A stretch of 64,000 nt of DNA, from the NCBI RefSeq assembly GCF_001885215.1, contig NZ_CP018091.1, positions 1,612,001 to 1,676,000 on the forward strand. The letters run 5' to 3'. The stretch is from Synechococcus sp. SynAce01 (lineage in GTDB: Bacteria; Cyanobacteriota; Cyanobacteriia; PCC-6307; Cyanobiaceae). A program made the translations under genes and the position numbers. Within the stretch, counting starts at the first letter, position 1. Every line of letters begins with the position of its first letter. This document shows positions 1 to 64,000 of this stretch, piece after piece. The notes beneath the pieces are model-generated. The model saw only the letters and a program-made list of their open reading frames with translations, was not told the origin of the DNA and made no database searches.

Positions 1-945
1 GTTGGAGCTGTCTTCCCGACCTGCCAGCAAACTCATCAGCCGCACCTGCAGCGGCTCCACCAGGGCGATCGCTACCGCCAGGGCCGCAGCTCCGAGCAGC
101 AGCAGCAACAACGGAAACAGGCGTTGCCAGAGCACGGGCCAGTGTCCGATCCAGCGCCAGACCAGCAACAGTCCCAGGCTGCCCAGGGCTGCCACCAGGC
201 CCAGCCAGCCTCCGCGGCTGTAGGTGAAGTAGAGGGCCGTACTGCCCAATAGCAGCGAGGTGAGCGCGAAAAGGCGGCCACCTACGCCCCGCCAACGCAG
301 CAGGGCCACCACCGCCAGCGGCAGGATCGGCAGCAGATAGCCCGCCAGCAGGTTGGGGTTCCCCAGGGTGCTGTAGATCCGCACAGTGCCGCGGGCGACT
401 GAATTCGGATCCGACCAGCGGGCCAGGGCAGAGGAATCGACGTAAAGCTGGCGGATGCCGATCACCGACGCCAGCAACTGACCAGCCAGCAGGGCGGCCA
501 CGATCCGGTCCCACCAAGCCGGAGAGTTCGCCAGCAACTGGCGCATCAGGGCATAGACGCCGAGGTAGCTGAGCAGCTTCAGCAGGCCCTTGGCGGCGGC
601 GGTGGGAACCGGCGAGAAGCCTGTGGCCAGCACCGCCACCCCCAGCAGCAGCAGCAACCAGCCGCTGATCGGTCCGATCCGCCCCGCTGGCGTCCGCAGC
701 GCCCAGAGCATCCAGAGCAGGCCGCAGGCCAGAACCAGCAGGGCCAGGCCCGCCCGGGTCAGGAACGGCAGGCCGGCCATCAAGATGCAGAGCACCAGCC
801 CCGAGAGGCCGGCCAGCTGCCGTGACAACAAACCGGTTGGGGCGTCAGCCAGCAGGCCCTGCCAGCGCAGCAACCAGGGAACCGGCGCGGGGATCGGCGC
901 AGGGATGGCCGGTGGAATTGGCGGGGCTGGAGCGGCGGCCGGCAT
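1..945 (-). CDS. IctB-like / O-antigen-ligase family membrane protein (partial, C-terminus outside window)
   Basis: Frame open from an ATG at 945 to the window edge (315 codons, no stop). After a Pro/Ala-rich start (PAAAPAPPIPP) the reading is strongly hydrophobic with repeated Leu/Ala/Val-rich membrane spans, and the last visible stretch reads VRLMSLLAGREDSSN. That motif is typical of the cyanobacterial IctB branch of the Wzy/WaaL (O-antigen ligase) family. IctB was once proposed to take up bicarbonate; its real substrate is unsettled and the family is better described as polysaccharide ligases or polymerases. It lies 44 bp downstream of trmB on the same strand, a pairing I recall from other picocyanobacteria. 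Family members are about 450 residues, so roughly a third is missing here. Confidence 0.8.
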   Translation of the reverse strand, partial: MPAAAPAPPIPPAIPAPIPAPVPWLLRWQGLLADAPTGLLSRQLAGLSGLVLCILMAGLPFLTRAGLALLVLACGLLWMLWALRTPAGRIGPISGWLLLLLGVAVLATGFSPVPTAAAKGLLKLLSYLGVYALMRQLLANSPAWWDRIVAALLAGQLLASVIGIRQLYVDSSALARWSDPNSVARGTVRIYSTLGNPNLLAGYLLPILPLAVVALLRWRGVGGRLFALTSLLLGSTALYFTYSRGGWLGLVAALGSLGLLLVWRWIGHWPVLWQRLFPLLLLLLGAAALAVAIALVEPLQVRLMSLLAGREDSSN

Positions 946-989
946 CAGACGGGTTGGGAAATCGCTGCGGAAGGTGCTGGATCGGGGCC

Positions 990-1694
990 TTACGCAGCGC
1001 TGATGGCGCGATTATGGGTGGCCTCGGCAACCGCCTCCAGCCTGGCGAGGGGTCGCAACGCTGCCGTTGTGCGCTGGTAGAGCACCCGGTAGACGGGTTG
1101 GCCTTGGCTGAGCACGTGCTGCTCCCGCTCGCTGGCCACCGGCAGCGGATTGGTCGTTCGCCAGGGCCGTGGGTCAGTTCTGGGCCGATCGAAGGCGCCG
1201 CAGGCTTCGCTGAGCGCCACCATCGGCTCGATCACAGCGGCGACATCGCTCTGCAGGAACAGCTCGCCTCCCGGGGCGAGGGCGCTGGCGATGGCATGGA
1301 GAAGCGCTGGTTGCAGCACACGGCGCTTCTGGTGTTTCCGCTTGAACCAGGGATCGGGAAACTGGATCGTCACCCGTTGCAGCTGGCCGGGCGGCAGAGC
1401 GGTGAGCCAGTCCTGGAGGCTCACATTGGCGTTGCAGAACCGGAAAGCAACATTGCCGAGCCCCAGATGCTCGCGGTCGCGCTCGGCGGCGTCAACGAGG
1501 CCTCGGCGAATTTCGACTCCGAAGAAGTTCCAATCCGGCTGCTGGGGAGCCAGCGCCAGCAGGAAGCGGCCCCTGGCGCTGCCGATGTCGAGGTGAAGGG
1601 GTTGGCGCGGATGGCTGAAGAGGGCCTGTGGCGGTGGCAGGGTCCGCGGCTGCTGGTGGACGCTGCTGAGCGGATTGACGTGCTGACGCACCAT
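990..1694 (-). CDS. trmB: tRNA (guanine-N7-)-methyltransferase
   Basis: A 234-residue class I SAM-dependent methyltransferase that makes m7G46 in tRNA. The SAM-binding motif is [11 protein letters not shown] near residue 40, and the TrmB signature [14 protein letters not shown] lies mid-protein. I chose the ATG at 1694 (MVRQHVNPL). The frame is open further upstream, but that extension would run into the FIST gene and reads as low-complexity Pro/Ser. The gene starts only 4 bp after the FIST stop, so the two are probably co-transcribed. No missing motif was seen. Confidence 0.93.
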
Positions 1695-1698
1695 CCGC

Positions 1699-3039
1699 TC
1701 ACTCCCCCGCCGCCGCCTGGTCCGGCGGGATGTTGGGCACCAGAAAGCCCCAGCTGGCGGTGTAGCCATGCAGATAGGTGGTGCCGGCCACGGGGCCGAT
1801 TTCGCCATTGCAGAAGGCGCCGGCGATGGGCAGGGCGGGGAACTGCTCATGGCAGAGCGTCACGTCGCCATCCGGCTGGCCATAGAGCCCCTGGCCCCGA
1901 CCCAGGCAGGCAAACACCAGGGCGGCGAGCGGGGTGCTTTCGTGTGTGGCCTGGCGGCGCAGCAACAGGCGTAGCTCCTGGCGTGAGGCGGCGGCATCAC
2001 GGAGCTGAAACTGCACCTGCTGGCCGACCCGCAGGCGCTCGGCCACGGCCACGGCGCCATTGCGGGGATCGACGCCCAGCAGGTTGCGTACAAGAAAGGC
2101 GGTGGGCTCGGGAGGGTTGCCTGGGCCTGCAAGGCTGAAACTGCTGCGACCCACGCCCAGAAACAAGGAGTGCCGGACCTGCTCCCGTTCAACGGGAGTC
2201 AGCGACTGGAGGATTCCCTGCAGGCAGTTCACCGGCGTGTTGCGTTCCTGTCCTGCACTGAGTTGCAGAACAACGTTGCGCTCGGCCTTCTCGATTTCAA
2301 AGACCGGGCCGATCGGCCGGCAGCCCTGTGCCACCACCGGGTCAATCCGCCAGCCGCCGCCGATCAAGCAGCCCACCGCACCACGCACGACCCGGTCGTT
2401 GATCAACAGCGACCCGTGGTTGGAACTGTGATGGCCAGCGATTCCACCGATCTTGTCGACGCCGGGAAAGCCGTAGTCGATGCCGCTGATCAGATCATTG
2501 ATCGACTCACTGGTGGGATCGACGAACAGCAACATCGAGCGCGCGAGGGCGGGATCGGCACCGACCCAATTCACCCAGTCCTGGCTGTCGCCGTCGAGAT
2601 CCGGCAGGACTTTGGTGTCGAGCTCGAACAGCTGCAGCTCGGCGCCCGGCAGACGGAGCAGGATCACGCTCAGCGCCGGTTGCTGCTCCACTTCATGGGC
2701 AGCCCCTTGGGCATCGCTGCCGACCACACCACCACCGGCGCAGCCGATCCAGTGGCATGCATTGATTTTGGCGCGCAGCAACGGCAGCAGGCGCGGCAGG
2801 TCGCTGGCATAACTGGAGGCACAAAACACCAGGGCGAGGTCTGCCGGAGACCGCCTGTCGAGGTTTTGCACCACCTCGTCGACAGCGCCCTCAATTGAGG
2901 CGTTGCGGGAAAGAGCCGTCTGGGCGGAGGCCGTTTCGTCGCTCCCTGGAAACCAGGAGGGCTTAACCCAGGACGACCCAAGCCAGGAAGATCCAAGCCA
3001 GGAAGATCCAAGCCAGGAAGGCAGTGAGAGCGGAGACAT
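1699..3039 (-). CDS. FIST N- and C-domain sensory protein
   Basis: 446 residues. The first ~35 are a low-complexity Ser/Trp/Gly segment produced by a 15-bp tandem repeat. A FIST N domain follows ([26 protein letters not shown], then [11 protein letters not shown]), and a FIST C domain forms the last ~150 residues ([32 protein letters not shown] near the end). FIST proteins are thought to bind small ligands such as amino acids, usually beside signalling proteins; none is adjacent here. It overlaps the divergent neighbour only if that gene starts at its earliest possible codon. The repeat segment is not part of the FIST fold, so the true start could lie downstream of the ATG at 3039. Confidence 0.85.
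2978..3020. repeat. 15-bp direct tandem repeat, about 2.9 copies
   Basis: The unit CCAAGCCAGGAAGAT is repeated at 2978, 2993 and 3008. On the minus strand it encodes repeated SWLGS pentapeptides in the first residues of the FIST protein, so expansion or contraction keeps the frame. Confidence 0.9.
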
Positions 3040-3098
3040 GGCTCGGACCCTACTGCCGATGCACGACTACGGATAATGGCGCTTCCCGTACCCCGTCT

Positions 3099-3713
3099 GT
3101 GCCAGATCCGCTCTACCGCACCCTCGTGTGGCTCGACTATCGACTGGCGGTGGTGTTCACCGTTGGCCTGCCCTTGGTGTTGCTGGTATGGGCGGCGCTG
3201 CGACGGGAGGGGGCGATGGTGCGCCTGATGACCCTCTACTGGAAGGTGGCCAGCCTGCTGGCGATCACGGTGCTGCTGCTGGTCGACGCCAGGCCGCTGG
3301 GCTACGCGCTCGGCGTGCTGGCCCAGCTGCTGATGGTGGCCTCAGTCTGGTTCTGGGTGGATCTCAACGAGGAGCTCGCCGACCTGCCGCCCTGGCGCCC
3401 CCTGCCGCTGACGGTGCGCACCTGGCGCTGGGCGCTCAGCGTGCTCGGCCTGCTGGGGGCGGCCCTGAGCGCCTCCGCCCTCAGTTGCCTGTGGGGGCAA
3501 CTGGATCGTCCCGTCTGCCAGGTCTGGCTGGAGGCACCCCAGAGGCTCCATCTCCTGGTCGCCAGGGTGTTCGCCTTCGTCTTCGGGGCAGATCTCACTG
3601 CGACCCTCACGGCGTTCATCGGCTATGTGGCTCTGGTGGCCTATGCGGTGGGTCTGCTGCAGTGGCTGCTGGTGCGCTTCCCCCGGCAAGGCCGGGTGGC
3701 TGGAGAATTCTGA
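3099..3713 (+). CDS. DUF3177 family membrane protein
   Basis: 204 residues with five or six hydrophobic spans. It begins PDPLYRTLVWLDYRLAVVFTVG, a start I associate with the cyanobacteria-specific DUF3177 family. I chose GTG at 3099 because upstream residues are unlike the family and would overlap the FIST gene; the alternative start is 3024. Function is unknown. The stop overlaps the next gene in a TGATG, indicating translational coupling. Confidence 0.75.
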   Translation: MPDPLYRTLVWLDYRLAVVFTVGLPLVLLVWAALRREGAMVRLMTLYWKVASLLAITVLLLVDARPLGYALGVLAQLLMVASVWFWVDLNEELADLPPWRPLPLTVRTWRWALSVLGLLGAALSASALSCLWGQLDRPVCQVWLEAPQRLHLLVARVFAFVFGADLTATLTAFIGYVALVAYAVGLLQWLLVRFPRQGRVAGEF

Positions 3714-4048
3714 TGACAGGCGATCTGGTTGGCCAGCTCGAAGCGATCAGCCGCGGCCGGCCGGACCGGGTGTTGAGGCTGCGGGGCACGCTGCCACTGC
3801 CAGCATCACAGGACCCAGCAGCGCAGGACCCATCGGGGCAAGAACCCTTCGAGTTGCTGATCTTCCGTGGCTTCTCGAGCAGCGTCACCCATCCCACTGC
3901 CTTCGATCCAGATCAAGCGGCCCTGCCAGCGGGGGCGGAGCTGGAGAGTGCCGACCTGCTGCAGGGGCCGCTCAACCCCCGCGATGAGCAACTGCTGGCG
4001 GGGCCTCTGATGCCGGATGCCCTGCTGGGCCCGCAAGCCTGGCTTTGA
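3713..4048 (+). CDS. conserved cyanobacterial hypothetical protein (DUF7734-like)
   Basis: 111 residues starting at the ATG that shares bases with the preceding stop (TGATG). It contains GRPDRVLRLRGTLPLP, a short Asp/Gln/Pro-rich insertion (QDPAAQDPSGQEP), then ELLIFRGFSSSVTHPTAFDPD and a C-terminal DALLGPQAW. The FRGFSSSVTHPT core looks like a conserved cyanobacterial/chloroplast family now named DUF7734; that name is from memory. No signal peptide, membrane span or catalytic motif is visible. It forms a two-gene unit with the DUF3177 gene. Confidence 0.65.
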   Translation: MTGDLVGQLEAISRGRPDRVLRLRGTLPLPASQDPAAQDPSGQEPFELLIFRGFSSSVTHPTAFDPDQAALPAGAELESADLLQGPLNPRDEQLLAGPLMPDALLGPQAWL

Positions 4049-4087
4049 AGCTGGAGAGCCTCGAAGGTTGTTAGTGCACGAAGGTTC

Positions 4088-4399
4088 TCAGGGGCGAGGT
4101 AGCAGCGATTCGAGCTCGCGCAGCCTGCCCTCGAGAACTTCCATGCGCTCGAGATAGGTCAGCGCCAAGGCCATGCCCGGAGCGTTGAGGCCGAAATCGT
4201 CGCGCAAGCGGGCAGCCCGGCGGGCCTGATGCAGGGTGCGGGCCTGAAAGGTCCAGGTGGAAGCGGTTCCAAGGGGCTGGAACACACCGATCGCGACAAG
4301 CTCGATGACGTCGTCGTGAACCAGGCCGGACGCGTCGAGAAGTTCATCAAGCCCGATCGGTTGGTCGTCGTCCGTAATCAGAAGGATCTCTTCAGCCAT
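4088..4399 (-). CDS. CbpM-like chaperone modulator (MerR-like fold)
   Basis: 103 residues (MAEEILLITDDDQPIGLDEL...). It contains the CbpM-type pattern LLDASGLVHDDVIELVAIGVFQP and an arginine-rich helix HQARRAARLRDDFGLN, ending with a leucine-rich coiled segment (MEVLEGRLRELESLL). CbpM binds the J-domain of CbpA and inhibits its co-chaperone and DNA-binding activity. The start codon lies inside the end of the cbpA-like gene (8-bp overlap), with an AGGAG-type ribosome site about 10 bp upstream. The pairing supports the assignment more than the sequence alone. Confidence 0.7.
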   Translation of the reverse strand: MAEEILLITDDDQPIGLDELLDASGLVHDDVIELVAIGVFQPLGTASTWTFQARTLHQARRAARLRDDFGLNAPGMALALTYLERMEVLEGRLRELESLLPRP

Positions 4400-5381
4400 T
4401 GCTTTGGTCTCCTTGTTGACCGTCTTGAAGATGTAACCGTGGCTGGAATGTGGAGAGTTTCGCAAGCTCTTGATAGAGCTCTCGCTCCCGATCGCTGAGC
4501 GAGGGAGGGGTGGCGATTTGAAGCACGCAGTATAGGTTCCCTGAACCTTGCTTCCGTTTCGGCAAGCCTTTGCCGGCCAGGCGCAAGGTCTGCCCACCCC
4601 GCGTTCCCGGTTTCACGTTCAACGTCAAGCGACCGTCCAGGCTGGGCACTTCGATGTCGCCGCCAAGCACGGCCTCTGATGGCGTGATCGGTACTTCCAG
4701 ATAGAGATCGTGGCCGACGGCCTTGAACAGTCGATGCGGCTGCAGACGAATGGCGAGATAGAGATCACCGGCTGGCCCCTTGCCGATTCCAGCAGCGCCA
4801 CGGCCCGCCACGCGCAGTCGTTCGCCGTCGATGACGCCTTTGGGGACGCGCAGACGGACTGTTTTTGAAACCCGATGCATGGTGCCATCGAGGCCTATCT
4901 CCGGTACATCGAGGTCCAAGGCGACTTCGCTGCCACGGGCCGCATCTTCAAGACTGATGGTGGTCGCCACTTCGTAGTCCTGCCCGCGCCGTGAAAAGGC
5001 GGCCTCGCCAGAGCGCCCCTGATGGGCTGAGCGGAACCCCATCTGCTCGAACAGATCGGCCAGATCAATGGTTGGATCACCGGTTGGGGCACTAGCGCCT
5101 TGAGATGCGCCGTCTTGCCAGAAGCGGCTGTCCCATTCCGGTGAGGGGCGGAAGTCCTCGCCGGGGCTGTGTCGACCCAGCTGGTCATAGGCCTCACGTT
5201 TCTCTTGGTCAGAGAGGGTCTGGTAAGCCTCATTGATTTCCTTGAACTTATGGTCTGATTCCTGATCCTTGGCAACGTCGGGATGGTATTGGCGTGCAAG
5301 CTTTCGGAACGCCTTTTTGATCTCGTCGTTGGAGGCCTCCCTCTCAACGCCAAGGGTGGAGTAGTAATCCTTGAATTTCAT
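4392..5381 (-). CDS. cbpA: DnaJ/CbpA-type Hsp40 co-chaperone
   Basis: 329 residues. J-domain at 1-70 with the diagnostic HPD in ARQYHPDVAKD, then a linker without the zinc-finger CxxCxGxG repeats, then the DnaJ C-terminal substrate domain (VRLRVPKGVIDGERLRVAGRG; GDLYLAIRLQPHRLFKAVGHDLY). Absence of the zinc domain and presence of the C-terminal domain indicate a class II (CbpA-like) J-protein that stimulates DnaK ATPase. It is followed by a CbpM-like modulator with overlapping ends. The 240 bp upstream, before ileS, hold no recognisable gene; I looked for a CIRCE element and saw none. Confidence 0.88.
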   Translation of the reverse strand: MKFKDYYSTLGVEREASNDEIKKAFRKLARQYHPDVAKDQESDHKFKEINEAYQTLSDQEKREAYDQLGRHSPGEDFRPSPEWDSRFWQDGASQGASAPTGDPTIDLADLFEQMGFRSAHQGRSGEAAFSRRGQDYEVATTISLEDAARGSEVALDLDVPEIGLDGTMHRVSKTVRLRVPKGVIDGERLRVAGRGAAGIGKGPAGDLYLAIRLQPHRLFKAVGHDLYLEVPITPSEAVLGGDIEVPSLDGRLTLNVKPGTRGGQTLRLAGKGLPKRKQGSGNLYCVLQIATPPSLSDRERELYQELAKLSTFQPRLHLQDGQQGDQSNG

Positions 5382-5621
5382 CAGACCAACCAGAGCGTCA
5401 CTCGCTCTTGGGGAAGGCTAGGTGTGATTCCCGTCAGCTTGTTCAGGAGTAGCCGCAACAACAGCAACAGCAGCTTTCTTGCGGTGGTTACTGCGCTGGT
5501 CACTGAGAAGGTCACTGCCGAGTGCAAGGGGAGTGCAAGGGGAAATGCATGGACGCGCAAGCAAGCCAATCGCTTTGCTGGCCCCAGAACAACTGAGAAG
5601 GCCTCGCTTTTCCCAGCGCTC

Positions 5622-8600
5622 TTATTCAACCGCGAGGGGGGCTTGCGTCGAGAGGATGGTGTGGCAGCGGCCGCAGAGGCGACCATGCACCGTGGCGTTG
5701 AGCACGTGCGCGCTGATGTCGGTTTCGTAGTGCCAGCAGCGCTCGCACTTCTCGCCCCTGGCCCGGGCAATGCGCAGGGTGATTCCCCCTTCGCTGGCTT
5801 CTGCCAGTAGCTCGGCAAACGGTTCGGCCAGTTGATCGCGGCCTTCGCCGCTGCCAATCTCCAGCTCCGACACCAGCAGCCAATCGGCCAGGTTGTCCAC
5901 ATCCGCTGAGGCGCTCTGCTCAAGTTGGTCCAGGGCGGAGCGCAAGGCCGCCGCGCCTTCGCCCTGGACCAGCTCTAGCTGCAGCCTGGTTTCCAGGGAG
6001 GAGCCGATGCCGCCCTGTTCTTGCTTGGGTTTGCGGCAGGCCTCCAGTTGGCGGTTCACCTGGCTGCGCAGTCCCTGCAGGGTGCTGATCGTCGCCTGCT
6101 CGGCGGGCGTGAGCGTCCACTCGGCTGCCGATTGGGGCCAGCCGCGTTCGAACACCGAGGTCTCGCGCACGGGGTAGGGGAGGTTCTGCCAGATGTCTTC
6201 AGCCATGTGGCAGAGCACCGGGGCAATCAGTCCGGCCAGGCGCTCCACCACCAAGGCCATTACGGTCTGGCAGCTGCGGCGGCGCGGCGAATGCGCCGCG
6301 CTCACGTAGAGGCGGTCTTTGGCGATGTCGAGGTAGAAGTTGGAGAGATCCACAACGCAGAAGTTCTGCAACGCCTGGAAGAAGCGGTAGAACTCGTAGC
6401 GCTCGAAATCAGCGCTCACCTCCTCGATCAGCTCGGCGGTGCGATGCAACATCCAGCGATCGAGCAGGGGCAGCTCGGCCATCGGGACCGCTGAACCGCC
6501 CTCGCTCTGCGGCCTGGGGTCGAAATCGTGCAGATTGCCCAGCAGATAACGGGCCGTGTTGCGCACCTTGCGGCTCACATCGGCCAGCTGTTTGACGATC
6601 CCCGGCCCCAGCGGCACATCGGCGGAATAATCCACCGAACTCACCCACAGCCGCAGCACATCGGCGCCGAAGGCGGGCTCCTGTTTCTCGTTGCGGCCGC
6701 CTTCAACGATCACGGCCGGATCGACCACATTGCCCAGGGATTTGCTCATCTTGCGACCCTTCTCATCGAGGGTGAAGCCATGGGTGAGCACCCGTTTGTA
6801 GGGCGCCTGGCCGTTGACGGCCACCGACGTGAGCAGGCTGCTCTGGAACCAGCCGCGGTGCTGGTCGGAACCCTCCAGATAGAGATCGGCGGGGTAATGG
6901 AGGGGGCTCGGGTCAGCGCCTTGGCCGCCTGGGGCCGCCAGCAGGTCGTCGCCTGTCGCCTTGGCAGGGTCCAGGCCTCCCAGCACCGCCGCCCAGGAGG
7001 AGCCGGAGTCGAACCAGACATCCATGGTGTCGCTGCCCTTGCGCCATTGATCGGCCTCGCCGGCCAGCTCCGGTGGCAGCAGCTCGGCCTCGCTGCGCTC
7101 CCACCAGACGCCGGCACCGTGCTCGGCGATCAGGGCCTGGATGTGATCAAGGCTGGCGGCATTGAGCAGCACCGCCCCGTTGTCACGGTGATAGAACACG
7201 GGGATCGGCACGCCCCAGGTGCGTTGGCGGGAGATGCACCAGTCGCCCCGATCGCGCACCATCGCCTCGATCCGGTTGCGGCCGCTGGTCGGCAGCCACT
7301 CCACCGAGGCGATCGCGGCCATCGCCTCGGCGCGGAAGCCCTCCACCGAGGCAAACCACTGCTCGGTGGCGCGAAAGATGGTCGGTTTCTTGGTGCGCCA
7401 GTCGTAGGGGTAGCGGTGGGCGTAGCTCTCTTGCTTGAGCAGGGCGCCGGCCTCTTCGAGGGCGGCGATGATCGCGCCGTTGGCGTCTTTGAGCACGTTC
7501 AGCCCGGCGAACGGCCCGGCTTCCGCCGTGAGGGTGCCGCCGGCATCCACCGGGCAGAGCACCGGCAGGTTGTACTTTCTGCCGGTGTTGAAATCATCCA
7601 CGCCGTGGCCGGGGGCGGTGTGGACCAGGCCGGTGCCCGCTTCGGTGGTGATGTAGTCGCCGCCGATCACCACCGGGCTGCTGCGATCCAGCAACGGATG
7701 GCGATAGGTGAGGCCTTCGAGCTGCTGTCCCTTCACGGTCAGCAGGGGTTCCAGGCGCAGCCCCAGGCTGGTTTGCAGGCTCTCCACCAGCGCCGCCGCC
7801 ACGATCAGGTGCTGGCAGTTCGCCGCGGCTCCATCTGCCGCGCCATCGGTCCGACTGGCGCGGCAGATGGCGTAGTCGAGCGTGCCGTTCACGGACACCG
7901 CCAGGTTGGCCGGCAAGGTCCAGGGGGTGGTGGTCCAGATCGCCACCGCCAGGGAGGCGGGCCCCAGGGGGGCAAGCCCAGAGCGATCGCTGCTCGGGCT
8001 GATGCCAACGGCGGCCAGCGCCTTGGCCATGTCCTCTGGAGCCGCGGTCACCGGGAAGGCCACGTAGACGCTCGGGGACGTGTGGCCGTCGGGATAGTCG
8101 AGTTCGGCCTCGGCCAGGGCGGTGCGGGAGCTGGGGCTCCAGTGCACGGGCTTGAGGCCCCGGTAGATGTGGCCCGCCAGCACCATCTGCCCGAAGACGC
8201 CGATCTGGGCCGCCTCGTAGCCCCTCTGCAGGGTGAGGTAGGCGTCGTCCCAGTCGGCCCAGATCCCCCAACGCTGGAAACCGGCCTTCTGGCCTTCCAC
8301 CTGCTCGAGGGCATAGGCGTGGGCCTTCTGGCGCAGGGCGATCGGGGTGAGAGCGCGGCGCTCCTCACTGCCCATGCTCTGCAGCACCTTCAGCTCGATC
8401 GGCAGGCCGTGGCAGTCCCAGCCCGGCACGAACCGCGCCCGCCGGCCCCGGAGCAGGGCGTATTTGTTGATGATGTCCTTGAGGATCTTGTTGAGGGCGT
8501 GGCCCACATGCAGGGCGCCATTGGCATAGGGCGGCCCGTCGTGGAGCGTGAACACCGGCCCGGGGTTGTCACGGCTCAAGCGTTCGTAGAGCCGCTCCTG

Positions 8601-8711
8601 AGCCCAGAAGGCCTGCAGCTCGGGCTCGCGGGTCTTGGCGTGGGCCCGCATGCCGAATGGAGTCTCCAGCAGGTTGAGCGTGTCCTTGTAGGAAGCCGGG
8701 CTGGCGGTCAA
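5622..8711 (-). CDS. ileS: isoleucyl-tRNA synthetase
   Basis: About 1,029 residues; charges tRNA-Ile. HIGH-type motif in DGPPYANGALHVGHALNK, editing-domain motif TTPWTLPANLAV, class I signature GRKMSKSLGN, and a C-terminal zinc-finger-like CERCWHYET ... CGRCHTIL. The start is uncertain: no ATG gives a family-like N-terminus. I chose TTG at 8711, which yields TASPASYKDTLNLLETPFGM as in cyanobacterial IleS and leaves a 43-bp gap to ycf66. An ATG at 8813 would overlap ycf66 by 59 bp and add an Arg/Pro-rich tail. Confidence 0.95.
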   Translation of the reverse strand: MTASPASYKDTLNLLETPFGMRAHAKTREPELQAFWAQERLYERLSRDNPGPVFTLHDGPPYANGALHVGHALNKILKDIINKYALLRGRRARFVPGWDCHGLPIELKVLQSMGSEERRALTPIALRQKAHAYALEQVEGQKAGFQRWGIWADWDDAYLTLQRGYEAAQIGVFGQMVLAGHIYRGLKPVHWSPSSRTALAEAELDYPDGHTSPSVYVAFPVTAAPEDMAKALAAVGISPSSDRSGLAPLGPASLAVAIWTTTPWTLPANLAVSVNGTLDYAICRASRTDGAADGAAANCQHLIVAAALVESLQTSLGLRLEPLLTVKGQQLEGLTYRHPLLDRSSPVVIGGDYITTEAGTGLVHTAPGHGVDDFNTGRKYNLPVLCPVDAGGTLTAEAGPFAGLNVLKDANGAIIAALEEAGALLKQESYAHRYPYDWRTKKPTIFRATEQWFASVEGFRAEAMAAIASVEWLPTSGRNRIEAMVRDRGDWCISRQRTWGVPIPVFYHRDNGAVLLNAASLDHIQALIAEHGAGVWWERSEAELLPPELAGEADQWRKGSDTMDVWFDSGSSWAAVLGGLDPAKATGDDLLAAPGGQGADPSPLHYPADLYLEGSDQHRGWFQSSLLTSVAVNGQAPYKRVLTHGFTLDEKGRKMSKSLGNVVDPAVIVEGGRNEKQEPAFGADVLRLWVSSVDYSADVPLGPGIVKQLADVSRKVRNTARYLLGNLHDFDPRPQSEGGSAVPMAELPLLDRWMLHRTAELIEEVSADFERYEFYRFFQALQNFCVVDLSNFYLDIAKDRLYVSAAHSPRRRSCQTVMALVVERLAGLIAPVLCHMAEDIWQNLPYPVRETSVFERGWPQSAAEWTLTPAEQATISTLQGLRSQVNRQLEACRKPKQEQGGIGSSLETRLQLELVQGEGAAALRSALDQLEQSASADVDNLADWLLVSELEIGSGEGRDQLAEPFAELLAEASEGGITLRIARARGEKCERCWHYETDISAHVLNATVHGRLCGRCHTILSTQAPLAVE

Positions 8712-8754
8712 AGCGCCTGGATGGCAGCAACCACCGATTATCGGCCCCGGCCCT

Positions 8755-9441
8755 TCAAGGCGCGATTGGTGGCTCCTCGGCCTCGGGTTCGCTCTCCTCT
8801 GCAACCGGTGCAACAGCGCGTTGCAGCAGGGCGTCGATCTCAGCGAACGAGCTCACCTCAACCACGGCTGCAGGGGTGATGAGCTGCGGCTGGATGGCGG
8901 GTTCCGGTTCGTCGGCTGGTGCGGGCAGGCCATTGGCTTCGGCTGGAGTTTCGCTTGAAGGTTCAGTTGGGTTTTCGGTTGAAGGTTCCGCTGGGGTGAT
9001 CGGCGCCTCGGGCCGCACCCAGCGTTTGGAGGTGGTTGCTGGGTTGGGCAGGGACCGTTGCTTCAGCCAGTCCGCCACGCCGGCGACGCGGGCCACCCCC
9101 AGGCTCAGCAGCCTGGCGGCGGCGGCCCCGAGCTGCTGCAGGCTGCTCTGCCAGCGTTCCTGGGCCCAGAAGCGCTGCTGTTCCTCGCCGCTGAGTTGGC
9201 GCCAGCGCCCCAGGCCAACCTCTGTGGAGAGTCGGCCGATCAACAGCCCGCCGCAGAGCACGGCCAACATGGGCGCTCCGCTGAGCCGTTCAGCGCTGGT
9301 GACCAGCACCAGGCCCAGCAGCAGCACCAGGGCACCCCAGAAGGCATCGCGGGGCCGGCTCAGCTCGGGCACCAACAGTGGAATCACCAGCACCACCAAG
9401 CCGGCCAGCAGGGCCAGGATTCCGCCGAGAGTGGCAAGCAT
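8755..9441 (-). CDS. ycf66: Ycf66 family membrane protein
   Basis: 228 residues from ATG at 9441 (MLATLGGILALLAGL). Three hydrophobic spans fill the first ~85 residues, including ELSRPRDAFWGALVLLLGLVLVTSAERL and APMLAVLCGGLLIGRLSTEV, typical of Ycf66, a cyanobacterial and plastid protein of unknown function. The C-terminal half is a Pro/Glu/Ser-rich, probably disordered tail (TPAEPSTENPTEPSSETPAE). It lies upstream of ileS on the same strand and is divergent from tRNA-Leu. Confidence 0.8.
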   Translation of the reverse strand: MLATLGGILALLAGLVVLVIPLLVPELSRPRDAFWGALVLLLGLVLVTSAERLSGAPMLAVLCGGLLIGRLSTEVGLGRWRQLSGEEQQRFWAQERWQSSLQQLGAAAARLLSLGVARVAGVADWLKQRSLPNPATTSKRWVRPEAPITPAEPSTENPTEPSSETPAEANGLPAPADEPEPAIQPQLITPAAVVEVSSFAEIDALLQRAVAPVAEESEPEAEEPPIAP

Positions 9442-9495
9442 GGGCTCTGGTGAGGACTGGGGCCATTCTGAGCCGCTCGATACAGTTGGACCTAC

Positions 9496-9577
9496 GCCCA
9501 CCTGGCGGAATTGGTAGACGCGCTGGTTTTAGGGTCCAGTGGCTTCGGTCGTGGGGGTTCAAGTCCCCCGGTGGGCA
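9496..9577 (+). tRNA. tRNA-Leu (anticodon TAG)
   Basis: 82-nt class II tRNA. Acceptor GCCCACC pairs with GGTGGGC at 9570-9576, D-arm GGCGGAATTGGTAGACGC, anticodon loop TTTAGGG with TAG at 9530-9532, a long variable arm, and T-arm GGGGGTTCAAGTCCCCC. CCA is not encoded. One U-U mismatch closes the anticodon stem. Confidence 0.96.
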
Positions 9578-9607
9578 CTTGGGGCGGAGGCCCCGTGATC
9601 GACGGGG

Positions 9608-10519
9608 TTACTGGCTTGCCTTGCCGGTTGCTGGGGCTTCCTCTTTGAGGTCCACCATCAGTTGCATGGTCTCGATGGAGAGTTCGCGCAGATCCACGGT
9701 CAGGGGGGCCGCACTGTTGGGGCCGAACCATTGATCAAAAATGGCCGTTTCCTTCGGTTGTCTATCTAGGAAACCCTGCATATAACGGATCAGCGCTATG
9801 TCAACAATACGTTGAAATGCCGAATCATCCTGAGGCAGCATGCAGGCGATGCCTTCTTTGGAATAAGCATCTGCTGCCACCTTGAACAAGGCTGGCTTGG
9901 GTTGACGCGCCAGCCATGAATAGAGCAGAACGCCATCATCGGCAAAGGCATCAACCTCGCCTGACCTCAAGGCCTGATAGCCGCTGTCACGGTCTTCCAT
10001 CAAAACCACAATCGCCTCGGGTTGATGCTTTCGAATGGCGATTTCACTGGTCGTTCTCGGCAGCACTCCAACCCGTTTCCCCAGCAGTGATTCCGGCGAG
10101 GAAAGGCTGGAATCACTGGGCACCAACAGCTGGGTGCCCGTGATTCCGTAACTCACGGAAAAATCAACCTTGCGATCACGCTCCCAGGTGAAGCTGCTGG
10201 CATCACACACCAAGCTGACCTTGGAGGAAGCAAGCATGGGAATGCGCTCGTCTGTATCAAGTGCCTTCAATTCCAGGCGCACAGGACGCCCCAGCTCGAG
10301 CGCGAGCTCTTGACTGATGCGCTGCATCATGTCGATTGAATATCCGACCAGATCACCCTGCTTGTTCTTGTAGGCGTAGGGGAAGGCGTCTTTGCTGGTT
10401 CCTGCCGTTAGTACGCCGGTTCGGGCGATCTGCTCCATGACAGGTCCTGCCTGGGAGGGCCCTGCCGCAAAAAAGGCAGCCAGGATCCCTAACGACGAAA
10501 AAACTAGTCTAGAAATCAC
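9608..10519 (-). CDS. amino-acid-type ABC transporter substrate-binding protein (orphan)
   Basis: 303 residues. Signal peptide at 1-24 (hydrophobic LVFSSLGILAAFFAAG, cleavage after SQA), then an SBP_bac_3 domain: VLTAGTSKDAFPYAYKNKQGDLVGYSIDMM, LVCDASSFTWERDRKVDFS, LGKRVGVLPRTTSEIAI. This resembles GltI/PEB1-type glutamate or aspartate binding proteins. There is no lipobox, so it is predicted to be soluble in the periplasm. No permease or ATPase gene is nearby, so it must share a transporter encoded elsewhere or serve as a sensor. Its GC content is visibly lower than that of the flanking genes, and it sits 30 bp from tRNA-Leu, a combination often seen with acquired genes. Confidence 0.85.
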   Translation of the reverse strand: MISRLVFSSLGILAAFFAAGPSQAGPVMEQIARTGVLTAGTSKDAFPYAYKNKQGDLVGYSIDMMQRISQELALELGRPVRLELKALDTDERIPMLASSKVSLVCDASSFTWERDRKVDFSVSYGITGTQLLVPSDSSLSSPESLLGKRVGVLPRTTSEIAIRKHQPEAIVVLMEDRDSGYQALRSGEVDAFADDGVLLYSWLARQPKPALFKVAADAYSKEGIACMLPQDDSAFQRIVDIALIRYMQGFLDRQPKETAIFDQWFGPNSAAPLTVDLRELSIETMQLMVDLKEEAPATGKASQ

Positions 10520-10624
10520 TAATACTAATCTGAATTAGCAGCTAAAGTACCATGGGTGCCTGCTACTGCGCGGGAACTTATCGAGTCTTCGGTTCTCCCG
10601 GCAGCCCCGAGGTTTGCTCCCACC

Positions 10625-10822
10625 ATGTCCCCTTCCACTCTTGAGCTGGGCTCCGATGACTGGCAACGCCTGCGCGATGCGTTGCGGTATCAGGCCCGTG
10701 ACCTCCATCACCGTTCCTATGCGGTTCCTGCCGATCGCCGGCAGCTTCTCTGGGAGGAGATGGATCGCTGCCTCAACCTGGCTGCTCGCATCGAAGACCT
10801 CTCCGCCAATGAACGCCCCTGA
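10625..10822 (+). CDS. small conserved hypothetical protein
   Basis: 65 residues from ATG at 10625 (SPSTLELGSDDWQRLRDALR...). All-helical in appearance, rich in Arg, Asp and Leu (YQARDLHHRSYAVPADRRQLLWEEMDR), no membrane span or signal peptide. The frame extends upstream to 10556, but that part reads as non-family Ala/Pro sequence. It resembles small picocyanobacterial conserved proteins without known function. Moderate confidence that it is a gene, none about its role. Confidence 0.5.
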   Translation: MSPSTLELGSDDWQRLRDALRYQARDLHHRSYAVPADRRQLLWEEMDRCLNLAARIEDLSANERP

Positions 10823-10970
10823 GCTCTTGGGCCCCTGAGTCTTGTCAGAACGCCTGGCTTGATGACGCGACTTGATGCACCCGCTGGTGCTCGGCATTTA
10901 TCGCCCGATGTGTTCGTCATTCAAACAACAGCATTGTCTTGGCGCCACCCATCGATACCCGTCGATCCAG

Positions 10971-11005
10971 CTGACAACAGCCATCCATCTGACAACAGCC
11001 ATCCA
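10971..11005. repeat. 18-bp tandem repeat, about 2 copies
   Basis: CTGACAACAGCCATCCA occurs at 10971 and again at 10989, separated by one base (period 18). It lies in the spacer before the hypothetical gene at 11038. Confidence 0.85.
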
Positions 11006-11037
11006 ACACAATGGCCCTATCCGTTTTCCTCTCTCCG

Positions 11038-11601
11038 ATGACTGACTCTCCTTCGCTCCAGCAGGATGCGCGTCCGCCTGGGGAGGGCGGCTCCCCCACC
11101 GGCCTGCTGTCGTTGCGCTGGCCCATCGCCCTGGTAGCCACAGCGGCGATTTTCTCGTTGGGGCTCGGCCGGCTGCTTCAGCAGCCAATCAAGATTGAAC
11201 TGGTGATGGATGCCCCCCTGCCTGTGGCGGGCCTGGTGGATGTTGGCGGCATCAGGACGCCACTGTTGGTTGAGAAGATTCAGGCGCCAATCCGCACCGA
11301 GCCGATTGTGACCAAGCCGATCGCTGCCAACGTCACCTTGGTCGAGGGAGTGGAACTGGCTGCGCCCCTGTCTGTCACGGTGCCTCAGCTGACCAAGGAC
11401 CTGGGAGTTTCGGTGCGTGGTCCGATCAATGCCACGGTGGGAGGCCGTGTCAATGCCCAGGTGGCCGGCAACGTCGAAGCCAGCGTGAACGGTGATGTGT
11501 CGGCCCTGCTGCGGGGCCAGGTTGATTCCAATGTCAACGGCAAAGTCGATGTTTCAGCCAGCGAACCCCTTCCCCTGCAGCGCATCAAGCTGGGCTTCTG
11601 A
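11038..11601 (+). CDS. hypothetical single-span membrane protein with beta-repeat tail
   Basis: 187 residues from ATG at 11038 (an in-frame ATG at 11011 is also possible). There is a disordered N-terminus and one membrane span (WPIALVATAAIFSLGLGRLL) around residue 30. The remainder is short Val/Asn/Gly-rich strands of regular spacing: VRGPINATVGGRVNAQVAGNV, then EASVNGDVSALLRGQVDSNV. This periodic pattern suggests a beta-solenoid-like or extended periplasmic tail anchored in the membrane. I do not recognise the family. No operon partner is evident. Confidence 0.6.
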   Translation: MTDSPSLQQDARPPGEGGSPTGLLSLRWPIALVATAAIFSLGLGRLLQQPIKIELVMDAPLPVAGLVDVGGIRTPLLVEKIQAPIRTEPIVTKPIAANVTLVEGVELAAPLSVTVPQLTKDLGVSVRGPINATVGGRVNAQVAGNVEASVNGDVSALLRGQVDSNVNGKVDVSASEPLPLQRIKLGF

Positions 11602-11709
11602 TCGGGCCTCCAATCAGGCCCTTGTCGGATCCACCTCAACGCCACCACCTCAACGCCACCGCTTCACATCACTGCCGCAACGCCACCCCTTCAACGCCAC
11701 TTCAATCCT

Positions 11710-11814
11710 ATGGAACCCTGGACAACAAAACTACAGATCCTCGTAGCGGTTTTGTTGCCGCTGCTGTTGCTGGCTGTATGGCTCAACAGCAAGGGTTTCT
11801 GGAGCCCGCTCTAA
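11710..11814 (+). CDS. possible 34-residue single-span membrane protein
   Basis: Short frame, ATG at 11710 to TAA at 11812-11814. It has a polar start (MEPWTTKLQ), a perfect ~20-residue hydrophobic span ([16 protein letters not shown]) and a polar tail ending NSKGFWSPL. The length and shape are those of small photosystem or NDH subunits, but it matches none I can name. There is no convincing ribosome site. Just upstream lie repeats of CAACGCCACC. It could be spurious. Confidence 0.35.
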
Positions 11815-11872
11815 ACCATTCTGTCGATCTGTCGATCTGTCGATTCCGGCAGCACAACCCAAACCAATCAGG

Positions 11873-13333
11873 GTGACGACGTTGCAAGACAAGACAATGC
11901 AACATAAAACTGTGCAAGACAAAACTGTGCCCAATCAAACCGTGCAAGACAACGTCGCATTCCAGCCAGATTCTGAGGATGAGGTCTATGGATCATCGGA
12001 TTTTTCTCTGGGTCTGCCGAAGGCTGACTTTCCGCATCGGCAGAGTGATCCTCGCCATGTTTATGAGGCTCTCCATGATGAGTTGATGTTGGATGGAAAT
12101 TCGAGGCAAAATCTGGCCACCTTCTGCCAGACATGGGTGGAGCCTGAGATCCATCAACTGATGGATGAGTGCATTGACAAGAATATGGTCGATAAGGATG
12201 AATATCCACAAACGGCAGAAATTGAACGTCGCTGCCTTCTGATGCTTGCGGATCTTTGGAATGCACCAAGGGTCACCGATTCAATCGGCAGCTCCACCAG
12301 CGGCTCCAGCGAAGCAGCGATGCTGGGGGGGATGGCGATGAAGCGTCGCTGGGAAGCCAGCCGCAAACAGCTTGGGAAATCTACGGAGAAGCCCAACTTG
12401 ATCACCGGTCCGGTGCAGGTGTGCTGGCATAAATTCGCCCGTTACTGGGATGTCGAGCTTCGGGAGATTCCGATGCAAGAGGGCCGCCTGATTATGACAG
12501 AGGCGGAAGTGATTGCCCGCTGCGATGAAAATACGATCGGTGTGGTGCCAACTCTTGGAGTAACCTTCACAGGAGAATATGAGCCTGTTGAGGCTGTATC
12601 GATCGCCTTGGATGCCTACCAGGCGAAGACAGGTCTTGACATCCCGATCCATGTTGATGCGGCCAGTGGCGGCTTCCTCGCCCCTTTCTGCTCCCCGGAT
12701 CTTCTTTGGGACTTTCGTTTGCCAAGGGTCCGTTCGATCAATGCTTCGGGCCACAAGTTCGGCCTGGCTCCACTTGGGGCTGGCTGGATCCTATGGCGAA
12801 CGGCTGAGGATTTGCCTGAGCAGATGGTCTTTTGGGTGAATTATCTCGGCGGCAACATGCGTGATATTGCGCTTAATTTTTCGCGTCCGGGCGGACAGGT
12901 GATTTGTCAGTACTACAACTTCCTGCGCTTAGGAATGGAAGGCTATCGAAAAATTCATATGGCTTGCTATGAAACAGCCCAATATCTTGCTACTGAAATC
13001 AGCAAGCTCGGACCCTTTGAGATGATTTATGGAGGTGCTCCTGATTACGGGATTCCAGCGTTGTGCTGGAGGATGAAGCCGGGGATTGAGCCTGGATTCA
13101 GTTTGTTTTCTCTGGCCGACCGCTTGCGGGTCAGGGGCTGGCAAGTGCCGGCCTACCTGCTGCCCGCCCACTGCGAAGAGCTACCGGTGCAAAGGATTCT
13201 TGTGCGTCATGGGGTCAGCCGTGACTTGGCAACCATGCTCCTAGACGACATCCGCCAAGCACTGGAATTTTTAGGACGCCACCCTGAACAAAGGCCTATC
13301 AGCGGCGATGAAGCCGGTGGCTTTCATCATTGA
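11873..13333 (+). CDS. gadB: glutamate decarboxylase (PLP-dependent)
   Basis: 486 residues; converts glutamate to GABA and CO2, consuming a proton. Family motifs: [49 protein letters not shown] and [14 protein letters not shown], where Lys295 is the predicted PLP-binding lysine. The start is GTG at 11873; ATG at 11897 is possible. The first 26 residues are a 5-residue repeat ([14 protein letters not shown]) encoded by a 15-bp DNA repeat (about 11890-11955), not family sequence. GC content is clearly below the neighbours' and codons are AT-leaning, suggesting acquisition. No glutamate/GABA antiporter gene is adjacent. Confidence 0.92.
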
Positions 13334-13507
13334 CCTATCAGTGATTGATGTGCTGGGGGAAGCCAATTGGCCTGCGCTCGCCTTATCCCGATGTGCTCTG
13401 ACGATGTCGAGCAGAAAACTGCTTGATGGGATGGCAGCCCAGAGGGGCTGCGCGACCACGGTAGACAAATCTTTACACTAGGATGGAAAAACTTAGACGA
13501 ACTGACC

Positions 13508-13723
13508 ATGGAAGCACTTTTCGGAATTGTTTACTTCACCTGCTTTGCCGTGATTGCTGGTGGGGCATTTGCTCTGATGCGCCAAAGCATTGACCAGACA
13601 GGCTTGAAATCGAAGGCCAAGACGAATAATCGCCATCCTGAAGCACCTCTTGAAGGGGAATCGGTGATGTATGTAGACCTCAGTCGGGAGCGCCTTGAGC
13701 GTCTCTATGAAAAAGCCAGCTAA
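13508..13723 (+). CDS. small membrane protein, DUF2973-like
   Basis: 71 residues: one N-terminal membrane span (ALFGIVYFTCFAVIAGGAFAL), then a polar segment with HPEAP and a charged end (YVDLSRERLERLYEKAS). A span followed by an HPE motif and an acidic/Arg tail resembles cyanobacterial DUF2973; the assignment is tentative. AT-rich codons match the gadB region. An AT-rich promoter-like spacer of 174 bp precedes it. Confidence 0.6.
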   Translation: MEALFGIVYFTCFAVIAGGAFALMRQSIDQTGLKSKAKTNNRHPEAPLEGESVMYVDLSRERLERLYEKAS

Positions 13724-14125
13724 GCCTTCTTTCCGTGACTTAATAGATGAAATAGCTTTTTCTTCTGAGCTACAAAGTCGGAATTATTTGACATTCATTG
13801 TTATTTTGTTGGCAAAGTTGTATTTCCTAAAGATCCACAGGATGTAGTTGCGCCTCATGTACTAATTAGTTTGAAGTGCGGTCTAATTCTGTATGTAAGA
13901 TTAGGTGGTTATTTGGCAACAGCTTAATTTTTTGGCTTTTCAGGCTGCTTGATATGCAATCTGCATTTCGATTTTGATTGCGATCACTCGATCTAGATTT
14001 GTTGAAAGTTGCCAATTTTCTTTTGGCCTTTCTTGCTGTCCTGTCATATCAATTTATTGATGCCAAGCAAAATGCCAGGCCCCAAAAAATTGGGAAACCT
14101 GGCAACTTGAAAATATGCTTTAAAT
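13724..14125. other. AT-rich intergenic region, no gene seen
   Basis: About 400 bp that is far more AT-rich than the rest of the window, with many stops in all frames. The only structure I can support is a terminator hairpin at its right end. No tRNA, riboswitch or known small-RNA motif was recognised, though a small RNA could lie here. Confidence 0.6.
14074..14103 (-). terminator. terminator hairpin after the high-light-inducible gene
   Basis: GCCAGG at 14074-14079 pairs with CCTGGC at 14098-14103, with an inner CCC/GGG pairing. On the minus strand it is followed by ATTTTG. It lies 22 bp past the stop of the hli gene. Confidence 0.6.
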
Positions 14126-14269
14126 TCAGCCGAGACCGATCTGAGTCAGGATGCCTTGGCCGGTCAGCAATTCAGTGCCGAGGCCGATCACAAAACCAAG
14201 CATGGCAAGACGGCCATTCCAGGTTTCGGCAAATTCAACGAAGCCAAAGCGGGAGGTGGGCTCAGTCAT
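14126..14269 (-). CDS. hli: high-light-inducible protein (Hlip/SCP, one-helix chlorophyll-binding protein)
   Basis: 47 residues from ATG at 14269 (MTEPTSRFGFVEFAETW). It contains the chlorophyll-binding helix pattern ExxNGRxAMxGF (AETWNGRLAMLGFVIGLGTE), followed by LLTGQGILTQIGLG, a typical picocyanobacterial Hli ending. Hlips bind chlorophyll and carotenoid in pairs and protect photosystem assembly under light stress. The start is doubtful: upstream codons in the same frame read REFVTDRNGGVKVDEVHPLNP, which also looks like an Hlip leader, but no ATG, GTG or TTG lies in frame there until 14494. Confidence 0.85.
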   Translation of the reverse strand: MTEPTSRFGFVEFAETWNGRLAMLGFVIGLGTELLTGQGILTQIGLG

Positions 14270-14357
14270 GGGATTGAGTGGGTGGACTTCATCAACCTTA
14301 ACACCACCATTGCGATCTGTGACGAATTCCCGCGCCTTTGCTTCTGCTTCCCCTGAA

Positions 14358-14978
14358 TCAGGGTGCCTTTGGCGTGGCCTTGGCTGGCTCGACCACTGCA
14401 GGGGGTGTTCTGGGTGAGGCTGTTGTCCCGGCTGCTCCTGGGATTGGCTGGGCGTTGGCGCAGAGCGTTGCGGCCATCCGGTCCTCGCCGCCATTGGTCT
14501 TGGACTCTTCGATGGAGAGCGGCAAGCGCCACCCCTGCCAGGCCTCAGTGCCCGTCCTGCGGTTCAGCTTCAGGCTGGCGCAATGAACTGCCACGCTGCC
14601 CAGCACCGGGGGATCGCCACATTCCACGCTCGTGGAACGCACCGCTCCTTCGCTTAGGCGCCAAGCACTCCAGTCGTAACGACAGGGGCCAAAACTGCGC
14701 CAGCGCGGTGCCTTGAGCTTGCGGATCCGCTCGAGCAGCTCTTTCTCTTTTGCGCTCAGATCCTCAGCCGGTGGTTTCCCTGCTTCGACAGCAGGTTTGG
14801 CGTTCGGCTGTTCCGCTGGCTTGGGATCTTGTTCGCTCTGCAGCGTTGGCGGCGTTGTTCCCTGGGCAAGGGCATCACTGGCCCAGGGAACAACGCCAAT
14901 ACCAAAAGCTTGAAGTAAGCCGGTGATCAAACCGGGAACAAGCCACTTTGCGGAAATTCCCATTCCGAGAAACGCCAC
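14358..14978 (-). CDS. hypothetical secreted protein
   Basis: 206 residues. N-terminal signal peptide (AKWLVPGLITGLLQAFGIGVV, cleavage probably after ALA), then a Pro/Lys/Glu-rich linker, a short charged helix (DLSAKEKELLERIRKLKAPRW) and a domain with WRSFGPCRYDWSAWRLSEGAVRS and CGDPPVLGSVAVHCASLKLN. The Trp-rich pattern with three Cys suggests a small disulphide-bonded periplasmic domain. A disordered Ala/Pro tail ends it. I do not recognise the family. A perfect 17-bp inverted repeat lies in the signal-peptide coding region. The stop is about 90 bp before the Hlip start on the same strand. Confidence 0.65.
   Translation of the reverse strand: MAFLGMGISAKWLVPGLITGLLQAFGIGVVPWASDALAQGTTPPTLQSEQDPKPAEQPNAKPAVEAGKPPAEDLSAKEKELLERIRKLKAPRWRSFGPCRYDWSAWRLSEGAVRSTSVECGDPPVLGSVAVHCASLKLNRRTGTEAWQGWRLPLSIEESKTNGGEDRMAATLCANAQPIPGAAGTTASPRTPPAVVEPAKATPKAP
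14851..14897. repeat. perfect 17-bp inverted repeat inside a coding region
   Basis: GGCGTTGTTCCCTGGGC at 14851-14867 is exactly mirrored by its reverse complement at 14881-14897, with a 13-bp loop. It falls across the signal-peptide cleavage region of the secreted hypothetical protein. Confidence 0.95.
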
Positions 14979-15065
14979 GAACAGATACCAAGCCTGACAT
15001 GTCTGTGCCCTGTTGCCAGGGCAGCAAATTGGATCGTTTCAAGCGGGCTTGACGATCTGTTCGTT

Positions 15066-15440
15066 TCAGTCTTCGTCGCTTTCTTCGCTGCCGACAGGGA
15101 CTAGGCGAATCTGCTTGCGCCCCAGCTTCAGTTCGAACTCATCACCGGGCTTGAGGTCGAGAAGCCCAGTGTAGGCCTTGCCGACCAGCAGATTTCCATT
15201 GCCCTGAACCGTGGCGATGTAGCTGAGTTTGCGGCCAGCTTTGAGACCAACTCCGCCACCGTTGCCATTGCCAAGGGTGACTCCCTTGGCTTCGAGCAGG
15301 GCCTCATAGAACGCGGTGAAATTGAGCCGCTCACTGCCATCCTTCTTGGAGCTCAGGTAACCGCAGCTACGCACCAGGTCAGATTTGGAAGCATCGCCAA
15401 GTTCCTTGACTTTGCTCAACAGTTCGGTGCCAGTCAGCAT
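15066..15440 (-). CDS. cyAbrB family transcriptional regulator
   Basis: 124 residues from ATG at 15440 (MLTGTELLSKVKELGDASKSDLVRSCGYLS). The C-terminal AbrB-like DNA-binding half is clear: SYIATVQGNGNLLVGKAYTG and LKPGDEFELKLGRKQIRLVPV. cyAbrB proteins are abundant, cyanobacteria-specific regulators of carbon/nitrogen balance and redox responses. The acidic tail (SEESDED) is family-like. The gene is monocistronic, with about 230 bp to the divergent HAD gene and no clear operator. Confidence 0.85.
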   Translation of the reverse strand: MLTGTELLSKVKELGDASKSDLVRSCGYLSSKKDGSERLNFTAFYEALLEAKGVTLGNGNGGGVGLKAGRKLSYIATVQGNGNLLVGKAYTGLLDLKPGDEFELKLGRKQIRLVPVGSEESDED

Positions 15441-15670
15441 GATGTTTGAATTGGTTCGCTTTATCAATGTAGCAATCGATGGGCCTCTCTTCAATGGCAA
15501 CCGCCAGGCTGTTTTTCGCTTTGCTGTGAAGACTCCTAGCTCGCCCAGCTTGTATCAACACTTCCGATCGGCATGGCCGCCAGGCCCATTTTTGGCGCCA
15601 TTTCTTTTAAATCGTTAGTGTGAGCTTCCAGACGCGGATGGGTTGGGGTTCCCACCGCTCGATCCTCGTG

Positions 15671-16432
15671 ATGCAGGCACTCTTCCTTGATATCAACGGA
15701 GTCCTGGTCGAGGACAGGGCTCCGATCCCCGGCGCCATTGAGGTCTTAAGCGAGGCCCGGGGCAGGGGACTGACGCTTCGCTTCGTGACCAATACGGCCA
15801 CCAGGGGCCATGGCTCGATCTTGCGTGATCTGCGCGAGATGGGCTTTGCCCTCGAAGCCGCTGAGCTGTTCACGGCCCCATTGGCCGCCCGGCACTACCT
15901 GCTGCGCCATCACTTGAGACCCCATCTCCTGGTGCATCCAGCCATTGCCGTTGCCTTCGCCGATCTGGCCGGTGATCCACCGGATTGCGTTCTGCTTGGC
16001 GATGCCCGCGACGGTTTCAGTTATGGGGCCTTGAACCGGGTCTTCCAGCTCGTTCAGCAGGGCCTGCCGCTGATCGGCATCGGCCGGAATCGCTATTTCC
16101 GCGAAGGGGGCGAGCTTTTGCTCGACGCCGGCGCCTTTCTTCAGACGATCGAATGGGCCGCCGGTATTCAGGCGGTGGTGCTTGGTAAACCGTCGGCTGC
16201 CTTCTATGCCGAGCTGGTGGCGTCGACGAATTTCTCCGCCCAGCACTGCCTGATGGTGGGCGACGATCTGGAGGCGGATGTGATCGGGGCGATGGCTGCT
16301 GGCCTGGCTGGCTGCCTGGTGCAAACCGGCAAATACCAGCAGGCTGACCAGCTGCGGCTGCCCCCCCAGGCCAGCCTGATCGCCAGTGTCGCCGAGCTAC
16401 CGGCCAAGTTCGCTTGGTCAAGCAGGACTTAG
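15671..16432 (+). CDS. HAD-superfamily subfamily IIA hydrolase (LHPP/HDHD2-like)
   Basis: 253 residues from ATG at 15671 (MQALFLDINGVLVED); the first Asp of LFLDINGVL is the predicted nucleophile. Other HAD motifs: RFVTNTATRG (motif II), VVLGKPSAAFY (Lys) and CLMVGDDLEADVIGAMAAGL (motif IV). Class IIA cap organisation and length fit the LHPP/HDHD2 group of phosphatases; the substrate is unknown. The frame is open to a GTG at 15620, but that extension lacks family features. Its stop overlaps the convergent ParB-like gene by 3 bp. Confidence 0.82.
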   Translation: MQALFLDINGVLVEDRAPIPGAIEVLSEARGRGLTLRFVTNTATRGHGSILRDLREMGFALEAAELFTAPLAARHYLLRHHLRPHLLVHPAIAVAFADLAGDPPDCVLLGDARDGFSYGALNRVFQLVQQGLPLIGIGRNRYFREGGELLLDAGAFLQTIEWAAGIQAVVLGKPSAAFYAELVASTNFSAQHCLMVGDDLEADVIGAMAAGLAGCLVQTGKYQQADQLRLPPQASLIASVAELPAKFAWSSRT

Positions 16433-17097
16433 CTCGGAGGTTCGTTTTGCCAGCCCGCCAGGTGGGACGCGGCTGTGGAGCGAACCAGGGCCCTGGCGGC
16501 GGGCAGGGCCGGCTCCAGGTGTAGGGAGTCGAAGGGCGGCAGGCTGCGGCTGCGCAGCCAGGCACCCCAGCGAAATTCATGGAAAGGAATCAACGGCGCC
16601 GCGGCGATCCGTTTTTCTTGTTTGAGGGCCCAGACCAGGCTGCGGTAGGGGTCGTCCTGAAGATCTGCCAGGCCCGTGGGCAAGGTTTCGGGCGGAAGCG
16701 GCCCCCGACCACGGGCGTCGTGGAGGTAGAGCCAGCCCCGTTCTTTGAGCGCTTGCAGAATCTCAAGGCGATCGCTGCTCTCCAGCTGCAGAACCACATA
16801 GCCGAAGGTGGTGGCTGCGGGATCGACCGCGATCAGACCGCCCAGGCGGTGATGGCGGTCGAGCATCCAGAGATCTCCGCTGGCGCTGCGCACCAGCGGC
16901 ACTGGTTTGCCGCGCAGGTAAGCGCGCCGCTCCTTGGCGCTCTGGCGAGTGAAGTCTGCCCTGCGACGCCGCACCTCGGCAAGACCAATGCAGAGCTGGG
17001 TGGGCTGCAGGGCAGAGGCCGCAACCTCAAGCAGCTCCTTGCCAGAGTCTGGCGGGGGCGGCAGGGGTTGGCAGGAAGGAAGGTGGAAAGCCATCAA
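16429..17097 (-). CDS. ParB-like nuclease-domain protein
   Basis: 222 residues. Central motif KPVPLVRSASGDLWMLDRHHRL is typical of the ParBc_2 (putative ParB-like nuclease) family, preceded by TQLCIGLAEVRRRRADFTRQ and followed by LHDARGRGPLPPETLP and FHEFRWGAWLR. These stand-alone proteins are not chromosome-partition ParB: no helix-turn-helix and no parA partner is visible. Biochemical role unknown. It starts about 195 bp upstream of sphX, divergently. Confidence 0.75.
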   Translation of the reverse strand: MMAFHLPSCQPLPPPPDSGKELLEVAASALQPTQLCIGLAEVRRRRADFTRQSAKERRAYLRGKPVPLVRSASGDLWMLDRHHRLGGLIAVDPAATTFGYVVLQLESSDRLEILQALKERGWLYLHDARGRGPLPPETLPTGLADLQDDPYRSLVWALKQEKRIAAAPLIPFHEFRWGAWLRSRSLPPFDSLHLEPALPAARALVRSTAASHLAGWQNEPPS

Positions 17098-17197
17098 GGC
17101 TGGGCGCTACAGGCCAGTGACAGAGGTTTGATCTGCCACCCGTTGGCCATGGTTGACCGCCCCATCTTCGTTGATGGGCCGAAATCTGCGACTAATG

Positions 17198-17237
17198 CCT
17201 AACCTCAATCTTGATATCTTCTTAACTCTCATATAAT
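17198..17237 (+). promoter_or_regulatory. Pho box (three 8-bp repeats) plus -10 element upstream of sphX
   Basis: CCTAACCT (17198-17205), TCTTGATA (17209-17216) and TCTTAACT (17220-17227) recur every 11 bp and match the cyanobacterial PhoB/SphR box consensus (CTTAACCT-like). A perfect TATAAT follows at 17232-17237, 55 bp before the sphX ATG. An activator site replacing the -35 is the usual arrangement for PhoB-type promoters. Confidence 0.8.
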
Positions 17238-17292
17238 GCAATCCTTGCGGATTTCCTGCTAACTATTGATTGGATTTTGCTTCCTTGCTCTG

Positions 17293-18273
17293 ATGACCTT
17301 CGCAACGAAGGCTCTGGTACTCAGTGTTATTACCGTTATTGGCACGGGCGCAACGGTCTCAGCCCAAAATCTGCTGAATGGCGCTGGTGCCAGCTTCCCT
17401 GCTCCCTTCTATCAGCGCGCCTTCTCAGATCTTGCCAATTCAGGCGGTCCCAAGGTGAACTACCAGTCGGTGGGTTCAGGAGCTGGAGTCCGGCAATTCA
17501 TCGCTGGCACCGTTGATTTTGCCGCCACCGATGAACCGATCAGCTCGGCTGATGCTGCCAAAGTACGCCGAGGCGTTGTTCAGTTGCCTACCGTTGGCGG
17601 CACGATTGCCATTGCCTTCAACAAGCCTGGTTGCAACCTCAGGCTCACCCAGAAGCAAGTGGCGGATGTCTTCCTTGGTGTGATCACCGATTGGAAGCAA
17701 CTGAATTGCTCTGCCGGAAAGATCACGGTGGTGCATCGCTCCGATGGCTCCGGTACCACCTTCGCCTTCACCAACTCCCTCTCCACCTTTTCCCCAACCT
17801 GGAAAAGCAAGGTGGGTGAGGGGAAGGCAGTCAAGTGGCCCGTTGGCGTGGGCGGCAAAGGCAACGAAGGAGTGTCCGGTGTGATCCAGAACACGCCGGG
17901 CTCGATCGGCTACCTCAACCAGGCTTTCGTGAAGGGCAAGATCAAAGCGGCGGCCGTTCAGAACAAGGCCGGTAAATTCGTGCTTCCCAACCTCAAGAGT
18001 GGGGCCGCTGCTCTCAATAACATCCAGCTCAACAGCATGCTGGCTGGGGAAGAACCCAACCCCGCCGGAGCTGACAGCTACCCGATCTCCACCCTTACCT
18101 GGGTGTTGGCCTATCGGAGTGGCAATGGTGCCAAGGCTGGCAACATCCGCAGAGCCATCAGCTATCTGCTCAGCCCAGTCGCCCAGGGCAAAGCTGACGA
18201 CCTTGGCTATGTGCCCTTGCGCGGCGCCATTCTCAACAACGCCAAGAAGGCGGTGGGAAGGATCGGCTCCTGA
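17293..18273 (+). CDS. sphX: phosphate-binding protein, SphX/PstS family (periplasmic)
   Basis: 326 residues from ATG at 17293. Signal peptide ends around VSA/QN and has no lipobox cysteine, so the protein is probably soluble. PstS-type motifs: GAGASFPAPFYQRAF, VNYQSVGSGAGVRQFIAGTVDFAATDEP, VVHRSDGSGTTFAFTN and NTPGSIGYLNQAF, which include the phosphate ligands (Ser, Asp, Arg, Thr). It differs from the lipoprotein PstS at 27.4 kb. It is driven by a Pho box, followed by a strong terminator, and sits directly upstream of ptrA/phoB/phoR. Confidence 0.93.
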   Translation: MTFATKALVLSVITVIGTGATVSAQNLLNGAGASFPAPFYQRAFSDLANSGGPKVNYQSVGSGAGVRQFIAGTVDFAATDEPISSADAAKVRRGVVQLPTVGGTIAIAFNKPGCNLRLTQKQVADVFLGVITDWKQLNCSAGKITVVHRSDGSGTTFAFTNSLSTFSPTWKSKVGEGKAVKWPVGVGGKGNEGVSGVIQNTPGSIGYLNQAFVKGKIKAAAVQNKAGKFVLPNLKSGAAALNNIQLNSMLAGEEPNPAGADSYPISTLTWVLAYRSGNGAKAGNIRRAISYLLSPVAQGKADDLGYVPLRGAILNNAKKAVGRIGS

Positions 18274-18324
18274 CCTGACCTGGTGGCTGGGGCCAGGCAG
18301 CCTGCCAGCGCTGCGCTGATTGTC

Positions 18325-18347
18325 GGGGGCCTTCGGGCCCCCTTTTT
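18325..18347 (+). terminator. rho-independent terminator after sphX
   Basis: GGGGGCC, loop TTCG, GGCCCCC, then TTTTT: a 7-bp perfect stem with a stable tetraloop and a U-tract, 52 bp after the sphX stop. Confidence 0.92.
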
Positions 18348-18469
18348 GCTCCCTCTGGTGAAGGGAGCCGGAGCCCTCCTTAGCCCATGGTTAACCAGCC
18401 GCTCATCGCCCCTTTGCCTAACGGTCTGTCTTCTTCCATACAGTCGTTGAGCGTCTTTCTACGAAGACC

Positions 18470-19105
18470 ATGGTCACGAGTCCGTTTCGCCATACCGGTC
18501 GCAGTGATGCGATTCGAGATGTCCTTGAAACCAGTTATCGCAATCACAACTTGCTGCACATCACAGCAGGTAGCGCCGTTCCTTTGCTCAAGAATTGCAT
18601 CTGGCTGGTGGTGCGGGGAATGGTGAAGCTGGAAGCCGTCACCATCCATGGCGATCCCCTGTTGCTGGGGCTGGCGGGGCCCAATGAGCCGTTCGGTGAA
18701 CCGCTTACCAACGTGCTGGCCTTTGAAGCGTTCACGCTCTGCGATAGCGACATGCTCTGTTTGTCCTGTGCCGAGATTGAGCAATCGCCCCATCTCGCCA
18801 TGGCGATGATGCAGGCAGTGGTCAGCCGTTATCACCAGGCGGAAACGATGTTGTCCTTGCTGGGGTTGCGCCGGGTTGAGGAGCGAATTCGCGGTTTTCT
18901 GGAGCTGCTGGCCCAGGATTACGGCCAGGTCTGCGAGCAGGGTCTGCGGCTCAACCTTCGCCTCACCCACCAGGAACTAGCGAGTGCCCTCTGCACCACC
19001 CGCGTCACGGTGACCCGGGTGCTTGGTCTACTCAAAGACGAGGGCTGGCTTCAGATGGATGGCCAACGTCACCTGGTGATCAGCCATCTGCCGAAACAGA
19101 GCTGA
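18470..19105 (+). CDS. ptrA: Crp/Fnr-family regulator, PtrA-like
   Basis: 211 residues: a degenerate cyclic-nucleotide-binding-type sensor domain (LLHITAGSAVPLLKNCIWLVVRGMVKLEAV) and a C-terminal winged helix (LRLTHQELASALCTTRVTVTRVLGLLKDEGWL). The position between sphX and phoB-phoR matches ptrA of marine Synechococcus, a secondary regulator of the phosphate-starvation response acting after PhoB. The cNMP-pocket Arg is not evident, so the ligand is probably not cAMP. phoB follows after 64 bp. Confidence 0.8.
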   Translation: MVTSPFRHTGRSDAIRDVLETSYRNHNLLHITAGSAVPLLKNCIWLVVRGMVKLEAVTIHGDPLLLGLAGPNEPFGEPLTNVLAFEAFTLCDSDMLCLSCAEIEQSPHLAMAMMQAVVSRYHQAETMLSLLGLRRVEERIRGFLELLAQDYGQVCEQGLRLNLRLTHQELASALCTTRVTVTRVLGLLKDEGWLQMDGQRHLVISHLPKQS

Positions 19106-19169
19106 TTTGGCAGGCAGAGCTGAAGCGGCAGATGGATCACCTAGCTTGAAGGATCAGATTGCCGACTGC

Positions 19170-19874
19170 ATGCCGCGCCTGCTCATTGTTGATGATGACG
19201 ATGGCATCCGCACCACCTTGGCGGACGTTCTGCAGCACGAAGGTTTCGATGTGGCCTGCGCTGCTGACGGACGTCAGGCGATTGAGCAATTCGATGCCAG
19301 CCAGGCCCAGGGAACGGCAAGATTCGATCTTGTTTTGCTGGATCTGATGCTTCCGGGCCTGGGCGGATTGGATGTCTGCCGCCATCTGCGCCGCTCTGAT
19401 TCCTTGACACCGATTCTGATGGTGAGTGCGCGTGACACCGAAACGGACAGGGTTCTTGGCCTTGAACTTGGTGCCGACGACTATCTGATCAAACCGTTTG
19501 GCCTGCGCGAGTTAGTGGCCCGTTGCCGTGCCCTGTTGCGCCGTTCCAAACACAGTGCTGAAAAATTTCCGCTGGGCGCCGTGCTCACCCACGCGGAGCT
19601 GACGCTCTATCCCGATGAGTTCCGCGTCACGCGAAACGGTCAGACTGTGTCTCTCGCACCCAAGGAGTATCTGCTGCTTGAATTCTTCATGCAGAACCCT
19701 GGCCGGGTCTGGAACCGCAACCAGCTGATCGATCAGGTCTGGGGAACGGATTACGTCGTGGACACCAAAACGGTGGATGTCCATATCCGCTGGTTACGGG
19801 AAAAGCTTGAGGCCAATCCCTCCGCTCCGCTGCACATCCTCACCGTGCGGGGCTTCGGCTACCGCTTCGGGTGA
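19170..19874 (+). CDS. phoB: phosphate response regulator PhoB (SphR)
   Basis: 234 residues from ATG at 19170 (MPRLLIVDDDDGIR). Receiver domain with acidic pair DDDD, phospho-acceptor in LVLLDLMLPGLGG and Lys in LIKPFGLREL. The OmpR/PhoB winged helix has SLAPKEYLLLEFFMQNPGRVWNRNQLIDQVWG and VDVHIRWLREKLE. It binds Pho boxes such as the one at 17198. phoR begins 13 bp after its stop, so the pair is co-transcribed. Confidence 0.93.
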   Translation: MPRLLIVDDDDGIRTTLADVLQHEGFDVACAADGRQAIEQFDASQAQGTARFDLVLLDLMLPGLGGLDVCRHLRRSDSLTPILMVSARDTETDRVLGLELGADDYLIKPFGLRELVARCRALLRRSKHSAEKFPLGAVLTHAELTLYPDEFRVTRNGQTVSLAPKEYLLLEFFMQNPGRVWNRNQLIDQVWGTDYVVDTKTVDVHIRWLREKLEANPSAPLHILTVRGFGYRFG

Positions 19875-19887
19875 CAGCATCCCTGCC

Positions 19888-21018
19888 ATGACAGCCGTGA
19901 TCGCTGCCGGGCTGGGCCTCCTGCTTGGCCTGGGCTTTGGCCTTCGGATCGGCTTCGCCCGGGGGCGGCATCGGGCCGGCGTCGCCCGACCTGGGACCGA
20001 CCTGATGCTGCGCCGGGGGCAACTGCAGCGTTGGTTGGAAGCGGCGCCGTTGGGGTGGCTGTTGCTGGATGACGACCTCCAGGTTCATTCGATCAATGCC
20101 AAGGCCGAGCGGTTGCTGAACATTCCAACCGGCCAGCTGGTGCGCGGGCAGCCCTTCCGTGAGCTGGTCCAATCAAGCGATCTGGAGGAGGCCGTGCATA
20201 GCGTGCTGCGGCACCAGCTGCCGGAGCGGCGGGAGTGGTCCCTGGGCGAGGACCCGATCGAGGTCACCTTGCTGCCGGGAGGGGATGGATCTGTGGCGCT
20301 GTGGCTGAACAGCCGCCGATCCCTGGAATCGCAGTTGGACCAACAGGGCCGCTGGGTGAGCGATGTGGCCCACGAACTCAAGACACCGCTCACCTCATTG
20401 CTGTTGCTCGGGGACAGCCTGGCGGCCCAGTCCAAGGGCCCCAACCGACAGTTGATCGAGCGCCTGCAGCGGGAACTGCAACGGCTGCAGAGCCTGGTGG
20501 GCGATCTGCTCGAACTCTCCCAGCTGGAGAACAGCCTGCCCCGTGATGAGCGGCGCTACGAGGTGCTCGATCTCGCCGAACTGGTGCAGGAGGTCTGGAC
20601 GACCCTGCGCCCCCTGGCCGAGCAGCGCGGCGTACAGCTCAGCTTTCCCGAGCCACCTTCCAGCCTGCTCTGGGGGGATTCGTCCCGCCTGCACCGGGCC
20701 CTGCTCAACCTGTTGGACAACGCTGTGCGCTACAGCCCGGATCACGGTGTGGTGGAGGTGCGCTTGCTGGGTGCGAACCAGTGGTGGGAGCTGGAGATCC
20801 GCGACCACGGTTGCGGCTTCAACGACGACGACCTCGAGCGGATGTTTGAGCGCTTTTATCGCGGCGATCCCTCCCGGGTCCGCTCCCACCGGGCGGGCAG
20901 CGGCCTTGGTTTGGCGATCGTGCAGCAGATCGCGATCACCCACGCGGGACGGGTGCGCGGGCGCAACCACCCCGGCGGTGGGGCGGTGATGGAGCTGGTG
21001 CTGCCCAAGGGGATCTAG
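19888..21018 (+). CDS. phoR: phosphate sensor histidine kinase PhoR (SphS)
   Basis: 376 residues. One N-terminal membrane span (VIAAGLGLLLGLGFGLRIGF), a PAS-like domain (WLEAAPLGWLLLDDDLQVHSINAKAERLL), H-box DVAHELKTPLTSL, N-box LLNLLDNAVRYSP and G-boxes IRDHGCGFNDDDLERMFERF and GSGLGLAIVQQ. There is no large periplasmic domain, as expected for PhoR, which senses through the Pst system. Its stop overlaps the convergent arsR stop by 4 bp. Confidence 0.93.
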   Translation: MTAVIAAGLGLLLGLGFGLRIGFARGRHRAGVARPGTDLMLRRGQLQRWLEAAPLGWLLLDDDLQVHSINAKAERLLNIPTGQLVRGQPFRELVQSSDLEEAVHSVLRHQLPERREWSLGEDPIEVTLLPGGDGSVALWLNSRRSLESQLDQQGRWVSDVAHELKTPLTSLLLLGDSLAAQSKGPNRQLIERLQRELQRLQSLVGDLLELSQLENSLPRDERRYEVLDLAELVQEVWTTLRPLAEQRGVQLSFPEPPSSLLWGDSSRLHRALLNLLDNAVRYSPDHGVVEVRLLGANQWWELEIRDHGCGFNDDDLERMFERFYRGDPSRVRSHRAGSGLGLAIVQQIAITHAGRVRGRNHPGGGAVMELVLPKGI

Positions 21019-21398
21019 GGGCAGGGTTCGGCGGGCAGCAGGCAGCGTTCCTGCAGCTGGGCCAACCAGCTGCGCAGGCCTTCAAGCGCCTCAGGTTTGA
21101 GCTGGTAGTAGATCCAGCGGCCCCGTTGGCGGTCGCTGAGCAGGCCGGCGTCCTTGAGCACCTTGAGGTGGAACGACAACCGTGACTGGGAGAGATCCAG
21201 GTCGGTGGTGAGATCGCAGACGCAGCGCTCTCCCTGCGCCAGCGCCTGGATCACCTGCAGCCGCAGCGGATCGCCGAGGGCCTTGAGCAGCTGGCGGGCC
21301 TGGCTGTCATCGAGTTCGGTGGCAGCTGCAGTTGGGGCGGTGACTGGGGCGGGCTCAGGGATGGGAGGCAGAGGGCTGGGCTGGCTTAACCGGAGCAT
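21015..21398 (-). CDS. arsR: ArsR-family arsenic/metalloid repressor
   Basis: 127 residues: an Ala/Pro-rich start, then the winged helix (ARQLLKALGDPLRLQVIQALAQGERCVCDLTTDLDLSQSRLSFHLKVLKDAGLL). ERCVCDL carries the CxC of classical ArsR metalloid sensors; two further Cys lie near the C-terminus (ERCLLPAEPCP) and could be the third ligand. It is transcribed divergently from the GAPDH/arsJ pair, with an inverted repeat in the spacer. The adjacency makes arsenite-released repression of arsJ the likely role. Confidence 0.9.
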   Translation of the reverse strand: MLRLSQPSPLPPIPEPAPVTAPTAAATELDDSQARQLLKALGDPLRLQVIQALAQGERCVCDLTTDLDLSQSRLSFHLKVLKDAGLLSDRQRGRWIYYQLKPEALEGLRSWLAQLQERCLLPAEPCP

Positions 21399-21402
21399 AA
21401 TC

Positions 21403-21418
21403 CAATCAAGTTTGATTG
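21403..21418. promoter_or_regulatory. probable ArsR operator
   Basis: CAATCAA, 2-bp centre, TTGATTG: perfect 7-bp arms in the 77-bp divergent spacer between arsR and the arsJ-associated GAPDH gene, 5 bp from the arsR start. ATCAA/TTGAT half sites are typical of ArsR-family operators. Confidence 0.7.
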
Positions 21419-21475
21419 ATGCGAGGCTGGCTGGACGCCGTCGCGCCCCTGTCGCCAGCGGCGGCGGACACCTCC

Positions 21476-22525
21476 ATGAAACTCGGAATCAATGGGTTTG
21501 GGCGGATCGGGCGCCTGGTTTTACGGGCCCTCTGGGGCCGGCCAGGTCTCTCGGTGGTCCACCTCAATGACCCCAAGGCCACCACCGTCAGTGCCGCCCA
21601 TCTGCTGAGCTTCGACTCGGTTCATGGCCGTTGGTCCCAGCCCGTGCATCCAGCCGCTCCCGGTGACCCCGCCGGTCTCCTGATCGGGGCCGGCGGATCA
21701 GGCGGAACCGTTGGTTTCAGCGCGGAATCCGATCCCACCGCCGTGCCATGGAGGGAGGCGGGTGTGGACGTGGTGCTCGAGTGCAGTGGCCAATTCAAGA
21801 CTCCAGCGGCGCTGGAGCCCTACTTCAGCCAGCTGGGCCTGCAACGGGTGATCGTTGCCTGTCCGGTGCGTGGCCTGATTGCCGGCGAGGAAGCCCTGAA
21901 CGTGGTGTTCGGCATCAACCACCGGCTCTACGACCCCAGCCGCCACCGCCTGCTCACCGCGGCCTCCTGCACCACCAACTGCCTGGCCCCGCTGCTGAAG
22001 GTGGTTCATGAGTCCTTCGGGATCCGCCACGGCTCGATCACCACCCTTCACGACGTCACGGCAACCCAGCTGATGGTCGATGGCTTCGCCAGCGACCTGC
22101 GCCGGGCCCGCTCCGGCCTGCAGAGCCTGATCCCCACCACCACCGGATCGGCCCGGGCGATCGGCCTGATCTTCCCCGATCTGGCCGGCAAGCTCGACGG
22201 CCATGCCGTGCGGGTGCCTTTGCTCAACGCCTCACTCACCGATGTGGTCCTGGAGCTGGAGCAGCAGGTGAGTGCTGGCCAGGTGAATGCCGCGTTTGAG
22301 GCCGCCGCCAACGGCCCCCTGCAGGGAATCCTGGGCTACGAAACCCAGCCCCTGGTGTCCTGCGACTACGTCAATGATCCCCGCAGTGCGATCGTCGACG
22401 GTCTCTCCACCCTGGTGACCGGCGGCAGCCAGCTCAAGGTCTACGCCTGGTACGACAACGAGTGGGCCTACAGCTGCCGCCTGGCCGATCTGGCCTGCCA
22501 TGTGGCCGCTGTGGAGGGGCGCTGA
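21476..22525 (+). CDS. ArsJ-associated glyceraldehyde-3-phosphate dehydrogenase
   Basis: 349 residues from ATG at 21476 ([20 protein letters not shown]). NAD-binding GFGRIGR, catalytic Cys in [11 protein letters not shown], then [12 protein letters not shown], and C-terminal [15 protein letters not shown]. Some residues differ from glycolytic Gap. Linked 3 bp before arsJ, it belongs to the specialised GAPDHs that use arsenate in place of phosphate to form 1-arseno-3-phosphoglycerate, which ArsJ exports. It forms an operon with arsJ under ArsR control. Confidence 0.92.
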
Positions 22526-22528
22526 GCC

Positions 22529-23836
22529 ATGGGCCGTCCCGATTTCCAGCCTCCGGCCCCAAGCCTTTCGCCGCATCATCTCTCGCCGATCGGGCAGTAC
22601 GCGGTGATCACCGCGTCGTACTGGGCTTTCACGCTCACTGACGGGGCCCTGCGGATGTTGGTGGTGTTCCACTTCCACCAGCTCGGTTACTCCTCTTTGG
22701 AAATCGCCTTCCTGTTTCTGTTCTACGAATTCTTCGGCATCGTCACCAACCTCACTGGCGGCTGGCTCGGGGCCCGCTTCGGCCTGCGACTCACCCTCTG
22801 GGCCGGGCTGGTGCTGCAGATCGTGGCGCTGGTGATGCTGGTGCCGGTGTCAGCCAGCTGGCCCCGGTTGTTTTCGCTGGGTTACGTGATGGCCGCCCAG
22901 GCGATCAGCGGCATCGCCAAAGATCTCAACAAGATGAGCGCCAAGAGCGCCATCAAAACGGTGGTGCCGGAAACCCCGGAGGATCCTGGACGCGGGCAGC
23001 AGCAACTGTTCCGCTGGGTGGCGATCCTCACCGGCTCCAAGAATGCCCTCAAGGGCGTCGGTTTCTTCCTCGGCGGTCTGCTGCTCACCAGCATCGGCTT
23101 CTCCGCCGCGGTGGCGGCCATGGCTGGCGGCTTGCTGCTCACCTTGCTCGGCACCCTGGTGCTGCCCGCCGAGATCGGCCGCATGAAGCAGAAGCCGGCC
23201 TTCTTGAGCCTCTTCTCCACGAGCGCCGGCATCAACAGGTTGTCGCTGGCCCGTTTCTTTCTCTTTGGTGCCCGCGATGTCTGGTTCGTGGTGGCGTTGC
23301 CGGTGTTCCTCGGGACGACCCTGGGCTGGGCGTTCTGGGAGGTGGGCGGCTTCATGGGCCTCTGGGTGATCGGCTACGGGATCGTTCAGGCCGCCGCCCC
23401 AACCCTGCGACGGGCCTGGGGCAGCGGCGGCCCGCCGGGCCCTGCAGCAGTGCAGTTCTGGAGCGCCCTGCTCACCGCCGTTCCAGCCCTGATCGCCGTG
23501 GCGCTCTGGCGCGGGCCGACCCATCCTGGCGTGGTGATTGTGGTGGGCCTGGCAGTCTTTGCAGCCGTCTTCGCCATGAATTCCTCGATTCACAGCTACA
23601 TGGTTCTGGCCTATGCCGATGCCGAATCGGTGAGCCTCAACGTGGGCTTCTATTACATGGCCAATGCGGCGGGCCGCCTGCTGGGGACCTTGCTCTCGGG
23701 GGCTGTGTTCATGGTCGGCGGGCTACAGGCCTGCCTCTGGTGCTCGGCTCTTTTGGTGGGGCTGTCCTGGTTGAGCAGCCTGCGGTTGCCTGTGCCTAGG
23801 TTTCAGCGGACCGTCAGTGCTGGCTCATCGGGCTGA
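22529..23836 (+). CDS. arsJ: organoarsenical efflux MFS transporter ArsJ
   Basis: 435 residues with about 11-12 membrane spans in MFS layout. Characteristic stretches: YAVITASYWAFTLTDGALRMLVVFHF at the start, LFYEFFGIVTNLTGGWLGARFG, and GIAKDLNKMSAKSAIKTVVP. ArsJ exports 1-arseno-3-phosphoglycerate made by the preceding GAPDH, giving arsenate resistance. It ends inside the convergent pentapeptide-repeat gene (12-bp overlap). Confidence 0.93.
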   Translation: MGRPDFQPPAPSLSPHHLSPIGQYAVITASYWAFTLTDGALRMLVVFHFHQLGYSSLEIAFLFLFYEFFGIVTNLTGGWLGARFGLRLTLWAGLVLQIVALVMLVPVSASWPRLFSLGYVMAAQAISGIAKDLNKMSAKSAIKTVVPETPEDPGRGQQQLFRWVAILTGSKNALKGVGFFLGGLLLTSIGFSAAVAAMAGGLLLTLLGTLVLPAEIGRMKQKPAFLSLFSTSAGINRLSLARFFLFGARDVWFVVALPVFLGTTLGWAFWEVGGFMGLWVIGYGIVQAAAPTLRRAWGSGGPPGPAAVQFWSALLTAVPALIAVALWRGPTHPGVVIVVGLAVFAAVFAMNSSIHSYMVLAYADAESVSLNVGFYYMANAAGRLLGTLLSGAVFMVGGLQACLWCSALLVGLSWLSSLRLPVPRFQRTVSAGSSG

Positions 23837-24562
23837 AAACGGCTTGTTCTGGGTTGGCGTTCCCCCTTGGTCCCAGCCCTCTGGAAGCAAGGCACCGTCG
23901 AGTCGGGCCTGGTTCAGAGCTGCACCGCTGAGCTGGCAATCACGCAGGTCGCAGCCCCGCAGGTCCGCCTGCGCCAGGTTGGTCTGCCTGAGATCGGCGC
24001 CATAAAGGCAGGCTCCACGCAGCTGAGCTGCAGCAAGTTGGGCGCCCTTGAATACGGCATAACTGAGGTCGGCGCCTGAAAAATCGGCGCCGCCGAGATC
24101 GGTGAGCTGGTCGAGCGCGGCGCTGAAATCCGCTTCCACCAAGCCCGCCTTATGCCAGCAGCAGCCAGCGGCGACCACGCCACGCAGGCAGCAGCGATGC
24201 ATCATGGCCTCACTGAAATCAGCCTGCTGCAGCCGTGAGCCGGAAAAATCCGCCCCATGCCAGCGGGAGCCCGTTGCTTGAAGGCCAAAGAGGTCGGCGC
24301 CCCAGATCAGCGCCTGGGCAAAGTTGGCCCCCTCGACCCGGCAGTGCCGCAGCGACGCTTTGCCGAGCCGGGATTCACGAAAGCAGCCCTGGCTGAGGTC
24401 GCAACCGGACAGATCCAGATTCACCCCATCGAGATCAGCCAGCCGCAGGCCCTGGAACTGACGCCGACCCTCTGCCAGGGCGAGGCGTAACTCCTGGCCT
24501 GTGCTGGGCAGCCGCGCTTGGTTGGGCTCCATTGGGTTGGCATCCACTTGCTCGGCCTCCAT
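23825..24562 (-). CDS. pentapeptide-repeat protein
   Basis: 245 residues. From about residue 40 nearly every fifth position is Leu or Phe in A(D/N)LxX units, e.g. LADLDGVNLDLSGCDLSQG, GADFSGADLSYAVFKGAQL and YGADLRQTNLAQADLRGCDL. These build a right-handed quadrilateral beta-helix. No signal peptide or other domain is visible. Some pentapeptide proteins mimic DNA and protect gyrase, but most cyanobacterial ones have no known role. Confidence 0.9.
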   Translation of the reverse strand: MEAEQVDANPMEPNQARLPSTGQELRLALAEGRRQFQGLRLADLDGVNLDLSGCDLSQGCFRESRLGKASLRHCRVEGANFAQALIWGADLFGLQATGSRWHGADFSGSRLQQADFSEAMMHRCCLRGVVAAGCCWHKAGLVEADFSAALDQLTDLGGADFSGADLSYAVFKGAQLAAAQLRGACLYGADLRQTNLAQADLRGCDLRDCQLSGAALNQARLDGALLPEGWDQGGTPTQNKPFSAR

Positions 24563-24690
24563 ACAGACACTGGTCCCCAGGCTTCACGTTGCTGTCTTTT
24601 GGTGATGGGTGGGGTCTGCAGGCCCGATGTCCAGCACAACAATGGCCACACTAAATTTCAGCAACCCACAGCAAAGAGCGAAGGTCCGCC

Positions 24691-25446
24691 ATGGCCTGCC
24701 TCGGTCCATTCAAGGTGTGGGCCACCTTGATCCTGGGCCTGGCTGCCTGCTCCCCCCCGCCGGATTCGCTCACGGTTGCTGCGGCCATCAGCCTGCGGGA
24801 GCCCCTGATCCAACTGGCTGCAGCGGCAGTGCCACCGCCCCCCCAGTTCAGCTTCGCCTCCTCAGGGGCGCTGGCCAGTCAGATCACCCAGGGAGCTCCC
24901 GTGGATGTATTCCTCTCGGCCAGCCCCCGTCAGCTCGATTGGTTGGAGACCCGCGGACTGCTGCTCAAGGGCAGCCGACGCGAGTTGCTGACCAACCGTC
25001 TGGTGCTGGTGGTGCCCGAACGGCAGCCGCTCAGCCGCTTGCGCTTCCAGGATCTGAGCCGTCCCTCGATCGCTCGGATTGCCATTGGCGATGCCACCGT
25101 GCCCGCCGGCGACTACGCCCGCGAGGCCCTGGCCTTTTTCGGGCTTGCCGCCAGGCTGGAGCCGAAGTTGATCCCGTTGGGGTCAGTGCGGGCTGTTGCC
25201 GTTGCTGTGGCCGCTGGCAACGTCGATGCCGGTCTGCTTTATGCCAGTGAGGCGCGTCTTGGTTCCGGCTTGCGGGTGGTGGATACGGCTCCGGAGGCCA
25301 GCCACCGGCCGATCCGTTATGCCGGAGCGGTCATCGCCGCCAGCCGGCAACCTGAGGCTGCCCGTGCCTACCTGGCGTCGCTCAGTAAGGCTGCTGCCAC
25401 CGCGGCGTTCCAGCGCCAGGGCCTGATCCCTCTGACGCGGCCCTGA
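24691..25446 (+). CDS. modA: molybdate ABC transporter substrate-binding lipoprotein
   Basis: 251 residues. Lipoprotein signal with lipobox LGLAAC (Cys20). ModA motifs: LTVAAAISLREPLIQLAAA, FSFASSGALASQITQGAPVDVFLSAS, GDATVPAGDYAREAL and DAGLLYASEA, which include the Ser and Tyr oxyanion ligands. It binds molybdate (or tungstate) outside the membrane. modBC starts 5 bp after its stop. No MolR-type operator or molybdenum-cofactor riboswitch was recognised in the 128 bp upstream. Confidence 0.92.
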   Translation: MACLGPFKVWATLILGLAACSPPPDSLTVAAAISLREPLIQLAAAAVPPPPQFSFASSGALASQITQGAPVDVFLSASPRQLDWLETRGLLLKGSRRELLTNRLVLVVPERQPLSRLRFQDLSRPSIARIAIGDATVPAGDYAREALAFFGLAARLEPKLIPLGSVRAVAVAVAAGNVDAGLLYASEARLGSGLRVVDTAPEASHRPIRYAGAVIAASRQPEAARAYLASLSKAAATAAFQRQGLIPLTRP

Positions 25447-25451
25447 GCCCG

Positions 25452-27422
25452 ATGCTGTTCGTTCTCCCGGCTGACCTCACCCCCCTCTGGCTCTCCCTGC
25501 GCAGCGCCACGCTCGCGGTTCTGCTGGTCGCTCCGCTCGGGGTGCTGGCGGCCCGCCGGGTGCAGCGCTGGCGCGGTTTGCGCCGCAGCCTGGCCGATTT
25601 GGTCCTGCTGGCGCCGTTGGTGTTGCCGCCCACGGTGCTGGGGTTCGTCTTGTTGCAACTGCTGGGAGGCCAGGGGCCGATCGGGATGCTGCTGGAATCG
25701 CTGGGGGTTTCGCTCGTGTTCAGCTGGCCCGCCACGGTGCTCAGCTCTGCCGTGGTGAGCTTCCCGCTGATGTACCGGGCGGCACTGGCGGCCTTCGAGC
25801 AGATCGATCCCTCCCTGCCAGAGGTGGCCCGCAGCCTCGGTGCCGATGAAAGCCAGGTGCTGTGCCGGATCCTGCTGCCGCTGGCGCTGCCGGGCCTGGT
25901 GGCCGGGGTAAGCCTCAGCTTTGCCCGGGCGCTGGGGGAGTTCGGCACCACCTTGATGCTGGCGGGCAACATCCCGGGCCGCACCCAGACCCTGCCGCTG
26001 GCGATTTTTGCTGCTGTGGATGCCGGCGATATCGGCGGGGCCTGGCGGCTGACGGCCCTGGTGCTGCTGCTCAACGCCTGCAGCCTGTTGCTGCTGGAGC
26101 GGCTTGTGGCCCCTGCTGCCAGCCGCAGGCAGGCGCCGGATACACGGAACCCTGCTGATTTCGGCGAAGCCGCTGTGGAGACGGGAATCTCCCTGGTCCA
26201 CACGGTCGCCGAAGGGCCCCCGCCCGCCCAGGGCCCCTTCCAGCTGGAGGTGCGGCTGCTGCGCCCCTTGGGTGGCTTTCCCCTGCGGATCGCCTTTGGC
26301 AGCCACTGCCGCCGGCTTGCGGTGCTGGGGGCTTCGGGGGCGGGCAAGAGCCAGTTGCTGCGCTGCCTGGCGGGCCTGGAGCGTCCCGCCAGCGGGCGGA
26401 TCGCCCTCAATGGCCGCACGCTGTTCGATGCGGAGGGCGGCATCGACCTGCCGTTGCGCCGGCGGCGGATCGGCCTGGTGCCGCAGCACTACGCCCTCTT
26501 CCCCCATCTGACCGTGGCCGCCAACGTGAGCTTTTCGCTGGCGTCCCTGCCCCGGGCTGAGCGGGGCAGGCGGGTGGGGCTGCAGCTGGAGCATCTGGGC
26601 CTGTCAGCCCTTGCGGAGCGCTATCCCGCCCAGCTCTCCGGAGGCCAGCAGCAGCGGGTGGCCCTGGCCCGGGCCCTGGCGAGTGAACCTGAGCTGTTGT
26701 TGCTCGATGAGCCCTTCGCCGCCCAGGATGCCTATCTGCGGCCCCAGTTGCAGCAACAGCTCGCCGACGTGCTTGCGGCCACCGGCGTGCCAGCCCTGCT
26801 GGTGACCCACGACCTGGAGGAGGCCTACCGGCTCAGCGATGAGTTGCTGGTGATCGATCACGGCCGGGTGCTGGCCCAGGGCCAGCCGCAGCAGGTGTTT
26901 GAGCAGCCCAGTGAGCTGGCGGTGGCGCGGTTGAGCGGCTGCAAGAACCTCTCACGCCTGCGGCCGCTGGCGGGGGGGCGGCTGAGCGCGCTCGATTGGG
27001 GGCTGGATCTGCCCCCTGGCCTGGAGAGCAGGGCAGGCTTCTCCCATGTGGGCATCCGCGCCACCCACCTGCGGCTCGAAGCCACGCCAGCGCCCCAAGA
27101 AGTCCTGCCACCTGATCCGGGGCCGAATCAGTTCCTGAATCAAAGATTGGATCAGAGATTGAATCAAGAGTTGAATCAGTGGCCGGTCTGGCTGTTGAAG
27201 GCCAGCGAGGGGCCTTTCCAGGTGAGCGCCTACGTGGTGCTCGAGGCCAGCCATGGTCTGCCGGGTGGGGATGAAGGGGCGGCTCCGGCGGCGCTTCATG
27301 TGAAGCTGACGCGTGCCCAGTGGCTGGAGCTGCGCGAGCAGCCCCAGCCCTGGTGGCTCACCATGCCGATCGAGCGGCTGCTGCTGCTGCGCCAGAGCCA
27401 GCCGCTTCCTGCTGGGGCCTGA
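25452..27422 (+). CDS. modBC: fused molybdate permease-ATPase (ModB-ModC)
   Basis: 656 residues. Residues 1-~235 are a ModB permease with several spans and the EAA loop ([29 protein letters not shown]). Residues ~255-510 are an ABC ATPase: Walker A GASGAGKS near 292, Q-loop [12 protein letters not shown], signature LSGGQQQR near 395, Walker [14 protein letters not shown]-loop [10 protein letters not shown]. The C-terminal ~140 residues form a TOBE-like regulatory part containing a 12-bp/4-residue repeat. Fusing both parts ties permease and ATPase at equal copy. Its stop abuts the convergent pstS stop. Confidence 0.93.
27132..27179. repeat. 12-bp tandem repeat, 4 imperfect copies
   Basis: Units at 27132, 27144, 27156 and 27168 share TGAATCA-type cores. 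They encode the tetrapeptide series [15 protein letters not shown] inside the modBC C-terminal domain. Confidence 0.85.
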
Positions 27423-28454
27423 TCAGTTCTTGATCTTGGCCACCTCGGCCTTGGCCCGCTCCAGCACGTCGCCCTTGAGGGGCACGTAGCCCAGCTCCGC
27501 CGCCATCTGCTGTGGTCCTTCTTGCAACGACCAGTTGAGGAAGGCGCGCACCGCATCGGCCTTGGCTTCTCCGCCGTTTTCGTAGGCGAGGATCCAGGTG
27601 AAGGCGACGATCGGGAAGCTTTCGGCACCGGGAGGATTGCATTCTTCACCGCCGAGGCGCTCATCGAGGGTGACGCCGTTGAGGCCCGCCGCTCCGCTCT
27701 CCGCAGTGGCCAGCACGAACTGCCCCTCCTTGTTCTCCAACGCCGCCGGCAGGATCACGCCACGCACGAAGGCCTGGTTGACGTAGCCGATCGAACCGGG
27801 GGTGTTCTGGATCAGGCCAGCCACGCCTTCATTGCCTTTGGCGCCAACGCCGACCGGCCAGTCCACCGCCTTGCCCCGCCCCACTTTCTCTTCCCACTCC
27901 GGCGAGAAGCAGCTCAGGGAGTTGGTGAAGGCATAGGTGGTGCCGGAGCCATCGGAGCGGTGGGCCACGGTGATCGGCTTGCTGGGGCAGCCCAGCGCAC
28001 TCCAGTTGGTGATCTTGCCCAGGAAGATATCGGCGAGCTGGGCCTGCGTGAGCTTGAGATTCGGGCAGTCGGGGTTGTTGTAGGCGGGAGTGACGGTGCC
28101 GCCCAGCATCGGAATCTGCAGAGCGCCCCGTTCACCGGCGGCGCCAGAGGTGAAATCTTCGCCCTTGAGTTGCTCGTCGGTGGCGCCGAAATCGACGGTG
28201 CCGGCGATGAATTGCCGGACTCCGGCGCCCGAGCCCACCGACTGATAACTGACCTGATTGCCGGTTTCCTTGGCGTAATCGGCAGACCAGCGTTGGTAGG
28301 CCGCGCTCGGGAAACTGGCGCCGGCTCCACTGATTGAGGGAAGCTTGGCGGCCGATTGGCCGCAGGCACTAATCGTGGCACCCAGGGCAAGCAGAGCGAC
28401 TGGAAGCAGGGCCCGGCGCTGGGGGCTTTGTTTCAACTGCTGATTGTTGGACAC
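27423..28454 (-). CDS. pstS: phosphate ABC transporter substrate-binding lipoprotein
   Basis: 343 residues from GTG at 28454. Lipobox ATISAC places Cys31 as the lipidated residue. PstS motifs: SGAGASFPSAAYQRW, VSYQSVGSGAGVRQFIAGTVDFGATDE, VAHRSDGSGTTYAFTN and NTPGSIGYVNQAFVRG. It is a close paralogue of sphX at 17.3 kb but membrane-anchored. pstCAB is not in this window. A weak Pho-box-like sequence lies upstream. Convergent with modBC, stop to stop. Confidence 0.94.
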   Translation of the reverse strand: MSNNQQLKQSPQRRALLPVALLALGATISACGQSAAKLPSISGAGASFPSAAYQRWSADYAKETGNQVSYQSVGSGAGVRQFIAGTVDFGATDEQLKGEDFTSGAAGERGALQIPMLGGTVTPAYNNPDCPNLKLTQAQLADIFLGKITNWSALGCPSKPITVAHRSDGSGTTYAFTNSLSCFSPEWEEKVGRGKAVDWPVGVGAKGNEGVAGLIQNTPGSIGYVNQAFVRGVILPAALENKEGQFVLATAESGAAGLNGVTLDERLGGEECNPPGAESFPIVAFTWILAYENGGEAKADAVRAFLNWSLQEGPQQMAAELGYVPLKGDVLERAKAEVAKIKN

Positions 28455-28502
28455 GTTGGACTATTCGCGGCGCCCTATCCCTAGCCGAGATTGCTGCCAT
28501 TT

Positions 28503-28521
28503 TCGTTATGCAGGCGTTAAG
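28503..28521 (-). promoter_or_regulatory. possible two-repeat Pho box upstream of pstS
   Basis: Read on the minus strand, CTTAACGC (28514-28521) is followed 11 bp later by CATAACGA (28503-28510). The third repeat position does not match, and no good -10 is evident. It is weaker than the box at 17198. Confidence 0.45.
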
Positions 28522-28626
28522 GGGGCGCAGCCTCTGCGTGGCCATTCTCAAGCGCGGGTTCTCACCTCCCGGTTGCCAGCTCGTAAGCTGAGTCGACCTT
28601 GATCGGGGAGGCGCAGCATCCAGGCG

Positions 28627-29661
28627 ATGACACAAGCTCCGGCCTTGACGCCTGTTCAGTGCGCCCCCACAACCCGCCAGGCCGAGCTGCCCCGTTCGGT
28701 ACCGCGCGAATTCCTCGGCCCACCGGCGGCTTGGAACCCAACTGTGGGCCTTTTTTTGGCCGGCTATGGACTCGCCGGGTTGACGATCTGGGGCTGGTTC
28801 GTGGGCCACTGGCCCCTGGCCGTACTGCTGGCCCTGGGCTTCCTGGCCCTGCATCTCGAGGGCACCGTCATCCATGACGCCTGCCACAACGCCGCCCACC
28901 CCAGCCGCTTCTGGAATGCGCTGATGGGGCACGGCGCTGCCATCCTGCTGGGCTTCAGCTTTCCTGTCTTCACCCGGGTGCATCTGCAGCACCATGCCCA
29001 TGTCAACGATCCGAAGCGCGATCCCGATCACATCGTTTCCACCTTCGGGCCGCTCTGGCTGATCGCACCCCGGTTCTTCTATCACGAGGTTTTTTTCTTT
29101 CGCCATCGCCTCTGGCGACGCTGGGAGCTGCTGGAGTGGGGGCTGGCCAGGGGCTTGTTCGTGGCGATCGTGCTGGCGGCCGTTAAGCACGATTTTCTGC
29201 CTTTCATCTTCAACTGTTGGTTTGCTCCAGCCCTGATGGTGGGGGTCACCTTGGGCCTGTTCTTTGATTACCTCCCCCACCGTCCATTCCTGTCAAGAAG
29301 CCGTTGGCACAACGCGCGGGTCTACCCCAGCCGCTTGATGAATTGGCTGATCATGGGGCAGAACTACCATCTCGTGCACCATCTCTGGCCCTCGATTCCC
29401 TGGTTTCAGTATCAACGGGCCTATCTGGCAACCAAACCATTACTGGAAGCCAAAGGCTCACCCCAGCGTCTGGGATTGTTTGAAACGCGCCACGATGGAA
29501 TTAATTTTCTCTACGACATCTTTCTGGGAATCCGCAGCCACAAGCGTGGCCGTAGTCGGCTGCGTCCGATTGCGGCATTGATGCCCACGGCACGAACCCG
29601 GCGTCACGTGCTCAACCTCCTGCATCGCACGGCCGTTACGCCGGCGCCCCGTTCGTCTTGA
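28627..29661 (+). CDS. crtR: beta-carotene hydroxylase (CrtR type)
   Basis: 344 residues; a membrane di-iron hydroxylase of the fatty-acid-desaturase superfamily that makes zeaxanthin from beta-carotene. Histidine clusters: [23 protein letters not shown] and [17 protein letters not shown]. Hydrophobic spans lie at roughly 40-85 and 180-215. It fits CrtR rather than a fatty-acid desaturase because of the short HDACHN box and the LPHRPF motif. It overlaps convergent gatC by 26 bp. Confidence 0.9.
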
Positions 29662-29956
29662 TCGTTTCGGCCATGATCTGGGGAACACGGATGAAGTCTC
29701 CTTGCCTCTGGGGGGCCAGCTCCAGGAGCTCCTCTCGCACCGGGGTTGGGTCTACCTGATCGCTGCGGGTCACGTTCACCACTTCCACGGCCCGGGTGGT
29801 GGGGGGAACCCCGGTGGTGTCCACCTGCTCGAGATGTCCCACGTAGTCGAGGATTCGCTCCAGCTGGCTGGTGTAGGTGGTGATCGTGTCTTCGGCGAGG
29901 TCCAGCCGGGCCAACACAGCCACCTTGCGCACGTCATCCGCTGTGATCCTGCCCAT
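29636..29956 (-). CDS. gatC: Asp/Glu-tRNA amidotransferase subunit C
   Basis: 106 residues beginning [23 protein letters not shown], the standard GatC start; continues [32 protein letters not shown] and ends with FIRVPQIM. GatC wraps GatA and GatB in the transamidation complex that makes Gln-tRNA-Gln and/or Asn-tRNA-Asn. gatA and gatB are not adjacent, as usual in cyanobacteria. Confidence 0.93.
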
Positions 29957-30036
29957 CGCCGTGATCTCCCTGAATGGGGCTGAACCTAGCGGCAGGGCGG
30001 CGGCAGGGCGGCAGGATCAACCTGAGGTCGCGCCCC

Positions 30037-30870
30037 TTACCCCGAGGCGATGTCTTCGCTCAGGAAGGCTTCGAGATCCTTGGCCAGGGCGCTGGCGGCC
30101 TGCTCCAGGAACAGGGCGCCGTGGGCGGCGCTGGCCAGGTAGGGGTCAGAGCCCATGCGTCCATCGGGATGGCGCCGCCGGAAATCCTCCGGCCCATGGA
30201 TTGGCCCGGCCGCAGCAGGCTCTGGCAGCGGCCGCTGCTTGGCGACCAGGCTCGGTTCGAGATGGAGGGTGAGGGCAATTTCACTCGGGGTGGCGTGGTG
30301 GCCCTCCCGATCGCCATACAGCTCCCTGGCCTGCCGCATCACCGGTCCGGCCAGAAACCAGTTAGCCAGCTTGCAGCGCAGCCCTGGAGCCGCGGCCAGA
30401 CCCCGTGCCGCGGCCGTGCCGTAGGCCTCGGCGAACGCCGCCCGGCAGGTGGCGATGTTGCCGCCGTGGCCGTTGATCACGAAGATCCGCTCAAAGCCAT
30501 GCCGGGCCAGGGAGAGCACCACGTCATGGAGCACCGCGAGCAGCGTGGTGGGCTGAAGGCTGATCGTGCCGGCAAAACCGAGGTGGTGCTCCGCCATGCC
30601 GAAGGGTTGGGGTGGTGTCACCAGCACACCGGTGCGGCGCCCCACCTCCAGGGCGACGGCATCGGCGGTCAGGGCATCGGTGCCGATCGCTCCGGTGGGG
30701 CCGTGCTGCTCGGTGGAGCCCAGGGGCACGATCACGGCTTTGCAGGTCGTGAGATAACTCTCCACCTCAGGCCAGCTGCGCAGCTGCAGCCGGATGGCCT
30801 CCACATGCTCCACCGGACCTGGGCAACCCTGGGCTGTGGTCATGGCGGCGTCAGGAATGGTTCGTTGCAT
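30037..30870 (-). CDS. creatininase-family amidohydrolase
   Basis: 277 residues from ATG at 30870 (ATG at 30843 is equally possible). Metal-binding motifs of the family: VIVPLGSTEQHGP, IGTDALTADAVA, FGMAEHHLGFAGTISL, VINGHGGN and YGDREGHHATPSEIAL. Relatives include creatininase, MftE and FAPy deformylase; a cyanobacterial substrate is not established. Divergent from the DUF6679 gene with 62 bp between them. The 80 bp to gatC hold nothing recognisable. Confidence 0.87.
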   Translation of the reverse strand: MQRTIPDAAMTTAQGCPGPVEHVEAIRLQLRSWPEVESYLTTCKAVIVPLGSTEQHGPTGAIGTDALTADAVALEVGRRTGVLVTPPQPFGMAEHHLGFAGTISLQPTTLLAVLHDVVLSLARHGFERIFVINGHGGNIATCRAAFAEAYGTAAARGLAAAPGLRCKLANWFLAGPVMRQARELYGDREGHHATPSEIALTLHLEPSLVAKQRPLPEPAAAGPIHGPEDFRRRHPDGRMGSDPYLASAAHGALFLEQAASALAKDLEAFLSEDIASG

Positions 30871-30932
30871 CTTCCCTAGGATTGGGGCGGTCCGGGGTCG
30901 ATCCGGGCGGGCCTGCAGCCGAGGACGTCGGA

Positions 30933-31226
30933 ATGCTTGTACGCAAGCTGGATCAGTTCCGCAAAGAGAAACGCCCGATCTGGGTGTTCTTGCGCGATCA
31001 ACAGCGCTGGATCGAGCAAGCACTCGTCGTGGAGATCGAAGGGGACTTGGTCACCTTCCGCTATGACGCCGAGGAAGACGATGAATCGCACAGCTGGGAG
31101 GAGAGCGTCCGCCTGCGATCCATTGGTGCGGTCAGCACCCGGCTGGCCTTCTTCAACCGCAGCACCCAGGCCGACGAACTGGCCACCGCCGACGACTGCC
31201 CGGAATCCGAGCAGTTGCGCCATTAG
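30933..31226 (+). CDS. conserved cyanobacterial protein, DUF6679-like
   Basis: 97 residues from ATG at 30933 (MLVRKLDQFRKEKRPIWVFLRDQQRWIEQALVVEI). An all-beta, SH3/Sm-like look (GDLVTFRYDAEEDDESHSWEESVRLRSIGAV) suggests a small nucleic-acid or protein-interaction module. I recall this family from nearly all cyanobacteria; the DUF number is from memory. No signal peptide. Role unknown. Confidence 0.7.
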   Translation: MLVRKLDQFRKEKRPIWVFLRDQQRWIEQALVVEIEGDLVTFRYDAEEDDESHSWEESVRLRSIGAVSTRLAFFNRSTQADELATADDCPESEQLRH

Positions 31227-31289
31227 GAGCAGCTATGGATTCAGTTGCGGTTTCTGAGAGGGCGTTGGCGTGGCTCAGTGGGCGATGGC

Positions 31290-31433
31290 TCAGTGGGCGG
31301 TGCCGTTGCCGTCGTAGGCGTCGGTGTCGTAGTAGCCGCCACGGGTAGCGAAATAAAGCGTGGTCAGGCAGAACAAACCGCTTCCCAGCAGCAACACAGT
31401 GCCGAGGTTGAAGCTGGAAAGAGCGCTGGACAT
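31290..31433 (-). CDS. 47-residue conserved single-span membrane protein
   Basis: ATG at 31433 to TGA at 31290-31292. One membrane span near the N-terminus (LGTVLLLGSGLFCLTTLYF), then a conserved-looking polar tail RGGYYDTDAYDGNGTAH. The Tyr/Asp-rich tail after a short helix resembles small picocyanobacterial membrane proteins annotated as conserved hypothetical, and it has the size of low-molecular-mass photosynthetic subunits. Function unknown. It is divergent from pyrB. Confidence 0.7.
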   Translation of the reverse strand: MSSALSSFNLGTVLLLGSGLFCLTTLYFATRGGYYDTDAYDGNGTAH

Positions 31434-31531
31434 GGGAATGCTTGCTCAAAAGTCGTTAGGGCCAGGCTAGGTCGCCGCCGCATTCGAGCGGGAGATCGTC
31501 AATTGCCCGTCCAGTCGCTCTTACGTTGGCC

Positions 31532-32593
31532 ATGGATCATGGCTTGGCCCCCTGCGTGAATGTGGTGATCGAGCGCTGGAGTCACCGGCACGTTCTGGAT
31601 CTGGCCGCCTTTTCCCAGGCCGATTACACCACGGTGCTGGAGCTGGCCCAACGCTTTCGATCCCTGCCGACCAGTGGTCCCCGCCGCTTGCCGGCCCTGC
31701 AGGGCAAGCTTGTCACCAGCCTCTTCTTTGAACCGAGTACCCGGACCCGCAGCAGTTTCGAGCTGGCTGCCCGGCGGCTTTCGGCCGATGTCCAGAGCTT
31801 CTCGCCCGGCTCCAGTTCCCTCTCCAAGGGCGAGAGCCTGCTCGATACGGCCCGCACCTACGTGGCGATGGGAGCTGATGTGCTGGTGGTGCGCCACCGC
31901 TGCGCCGGTGTTCCCGAAAACCTGGCGCGCCAACTTGATCGCAGCGGTGAGCGGGTGGCGGTGCTCAATGGGGGCGATGGCTTGCACAGCCACCCGAGCC
32001 AGGGATTGCTCGATCTGTTCACCCTGGCGCGTCAGTTCGCGCCTGAGGCCCCCACGCCGCAGGCCCTGGCCGGCAAGCGGATCGCGATCATCGGTGATGT
32101 GCTCCACTCGCGGGTGGCCCGCTCCAATCTCTGGGCTCTGAGCGCCTGCGGTGCCGATGTGGTGTTGTGTGGCCCGCCCACCCTCCTGCCTGATTGCTTT
32201 GCTGATTTCGTGGCGGCGCCCCCACCTGGCCAGCGCCACGATCCGGTGCTGAAGCGAGGAGCCATCAGCGTGGTGCGCAGCCTCGAGGAGGCCCTGCCAG
32301 GGGCTGATGCGGTGATGGCCCTGCGGCTGCAGAAGGAGCGGATGCGTGAAAACCTGCTCACCAGCCTGGAGAGTTATCACCGCCGCTACGGACTCAGCCA
32401 CCGGCGCCTGGCTCTCTGCGGCCAGGGCGTGCCAGTGCTCCACCCCGGGCCGGTGAACCGTGGGGTGGAAATGAGCGGGGAGTTGCTCGATGACTCAGCT
32501 TTTTCTCTGGTGGACGAGCAGGTACGCAACGGCATTCCGATCCGCATGGCCCTGCTCTATCTGATGGCAGCAGCGGAAGTCCCCCTCCCCTGA
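31532..32593 (+). CDS. pyrB: aspartate carbamoyltransferase catalytic subunit
   Basis: 353 residues from ATG at 31532; second step of pyrimidine synthesis. Carbamoyl-phosphate motif [57 protein letters not shown] and [12 protein letters not shown] are all present. No pyrI partner is visible, as expected in cyanobacteria. Ends 15 bp before the convergent ycf20 stop. Confidence 0.95.
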
Positions 32594-32608
32594 GCTCTCC
32601 GTGCTGGC

Positions 32609-32947
32609 TCAGAGCAGTTTGAAACCTTCCATCAGCAGCCCGTAGAGCCAGCCAACCCTGGCGGCATCGATGAGTTGGAGGTTGAGTTTGTCGCCGGCTT
32701 GCTGTTGCAGCCGCCGCCGGGAGCGCACGCTCACTTCGATTGGCACGACACAGGCCAGGGCCGCCAGCGGATCGAGGTAGTTGACGGCACCGGTGAGCAT
32801 GCCAATCGCGCCACCGAAGAAAAAACCACCCAACAGCAGGATCAGCTGCAGCGAGAAGCGGCGCCACGGGTTGGCGGCCCAGGTCTGCAGCCGCTGGCTG
32901 AACAGCCCCACCTGGCGATGCAGGCGCGTTTGCTGGTAACGGCTCAC
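32609..32947 (-). CDS. ycf20: Ycf20 / DUF565 family membrane protein
   Basis: 112 residues from GTG at 32947 (SRYQQTRLHRQVGLFSQRLQ). A hydrophobic pair of spans (FSLQLILLLGGFFFGGAIGMLTGAVNYLDPLAALACVVPIEV) and the ending RRRLQQQAGDKLNLQLIDAARVGWLYGLLMEGFKLL match Ycf20, a cyanobacterial/plastid protein linked to non-photochemical quenching in algae. Upstream in-frame sequence to 33055 is not family-like. Third gene in a minus-strand run after the PCP-reductase-like and 66-residue genes. Confidence 0.85.
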   Translation of the reverse strand: MSRYQQTRLHRQVGLFSQRLQTWAANPWRRFSLQLILLLGGFFFGGAIGMLTGAVNYLDPLAALACVVPIEVSVRSRRRLQQQAGDKLNLQLIDAARVGWLYGLLMEGFKLL

Positions 32948-33126
32948 GGCATGGGGGGGCAGGCCTTCTGGTTGGCGATCCCCATCACCCGACCCAGCAA
33001 CCTGCCGAACCTTGTTTACACCATTTCTGGAGTGACGCCATGGCCCTGGCGCCATCCATAGGTGATTTCAATCAAAACCTGCCCGCGACCAATCTTTGAC
33101 AGCCGGGACTCAGCAAGAGACCCGGT

Positions 33127-33327
33127 TCAGCTGTCGCTTTCCTTGCTCTTGCGGGAGCCCTTGCCCTCAAGGAGTTCGAGCAGGGCTTCCATCTGGGCCA
33201 TCACGCCGCGGACTTCGCCAGCTTCAGGCAGCAAACCGTCCTCCATGACGCCTTGGTGCATCTCGCGCAACTCCTGGCGGATGTAGCGAAGGTGACTCAC
33301 CACCTGTTCTCGCTTTGATTGCGACAT
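33127..33327 (-). CDS. small conserved hypothetical protein (intact copy)
   Basis: 66 residues, helical and charged: MSQSKREQVVSHLRYIRQEL, then REMHQGVMEDGLLPEAGEVR, then MAQMEALLELLEGKG with a Lys/Ser tail. Amphipathic helices suggest a coiled-coil or dimeric small protein. A decayed copy lies at 38420-38581 near ftsH, showing the gene was duplicated once. No family recognised. Confidence 0.65.
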   Translation of the reverse strand: MSQSKREQVVSHLRYIRQELREMHQGVMEDGLLPEAGEVRGVMAQMEALLELLEGKGSRKSKESDS

Positions 33328-33411
33328 GGAGCAGGCGTCTGATGGCTCACTCCCTTTTACCCGATCGCCGGTTCAGCAGCCATTCTGCCGATGCGCAAGA
33401 AGCCGCTGGTC

Positions 33412-33567
33412 TTATCCGAATTTGGCTTTGGCCTGCTCGTAAAAGTCGAGATCGATGCTGGATCGCTTTGATTCCGCCGCCATCGCTTCGATCTTGCGTC
33501 GCACCGCCGGCCGCACAAAAAAAGGTACTTCTTTGAGTTTTGCTTCTGCTGCTGGCGTCCAATCCAT
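33412..33567 (-). CDS. stand-alone PCP-reductase C-terminal-like domain protein
   Basis: 51 residues, ATG at 33567 to TAA. The sequence begins MDWTPAAEAKLKEVPFFVRP, continues AVRRKIEAMAAESKRSSIDL and ends DFYEQAKAKFG. It is essentially the whole PCP_red domain (C-terminus of the light-independent protochlorophyllide reductase B subunit: W(T/D)xEAxxxLxxVPFFVRxxVRxxIE...). Stand-alone forms occur in cyanobacteria; their role is unknown, possibly linked to chlorophyll metabolism. It precedes the 66-residue gene and ycf20 on the same strand. Confidence 0.8.
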   Translation of the reverse strand: MDWTPAAEAKLKEVPFFVRPAVRRKIEAMAAESKRSSIDLDFYEQAKAKFG

Positions 33568-33568
33568 C

Positions 33569-33608
33569 AATCCAGTTGCGAAATTGAGAATCCAGTTGCG
33601 AAGTGGAG
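33569..33608. repeat. 20-bp tandem duplication covering the tRNA-Ala 3' flank
   Basis: ATCCAGTTGCGAAATTGAGA (33569-33588) is followed directly by a copy differing at two bases (33589-33608). The second copy includes the last bases of tRNA-Ala. Confidence 0.85.
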
Positions 33609-33676
33609 AATAGGGGACTCGAACCCCTGACCTCTGCGGTGCGATCGCAGCGCTCTACCAGCTGAGCTAAATCCCC
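33604..33676 (-). tRNA. tRNA-Ala (anticodon CGC)
   Basis: 73 nt. Acceptor GGGGATT pairs with ATTCTCC, with the alanine-identity G3-U70 wobble and one U-U mismatch at pair 6. D-arm GCTCAGCTGGTAGAGC, anticodon stem-loop CTGCG-ATCGCAC-CGCAG (anticodon CGC), T-arm AGGGGTTCGAGTCCCCT. CCA not encoded. Confidence 0.95.
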
Positions 33677-33788
33677 CTGGCTGGAAAGCTATCACCGTTG
33701 CCCAGGCGGCCGTTCGATCTTCCGATGCGATGGAATAAGAGCTCGTTCCTCGTTCATCACCTTGGGCGAGTCCACCGCACCCGACTCC

Positions 33789-34043
33789 ATGCCTTCCGAC
33801 TCCACGCTTCCCGACTCCCAGGCGGGCCAACCATCGTCTGAGTCGATCACCCTGGAGCGGCTGGCGGCCTTCGATGAGGCTGCCACCGCCGAGCTGGCTC
33901 AGCGGCTCGATGACGATGACTATCCATCCCCGTTTGCTGGCCTGCAGGACTGGCATCTGATGAGGGCGCTGGCGATTCACCGGCCCGAACTGGCCCGCCC
34001 CTACGTCCACCTGGTCGACCAGGAACCCTTTGATGAGGAGTAA
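33789..34043 (+). CDS. DUF2555 family protein
   Basis: 84 residues from ATG at 33789 (TTG at 33762 is open too). After a Ser/Asp/Pro-rich leader containing a short repeat (PDSMPSDSTLPDSQ), the conserved part reads AELAQRLDDDDYPSPFAGLQDWHLMRALAIHRPELARPYVHLVD, the signature of the cyanobacterial DUF2555 family, function unknown. Its end overlaps the coaBC start by 11 bp, indicating coupling. Confidence 0.8.
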   Translation: MPSDSTLPDSQAGQPSSESITLERLAAFDEAATAELAQRLDDDDYPSPFAGLQDWHLMRALAIHRPELARPYVHLVDQEPFDEE

Positions 34044-35355
34044 GGGCAAGGGCCTTGATGGCCTTGATCGCCTTGCCGATCCCCTGGCGGGGCGCCGCAT
34101 TCTTGTGGGGATCAGCGGCAGCATCGCCGCCGTCAAGTTGCCCCTGGTGGTCAGCGCCCTGGCCAAACGGGGTGCCCTGGTGCGCTGTCTGTTGACGCCG
34201 AGCGCCGCTGCCCTGGTGAGCCCCCTGGCGCTCGCCAGCCTCAGCCGCCACGCCTGCTTCCTCGACGCAGACCAGTGGAGCCATCGGGCCCCCCGCCCCC
34301 TGCACATCGAGCTGGCCGAGTGGGCCGAGCTGGTGTTGGTGGCGCCGCTCAGTGCCAGCAGCCTGGCCCGCTGGGTGCAGGGGCTGGCCGACACCCTGCT
34401 GGCCAGCACCTTGCTCGCCTGCGAAGCGCCGGTGCTGGCGGCCGCTGCGATGAACACCGCGATGTGGCGCGCGGCCCCTGTGAGGCGCAACTGGAAGCAG
34501 CTCAAAGGGTTCGAGCGGGTGCTCTCCCTGGAGCCGGAGGCAGGATTGCTGGCCTGCGACCGCCAGGGCGATGGCCGCATGGCGGAGCCGGCGTTGCTGT
34601 TACTGGGGCTGGAATCCCTTCAGCTCTGGGGTTGGCGGCGCGACTGGCTGGGCAGACGGCTGCTGGTGACGGCCGGCCCCACCCAGGAATTTCTCGATCC
34701 GGCCCGCTGTCTCACCAACCCAAGCAGCGGTCTGATGGGGGTGATGCTGGCCCAGGCCGCCCGCTTGCGCGGTGCCCAGGTGGAACTGATCCACGGGCCG
34801 CTTCGCCTGGATCCGGCCCTGCTTGATGGGCTGATCTGCCACCCGATCGAGAATGGCGCCGAGCTGCAGGAGGCCCTGAGGCGGCGGCAGCCCGAGATGG
34901 ACGCCATCGCCATGGCGGCGGCTGTGGCCGATCACCGGGCCATCACGCCCCTGGCCCACAAGGGCGAAAAGCAAAACTGGAGCACCAGCCTGGAGGGGAG
35001 ATGGCAGGAGGTGCCCGACCTCCTGGCCGAACTGGTGCAGCGCCGGCCGGCCGGCCAGAAGCTGCTGGGCTTTGCGGCCCAGTCAGGGGACGTGTTGCCC
35101 CAAGCCGTCGCCAAATTTGCCCGCAAGGGCTGCGATCTGCTGTTCGCCAATCCGATCGATCAGGCCGGTGCCGGCTTCGGCGCGGCAACCAACCAGGGCT
35201 GGCTGTTGGGCCCGGGCGAGCAGTGCACGGCCGTGGCGCCTGCCAGCAAGCTGGCCGTGGCCCATGGGCTGCTCACGGCCCTAGGCGCCCTGCTCGAACC
35301 TGTTGTTCCGCCTGGAAAGGCCGCCGCAGCAGCGGCTCCATCCACGGGTTGTTGA
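34033..35355 (+). CDS. coaBC: bifunctional phosphopantothenoylcysteine decarboxylase / phosphopantothenate-cysteine ligase
   Basis: 440 residues; two successive steps of coenzyme A synthesis. The CoaC flavoprotein part (~1-190) has GRRILVGISGSIAAVKLPLVV, LVLVAPLSASSLARWVQGLAD and AAAAMNTAMW. The CoaB part has LLVTAGPTQEFLDPARCLTNPSSGLMG, AVADHRAI and LLGFAAQSG, then CDLLFANPID. ATG at 34033 lies within the end of DUF2555; a TTG sits one codon earlier. Followed about 100 bp later by psbO, an order conserved in picocyanobacteria. Confidence 0.93.
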   Translation: MRSKGKGLDGLDRLADPLAGRRILVGISGSIAAVKLPLVVSALAKRGALVRCLLTPSAAALVSPLALASLSRHACFLDADQWSHRAPRPLHIELAEWAELVLVAPLSASSLARWVQGLADTLLASTLLACEAPVLAAAAMNTAMWRAAPVRRNWKQLKGFERVLSLEPEAGLLACDRQGDGRMAEPALLLLGLESLQLWGWRRDWLGRRLLVTAGPTQEFLDPARCLTNPSSGLMGVMLAQAARLRGAQVELIHGPLRLDPALLDGLICHPIENGAELQEALRRRQPEMDAIAMAAAVADHRAITPLAHKGEKQNWSTSLEGRWQEVPDLLAELVQRRPAGQKLLGFAAQSGDVLPQAVAKFARKGCDLLFANPIDQAGAGFGAATNQGWLLGPGEQCTAVAPASKLAVAHGLLTALGALLEPVVPPGKAAAAAAPSTGC

Positions 35356-35456
35356 GAGCCGCTACAGGGTGCCAGCAGCAACGATTTCCATCGGTAGGAT
35401 CGCCAGTGGCGCACCCTGCCTAAGGGTTTTTCACCCTGCCCGTTCGGCTTCTCCCC

Positions 35457-36275
35457 ATGCGTTTCCGACCCCTGCTTGCCCTTGCGCTGGCGCTCTGCCT
35501 CACCGTCGTCACAGCGTGCGGCGGCGGTGCCAAAGCCGTCGAACGGGCCAACGTCACCTATGACGACATTGTCAATACCGGCAAGGCGAACGACTGCCCG
35601 ACCCTGCCTGATTCGGCCCGTGGCTCGATCCCCCTGGATAGCTCGATCCGCTACCAGCTCCGCGATCTCTGCCTCCACCCCTCCGAGGTGTTCGTCAAGG
35701 GCGAACCGGCGAACAAGCGCCAGGAGGCCCAGTTCGTGCAGGGCAAGATCCTCACCCGTTTCACCTCCAGCCTTGATCAGGTGTACGGAGACCTGACGAT
35801 CTCCGGCGACAAGCTCAGCTTCAAGGAACTCGGTGGCATCGATTTCCAACCGATCACTGTGCTGCTGCCCGGTGGTGAGGAGGTGCCGTTCAGCTTCTCC
35901 AGCAAGGAACTGTTGGCTACGGCCGAGGGCTCGTCGATCAGCACCAGCACTGACTTCGAGGGCAGCTACCGCGCCCCCAGCTACCGCACCAGTAACTTCC
36001 TCGATCCCAAGGGTCGGGGCCTGACCACCGGTTACAGCAGCGCAGTCGGCCTGGTTCCCGCCGGTGACGACGAGGATCTCAATACCGAGAACATCAAGCA
36101 GTACGTCGAGGGCGTCGGCAACATGAACCTCTCGATCACCAAGGTGGACAGCGCCACCGGTGAGTTCGCTGGGGTGTTCACCGCGATCCAGCCCTCCGAC
36201 ACCGACATGGGCGGCAAGCTTGCCGTCGATGTCAAAATCACCGGCCAGCTCTTCGGGCGCCTTGAGGAGGCCTGA
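35457..36275 (+). CDS. psbO: photosystem II manganese-stabilising protein
   Basis: 272 residues. Lumen-targeting signal (LLALALALCLTVVTACGGG) with a Cys that could be lipidated. PsbO motifs: TYDDIVNTGKANDCPTL, LCLHPSEVFVKGEPANKRQEAQFV, LTISGDKLSFKELGGIDFQPITV, and the Cys pair of the conserved disulphide (NDCP ... DLCLHP). It stabilises the oxygen-evolving cluster. Upstream, TAGGAT near 35395 could be a -10. Confidence 0.96.
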   Translation: MRFRPLLALALALCLTVVTACGGGAKAVERANVTYDDIVNTGKANDCPTLPDSARGSIPLDSSIRYQLRDLCLHPSEVFVKGEPANKRQEAQFVQGKILTRFTSSLDQVYGDLTISGDKLSFKELGGIDFQPITVLLPGGEEVPFSFSSKELLATAEGSSISTSTDFEGSYRAPSYRTSNFLDPKGRGLTTGYSSAVGLVPAGDDEDLNTENIKQYVEGVGNMNLSITKVDSATGEFAGVFTAIQPSDTDMGGKLAVDVKITGQLFGRLEEA

Positions 36276-36284
36276 TCGCCTAGC

Positions 36285-36344
36285 TCCCTTCTTTTCCGTC
36301 CCTAGGTTTGGAAGGGATCGATTTCGTCGATGAAAAAGAAGGGA
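36285..36344. repeat. inverted repeat in the psbO-ftsH spacer
   Basis: TCCCTTCTTTT (36285-36295) is mirrored by AAAAGAAGGGA (36334-36344), and an inner ATCGA/TCGAT hairpin sits between. No clear U-tract follows, so it may be a processing or stabilising stem rather than a simple terminator. Confidence 0.5.
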
Positions 36345-36406
36345 CTCACGATGTGGGCCCCTTCGCCCGTTAACATTCCTTTACCTTTTCTTCAGGAGCT
36401 CGCAGG

Positions 36407-38251
36407 GTGAACAATCGCTGGCGCAATGCTGGGCTTTACGTGCTCTTGGCCATCGTCGTGATCGCAATCGGCACGGCCTTCCTCGACCGGCCCGATCCGG
36501 CCAACGCCCCACGCAACCTGCGCTACAGCGACTTCATCGAGGCCGTTCAGGACAAACAGATCGCCAGGGTCTTGATTTCCCCCGATCGGGGTACCGCCCA
36601 AGTGGTTGAAAACGATGGCAACCGGGCCGTCGTCAACCTGGCTCCCGACAAGGATCTGCTGAAGCTGCTCTCTGACAACAACGTCGATATCGCCGTTCAA
36701 CCAAGCCGTCAGCCGGCGGCTTGGCAGCAGGCCATCGGCAGCCTGCTCTTCCCGCTGCTCCTGCTCGGTGGGCTCTTCTTCCTGTTGCGTCGCGCCCAGG
36801 GAGGCGGCGGCAATCCGGCGATGAGCTTCGGCAAGAGCAAGGCCCGGGTTCAGATGGAGCCCCAGACCCAGGTCACCTTTGGTGATGTGGCCGGCATTGA
36901 GGGCGCCAAGCTCGAACTCACTGAGGTCGTTGATTTCCTCAAGAACCCCGATCGCTTCACAGCTGTTGGGGCCAAGATTCCCAAAGGTGTGTTGTTGGTC
37001 GGTCCTCCAGGCACCGGCAAAACTCTCCTGGCCAAAGCCGTCGCCGGTGAGGCAGGGGTTCCTTTCTTCTCGATTTCCGGTTCCGAGTTCGTTGAAATGT
37101 TCGTCGGTGTCGGCGCCAGCCGCGTCCGTGATCTCTTCGAGCAGGCCAAGAAAAATGCGCCCTGCATCGTCTTCATCGACGAAATCGATGCTGTCGGCCG
37201 CCAGCGCGGCGCTGGTCTCGGTGGTGGTAACGACGAGCGGGAGCAGACCCTCAACCAACTCCTTACCGAGATGGATGGTTTCGAGGGCAACAACGGCATC
37301 ATCATCGTCGCGGCTACAAACCGTCCCGATGTGCTCGACTCGGCCCTGTTGCGCCCAGGCCGTTTCGACCGCCAAGTGGTGGTCGACAGGCCCGATTACA
37401 GCGGGCGGCTGCAAATTCTTAAGGTCCATGCCCGTGGCAAGACCCTGGCCAAGGATGTCGATCTCGATCGGGTCGCCCGCCGCACTCCTGGATACACCGG
37501 CGCTGATCTTGCCAACTTGCTGAACGAGGCGGCGATCCTGGCGGCCCGCCGTCAGCTCACCGAAGTGGCGATGGATGAGGTCAACGACGCCATTGAGCGG
37601 GTGATGGCTGGTCCTGAGAAGAAGGACCGGGTGATGAGCGAAAAGCGCAAGCGTCTTGTCGCCTACCACGAATCAGGCCATGCCTTGGTTGGTGCCCTGA
37701 TGCCCGATTACGACCCTGTTCAGAAAATCAGCATCATTCCCCGCGGTCAGGCTGGCGGTCTCACCTTCTTCACCCCCAGTGAGGAGCGTATGGAGTCAGG
37801 CCTTTATTCCCGTGCTTACCTGCAGAACCAGATGGCCGTCGCCCTTGGCGGTCGGGTTGCCGAGGAGATTGTCTACGGCGAGGACGAAGTCACCACGGGT
37901 GCTTCCAACGACCTTCAACAGGTGGCCCGCGTGGCTCGTCAGATGGTGACCCGCTTCGGCATGAGCGACCGTCTTGGCCCCGTTGCCCTTGGCCGTTCTC
38001 AGGGAGGCATGTTCCTCGGACGTGACATCGCCTCCGACCGTGACTTCTCTGAGGAGACCGCCGCTGCCATTGACGATGAGGTCAGCATCTTGGTTGATGA
38101 GGCCTACCTCCGCGCCAAGTCGGTCTTGGTCAACAACCGCCTGGTGCTCGATGAGCTCGCTGGCTTGCTTGTGGAGAAAGAAACCGTGGACGCCGAAGAG
38201 CTGCAAGAGCTCCTGATCCGCAGCGATGTCCGGGTTGCTGAATACGTCTGA
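36407..38251 (+). CDS. ftsH: ATP-dependent zinc metalloprotease FtsH
   Basis: 614 residues from GTG at 36407. Two N-terminal membrane spans flank a lumenal domain, then the AAA module: Walker A GPPGTGKT near 200, Walker [10 protein letters not shown], second-region-of-homology [20 protein letters not shown]. The protease motif is YHESGHAL near 420 with the downstream Asp. It resembles the FtsH2 (Slr0228) type that degrades photodamaged D1, fitting its location between psbO and psbA. Translation ends [21 protein letters not shown]; a decayed copy of this end lies before eda. Confidence 0.95.
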
Positions 38252-38345
38252 ATCAGGCGAGCTGCTTGTTGGACTCTGGGCACTGCCGCTCCTTGCGGTC
38301 CTGCCCCCGGTTCGTGCTGACAGGGCCTTTCGCCAGTTTTGTGCC
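38235..38345 (+). pseudogene. decayed 5' fragment of eda, directly after ftsH
   Basis: In the frame reading [31 protein letters not shown], the order and spacing follow the intact eda start (LPSTSEELIGSLHQQPLLLVLRPRAPIDAA). The similarity then fades, and no functional start or complete domain remains. The evidence is an eyeballed protein-level match, so confidence is moderate. It implies eda once followed ftsH directly here. Confidence 0.5.
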
Positions 38346-38419
38346 GCTGCCGCCCCTGGCCTAGCCAGATATTTTTTATGCCGCGCGGGGAGAGACGGAT
38401 CTGCCGCCGTATTCTTTCG

Positions 38420-38581
38420 GCCCTTCCGCTCAGCAGCTCCAGCAGCGCCAACACCCCACGCACGCACTTCGCCGGCTTCTGGCAGGAGTCCGTTCTCCAT
38501 CACGCCATGGTGCATCTCACGCAGTTCCTGGCGGATGTAGCGGAGGTGGCTCACCACCTGTTCACGCTTGGACTGCGATAT
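38420..38581 (-). pseudogene. decayed copy of the 66-residue gene at 33127
   Basis: Minus-strand reading SQSKREQVVSHLRYIRQELR and EMHHGVMENGLLPEAGEVR is nearly identical to the intact gene. The start codon is ATA (38581-38579) instead of ATG. After GEVR a 4-bp-type slippage shifts the frame, so the expected MEALLELLEG helix appears only in another frame (GVLALLELLSG). Two independent lesions make it non-functional. Confidence 0.85.
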
Positions 38582-38687
38582 GAAACGGGCTGGGCGACGA
38601 TTCCCTTTAACAGCACGGCTTGACAGGAGCAGGTTCGCCCAACAACAGTTGATAATCTGCTCTTGTTTTGAGGCTGTCTAGCCTGCC

Positions 38688-39413
38688 ATGTCCCTTCGTC
38701 GATCTTCACACCACTGGCTGCTGCGCCGGGCAGCCCGGCCGCTGGGCCTCGGCCTGCTTGCGGGCGGGGTGGTGCTGGGGGCTCAGGGTGCTGCTCAGGC
38801 GCTGCAGTATGTATTCACGGATGCGAATGGCGATGCATCCGCAGGGCTGACGTTGGATTTTCAGTCCCCCTTTAACACTAGAAATGCAACTGGCTCGATT
38901 ACGGGCGGATTTTTTCTCAACGCCGATAACACTTTAACCATACTCGACCCGATTATCATTACAGCAACGCCCAATACCGGTTTTAATGGGACCGTAAACA
39001 ACACCTTCGGAATTGGAGGTGACGCTTATTATAATTCTACTACAAATAGCCTGATTTTCGGGGCATTGTCAGGAGATTGTGTTCAGGGTAATTCTTCTAA
39101 TCCCTGCCTGGCCATTAGGGTTCCTGGTGGCCAGCTTGATAATCCAACTGCCGGTGAGCAAATCAGTCTGCCTACGGGCGGGGACAGCCTCGGAAGCTAT
39201 TTCGACACTGACAACGCTGGGTCTGTTTTTTTTCAGATTGACTTCCGGTTCAGGGATCTTACACTCACCAATCAAGGACAACTGCGCCAGATCCCCTCTG
39301 CCCTTTCAGCCCTGGCGCTCCTGCCCCTCGCCGGCCTGAAGCGCTACCGCCGCCGCGTTCAGCGCCTCAACCAGGACTGCGGTGAATCTGAATCTGGCAA
39401 CGAGCTGGGCTGA
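38688..39413 (+). CDS. secreted protein with CTERM-like sorting tail
   Basis: 241 residues. Signal peptide (RPLGLGLLAGGVVLGAQGAAQA), then a beta-rich, Asn/Thr/Gly-rich domain (YVFTDANGDASAGLTLDFQS ... TNQGQLRQ) with two Cys. The end is IPSALSALALLPLAGLKRYRRR: a short hydrophobic helix followed by an Arg cluster, the layout of PEP-CTERM-type signals processed by exosortases, although the PEP motif is replaced by IPSA. The middle is notably AT-richer than neighbours. It lies inside the segment that separates ftsH from eda. Family unknown. Confidence 0.7.
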   Translation: MSLRRSSHHWLLRRAARPLGLGLLAGGVVLGAQGAAQALQYVFTDANGDASAGLTLDFQSPFNTRNATGSITGGFFLNADNTLTILDPIIITATPNTGFNGTVNNTFGIGGDAYYNSTTNSLIFGALSGDCVQGNSSNPCLAIRVPGGQLDNPTAGEQISLPTGGDSLGSYFDTDNAGSVFFQIDFRFRDLTLTNQGQLRQIPSALSALALLPLAGLKRYRRRVQRLNQDCGESESGNELG

Positions 39414-39446
39414 TCGCTGCAGGCTTACTGATCGCTGCAGGCTTAG
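39411..39446. repeat. 18-bp tandem repeat, 2 copies
   Basis: CTGATCGCTGCAGGCTTA occurs at 39411-39428 and 39429-39446, spanning the stop of the CTERM-like gene. Confidence 0.9.
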
Positions 39447-39964
39447 AACGTTCGCTGGCCTCGCTCAACTGGTTGATGGTCGAATTACCCGGCGCGTCGG
39501 CTACACCAGACACACCCGATAAATCAGGTATACAGCGATCAGGCCAGAGTTAGTTCATGGCTCCCTTGATGAGACTGACACAGGCTGGAAGTTGGGTGCT
39601 CTTGGTGACTCTGTCGTTGACCCATCTCAGAACGATCACCTGGCAGGTGGAGGGTAAGCGAACGAACTGCAGGTCCTGCTGAACGAACTGGGCCTTTTGC
39701 CCCTTATCGCGGTGGCATGGCCTCAGGCTCCGTTTGCCCTTTCGGCTGCGCCTGGTCCCGGCGCACCCATTGCCTAGGCAGCGGTGGAGTCGCTGGAAAA
39801 GTCCCGCTGAGCCAGGTGGTGCGGCACGGTGGTATGAGGCCCAGGAGCAGGTCCTGATCGTTGGACTGGAGCTTGTCCACTATGGCCGGGAGTCCGAATT
39901 TCTGACGCCAGCGCTCCAGGCCCATATTCTTGGAACGCTTGTGCGGTGTTTCATCGGGTTACAA
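39447..39964. other. intergenic region without a recognisable gene
   Basis: About 520 bp. Short open frames exist (e.g. minus strand 39704-39925 reading LERWRQKFGLPAIVDKLQSN), but none has a convincing start, ribosome site or family. It could be remains of a decayed gene. Confidence 0.4.
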
Positions 39965-40073
39965 GTTAAATCCCGTGCCTGATAAGCTCGCCACGGTTTT
40001 AAGCTGTTGATGTTATCGAGCTGCTGTAGCTCCTGATCCGCTGAGCCGTGAAGGTTGCCGAGTACGTCTGAGG
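39965..40073 (+). pseudogene. decayed 3' fragment of ftsH, directly before eda
   Basis: Codons from 40006 read VDVIELL*LLIR*AVKVAEYV*, clearly the ftsH ending [21 protein letters not shown] with two in-frame stops. Weaker similarity (DKLA for DELA) extends back to about 39965. The final GTTGCCGAGTACGTCTGA matches the ftsH end almost base for base. The real ftsH ends 1.8 kb upstream, so this is a duplicated remnant. Confidence 0.8.
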
Positions 40074-40075
40074 AG

Positions 40076-40687
40076 TTGATCGGGTCCTTGCACCAGCAGC
40101 CACTCCTGCTGGTGCTGAGGCCCCGAGCACCCATCGATGCCGCTCCCATGCTGGAGCGCCTTCATGCGCTTGGCCTGCAGCACGTGGAGATCGCCTGGCG
40201 CTCCTCATCCGGCTGGTCGGGGCAGTGCCGTGAGCTGATCGCATCGTTTCCCGCCCTGTGGTTCGGAGCCGCCTCGATCGGCAGCAGCGAAGCGGTTCTC
40301 GCTGCGAAAGAAGCCGGCTTTCGTTATGCGCTGGCGCCGATTCTTGAGCCTGCCTTGCTCCGCCAGGCGAACGCACTGGGTATCACCCTGGTCCCAGGAG
40401 TGATGACCCCGACGGAGATTCACCAGGCCAAGGCTCTTGGATGCCGACTGGTGAAGCTGTTTCCGGCGGCGGCGTTGGGAGCCTCCTACTGGGCAGGGTT
40501 GCGGGAGCCCCTGGGCGGTACGCTGCCGTTCTGCATCGCTGCTGGCGGCCTGCTTGCCGCGGATGTGCGGCCGTGGTTGGATGCGGGAGTGGATGCCATC
40601 GCCCTCGGGGCCGGACGTCAGGGCTGGTCAGAGGAGTTCTGCGGCGGTCTGGCTCAGGTTTTGGAGGATTTGCCCAGGCCTCGATAG
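40076..40687 (+). CDS. eda: 2-keto-3-deoxy-6-phosphogluconate (KDPG) aldolase
   Basis: 203 residues from TTG at 40076 (TTG at 40055 is also possible and would overlap the ftsH remnant). TIM-barrel KDPG/KHG aldolase: LLLVLRPRAPIDAAPMLERL, ALGLQHVEIAWRSS, FGAASIGSSEAVLAAKEAGF, LVPGVMTPTEIHQAKALGCRLVKLFPAA (Lys of VKLFPA is the Schiff-base residue) and IAAGGLLAADVRPWLDAGVDAIALG. It cleaves KDPG in the Entner-Doudoroff pathway. Overlaps the convergent CTERM gene by 34 bp. Confidence 0.88.
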   Translation: MIGSLHQQPLLLVLRPRAPIDAAPMLERLHALGLQHVEIAWRSSSGWSGQCRELIASFPALWFGAASIGSSEAVLAAKEAGFRYALAPILEPALLRQANALGITLVPGVMTPTEIHQAKALGCRLVKLFPAAALGASYWAGLREPLGGTLPFCIAAGGLLAADVRPWLDAGVDAIALGAGRQGWSEEFCGGLAQVLEDLPRPR

Positions 40688-41370
40688 CGGCGCCGAGCCT
40701 TCAGCAGAGTCCCCAATACCAGGCCCGGAGCCAGCAGCGGCAGAGGTGCAGGCACGGGAATGCCGACTCCAAAAGCGGCGGCATCAAGAAAGTTGCCGAA
40801 TGAGGCGGGACCCGTTGAGGATACCGCTGTCCAACCGAACCGGATGTCATTCCCTAAGGCCACGAGGCCGCCACCTTGATAGAAGCCCCAGGCGCTATTG
40901 CCTGTTGTGAATTCCTGTGAGAAGAGTGTGGTGTCATCCGAGCTGTTAAAAATGTTGTCAAATCCGAGATCGACGATCGTCAGACTTACGGTGTCATCAC
41001 CATTGCGTCCCCGGTGGGCAAATTGAAATCCAACAACGGCGTTCGCTGGGATCCCACTGGCCACCTGAAATAGTTCACCAAAATTGTTGGCGTTGATTTC
41101 GGCGAATTGCTCTCCACTGAAGGCTGGCACACCTTGAAAGCCAGAGTCCCAGAGTTCAATTCGACCATCCGTCGCCGTGGTTTGCCACCCCGGCACGTCT
41201 GATTGATCAATGATCGTGAAAGATGGTGGGTCACCTGCTGGGGTGAAGTCAGGCAGTTCGAAATCCCCATTCACCAGGCTGCCAATCGCCTTGGCGGGCT
41301 CAGGCTGTGCTGCAACGCTCAACGCAGCCAAGGCGGCAGTGAGGAATAAAGCAGCGGCCTTGAGGTGCAT
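40654..41370 (-). CDS. secreted protein with PEP-CTERM-like tail (VPAP variant)
   Basis: 238 residues. Signal peptide MHLKAAALFLTAALAALSVA, then a galactose-binding-like lectin fold: SLVNGDFELPDFTP, VPGWQTTATDGRIELWDSGFQG, FAEINANNFGELFQ. The end, PVPAPLPLLAPGLVLGTLLKARRRYRG, is a recognisable cyanobacterial PEP-CTERM-type signal (VPAP, hydrophobic helix, Arg cluster). Such proteins are sorted by exosortases and usually surface-exposed; no exosortase gene is in this window. It is the second CTERM-type gene next to eda. Confidence 0.8.
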   Translation of the reverse strand: MHLKAAALFLTAALAALSVAAQPEPAKAIGSLVNGDFELPDFTPAGDPPSFTIIDQSDVPGWQTTATDGRIELWDSGFQGVPAFSGEQFAEINANNFGELFQVASGIPANAVVGFQFAHRGRNGDDTVSLTIVDLGFDNIFNSSDDTTLFSQEFTTGNSAWGFYQGGGLVALGNDIRFGWTAVSSTGPASFGNFLDAAAFGVGIPVPAPLPLLAPGLVLGTLLKARRRYRGLGKSSKT

Positions 41371-41435
41371 GGTGCAGAGCTAAAGATAGTAATTTTACTC
41401 ATCAGCTCCCCCGAACTCGGGCTTCAGCCCTTTCC

Positions 41436-42524
41436 TCACCAGAGGCTGCACTGACCCTGCTGGCGCAGCAGGTGGTCGGCCAAGACCAAAGCCACCATGG
41501 CCTCCACCATCGGCACTGCTCGCGGCAGCACGCAGGGGTCGTGACGACCCTTGGCAGCCAGGGTGGTGGCCGCTCCAGTGGCGTCGATGGTTTGTTGTTC
41601 CTTGCGGATCGTGGCGGTGGGCTTGAAGGCCACCCGCAAAACGATCTCCTCGCCATTGCTGATCCCCCCTTGTATCCCACCGGAGTTGTTGGTGGCCGTG
41701 CGCAGGCTTCCGTCGCCGGTAGGCAGGAAGGCATCGTTGTGCTCGCTCCCTTTCAGCAGGGTGCCACTGAAGCCGGAGCCGATCTCGAATCCCTTGGTGG
41801 CCGGCAACGACATCACCGCCTTGGCCAGATCAGCCTCCAGCTTGTCGAAGACAGGCATGCCCAGGCCCATAGGCGGACGCCGCACCAGACATTCGATCAC
41901 GCCGCCGCAGGAATCTCCGTCGCGGCCGATCGCCTCAATGCGCTCGATCATCCGCTCGGCAACGGCCTGATCAGGGCAGCGCACCATGGTGGCTTCCACC
42001 GCTTCGAGCGTCACCAGGGTTGGATCGATGGCCGCTTCAATCGTGTGGATGCGCTTTACCCAGGCGATCACTTCGCTGCCATGGGTGTGGGCGAGCAGTT
42101 GCTTGGCGATCGCCCCGGCGGCCACCCGGCCGATCGTTTCGCGCGCTGAGGACCGTCCGCCGCCGCTGCGGGCCTGGATGCCGTACTTCGTCTGGTACGT
42201 GGCATCGGCATGGGAGGGGCGGAAGGCCACCGCCATGTCGCTGTAATCGCCGGGACGTTGATCCTTGTTGCGCACCAGCATCGCAATAGGCGTTCCCAGG
42301 GTCACCCCATCGAGCAGGCCGCTGAGGATCTCGACCCGGTCGTCCTCCTTGCGGGGCGTGGTGATCTTGCTTTGGCCCGGTTTGCGGCGATCCAGTTCCG
42401 CCTGAATGGCCGCCAGATCCAGTTGGAGCCGTGGCGGGCAACCATCGACGATCACCCCAACGCCACCCCCGTGGGATTCGCCGAAGGTGCTGACACGAAA
42501 GAGCTGGCCATAACTGCTTCCCAT
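41436..42524 (-). CDS. aroC: chorismate synthase
   Basis: 362 residues; converts EPSP to chorismate using reduced FMN. Signatures: [18 protein letters not shown] at the N-terminus, [20 protein letters not shown] in the middle, and [24 protein letters not shown] plus [19 protein letters not shown] near the end. Sits between eda and psbA, as in other picocyanobacteria, separated from psbA by a strong terminator. Confidence 0.96.
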
Positions 42525-42551
42525 GGCCTAGTGCCGTTGGCAGGAGCCTAC

Positions 42552-42580
42552 AAAAAAGCCCCCCTCGCAGTGAGGGGGGC
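42552..42580 (-). terminator. rho-independent terminator of psbA
   Basis: A 9-bp stem (42558-42566 with 42572-42580; GCCCCCCTC / GAGGGGGGC) with a 5-base loop, followed on the minus strand by TTTTTT (42557-42552). It lies 49 bp past the psbA stop. Confidence 0.93.
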
Positions 42581-42628
42581 TTGAGGTGAAAGGCATGGCT
42601 GGAGCCAACAGGGTTGACTCCGCTGCGA

Positions 42629-43708
42629 TCAGCCGATGGAAGGCGTGATCAAAGCCACAGGGGTGGCTTCTGCAGAGGCCAGGTCAAGCGGGAAGTTGTG
42701 AGCGTTGCGCTCGTGCATCACTTCCATGCCCAGACCGGCACGGTTCAGCACGTCAGCCCAGGTGTTGATCACGCGGCCTTGGCCATCGAGGATCGACTGA
42801 TTGAAGTTGAAACCGTTGAGGTTGAAGGCCATCGTGCTCACGCCAAGGGCGGTGAACCAGATGCCCACAACCGGCCAGGTGGCGAGCAGGAAGTGCAGGC
42901 TGCGGCTGTTGTTGAAAGAGGCGTACTGGAAGATCAGACGACCGAAGTAGCCGTGGGCCGCCACGATGTTGTAGGTCTCTTCCTCTTGGCCGAACTTGTA
43001 ACCGTAGTTCTGGCTCTCGCTTTCGGTCGTCTCACGCACCAAGGAGCTGGTGACGAGTGAACCGTGCATGGCCGAGAACAGGGAGCCGCCGAAGACACCA
43101 GCCACACCCAGCATGTGGAAGGGGTGCATCAGGATGTTGTGCTCGGCTTGGAACACCAACATGAAGTTGAAGGTGCCGGAGATGCCGAGGGGCATGCCAT
43201 CAGAGAACGAACCCTGACCGAAGGGGTAGATCAGGAAGACAGCCGAGGCAGCCGCCACAGGGGCGCTGTAGGCGACACAGATCCAGGGGCGCATGCCGAG
43301 GCGGTAGGAGAGTTCCCACTCGCGGCCCATGTAGCAGAAGATGCCGATCAGGAAGTGGAAGATCACCAGCTGATAGGGACCGCCGTTGTACAGCCACTCA
43401 TCGAGGCTGGCGGCTTCCCAGATCGGGTAGAAGTGCAGGCCGATGGCGTTGCTGGAAGGAACAACAGCACCGGAGATGATGTTGTTGCCGTACATCAAGG
43501 AGCCGGCGACAGGCTCGCGGATGCCGTCGATGTCGACAGGGGGCGCGGCCACGAAGGCCACGATGAAGCAGATGGTGGCAGCCAGCAGGGTGGGGATCAT
43601 CAGCACACCGAACCAACCGACATACAGGCGGTTGTTGGTGGAGGTGACCCACTCACAGAACTGACTCCAGGCAGAAGCGCCGGAGCGCTGCTGAACGGTG
43701 GTGGTCAT
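42629..43708 (-). CDS. psbA: photosystem II D1 protein (Glu130, high-light type)
   Basis: 359 residues of reaction-centre D1. Redox and ligand motifs are intact: Tyr161 region ([24 protein letters not shown]), His198 region ([14 protein letters not shown]), QB pocket ([22 protein letters not shown]) and Mn ligands near [10 protein letters not shown], where the C-terminal extension ([15 protein letters not shown]) is removed. Residue 130 is Glu, the D1:2 form expressed under high light in Synechococcus. Convergent/divergent context: terminator downstream, 262-bp spacer upstream to a divergent radical SAM gene. Confidence 0.98.
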
Positions 43709-43970
43709 AGGAACGGGAGGTTATGCCCCAAAAAGGAGCGAGGATAAGGACGAATGGCAGGCGGGACGTTTTCTCTAAGGAAGTCTGTGAAGGAACTCCG
43801 AAGAGGAAAAGCCTTGCCGCAACAGGCCGAAGCTCTGCCGTTGCCTTAGGCACTGTAACGGAATCTTGCGCTAGGTGTGGAAATCTTGCGGACTGGTTTA
43901 CCGAAGGCCCGGATGCGGCCCCATGGGATCCAGCTGTCCTGGTTAGCGTCAACCCCTTCTCCAAGGGCCG

Positions 43971-45596
43971 ATGACCCAGGCCGTATGGCTGCCACGGCAG
44001 GCTTCCCAGCCCCAGCCGCCCCTTTCGGCTGAGGGGCGGGTGCTGCTGATCCGCCTGCCCTGCAACCCGATTTTTCCGATCGGGCCGATTTACCTGGCCG
44101 ATCACCTGCACAAGTGTTTCCCGCAGCTTGACCAGCGCATCCTTGACCTGGCCGCCCTGCCAATCCTGGATGTGGAGCGAACCCTGCTCGCCACCGTCAA
44201 GGCGTTTCGCCCCACCTTGTTGGTGTTTTCCTGGCGCGACATTCAGATCTATGCGCCTGTGGATGGGCGCGGCGGCAACCCGCTGCAGAACTCCTTTGAG
44301 GTGTTCTACGCCGCCAATCCACTGCGCCGCCTACGTGGCGGTCTGGGTGGCCTGCGGCTGATGGCGGCTTTCTATGGCGAGCTCTGGCGCAACCTTCGCC
44401 TGGTGCGCCGTGGTCTTCGCCAGGCCCGCCGTTTCAACCCCGAGGCACGGGTGGTGCTCGGTGGCGGAGCGGTGAGCGTGTTCTACGAACAGCTGGGCAA
44501 GAGTTTGCCCAAAGGCACCGTGGTCTCCGTTGGCGAAGGGGAGGTCCTGTTGGAGAAATTGATCCGCGGCCAATCGCTGGCCGGTGAGCGTTGTTTCGTT
44601 GTTGGCGAGGCGCCTCGGCTGGGCCTCATCCACGAACCACCTGCAGGCCTGGTCAAGACGGCTTGCGACTACTCCTACATCGCTTCGATCTGGCCCCAGC
44701 TGACTTGGTATTTCGAAGGCGGCGATTTCTACGTGGGCGTGCAGACCAAACGCGGCTGTCCCCACAACTGCTGCTACTGCGTCTACACCGTGGTGGAAGG
44801 CAAGCAGGTTCGCGTCAATCCTGTTGACGAGGTGGTGGCTGAGATGCGCCAGCTCTATGACAGAGGCGTGCGCGGCTTCTGGTTCACCGATGCCCAGTTC
44901 ATCCCCGCCCGCCGCTACATCGACGATGCCAAGCAGTTGCTGCGGGCCATCGCGGCGGCGGGAATGGCTGACATCCACTGGGCGGCCTACATCCGCGCTG
45001 ACAACCTCGACCAGGAACTAGCCGAGCTGATGGTGGCCACCGGCATGAGCTACTTCGAAATCGGCATCACCTCCGGCAGCCAGGAGCTGGTGCGGAAAAT
45101 GCGCATGGGCTACAACCTTCGCGTTGTTCTGGAAAACTGCCGGATTCTTGCTGCAGCTGGATTCCGGGAGCAGGTCTCGGTGAATTATTCGTTCAATGTG
45201 ATTGATGAAAGGCCCGAGACGATCCGGCAGACCGTGGCCTATCACCGAGAGCTCGAGAGCATCTTCGGAGCCGATAAGGTGGAGCCCGCCATCTTCTTCA
45301 TTGGCCTGCAGCCCCACACGCACCTGGAGCAATATGGCTTTGAGCAGGGCATGCTCCAACCGGGCTACAACCCGATGAGCATGATGCCGTGGACGGCCAG
45401 AAAGTTGCTCTGGAACCCTGAACCGATGGGCAGCACCTTTGGCCGCCTCTGCCTGGAGGCATTTGAAACCAATCCCCAGGATTTTGGCCGCACGGTCATG
45501 GATCTGCTGGAGCGTGACTATGGCCTCGCTCCCCTCGAAGAAGCCCTCAGAGCTCCTGTTGAAGGCAAAGCGGCCCTAGCCACGGCAGTGCGTTAG
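43971..45596 (+). CDS. B12-binding-domain-like radical SAM protein, function unknown
   Basis: 541 residues. N-terminal ~200 residues resemble a cobalamin-binding Rossmann domain (RVLLIRLPCNPIFPIGPIYLADHLHK; VVLGGGAVSVFYEQ). The radical SAM core has the 4Fe-4S motif CxxxCxxC in KRGCPHNCCYCVY, followed by FWFTDAQFIPARRYIDDAKQLL and FEIGITSGSQELVRKMRMG, typical SAM-barrel strands. The substrate cannot be told. It is divergent from psbA with a shared 262-bp spacer, and overlaps the convergent CPBP gene by 4 bp. Confidence 0.85.
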   Translation: MTQAVWLPRQASQPQPPLSAEGRVLLIRLPCNPIFPIGPIYLADHLHKCFPQLDQRILDLAALPILDVERTLLATVKAFRPTLLVFSWRDIQIYAPVDGRGGNPLQNSFEVFYAANPLRRLRGGLGGLRLMAAFYGELWRNLRLVRRGLRQARRFNPEARVVLGGGAVSVFYEQLGKSLPKGTVVSVGEGEVLLEKLIRGQSLAGERCFVVGEAPRLGLIHEPPAGLVKTACDYSYIASIWPQLTWYFEGGDFYVGVQTKRGCPHNCCYCVYTVVEGKQVRVNPVDEVVAEMRQLYDRGVRGFWFTDAQFIPARRYIDDAKQLLRAIAAAGMADIHWAAYIRADNLDQELAELMVATGMSYFEIGITSGSQELVRKMRMGYNLRVVLENCRILAAAGFREQVSVNYSFNVIDERPETIRQTVAYHRELESIFGADKVEPAIFFIGLQPHTHLEQYGFEQGMLQPGYNPMSMMPWTARKLLWNPEPMGSTFGRLCLEAFETNPQDFGRTVMDLLERDYGLAPLEEALRAPVEGKAALATAVR

Positions 45597-46429
45597 CGGC
45601 CCCAGTGCGGCCGCCGCACCCAGATCAGCGCAGCGAGCCCCAGCCAGCCAATGGCCCCTCCGATCGGGTTGGGGTTGGGGGCACCCGGTCCGCTCAGCCA
45701 GGCGGGCGCACCGGCAGAGAGCTCGATCAGCCCCATCTGCAGCACGAACCAGCCGCCGACTAACCCCCCATGCAGCCCGATCGCTCCCCAGAGGGCGCCG
45801 GCGTCAGTACGACGTTGCAAGGCCAGGGCGATCCCGAGCATGATCAACCCGCCCAGCTGGCCGATGGCTCCAGGCCCCTCCGTGCGGTACCAGGGGTGGA
45901 TCAGGGCGAAGATCACCGCCTGAAGCAGCAGGGCCGTGCGGGCCTTGAGTTGGAGTTCAAGCTCCCCCCAGAGCCAGCCTCGGAACAGCAGTTCTTCGGC
46001 GAAGCCCACGCCGGCCAGCAGCGCCAGTCCATTGAGGGCGATGCCGCCATCCAGGCGCCAGGATCCCCGCGCCGCCCCAGTGGCGATCAGAACCATGGCC
46101 AGGAATCCCAGCAAGCCAGCGGCCTTGAGCAGCCCGCGCAGCAGGGCCTTCAAGGCCGGCGGCAGCGGCATGACCAAGCCCAGGCGCTGCCAGGGTTTGG
46201 ACTCTCCCCAGGCCTGCTTCAGGCGCCATGGCAGGGTCAGCAGCAGCAACACCAGGGCAAGAATCAAGCCCACCAAGTTGAGCTGATCGGCACGCAGTTC
46301 GGGGGCTAAGAGGGCCAGCGGACGGGAAATCAGCCAGCCGACGCCATAGAGCAGCGGGACGTACAGCAGGGTGCCCAGCCCGTGGGGGGAGCCCCGGCTG
46401 GGGATCCGCGCTCGAGCGCCGGGTGCCAC
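45593..46429 (-). CDS. CPBP (CAAX/type II) intramembrane metalloprotease
   Basis: 278 residues from GTG at 46429. About eight membrane spans. Protease motifs: EELLFRG in GVGFAEELLFRGWLWGEL, then FALIHPWYR and IGLHGGLVGGW (second and third His/Asn motifs). Cyanobacterial members may process prenylated or membrane proteins; substrates unknown. The start lies 1 bp after the clpS stop, so it is translationally coupled to clpS; upstream in-frame codons would lie inside clpS. Confidence 0.85.
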   Translation of the reverse strand: MAPGARARIPSRGSPHGLGTLLYVPLLYGVGWLISRPLALLAPELRADQLNLVGLILALVLLLLTLPWRLKQAWGESKPWQRLGLVMPLPPALKALLRGLLKAAGLLGFLAMVLIATGAARGSWRLDGGIALNGLALLAGVGFAEELLFRGWLWGELELQLKARTALLLQAVIFALIHPWYRTEGPGAIGQLGGLIMLGIALALQRRTDAGALWGAIGLHGGLVGGWFVLQMGLIELSAGAPAWLSGPGAPNPNPIGGAIGWLGLAALIWVRRPHWGR

Positions 46430-46430
46430 T

Positions 46431-46793
46431 TCAGTCCTCGGGCTCGATCGTGCTGGTGAGCCCCTTGCCCTTGAGCGTTTCGGAGTAGAACTCCGCTGGT
46501 TCGAGATCACACACGATCACCAGGCCGACGCCGGTCTTGTGGGCTTCGAGCATCACGGCAATCGCGTCCTGTTCACTGAGGGAGGGCACCACCTCGCGCA
46601 GGCTGGTCACCACGTACTCCATCGAATTGACCGGATCGTTGTGCAGCAGCACCCGATAGAGCGGCGAGGGCTTGCGCACCCTCTGCACCTCTTGATCGAT
46701 CACCGCCGCTCCGCCGGGGGAGCGGGGAGCTGTTTCAACGGACAGTTGCACGGCAGCAGACGACAGAACCACGGCGGCAGGGGGTCGATTCAC
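46431..46793 (-). CDS. clpS: ATP-dependent Clp protease adaptor ClpS
   Basis: 120 residues. ClpS core: PLYRVLLHNDPVNSMEYVVTSLREVVPSLSEQDAIAVMLEAHKTGVGLVIVCDLEPAEFYSETLK, with the N-degron pocket residues (HND...M...H). A disordered N-terminal ~35 residues enters the ClpC pore. It delivers N-end-rule substrates to ClpC. It starts 2 bp after the dapL stop. Confidence 0.93.
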   Translation of the reverse strand: MNRPPAAVVLSSAAVQLSVETAPRSPGGAAVIDQEVQRVRKPSPLYRVLLHNDPVNSMEYVVTSLREVVPSLSEQDAIAVMLEAHKTGVGLVIVCDLEPAEFYSETLKGKGLTSTIEPED

Positions 46794-46795
46794 GC

Positions 46796-48067
46796 TCAGA
46801 TCGCCACTTTATTGGAAACGGCCAGGGAGCTTTGGGCGATGCGTTCCATGGCTTCTGCCACATTGGCGCGGCTGTTGAAGGCCGAGAGCCGGAAGTAGCC
46901 CTCGCCGGCGGCGCCGAAACCGCTGCCCGGGGTGCCCACCACGTGGGCCTCGCTCAGCAGCCGGTCGAAGAAGCTCCAGGAATCCACGCCCTCAGGCGTC
47001 TGAATCCAGACGTAAGGGGCCTGCTCGCCACCGAAGACGCGCAGCCCGGCGCGGCTGAGATCACGGCGGAGGATCGCCGCATTCTCCATATAGAAGTTGA
47101 CCAGTTCCTTCACCTGGGCCTGGCCCTCAGAGGAATACACCGCTTCAGCGCCCCGCTGCACGATGTAGCTCACCCCATTGAACTTGGTGCTCTGGCGCCG
47201 GTTCCAGAGGCTCCACAGCTCCACCTCCTGCCCATCGGCGCCCACCCCCATCAAGCCCCGTGGCACCACCGTGAGCGCGCAGCGGGTGCCCGTGAAGCCG
47301 GCGTTCTTCGAAAAGGAGCGGAACTCGATGGCACATCGCTTGGCTCCCTCGATCTCGTAGATCGAATGGGGCAGTTCCGGGTCACGGATGAAGGCCTCGT
47401 AGGCGGCATCGAACAGGATCAGCGCCTGGTTGGCCAGGGCGTAGTCGACCCAGCGTTGGAGCTGCTCGCGGCTGGCCACTGCACCGGTGGGATTGTTGGG
47501 GAAACAGAGATAGATCAGATCCACCGGCCCCTCCGGCAGGGGCGCGCAGAAGCCGTTGGCGGCGGTGATCGGCAGATAGGTGAGCCCGGCGTAACGCCCC
47601 GTCTCGTCGGCCTCGCCAGTGCGGCCTGCCATCACATTGCTGTCGACATACACCGGATAGACCGGATCGGTCACGGCGATGCGGATGCCCTCGCCGAGGA
47701 TGTCGAGGATGTTGCTGCTGTCGCATTTGGAGCCATCAGAGACGAAAATCTCTTCGGCACTGATGGCACAGCCTCGCGCCTGGAAATCGTTGGAGGCAAT
47801 CGCCTCACGCAACCAGAGGTAGCCCTGTTCAGGCCCGTAGCCATGGAAGCTCTCCCGACGTCCCATCGCGTCGACGGCCTGCTTCATCGCTTCGCGGCAG
47901 GCGGCCGGCAGCGGCTCGGTCACATCGCCAATGCCGAGGCGAATCAGGGAGGCTTCGGGGTTGGCGGCCGAGAAATCCTTCACCCGGCGAGCGATCTCGG
48001 GAAAGAGATAGCCCGCCTTGAGCTTCAGGTAATTGGAATTGATCTGAACCACAACCGCTCTGCCCAT
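46796..48067 (-). CDS. dapL: LL-diaminopimelate aminotransferase
   Basis: 423 residues; a PLP enzyme converting tetrahydrodipicolinate to LL-DAP for lysine and cell wall. Motifs: [54 protein letters not shown] and [16 protein letters not shown] (PLP Lys in SFSKN). ATG at 48067 was taken, but a GTG at 48052 gives [11 protein letters not shown], closer to relatives. The pathway bypasses succinylated intermediates, as in cyanobacteria and plants. Confidence 0.95.
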
Positions 48068-48520
48068 GCATTCCTGCTGGCCATCTTCCTACGTGACATG
48101 ACCTGGGCGATGGGGGCCTAGGCGTTCTGGGGGGATTGTTCCCCCTTGCGGCCTGCTGCTGGGCCTTGCTTCAAGGCGGTGTGGTGCCTGGGATCATCGT
48201 GCTAAATTCCCGAGAAGACGGCAGTCCCGTTTGCAGTTTCTGAAGCTGTAAACGCTTCTCAGCGGGCATCGCCTCATGCGGCCCATCATCTAGTCGACAC
48301 GGTTGCGTGCACTGGTCGTTCTTCACCAGTTCCCCCAGCACCAACGTGATCCGGGCGATGAGCTTCTAGGGGTGCTTCCTCACCAGACTTTTCCTTCCGT
48401 CCCCCTTCTGCTTCAGCAGCAGTCGAGCGGCATTGCGGCACGCTCTGCGCAGCAGTTGGTTTCTTCCGGGGTCGATCCCCATCCCTTGGCAGGGCTCCAC
48501 CGAGCCAAACCCTATCCTCC
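48068..48520 (+). promoter_or_regulatory. long 5' leader of rne with structured element (48209-48266)
   Basis: No gene lies in these ~450 bp. A compound stem is visible: outer CCCG (48209-48212) + AGAAG pairs with CTTCT + CGGG (48263-48266) with a 3-base bulge, and inner GTTTGCAG (48229-48236) pairs with CTGTAAAC (48246-48253). A TAAAT -10-like sequence lies just upstream (~48203). A structured leader would fit RNase E autoregulation, known in E. coli and reported in cyanobacteria. Confidence 0.5.
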
Positions 48521-50653
48521 ATGCCCCAGCAGATCGTCATTGCGGAGCAACTGCGCATCGCTGCAGTGCTCAACGACGAACGTGTTGATGAACTTGTCGT
48601 CGCCCAGGGCCGTTACCAGATCGGTGATGTCTATCTCGGCAGGGTCGAAAACGTCCTGCCCGGTATCGATGCGGCCTTCGTCAACATCGGTGAAAGCGAA
48701 AAGAACGGCTTCATCCATGTCACCGACCTCGGCCCCCTGCGCCTGAGGAAGGGAGCAGCCGGCATCACCGAGTTGCTTGAGCCTCGCCAGAAGGTGCTGG
48801 TTCAGGTGATGAAGGAGCCCACCGGCACCAAAGGGCCTCGCCTCACCGGCAACCTCACGCTCCCCGGCCGCTTCCTGGTCCTCCAGCCCCACGGCCAGGG
48901 AGTGAGCATTTCCCGGCGGATTAACGGCGAAAACGAACGCAACCGGCTGCGTGCTCTCGGTGTGCTGATCAAGCCTCCCGGCGCAGGTCTGCTGGTGCGT
49001 ACCGAAGCCGAGGGGATCAGCGAAGACCTGCTGATTGATGATCTCGAGACCCTGCTGCGCCAGTGGGAAGGCATTCAGGAAGCGGCCGAAATCGCCAGCC
49101 CACCTGTGCTGCTTAACCGTGACGAAGACTTCATCCATCGCGTCCTGCGTGACCTCTACAGCCCCGAGGTTCTGCGGGTCGTCGTCGATACCCCAGCGGC
49201 CGTGGCCCGGGTCAATGCCTTCCTCGGTGCCGATCAGGCCAGCCTGCAGGTTGAGCACCACGCCGAATCCAGCGACATCCTGGAGCATTACCGGGTGAAT
49301 GCGGCAATTCGCGATTCGCTCAAGCCCCGGGCTGATCTTCCCTCAGGCGGCTACGTGATCATCGAGCCCACCGAGGCGCTCACGGTGATCGACGTGAACT
49401 CAGGTTCGTTCACCCGTTCGGCCAATGCCCGGGAAACCGTGCTCTGGACCAACTGCGAAGCGGCCGCTGAGATCGCCCGTCAGCTCAAGCTGCGCAACAT
49501 CGGTGGCGTCGTGATCATCGACTTCATCGACATGGAGTCGAGGCGCGACCAGTTGATGCTGCTGGAGCATTTCACCCAGGCGGTCCGCGATGACACCGCC
49601 CGCCCCCAGATTGCCCAGCTCTCCGAGCTCGGCTTGGTTGAACTCACGCGCAAGCGCCAGGGCCAGAACATCTATGAGTTGTTCGGTCGTGCCTGCCCCA
49701 GTTGTGGTGGCCTCGGCCATGTGGCGGTGCTCCCCGGCACCGATTCGCTCCAGCCCCTGGCCACGGTGAGTGGCCTGGTGCGCTCGGCGGCTTCGGCCCG
49801 GGCCGACGTTGTCAGCCCTGCCGCCACCGAATCCAGTGGCCGTCGCCGCGGTGGCCGTGGCAGCCGCGGCGGCCGCTCCAGCGAAGCCGTGGAGGCACCG
49901 GTCAGTGCACCGGTTCAGGTCCCTGCTAGTTCCAGCGAGCCCAGTGAAGCGGCTGCGGGCTTTGTCAGTGAACCGGTCAGTCGCCGCCAGGAACCCGAAC
50001 TGGTGGCCGTGCCGATGGAGGAAGAACAGGAGCTGGTCTACGGCTGGCTTGGTCTCAACCCCACCCTGTTGCTCGATCCCCAACCCAGTGGCGAACACCT
50101 GATGGTGCGCGTCGTCAGGCCAGGCGAGGATCCGGAGGCCGTGCTCGAAGCGGCCCGTCAACAACAATCGTCCACAGCTTCCCGCCGCCGCCGTCGCGGT
50201 GGACGGGGCAATGGCGATAACAACAGCACCGATAACAGCAGTCGTGATGACAGGACTGGCGACAACGGCAGTGGCGATAACGGTGCCAGCGCCGCCAGTG
50301 GCCAGACCGGCACTGCTGCCAGTTCCACCTTGGTTCGGCATGAGCCGTCCCCTGACGTGCTGGTCGAAATCACGCCCCTTCCCCTGGAGCCTGATGAGCC
50401 GATGGCCACCGTCACAACCGTGATCGAGGCTCCTGTGGTGCAGGTGCCGCTCACGCGCAAGATCACCCGTTCACGCCCCTCGGCAACCGCTGCAGCGGCT
50501 CCTGAAACCTCGGCTTTGCCGGCCAACGGCAGTGGCAGCCTTGGGATTCCGCCGGCCGAAACTGCAGCGGAAGCAGCAGCCCAGCCGGCTCCCGAAGAGC
50601 AGGACGCTGGTGAACCGCGGCGGCGTCGCCGGCGCTCCTCGGCCACGGTCTGA
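48521..50653 (+). CDS. rne: ribonuclease E/G
   Basis: 710 residues. N-terminal S1-containing catalytic part: [42 protein letters not shown] (Mg site Asp), [13 protein letters not shown] (second Asp) and zinc-link CPSCGG in [11 protein letters not shown]. The C-terminal ~270 residues are low-complexity, with an Arg/Gly-rich patch ([14 protein letters not shown]) and the ending [13 protein letters not shown]. The basic RRRRRRSSA-type tail is the element reported to bind polynucleotide phosphorylase in cyanobacteria. rnhB follows after 5 bp. Confidence 0.95.
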
Positions 50654-50658
50654 GGCGT

Positions 50659-51285
50659 TTGTCGTCCTCGGGGTCGCTCTTTGGCGGCCATGACCCACGG
50701 ACCTGTGCCGGGGTTGATGAGGTCGGTCGAGGTTGTTTGTTCGGACCCGTCTTCGCCGGGGCGGTTGTGTTGCCGGCTTCGGCCCTGGAGCCTCTGGCCA
50801 GGGCAGGTCTCACCGACAGCAAGGCGCTCTCGGCCCGCCATCGCGAACGCCTGGTTCCGTTGATCACGGCCCTGGCTCAGGCCTGGGGACTGGGCCAGGC
50901 CTCAGCCAGCGAAATTGACCGCCACGGCATTCGCTGGGCCACCGAAGCGGCCATGCTGCGGGCCCTGCAACGCCTGCCCCGGCGCCCGGTCCTGGTGCTG
51001 GTCGATGGCGTTCTGCCCCTACGACCCTGGTCTGGCCGGCAGGTCACCCTGGTGCAGGGTGATCGCCGTTGCCTGGCCATTGCCGCAGCCAGTGTGCTCG
51101 CCAAACAGGCGCGTGATGGGCTGGTCCGGCGGCTGGCCTCTCGCTTCCCTGGCTACGGACTGGAGCGCCATGTCGGCTATGGCACGGCGATGCACCGAGC
51201 GGCCTTGCGCGAGCTCGGGGCCACCCCACTCCATCGCCAGTCCTTTCTCTCCCGGGTGCTCAGTTCTCCCGGCACCAGGCGCTGA
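50659..51285 (+). CDS. rnhB: ribonuclease HII
   Basis: 208 residues from TTG at 50659. Catalytic acidic residues in [48 protein letters not shown] (Asp), and [33 protein letters not shown]. It removes ribonucleotides from DNA. Coupled to rne. Overlaps the convergent DUF1997 gene by 26 bp. Confidence 0.93.
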
Positions 51286-51772
51286 AGTCATCGAGCAGCT
51301 GCCGGCCGACCCGTTTTCGCATCGCAATCAGGATGCCAGCCAGCAAGGAACGACCGGTGGCTTCGAGCACGCGGGGTGGCAGCAGGCCCAGAATGGCCGG
51401 CCGGCTGACCGTAACGGCCAGATGGGCTTCCCCCTCCAGGCCGGTTTCGTTGACCACCAAATGGGAGTGGAGCTGGAGTGCGAAGTCGTCGACCACTTCG
51501 AGACCCTCCAGTTGGCAATCGAGGGCCTCAATCTCGAGTCGGCCTGGCTGTCGCGTGGCTTGCAGCTGAACGATCGGCTGGACCTGGAGCTGGAAGACGT
51601 TCAGTTGCTGGACGGCGTAGCGATAGCGCCCGTCGCCAAGCCGTTGTAGTTGGTCGGCAGCCAACAGGGTGCGCACGATCCGATCGTCGTTTTCGAGGTA
51701 GGGCGCCAGCCTTTCGCTCTGGCTGGATACCGGAATCCGGAGTTGCTGGCGGGCGCCGAAAGCCAGGGGCAT
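51260..51772 (-). CDS. DUF1997 family protein
   Basis: 170 residues from ATG at 51772 ([33 protein letters not shown]). Contains [35 protein letters not shown], then a C-terminal helix ([38 protein letters not shown]). This is the cyanobacterial/plastid DUF1997 pattern, a START-like lipid-binding fold by inference; function unknown. Confidence 0.78.
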
Positions 51773-51841
51773 CGCCAGGGTGGGGAGTCGGCGGGAGATG
51801 ATCCTATCGATCAGCGTTCGCCGCTCCGTTGCTCCCCTGTC

Positions 51842-52693
51842 ATGCGTCTTGCCTTTCTTGGTCCCGCTGGAACCTATGGCGAGCAGGCCGCCAGAACCCT
51901 GGCTGACCTTGAAGGATTGGGCGATGTGGAACTGGTCCCCCAGAGCGGGCACCGGGCCGTGATCCGGGCCCTCGCTGACGGCCACTGTGATGCAGCCGTG
52001 GTGCCCGTCGAGAACTCGGTCGAGGGCGGGGTCACGGCCAGTCTGGATGCCCTCTGGGAGCATGAGGAATTGGGAATCCGGCGAGCCCTGGTTCTGCCGG
52101 TTCGCCATGCCCTGCTCGGCAGCGGTCCGATCGGCCGCATCAGTGAGGTGCTCTCCCATCCCCAGGCCCTGGCCCAGTGCAGCCAATGGCTGGCCGAACA
52201 TCTTCCCGATGCCTTGCAGCTGCCCACCAGCTCCACGGCGGAGGCTTCGCGCCTGGTGGGCGGCAGCCACTTCCGCGCTGCCGTGGCCTCGCTCCAGGCG
52301 GCCAGCCAGCACGGCCTGGAGGTACTGGCCTATCCGATCAATGACGTGGCCGGAAACTGCACCCGTTTCCTCCTGCTGCAGCGTGCGCCTGCCATCCCTG
52401 CGGGCCGCGCCAAAGCCACCCACTGCAGCCTCGCCTTCTCGCTGCGGGCGAACAACCCCGGCGCCCTGCTCGATGCCCTGCGCTGCTTCGCCCATCGGCA
52501 GTTGAACATGAGCCGGATCGAGTCACGCCCGTCCAAGCGGGAAATGGGCGAATACCTGTTCTTCGTTGACCTGGAGCTACCAGCCGATTCGGGCTCCCTT
52601 GAGCAGGCTGTCGCGGAATTGGCCGGTCACTGTGAGCATCTGGTCCTGTTCGGGACCTACCCAATCAGCATCGTCGAAGAGAACGGCGGCTAG
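51842..52693 (+). CDS. pheA: prephenate dehydratase
   Basis: 283 residues from ATG at 51842 (MRLAFLGPAGTYGEQAA). The catalytic PDT domain has VVPVENSVEGGVTASLDALWE and GNCTRFLLLQR; the C-terminal ACT domain has FSLRANNPGALLDALRCF and NMSRIESRPSKREMGEYLFFVDLE (the Phe-binding GAL and ESRP motifs), so it is probably inhibited by phenylalanine. No chorismate mutase domain is fused. It follows aroC's product in Phe synthesis. Overlaps the next convergent gene by 4 bp. Confidence 0.94.
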   Translation: MRLAFLGPAGTYGEQAARTLADLEGLGDVELVPQSGHRAVIRALADGHCDAAVVPVENSVEGGVTASLDALWEHEELGIRRALVLPVRHALLGSGPIGRISEVLSHPQALAQCSQWLAEHLPDALQLPTSSTAEASRLVGGSHFRAAVASLQAASQHGLEVLAYPINDVAGNCTRFLLLQRAPAIPAGRAKATHCSLAFSLRANNPGALLDALRCFAHRQLNMSRIESRPSKREMGEYLFFVDLELPADSGSLEQAVAELAGHCEHLVLFGTYPISIVEENGG

Positions 52694-53652
52694 GTCGTTG
52701 GTTTGCGGCAGCGGAACACACCGAACTGCATCAGGCCGTTGCGGAAAGCCCAGTCCATCAACAGCAGGGTCGGGGTTTCGCGGAGTCCCTGCAGCACGGC
52801 CATCGGCCCCAGGCCCAGCACCGCCCCGGGGCGGCGGATGCCTTCCATGATCGAGTCGATCCAGGAGGGCAAGGTGGCCTTGGTCCAGTCGCCTGTGGTC
52901 ACGCTGGCTCCATTGGCGAAGGGGCTGCAGGCCAGGTTGTGCCTGAAAGAGAGGATGCTGGCGAACTCGGGGTGGGCCCATTGGTCGAGCAGCTGACGCA
53001 TCACCCAGCGCTCGCGGCTCGTCAGCGCGCCGTTGCTTGGATCGCGCCGGTTCCAGTCGGCCACGGCCAGCAGGCCTTCCGGCGCGAGCACGCGCAACAG
53101 CTCATCGGCGTAGCGCTGCTTGTCGGCCATGTGCGGTCCGGCCTCCACACTCCAGACCGCATCGAACTGACCATCGGCGAGATCGAGGGCCAGGGCATCC
53201 ATCACCGCGAAACGGCAGGGCAGGCCGGCGGGGGTGAGCTGGCTTGCCCGGGCGATCTGGGCTTGGCTGATACTGATTCCCAGCACTTCAAAGCCGTAAT
53301 CCCGGCTGAGGATCCGGGCACTGCCGCCGATGCCACAGCCCACATCCAGCACGCGGGCGCCACTGGGCAGTTGATCGAGGCCACTCCAGCGCACCAATTC
53401 ATGCACGAAAGCTGCTTTGGCGGCGCGGAAATCGGCGCGCCGCGGCTGCTCTCCGTAGTGTCCGAGGTGGACGTGGTCCCCCCAGAGGCGTTCGAGCAAT
53501 TGGTCGTCGGTCCAGCGGTCATAGGCCGCCGCGACCGTCTCGGTGCTCTGATAGCGCCGGTTTCGCCGTTGCCAGAGCTGGGTGGCATACCACCCCAAGC
53601 CAGCTGCACCCGCACCAAGAAGCAGGGCCCCAGGCAGGAGATTGAGTGCCAT
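52690..53652 (-). CDS. 2-methyl-6-phytyl/solanesyl-benzoquinol methyltransferase
   Basis: 320 residues, close in sequence to Synechocystis Sll0418 as I recall it. N-terminal membrane anchor (LLPGALLLGAGAAGLGWYATQLW), then YQSTETVAAAYDRWTDDQLLERLWGDHVHLGHYGE, SAM motif RVLDVGCGIGGSARIL, VWSVEAGPHMADKQRYADELLRVL and VMRQLLDQWAHPEFASI. The enzyme methylates MPBQ and MSBQ in tocopherol and plastoquinone synthesis. Its start codon overlaps the LON-domain gene stop by 1 bp. Confidence 0.88.
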   Translation of the reverse strand: MALNLLPGALLLGAGAAGLGWYATQLWQRRNRRYQSTETVAAAYDRWTDDQLLERLWGDHVHLGHYGEQPRRADFRAAKAAFVHELVRWSGLDQLPSGARVLDVGCGIGGSARILSRDYGFEVLGISISQAQIARASQLTPAGLPCRFAVMDALALDLADGQFDAVWSVEAGPHMADKQRYADELLRVLAPEGLLAVADWNRRDPSNGALTSRERWVMRQLLDQWAHPEFASILSFRHNLACSPFANGASVTTGDWTKATLPSWIDSIMEGIRRPGAVLGLGPMAVLQGLRETPTLLLMDWAFRNGLMQFGVFRCRKPTT

Positions 53653-54323
53653 CAGCTTGGATCCTGGCCGTCCTCACCCATTCCTTTAAAGGTGTCCTTG
53701 AGAACGGTTCGAGCCGCCAGTTGACGGCGGGTCTGGTCAAGGAGGGAATACTCCAGGCGTAAACGCTCGGTGGTGTCGGTCAGCTCAAGCAGGGCCTGCT
53801 GATGGTCAGCCACGGGGCCACCCAGGTGGGAGCCGATCCAGAACGACAGTTCCCGGGGCAGATCAGGCAGGTCGTTGGGCAGGCTGGTGGGCTTGCCGAT
53901 CAGCTTGCCGGTCAGATCGACCACATCACGCAGAGCCTGGGTCACTTCGCCAGCGAGCTGCTCGAGTGAGTTGTCGCTGTCGCTGGCCTGGTCTTCGATC
54001 CAGCTCACCATGCCGACACGGAACGGTGCTTCACGCACCACTTCGAGCACGCGGAAGCGCTGCTGGCCCATGGTGACGATGTTGCTGCGATCGTCATCCT
54101 GCGTCTGACATTGCAGGATCTCGGCGCAGCAGCCAACGCTGGCCATTTTCTTTTCCTGGGGGTCCCAGCGCACCACCCCGAAACGCCGATCGGTTTCCAG
54201 AACCGTGCTCAGCATCATCCGGTAGCGGGGCTCGAAGATGTGTAGAGGCAGTACCTCCTGCGGGAACAACACCACATCCGGCAGGGGGAAGAGGGGGAGT
54301 TCCCGGACGGCCAAATCGGTCAC
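53652..54323 (-). CDS. LON peptidase N-terminal (substrate-binding) domain protein
   Basis: 223 residues from GTG at 54323 (TDLAVRELPLFPLPDVVLFPQEVLPLHIFEPRYRMM). Only the LON substrate-binding domain is present; there is no AAA or Ser-Lys protease part. Continues with RFGVVRWDPQ, CCAEILQCQ and FRVLEVVREAPFRVG. Stand-alone LON proteins are widespread in cyanobacteria; role unknown. The frame is open to a TTG at 54344. Confidence 0.85.
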   Translation of the reverse strand: MTDLAVRELPLFPLPDVVLFPQEVLPLHIFEPRYRMMLSTVLETDRRFGVVRWDPQEKKMASVGCCAEILQCQTQDDDRSNIVTMGQQRFRVLEVVREAPFRVGMVSWIEDQASDSDNSLEQLAGEVTQALRDVVDLTGKLIGKPTSLPNDLPDLPRELSFWIGSHLGGPVADHQQALLELTDTTERLRLEYSLLDQTRRQLAARTVLKDTFKGMGEDGQDPS

Positions 54324-54394
54324 AAAGGTCCTGCGTGGTTGCAAAAGAGTGAGGCTCTAAACCGATCTTAGGGATCTCGGCACGGCCCTGAACG

Positions 54395-54417
54395 TAAAAA
54401 CCCGCCTTGAGGGCGGG
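54395..54417 (-). terminator. terminator at the end of the str operon
   Basis: CCCGCC (54401-54406) pairs with GGCGGG (54412-54417), loop of 5; on the minus strand TTTTTAC follows (54400-54394). It sits 122 bp past the rpsJ stop and before the LON-domain gene. Confidence 0.85.
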
Positions 54418-54538
54418 CGATCCACAATCCATCGGCCGTTGGTCTGGGCCGAAAGGTTAATGGCTTGGCCTGGGCGATTGGCTCAGGCCGCTCGACACCA
54501 GGCACTGCTTCCAAAGCTTCGTTTTCAGAGCTTTGTTT

Positions 54539-54859
54539 TCAGAGCTTCACTTCGATGTCAACTCCGCTGGGCAGGTCCAGCTTCATCAGAGCGTCAATGG
54601 TCTTGGCGGTGGGGCTGTAGATATCAATAATGCGGCGGTGGGTGCGCGTCTCGAAGTGCTCACGGGAATCCTTGTCCACGTGGGGGGAGCGCAGCACGCA
54701 ATAAATCTTGCGCTTGGTGGGCAGGGGGATCGGTCCAATCGCCGTGGCGGCGGTGTGATCGGCGGTTTCGATGATCTTGTCGCAGGAAAGATCCAGCATG
54801 CGGCGGTCAAACGCCTTGAGGCGAATGCGGATTTTCTGCTGAGCGATGGCGGTGGACAT
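54539..54859 (-). CDS. rpsJ: 30S ribosomal protein S10
   Basis: 106 residues from ATG at 54859 ([30 protein letters not shown]). Standard S10 motifs [39 protein letters not shown] and [11 protein letters not shown]. Last gene of the rpsL-rpsG-fusA-tuf-rpsJ run; the 234-bp tuf spacer contains an 18-bp tandem repeat. Confidence 0.97.
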
Positions 54860-54938
54860 GGGAGGGATAGAAAAGCCCGTTGAAGGCACGCGAGGGTCTC
54901 AACGGGAGGGAACGGATGGAACCTGGGATCCATCAATT

Positions 54939-55010
54939 GTCAAGGAGCGAGCCGGCGTCAAGGAGAAAGCCGGTGTCAAGGAAAGAGCCGGTGTCAAGAA
55001 GCGAACCGGT
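54939..55010. repeat. 18-bp tandem repeat, 4 copies, in the tuf-rpsJ spacer
   Basis: Copies begin at 54939, 54957, 54975 and 54993, each of the form GTCAAGGAGCGAGCCGGC with a few changes. The tract interrupts the str operon between two highly expressed genes. Confidence 0.92.
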
Positions 55011-55093
55011 CTCCAAGAGCATTGGCCCCGTAAAGGGCTGGTTTTGGCGGGGGGTAAGCATTTGGCGCCACCCCCACACCGATCAAATCGCGC

Positions 55094-56323
55094 TCAAGCC
55101 ACGATCTTGGAGACAACACCGGCACCGATGGTGCGGCCGCCTTCGCGAATGGCGAAGCGCATGCCCTGCTCGATCGCCACTGGGCAGATCAGCTCGGCGC
55201 TCATCTTGATGCGGTCACCCGGCATCACCATCTCGACGTTGGTGCCGTCATCGGCGGTGAAGGCCGTGATCTGCCCGGTCACGTCGGTGGTGCGGATGTA
55301 GAACTGCGGGCGGTAGCCAGCAAAGAAGGGTGTGTGGCGGCCGCCTTCCTCCTTTTTGAGCACGTACACCTCACCCTCGAACTTGGTGTGGGGCTTGATG
55401 GAGTTGGGCTTCACCAGCACCATGCCGCGCTCGATGTCCTCCTTCTGAATGCCGCGCAGGAGCAGGCCGGCGTTATCACCTGCCATGCCTTCCTCGAGCT
55501 GCTTACGGAACATCTCTACACCGGTGACGGTGGTTTCGCGGGTGTCCTTGATGCCGACGATCTGGACGGTCTCGCCGACCTTGACCTTGCCACGCTCGAT
55601 CCGGCCGGTGGCCACGGTGCCGCGACCGGTGATCGAGAAGACGTCTTCGACGGCCATCAGGAAGGGCTTGTCGATCTCACGCTCGGGCTCGGGGATCGAG
55701 GCATCCACGGCATCCATGAGGTCGAGGATCTTGTCGACCCACTCGTTCTCACCGCGCAGACCTTTGCCGCCTCCTTGAATGTGCTCAAGGGCCTTGAGGG
55801 CGGAGCCGGTGATCACGGGGATGTCATCACCGGGGAAGTCATAGCTGTCGAGCAGCTCGCGCATCTCCAGTTCGACGAGCTCAAGGATCTCCTCGTCGTC
55901 GACCATGTCGGTCTTGTTGAGGAACACCACCAGGGCGGGAACGCCGACCTGCTTGGCCAGCAGGATGTGCTCCTTGGTCTGGGCCATCGGGCCGTCGGTG
56001 GAGGCCACCACCAAAATGCCGCCGTCCATCTGGGCGGCGCCGGTGATCATGTTCTTCACGTAGTCGGCGTGACCCGGGCAGTCCACGTGGGCGTAGTGAC
56101 GGCCCTCGGTTTCGTACTCGACGTGGGCGGTATTGATGGTGATCCCCCGCTCTTTCTCCTCAGGAGCGCCGTCAATGTCGTCATAGGCCTGAGCTTTCGC
56201 CTGGCCGATGGACGCCAGCACGTTGGTGATGGCGGCAGTAAGGGTGGTCTTGCCATGGTCAACGTGGCCGATGGTGCCGATGTTGACGTGAGGTTTGGTC
56301 CTCTGAAACTTCTCGCGGGCCAT
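55094..56323 (-). CDS. tuf: elongation factor Tu
   Basis: 409 residues, the usual cyanobacterial length (contains the [12 protein letters not shown] insertion). GTP-binding motifs [17 protein letters not shown] and NKTDM; effector region [17 protein letters not shown]-terminal VVSKIVA. It brings aminoacyl-tRNA to the ribosome. Starts 39 bp after the fusA stop. Confidence 0.98.
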
Positions 56324-56362
56324 TGAAGGAAAGAATCGGGGGGTTGGTTGGGGTTGTAAAGA

Positions 56363-58438
<2,076 letters not shown>

Positions 58439-58541
58439 GGGTGAAGGTCTCCGAAGGTAAATCGACGAAAAAAATGCGGGTTGACTGTAACTGGTGATAC
58501 CGCTAGTTGCTGGGCCCGCGACCCAGCTGGTAGCTCCCCGC

Positions 58542-59012
58542 TCAGTAGCGGTAGTGGGCGAAGGCCTTGTTCGCTTCAGCCATCTTGTGGGTTTCTTCCC
58601 GTTTGCGGACCGCGTTGCCGGCTTCGTTGGCGGCATCCATCAGTTCGCCCGCCAGTTTCTGGGACATGCTGCGGCCGTTGCGAGCCCGTGAAAAATTCAC
58701 CAGCCAACGCAGGGCCATCGCTGTTCCGCGCTCCTGCCGCACTTCCATCGGCACCTGATAGGTGGCGCCACCGACCCGCCTTGCCCGCACTTCCACCAGG
58801 GGAGTGGCGTTGCGCACGGCTGTCTCGAACACCTCAAGTGGATCGGTGCCGGTTCGGTCGTTGATCAGGCCAAAGGCATCCGAGAGAATGCGCTGGGCGG
58901 TGGACTTTTTGCCGTGCTTCATGAGCCGTGCCACCACCATCGAGGCCAGACGGCTGTTGAACTGGGGATCGGGATGAACCGGGCGCTTCTCAGCAGCATT
59001 GCGGCGGGACAT
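58542..59012 (-). CDS. rpsG: 30S ribosomal protein S7
   Basis: 156 residues: [70 protein letters not shown], ending AFAHYRY. Binds 16S rRNA head domain. 51 bp after rpsL. Confidence 0.98.
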
Positions 59013-59063
59013 AAACCTGAAGGAAGGAAAGCGAGGAAGGAAAAGGAAACGGGGCGGGCTCGA

Positions 59064-59438
59064 TCAGCCTTTGGGTGCCTTGGTGCCGTACTTGGAGCGG
59101 CTTTGGCGCCGGTCCTTGACACCGGAGGTGTCGAGGGTGCCACGGATGATGTGGTAGCGGACACCGGGCAAATCCTTGACGCGACCGCCGCGGATCAACA
59201 CCACGGAGTGCTCCTGCAGGTTGTGGCCGATGCCGGGGATGTAGGCCGTGACCTCAAAGCCCGAGGTGAGCCGGACGCGGGCCACCTTGCGCAGCGCGGA
59301 GTTCGGTTTCTTGGGGGTGGAGGTGTACACGCGGGTGCACACGCCTCGGCGCTCCGGGCAGGCCCGCAGCGCAGGGGATTTGGTCTTGCGGGTGAGGTGC
59401 TGCCGCTCGGTGCGGATCAGCTGCTGAATCGTGGGCAT
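59064..59438 (-). CDS. rpsL: 30S ribosomal protein S12
   Basis: 124 residues from ATG at 59438 ([24 protein letters not shown]). Motifs [20 protein letters not shown] and [21 protein letters not shown], ending [12 protein letters not shown]. The Lys of PKKPNSA and KDLPG (streptomycin-sensitivity positions) are wild type. First gene of the str operon. Confidence 0.98.
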
Positions 59439-59490
59439 CGAGGGCCGAAGAGAGAAGCCGGACGTCCGACCGTTTTCACAATTGATCACC

Positions 59491-59847
59491 CTACGCCGTC
59501 GGCGGACCGTCATGGTTCTGACGACTGAAGGCGGCCCCGCAGGCGCAGCACTGCAGCCCGTCGGCGGCCCTGATCAGGAAGCCGCCGCCACTGAGATCCC
59601 CTCGGTAGTCCAGGTTGAGGCCCGCCATCAGAGCGAATTGGTCCTCAGGGGCGTGCAGGGTGATGCCGTCGGCCCTGGCGACCGCCATCCCGGTCAGGTC
59701 GCCGGGACGGATCCTCAGCACCCAGCGCTCACAGCCTCCTTCCACCAGATCCAGATGCATCAGCCCCGGTGTGCCGGCCACGGCGGCCTGGCGGCCCAGC
59801 TCAGCAGCGGCAGCGGCGCTCAGGTGAACGGTCAGTCCCTTCGGCAT
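59491..59847 (-). CDS. HesB/IscA-like A-type Fe-S protein
   Basis: 118 residues: [20 protein letters not shown], one Cys in [11 protein letters not shown] (C39), [20 protein letters not shown], then CACGAAF. The three A-type cysteines (C39, C101, C103) are in place. Divergent from well-known IscA/SufA, it is the picocyanobacterial HesB-like protein I recall near rpsL. A role in Fe-S cluster handling is inferred. The stop is 52 bp before the rpsL start, on the same strand. Confidence 0.75.
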
Positions 59848-59858
59848 GGCGGCTTCGC

Positions 59859-61721
59859 TCAGGGTGTAGGGGAAGAGTCTGCGACGGAATCCCGTGGCAC
59901 CAGACCAAGACCATTGTGAATCGAGGCGGAGACTCCACGGCCCAACACGGTCATCGCCCCACCGACCATCAAGCCAGTGGAGCCGCCGCCATCGAGATTG
60001 AGGGCATCCCGCAGCCCCATCTGCCTGAGCAGTCCGGCGGTTTCCTGCAGGGTTGGCCCAGCATTGCCCTCCCCTTGAACAGTGAGCAGCCAGAGCTGAC
60101 GCCCGTCGCTGCCGACCACCGTGCGCGGCGCCCCCTGCTGTTGAAACGCGGCGCCGAATCCTTCCGCTGTCCCATTGAGCACCAGCCTGCCGTCCTGAAG
60201 CAGCAACGGGCCGCCGCCAAGCACGAAGGGGTTCATCCCCACCGCATCGAGCGGGCGGCTGTTCAAGCTCAGGCGGCTGCCCACGGGCCAGGGAGCCACC
60301 GCCCCGGCTCTGGCCACCACCAATGTGTCACCGGCGCCAAGCCCAACCCCCTGGGCGAGTTCCGCGCGGCTCCACTGCCTTTGAACGATGCCACCCCTGA
60401 TCAACACAGCCGTCTCGGCGCCGCTCAGGGGCCGATACCCGCTCCCCCAGTCGGCCGTGTAACGGGCCAGGCCGCGCTGGACATACCCACTGTTCACTGT
60501 GGTCAGCGGCCAGCGCCTGCCGGTCTCGTCAGTCAGCCATTCCTCCAACCGCAGCCGGCCGAACTGGGGTAGCTCCCTGGGTCGCCAACCGACGGCGCCA
60601 CGGTTCAGGATCGGTCCGGAGAGCCAGCGATCCTGTTCTTTGAGAGCACCCAGGGGCATCCGCCTGATCCGGTTGAAGAAACCGCCGTTGATCGCCACCA
60701 GGGCCTGATCGCGCGCTGCCAGCGCCGGCAGGGAACTGAGTCCCTGCATGCCGTCGGGCCTGGTGAGCAGGCGTAGTTCGAGGGGATTGCGCCGTGGATC
60801 CAGCCGCACGCTGTTGATCAGCATCCGCCGGTTGCCGACGGCACGGACCTGCCGCTCGACGGTGACGCTGCTGCTCAGTAGGGCCTGCAACCGTGGATCC
60901 AGCCGGGGTGGCGGCGTCGCGACCGCACCGGCGCCAGGGGTGCCAGCCAGCCCGACCCCGGCGAGATCGAGCACCACCCGGGCCGGCCCTCCCAGGGTCA
61001 GAACCTTGGGAACCACGCCAGGGCGTTGGAGGGTCAATCCCTGATCGCTCTGGCGCGCCGCGAAACCAAGCCCCTGGAGTTCAGCACGCTGCGCGGCGGT
61101 GCTGCGCAGCCCCAGCAGCAGCTGGCCGCTCTCCTGGCGCACCAGGGCGATGCCATCGAGATCCAGCACCACGCGGCGGCCGCCCATAGCGGCGGTTCCC
61201 CCCGCTGAGGAGACCCGGATTCCGACTAAGCCCGCCGGCGGAATTTCAATCTTCAGTGTCTCGGCCGTGGCTTCAAGGCGGACTCCGGCGGCAGCGAAGG
61301 TTGGCCCCACATCCAGACCGACTTCATCATCGAGGCTGCGCAGTTGAGCCGGGGCCACCTTGAGGGTCTGACCGAACCATTCCAGCTCAAGGCCGCCATC
61401 TGGCCTGCTTTCGCTGCTGAAGCCGAGCTGGCCCTGGAGCACCTCCAAGGGCAGCCACAACTGCGATGCGGCGGCTCCATCGCTCTGAAGCCATTGCCAA
61501 CGGGCCTGTTGGGCCAGGCCGTTGATCACCAGTCGGCTGCCTTCTTGCTCTCTGGCCTGTTGTCTTGCCGGCGTTCTCGCCGGAGGCGGCTCAGCCGGTT
61601 GACGTCCCGGTCGCCAGCCGGACTGAGCGGAAGCTCCCGGCCCAGTGGCGATCGGAAGCAGAGTCAAAACTGTCAAGCAGAGCCAGCGGCCATAGCGCGC
61701 TGGCGGGATCGGCCACGCCAT
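59859..61721 (-). CDS. secreted phosphodiester-glycosidase (NAGPA) domain protein
   Basis: 620 residues from ATG at 61721 (an ATG at 61760 is also open). Signal peptide (WLCLTVLTLLPIATGPGASA), Pro/Arg-rich linker, AMIN-like beta repeats in the first half (RVVLDLDGIALV; RVVLDLAGVGL), and a C-terminal phosphodiester glycosidase domain: ALVAINGGFFNRIRRMPLGALKE, VGMNPFVLGGGPLLL, RTVVGSDGRQLWLLTVQ and ALNLDGGGSTGLMV. Likely acts on cell-envelope glycans. It starts 126 bp from the divergent gltB. Confidence 0.85.
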   Translation of the reverse strand: MAWPIPPARYGRWLCLTVLTLLPIATGPGASAQSGWRPGRQPAEPPPARTPARQQAREQEGSRLVINGLAQQARWQWLQSDGAAASQLWLPLEVLQGQLGFSSESRPDGGLELEWFGQTLKVAPAQLRSLDDEVGLDVGPTFAAAGVRLEATAETLKIEIPPAGLVGIRVSSAGGTAAMGGRRVVLDLDGIALVRQESGQLLLGLRSTAAQRAELQGLGFAARQSDQGLTLQRPGVVPKVLTLGGPARVVLDLAGVGLAGTPGAGAVATPPPRLDPRLQALLSSSVTVERQVRAVGNRRMLINSVRLDPRRNPLELRLLTRPDGMQGLSSLPALAARDQALVAINGGFFNRIRRMPLGALKEQDRWLSGPILNRGAVGWRPRELPQFGRLRLEEWLTDETGRRWPLTTVNSGYVQRGLARYTADWGSGYRPLSGAETAVLIRGGIVQRQWSRAELAQGVGLGAGDTLVVARAGAVAPWPVGSRLSLNSRPLDAVGMNPFVLGGGPLLLQDGRLVLNGTAEGFGAAFQQQGAPRTVVGSDGRQLWLLTVQGEGNAGPTLQETAGLLRQMGLRDALNLDGGGSTGLMVGGAMTVLGRGVSASIHNGLGLVPRDSVADSSPTP

Positions 61722-61846
61722 CAGCCTTTTCCGTTGCTGGTGAACGCTAAGCCCAGGCACCTGTCCCTAGAGTTGTTGTCCGCTCACTGGGGTGGCCACC
61801 TGCGTCAATCAGGGCTGCCGCTTGTTTCTGCAGGTTGTTCCGGTCC

Positions 61847-64000
61847 ATGCCGCATTCCTCCCGTCCCCTCTGGCCCCATTGCGACAGCCCGGCACCGGCG
61901 GCTGTCGCCGGGGAAAAGGACGCCTGCGGGGTTGGTTTTCTGGCCCAGTTGGATGGTGCTGCCTCCCATGGCCTGCTGCTGCAAGCCCTGGAGGCGCTCA
62001 GCTGCATGGAGCACCGCGGTGGCTGTGGCGGTGACAGCGACTCCGGCGATGGCGCCGGCATTCTCTCCGGCATCCCCTGGAGTTTTCTCGAAGCGGTCTG
62101 GCCGGAATCGCGCGCAACGGTGCCCAACCGGCGGGGTCTGGCCATGCTGTTCCTGCCGGCCGATCCGGAGCGGCTGCAGCAGGCCCGCCAATTTTGTGAA
62201 CAGGCCGCCCAAAGCCTTGGCCTGCGCAGTCTGGGTTGGCGCCCGGTGCCGGTTGATCCCAGTGTTCTCGGCCCCTTGGCCCGCCAGACCGCCCCGGTGA
62301 TCGAGCAATGGCTGGTGGAGTCCGACGCCAGCGGTGATGCCCTGGAGGCGCTGCTGTTTCGCTGCCGCCGGCGGGTCGGTGACCTGGTCAGGGAAACCTG
62401 GGGGCCTGAAGTTCGAGACCTTTACTTCGCTTCGTTCAGCGGCCGCACCCTGGTTTACAAGGGGATGGTGCGCTCGGAAGTGCTGCCGGCCTTCTACAAC
62501 GACCTGAGAGACGAGCGCTTTGCCGTGAGTTTCGCGGTGTATCACCGCCGCTTCAGCACCAACACCCTGCCCCGCTGGCCCCTGGCCCAGCCGATGCGGT
62601 TGCTGGGCCACAACGGTGAAATCAATACCCTGCTGGGCAATCTCAACTGGGCCCAGGCCGCCGAATCCCACCTCGATGCCGCCTGGGGTGCCGCCGCCGC
62701 CGACCTCAAGCCCGTTGTGAACGCGGCCTTCAGCGATTCTGCCAATCTCGACGCCATGCTCGAGCTGATGGTGCGCAGCGGCCGGCCAATCACCGACTGC
62801 CTCCTGACCCTGGTGCCTGAGGCCTTTCGCGAGCAGCCGGAACTCGATTCCCGCCCAGAGGTGCGGGCATTTTACGAGTACTCCGCCTGCCTCCAGGAAC
62901 CCTGGGATGGCCCGGCGTTGCTGGTGTTCAGTGACGGACGCAGTGTGGGTGCTTCGCTGGATCGCAACGGACTGCGGCCTGCCCGCTACTGCATCACTCG
63001 CGATGGCCTGGTGGTGATGGGTTCGGAAACCGGTGTGGTGCCCATCGAGGAAAGCCGGATCATTGAAAAGGGTCGGCTCGGCCCTGGCCAGATGCTGGCC
63101 GTCGACCTGGAAAACGGTCGCTTGCTGAAGAACTGGCAGGTCAAGGAAGAGGTGGCGGCCCGCCATCCCTATGGCGCCTGGCTCCAGGAGCAACGCCGCA
63201 GCCTTCAGGCCCAGCCCTGGCAGGACGCCAAGTCGATGGGCGAACTCGATCTGCTCCAGCACCAGACCGCCTTCGGGCTCACGGCCGAGGATCTCGATCT
63301 GGTGATCGAGGACATGGCCGGTCAGGGCAAGGAGCCCACCTACTGCATGGGCGATGACATCCCCCTGGCGGTGCTCTCCACCAAGCCCCACCTCCTCTAC
63401 GACTACTTCAAGCAGCGTTTTGCCCAGGTCACCAATCCGCCGATCGATCCGCTCCGCGAAGAGCTGGTGATGAGCCTGGAGATGCATCTGGGCCGCCGCG
63501 GCTCAGCCCTCAGGCCCGAACCCTCCTCCGCCTCGGTGCTGCACCTCGATAGCCCGCTGCTCAACGAGCGTGAACTGGCCGCCCTTGCTGGTCAGGGCCT
63601 CTCCACCGTCAGCTTGTCGACCCTCTTCTCCGTCGGCACCGGGCCAGGCGGACTGGAGTCGGCGGTGCAACAGCTCTGCGCCGACTCGGAAGCCGCCGTC
63701 AGGGAGGGGTGCCAGATCCTGGTGCTCTCTGACCGCTCCAACGCCGACCGCTGTGCCCAAGGCCGTCCTGAACCCGGTCTGACAGCCACCACCACCTACA
63801 TTCCGCCGTTACTTGCGGTTGGAGCGGTTCACCAGCACCTCCTGCGCCTGGGGCTGCGTCTGCAGGTCTCCCTGGTGGCCGACACCGGCCAGTGCTGGAG
63901 CACCCACCACCTGGCCTGCCTGATCGGCTTCGGCGCCAGCGCCGTCTGCCCCTGGCTCACCTGGGAAACCACCCGCCACTGGCTCGACCATCCCAAGACC
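61847..64000 (+). CDS. gltB: ferredoxin-dependent glutamate synthase, N-terminal 718 codons (partial)
   Basis: Open from ATG at 61847 to the window end; full length would be about 1,500 codons. The class II amidotransferase nucleophile is the Cys of EKDACGVGFLAQL after a short propeptide; then ALSCMEHRGGCGGDSDSGDGAGIL, VYHRRFSTNTLPRWPLAQPMRLLGHNGEINTLLGN and LDRNGLRPARYCITRDGLVVMGSETGVV. It supplies glutamate in the GS-GOGAT cycle using reduced ferredoxin in cyanobacteria. The part seen has no defect. Confidence 0.95.
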   Translation, partial: MPHSSRPLWPHCDSPAPAAVAGEKDACGVGFLAQLDGAASHGLLLQALEALSCMEHRGGCGGDSDSGDGAGILSGIPWSFLEAVWPESRATVPNRRGLAMLFLPADPERLQQARQFCEQAAQSLGLRSLGWRPVPVDPSVLGPLARQTAPVIEQWLVESDASGDALEALLFRCRRRVGDLVRETWGPEVRDLYFASFSGRTLVYKGMVRSEVLPAFYNDLRDERFAVSFAVYHRRFSTNTLPRWPLAQPMRLLGHNGEINTLLGNLNWAQAAESHLDAAWGAAAADLKPVVNAAFSDSANLDAMLELMVRSGRPITDCLLTLVPEAFREQPELDSRPEVRAFYEYSACLQEPWDGPALLVFSDGRSVGASLDRNGLRPARYCITRDGLVVMGSETGVVPIEESRIIEKGRLGPGQMLAVDLENGRLLKNWQVKEEVAARHPYGAWLQEQRRSLQAQPWQDAKSMGELDLLQHQTAFGLTAEDLDLVIEDMAGQGKEPTYCMGDDIPLAVLSTKPHLLYDYFKQRFAQVTNPPIDPLREELVMSLEMHLGRRGSALRPEPSSASVLHLDSPLLNERELAALAGQGLSTVSLSTLFSVGTGPGGLESAVQQLCADSEAAVREGCQILVLSDRSNADRCAQGRPEPGLTATTTYIPPLLAVGAVHQHLLRLGLRLQVSLVADTGQCWSTHHLACLIGFGASAVCPWLTWETTRHWLDHPKT

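Follow-up and report, generated by a model that had tools for sequence, protein, structure and literature searches.

The window analysed here is a stretch of 64,000 nucleotides from the genome of Synechococcus sp. SynAce01, which is assembled as a single contig of 2,750,634 bases and is 99.85% complete. On its minus strand, the window carries a gene for a secreted hypothetical protein at 14358–14963. The open reading frame extends to 14978, and the ATG at 14963 is the likely start codon judging from the letters alone, giving a protein of 201 amino acids. With the start and the cleavage site placed by eye, the N-terminus reads MGISAKWLVPGLITGLLQAFGIGVVPWASDALA up to the cleavage site and QGTTPPTLQS after it. 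We found no Pfam or NCBIfam family for the protein (best Pfam E 0.12, below the cut-off), and a search of solved structures with a family profile gave a best E of 0.017 over a short stretch, which we judged to be chance. With 710 bases as the query, a distant DNA search of plasmids gave no match, and neither did one protein scan of viral contigs or the first protein scan of genome contigs. Homologues of the protein were identified in 51 of 400 genomes of the family at E <= 1e-9, with its own genome counted. The gene is flanked on one side by an open reading frame with an AbrB-like domain (15066–15500, minus strand, PF14250). On the other side lies an open reading frame with a weak match to a chlorophyll-binding family (14126–14494, minus strand, PF00504, 21.8 bits against a cut-off of 22.3), which we read as a putative high-light-inducible protein.

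The signal-peptide region of this gene contains a perfect inverted repeat. Its arms, at 14851–14867 (GGCGTTGTTCCCTGGGC) and 14881–14897 (GCCCAGGGAACAACGCC), pair at 17 of 17 positions around a spacer, or loop, of 13 nt at 14868–14880, all on the minus strand. Both direct reading and independent repeat finding recovered the structure, confirming what the first-pass annotation had described. Extension past one mismatch adds two further pairs, giving 20 nt at 95%. Both arms are in frame. Numbered from the ATG at 14963, the upstream arm (14881–14897) starts at codon 23 and codes G-V-V-P-W-A, the end of the hydrophobic stretch of the signal peptide. The downstream arm (14851–14867) starts at codon 33, codes A-Q-G-T-T-P and straddles the likely cleavage site between ALA and Q, as placed by eye, together with the first mature residues. 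At 14932–14945, 48 nt before the upstream arm, we observed a third near-copy of the arm on the minus strand (a TTGTTCCC core within TGGCTTGTTCCCGG). The 8-mer TTGTTCCC and its complement occur five times in the window, three of them within the stretch of the repeat. The near-copy possibly reflects a further local copying event, or chance.

The RNA of this region folds at -42.2 kcal/mol with a z of -7.9, and none of 200 shuffles reached equal stability. This predicted fold agrees with the strong mRNA hairpin proposed about 25 codons past the start, with arms at codons 23 and 33. Direct reading of the sequence revealed no U-tract after either arm on either strand, and the site is absent from the list of a terminator scan. 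An intrinsic terminator is ruled out by the missing U-tract behind the stem, as had been said from the start. No Rfam family reached its cut-off at the site, the top match being an animal microRNA model (27.6 bits against 82).

The hairpin in homologous genes

We compared the 300 nt preceding the conserved core in 31 loci, comprising the SynAce01 locus and 30 homologues for which the searches gave a locus, with the weaker homologues ranked below L007 (L008–L032) left out. Arms of at least 12 bp were found in two of the 31 loci, the SynAce01 gene and its homologue in the congener G003; in the remaining 29 the arms were at most 10 bp. The hairpin of the G003 homologue (L004) consists of GCCCAAGAGCAA and TTGCTCTTGGGC, 12 bp perfectly paired with a spacer of 15, and lies at a different place in the signal-peptide region; its best 67-nt window has a z of -5.6. 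Among the 18 readable named loci, which come largely from the same genomes, one has arms of at least 12 bp, the Synechococcus sp. CS-1325 record (L119), which is probably the G003 gene itself; L132, which lacks a match to the core, was dropped. In G001, the nearest relative (80% complete), the protein found no match, and the DNA matches cover only the AbrB-like and chlorophyll-binding-type neighbours.

Checking for conservation and for compensatory changes had been proposed in the first-pass annotation. The comparison could be made, and neither the sequence nor the position of the hairpin is conserved in the homologues; it left no homologous stem in which compensatory changes could be counted. 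The annotation had also held that homologues lacking the repeat would point to a neutral, recent event. This is the situation in 29 of the 31 loci, a count to be read with the warning that signal peptides change fast and that fourfold sites have diverged far. Signal peptides evolve fast in general. Only 32 of 74 fourfold sites in G003 and 28 of 80 in G002 are identical to the SynAce01 gene, a divergence so large that the ancestral state at the repeat therefore cannot be read. By our own count, the arms contain nine silent third positions, and all nine are still paired. This suggests that the repeat is young relative to the split of the genus, or that it has been re-homogenised.

Inverted repeats across the genome

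To place the repeat among others, we counted perfect inverted repeats with a spacer of 3–40 in 464 kb of the same genome (the window and 20 segments of 20 kb, about 17%). The window is part of this sample, and its three repeats (17, 15, and 12 bp) were thus not drawn blind. The 17-bp repeat is the longest in the sample. Arms of at least 12 bp occurred 20 times against a mean of 2.7 in 40 dinucleotide shuffles, and arms of at least 14 bp seven times against a mean of 0.175 in 40 such shuffles with spacers up to 40. An arm of 17 appeared in none of the 40 dinucleotide shuffles of the 464 kb, in which the longest arm anywhere was 16.

The excess was also found within coding sequence. In 357 open reading frames covering 411 kb, for which we simply took the longest open frames of at least 150 codons, there were 16 arms of at least 12 bp, compared with 3.4 after synonymous shuffling and 2.25 after shuffling of codon order (20 shuffles each). 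For arms of at least 14 bp, the count was five, compared with 0.25 and 0.30, respectively, again in 20 shuffles each. Neither the 20 synonymous nor the 20 codon-order shuffles of the 411 kb produced an arm of 16. A less clean control, one dinucleotide shuffle of the genome sample with spacers up to 60, gave three arms of 12 and two of 14. In 361 kb of the congener G003, we counted 15 arms of at least 12 bp (spacer 3–60) against six in a single shuffle, which makes it probable that more than one strain shows the excess. The excess is real, and the 17-bp repeat stands at its upper end.

We also redrew codons by genome usage with the protein held fixed. Exactly these 17 pairs arose in 1705 of 200000 draws, and with the first 70 residues fixed, some arm of at least 17 arose in 247 of 20000. 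Such arms appear among redrawn codons because the two peptides are themselves complementary. At the repeat, the codon choice thus has a rarity of about 1%; the remaining improbability is that the peptides are complementary at all. The judgement that 17 exact pairs are very unlikely by chance holds in that no shuffle reaches 17, though the redraws with a fixed protein do in 247 of 20000.

The repeat is present once. A DNA search of the genome on both strands matched the site only to its own place. The arm 12-mer GGCGTTGTTCCC has three exact matches in the 2.75-Mb genome, two of which are the arms themselves. The first-pass annotation had suggested searching for other copies of the arm, and this search returned no second copy in the 2.75 Mb.

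Comparison of repeat arms with relatives

Besides the 17-bp repeat, the genome sample holds 19 repeats with arms of at least 12 bp. We compared four of these with relatives, a small set hand-picked for readable proteins. One lies in ileS, the gene of isoleucyl-tRNA synthetase, at 7831–7870 (minus strand, 15 of 15 pairs, spacer 10 nt). Its first arm is identical in G001 and matches at 13 of 15 positions in G003. The second arm is degenerate in G001 and, in multiple alignments, overlaps an in-frame insertion (12 nt relative to G003) that is absent in G003, G008, and G002; the pairwise alignment with G002 places the gap in the first arm. Another, a perfect 14-bp repeat (L085:15669–15719, minus strand), lies in a gene which we take to be radA-like from its motif. 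Its first arm is identical in G001 and matches at 9 of 14 positions in G003 and 10 of 14 in G002, like its surroundings. Its second arm matches G001 at 12 of 14 positions and overlaps a stretch that is gapped in G003, G002, and G008; the pairwise alignment with G003 runs through this arm without a gap. In G001, the radA-like gene also has a short tandem expansion (GEAIGEAIGEAI) after the stretch of the second arm. The ileS repeat at 7831 and the radA-like repeat would fit the pattern left by a template switch with insertion, a reading that the alignments support with the caveats just given.

The other two repeats are not associated with an indel. The C-terminal ileS repeat at 5926–5971 (minus strand, 12 of 12 pairs, spacer 22 nt) is the third coding repeat in the window. 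In one of its arms, 5 of 12 positions are different in G001, compared with 12 of 201 outside the arms; against G003, the numbers are 4 of 12 and 47 of 201. The second is a 14-bp repeat (L088) in a gene that is presumably of a chorismate-binding type. Here the comparison with G001 gives differences at 4 of 14 positions in one arm and 5 of 152 outside, and that with G003 gives 4 of 14 and 16 of 152. Both would be consistent with the pattern left by arm homogenisation, with clusters that are clear only against G001 and are unpolarised.

A further repeat of 15 bp with a spacer of 11 lies in a glycosyltransferase-like gene (L095:3747). Searching with it gave no match in the three other genomes of the genus, and the only hits were a second gene of the same genome and three places in G038. 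By our own reading, the repeats at L097:10651 and L087:13489 look intergenic or lie at a gene edge. We also observed an inverted repeat of 21 nt at 76% at 19084–19135 of the window, at the end of the open reading frame 18470–19105. It has CCATCTGCCG at its start, and the same ten letters open the ileS repeat at 7831. This is possibly a terminator region whose sharing of the ten letters is coincidental.

We next consider the two arms of the 17-bp repeat. The downstream arm aligns without a gap to both same-genus homologues, G002 and G003. The peptides here are QGTTPPTLQS in SynAce01 and QPTAPPPLQS and QVTAPPPLQS in the congeners, with Q, T, and P common to all. The upstream arm falls in a gap in G003 (L004), L053, and L057 in the protein alignment, and for G003 also in the DNA alignment. 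There is no gap at this arm for G002 in the protein alignment, and the pairwise alignment with G003 has only two gap positions. In pairwise alignments, differences to G003 number 12 of 17 in the upstream arm, 8 of 17 in the downstream arm, and 65 of 127 outside; for G002, they number 8 of 17, 6 of 17, and 60 of 130. As raw counts, these differences go in the expected direction and lie close to the background, and are suggestive at most. Given an origin by template switching, we lean towards the upstream arm (GVVPWA) as the probable inverted copy and the downstream arm (AQGTTP) as the probable source. Since no close relative has the gene, the alignments do no more than suggest which way the copying went.

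Origin of the repeat

A local template switch during replication, of the quasipalindrome type, probably produced the repeat. The polymerase would have left its template and used the complementary or nascent strand to copy, in the opposite sense, a stretch of about 17 nt. On its return, a reverse-complement copy would have remained 13 nt away from the source. The frame would have stayed open, and the new residues GVVPWA would have been hydrophobic enough for a signal peptide. General hydrophobicity is all that a signal peptide requires, so such a change would be tolerated. The reading is based on the perfect repeat, its single copy, its absence in the homologues compared, the general excess of repeats, and the sister cases in the same genome, in which one arm is old and the other inserted or altered. 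A perfect or near-perfect inverted repeat with a short spacer, beyond what chance yields, is expected of such an event, and the SynAce01 gene carries one. The suggestion that the repeat might be a remnant of a small inverted duplication gains support from its single copy, the lack of such a hairpin at this site in the homologues compared, the excess in coding sequence, and the sister arms that overlie insertions. We infer a template switch with the AQGTTP arm as source and no selected function, as none of the observations calls for one.

The repeat might instead be a functional hairpin in the mRNA, slowing or regulating translation as the signal peptide exits the ribosome, or controlling mRNA decay. 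Such a function could explain why so stable a fold (-42.2 kcal/mol, z -7.9) sits at codons 23–38, why the signal-peptide region in G003 also has a stable hairpin (12 bp, spacer 15, z -5.6), and why all nine silently changeable third positions in the arms still pair. However, 29 of the 31 loci, including that of the genus member G002, lack arms of at least 12 bp, the G003 hairpin differs in both sequence and position, and no Rfam family comes near its cut-off (27.6 bits against 82). Moreover, perfect pairing without covariation is expected from a recent copy. We regard a regulatory hairpin as unlikely. A strong stem at codons 23–38 may slow ribosomes somewhat, with no conserved design visible. 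The proposal that the hairpin controls translation thus fares poorly, as its sequence and position are unconserved and there are no compensatory changes to count; the 12-bp hairpin of G003 keeps it at low odds. The same G003 hairpin speaks against a purely neutral view, which would have to leave the presence of two such hairpins in the same gene as an apparent coincidence.

Chance could also have made the two stretches converge, by ordinary substitution combined with the choice of codons. Much of the complementarity is already present at the level of the protein, as the codon redraws indicate (1705 of 200000 and 247 of 20000), but this complementarity of the two peptides is itself the improbable part, and an arm of 17 is absent from the dinucleotide (0 of 40), synonymous (0 of 20), and codon-order (0 of 20) shuffles. 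Chance convergence is therefore quite improbable. A palindromic mobile repeat inserted in frame, as in the Rickettsia palindromic elements, would account for an in-frame palindrome within a coding region; yet the genome holds no second copy, and the other listed repeats of at least 12 bp each have their own, different arm sequences. We consider this origin hardly credible, and have rejected a Rickettsia-type palindromic element or a REP-like repeat, since multiple related copies were not found. An assembly or sequencing artefact, such as a fold-back chimera, is likewise a very remote prospect: the genome is a single contig at 99.85% completeness, the frame stays open, and G001, a separate assembly, has altered second arms of the ileS 7831 and radA-like repeats.

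Template switching has precedents in several systems. In E. coli, it is documented at quasipalindromes with thyA and lacZ reporters under the Ripley model (PMC7202029). Those cases share with the SynAce01 gene bacterial replication and, within a gene, an inverted repeat that is perfect or has been improved; they differ in that the starting imperfect palindrome was known and the event was scored in the laboratory, whereas the ancestor of the present repeat is inferred, and any palindrome in it may have been slight or missing. PMC8794818 describes perfect RNA hairpin stems that arise from one template-switch event. There, as proposed here, a perfect stem can form from the reverse-complement repeat that a single event gives. 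The genes in that work encode RNAs (mammalian microRNAs and rRNA), whereas ours encodes a bacterial protein and shows no sign of the stem being used. In yeast coding genes, arm homogenisation in coding DNA leads to clusters of amino-acid changes (PMC8604942), in strains with reconstructed recent ancestors of a kind that the SynAce01 gene lacks. Nematomorpha mitochondria and the Rickettsia palindromic elements (PMC6649704) offer coding inverted repeats in proteins that still function. The Nematomorpha repeats, however, reach 142 bp per arm and appear maintained, and the Rickettsia elements are described as transposable, while the present repeat has 17 bp and a single copy. An excess of stem-loops over shuffled sequence, mostly within coding regions, has been reported for 40 bacterial genomes (PMC1590033), and inverted repeats in bacterial genomes are also treated in PMC10434271.

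Among the matches listed by a broad literature search on hairpins, signal peptides, and translation, we saw no obvious precedent, a result that proves nothing. A search on Synechococcus template switching and inverted repeats listed only a review among its matches, from which we claim no wider absence. Judged by title and the start of the abstract, the matches listed in a broader search did not include a bacterial coding study of this kind.

The kind of event proposed for the repeat in the SynAce01 gene is a known one, and the repeat is most likely a product of ordinary mutation. Its lesson is one of caution, since even a perfect hairpin that catches the eye within a gene need not have a regulatory role. 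A broader idea, which we hold only tentatively and with more doubt than belief, is that in-frame inverted micro-duplications by template switching could be a regular source of new protein sequence in this picocyanobacterial lineage, with the ileS and radA-like insertions and new signal-peptide ends arising as backward copies that are later eroded. Taken with the sister cases, the repeat suggests that bacterial proteins gain insertions through backward micro-copying, and the rate could be measured in this genus. The general excess of repeats, and its possible role in the small protein insertions of the lineage, are worth pursuing.
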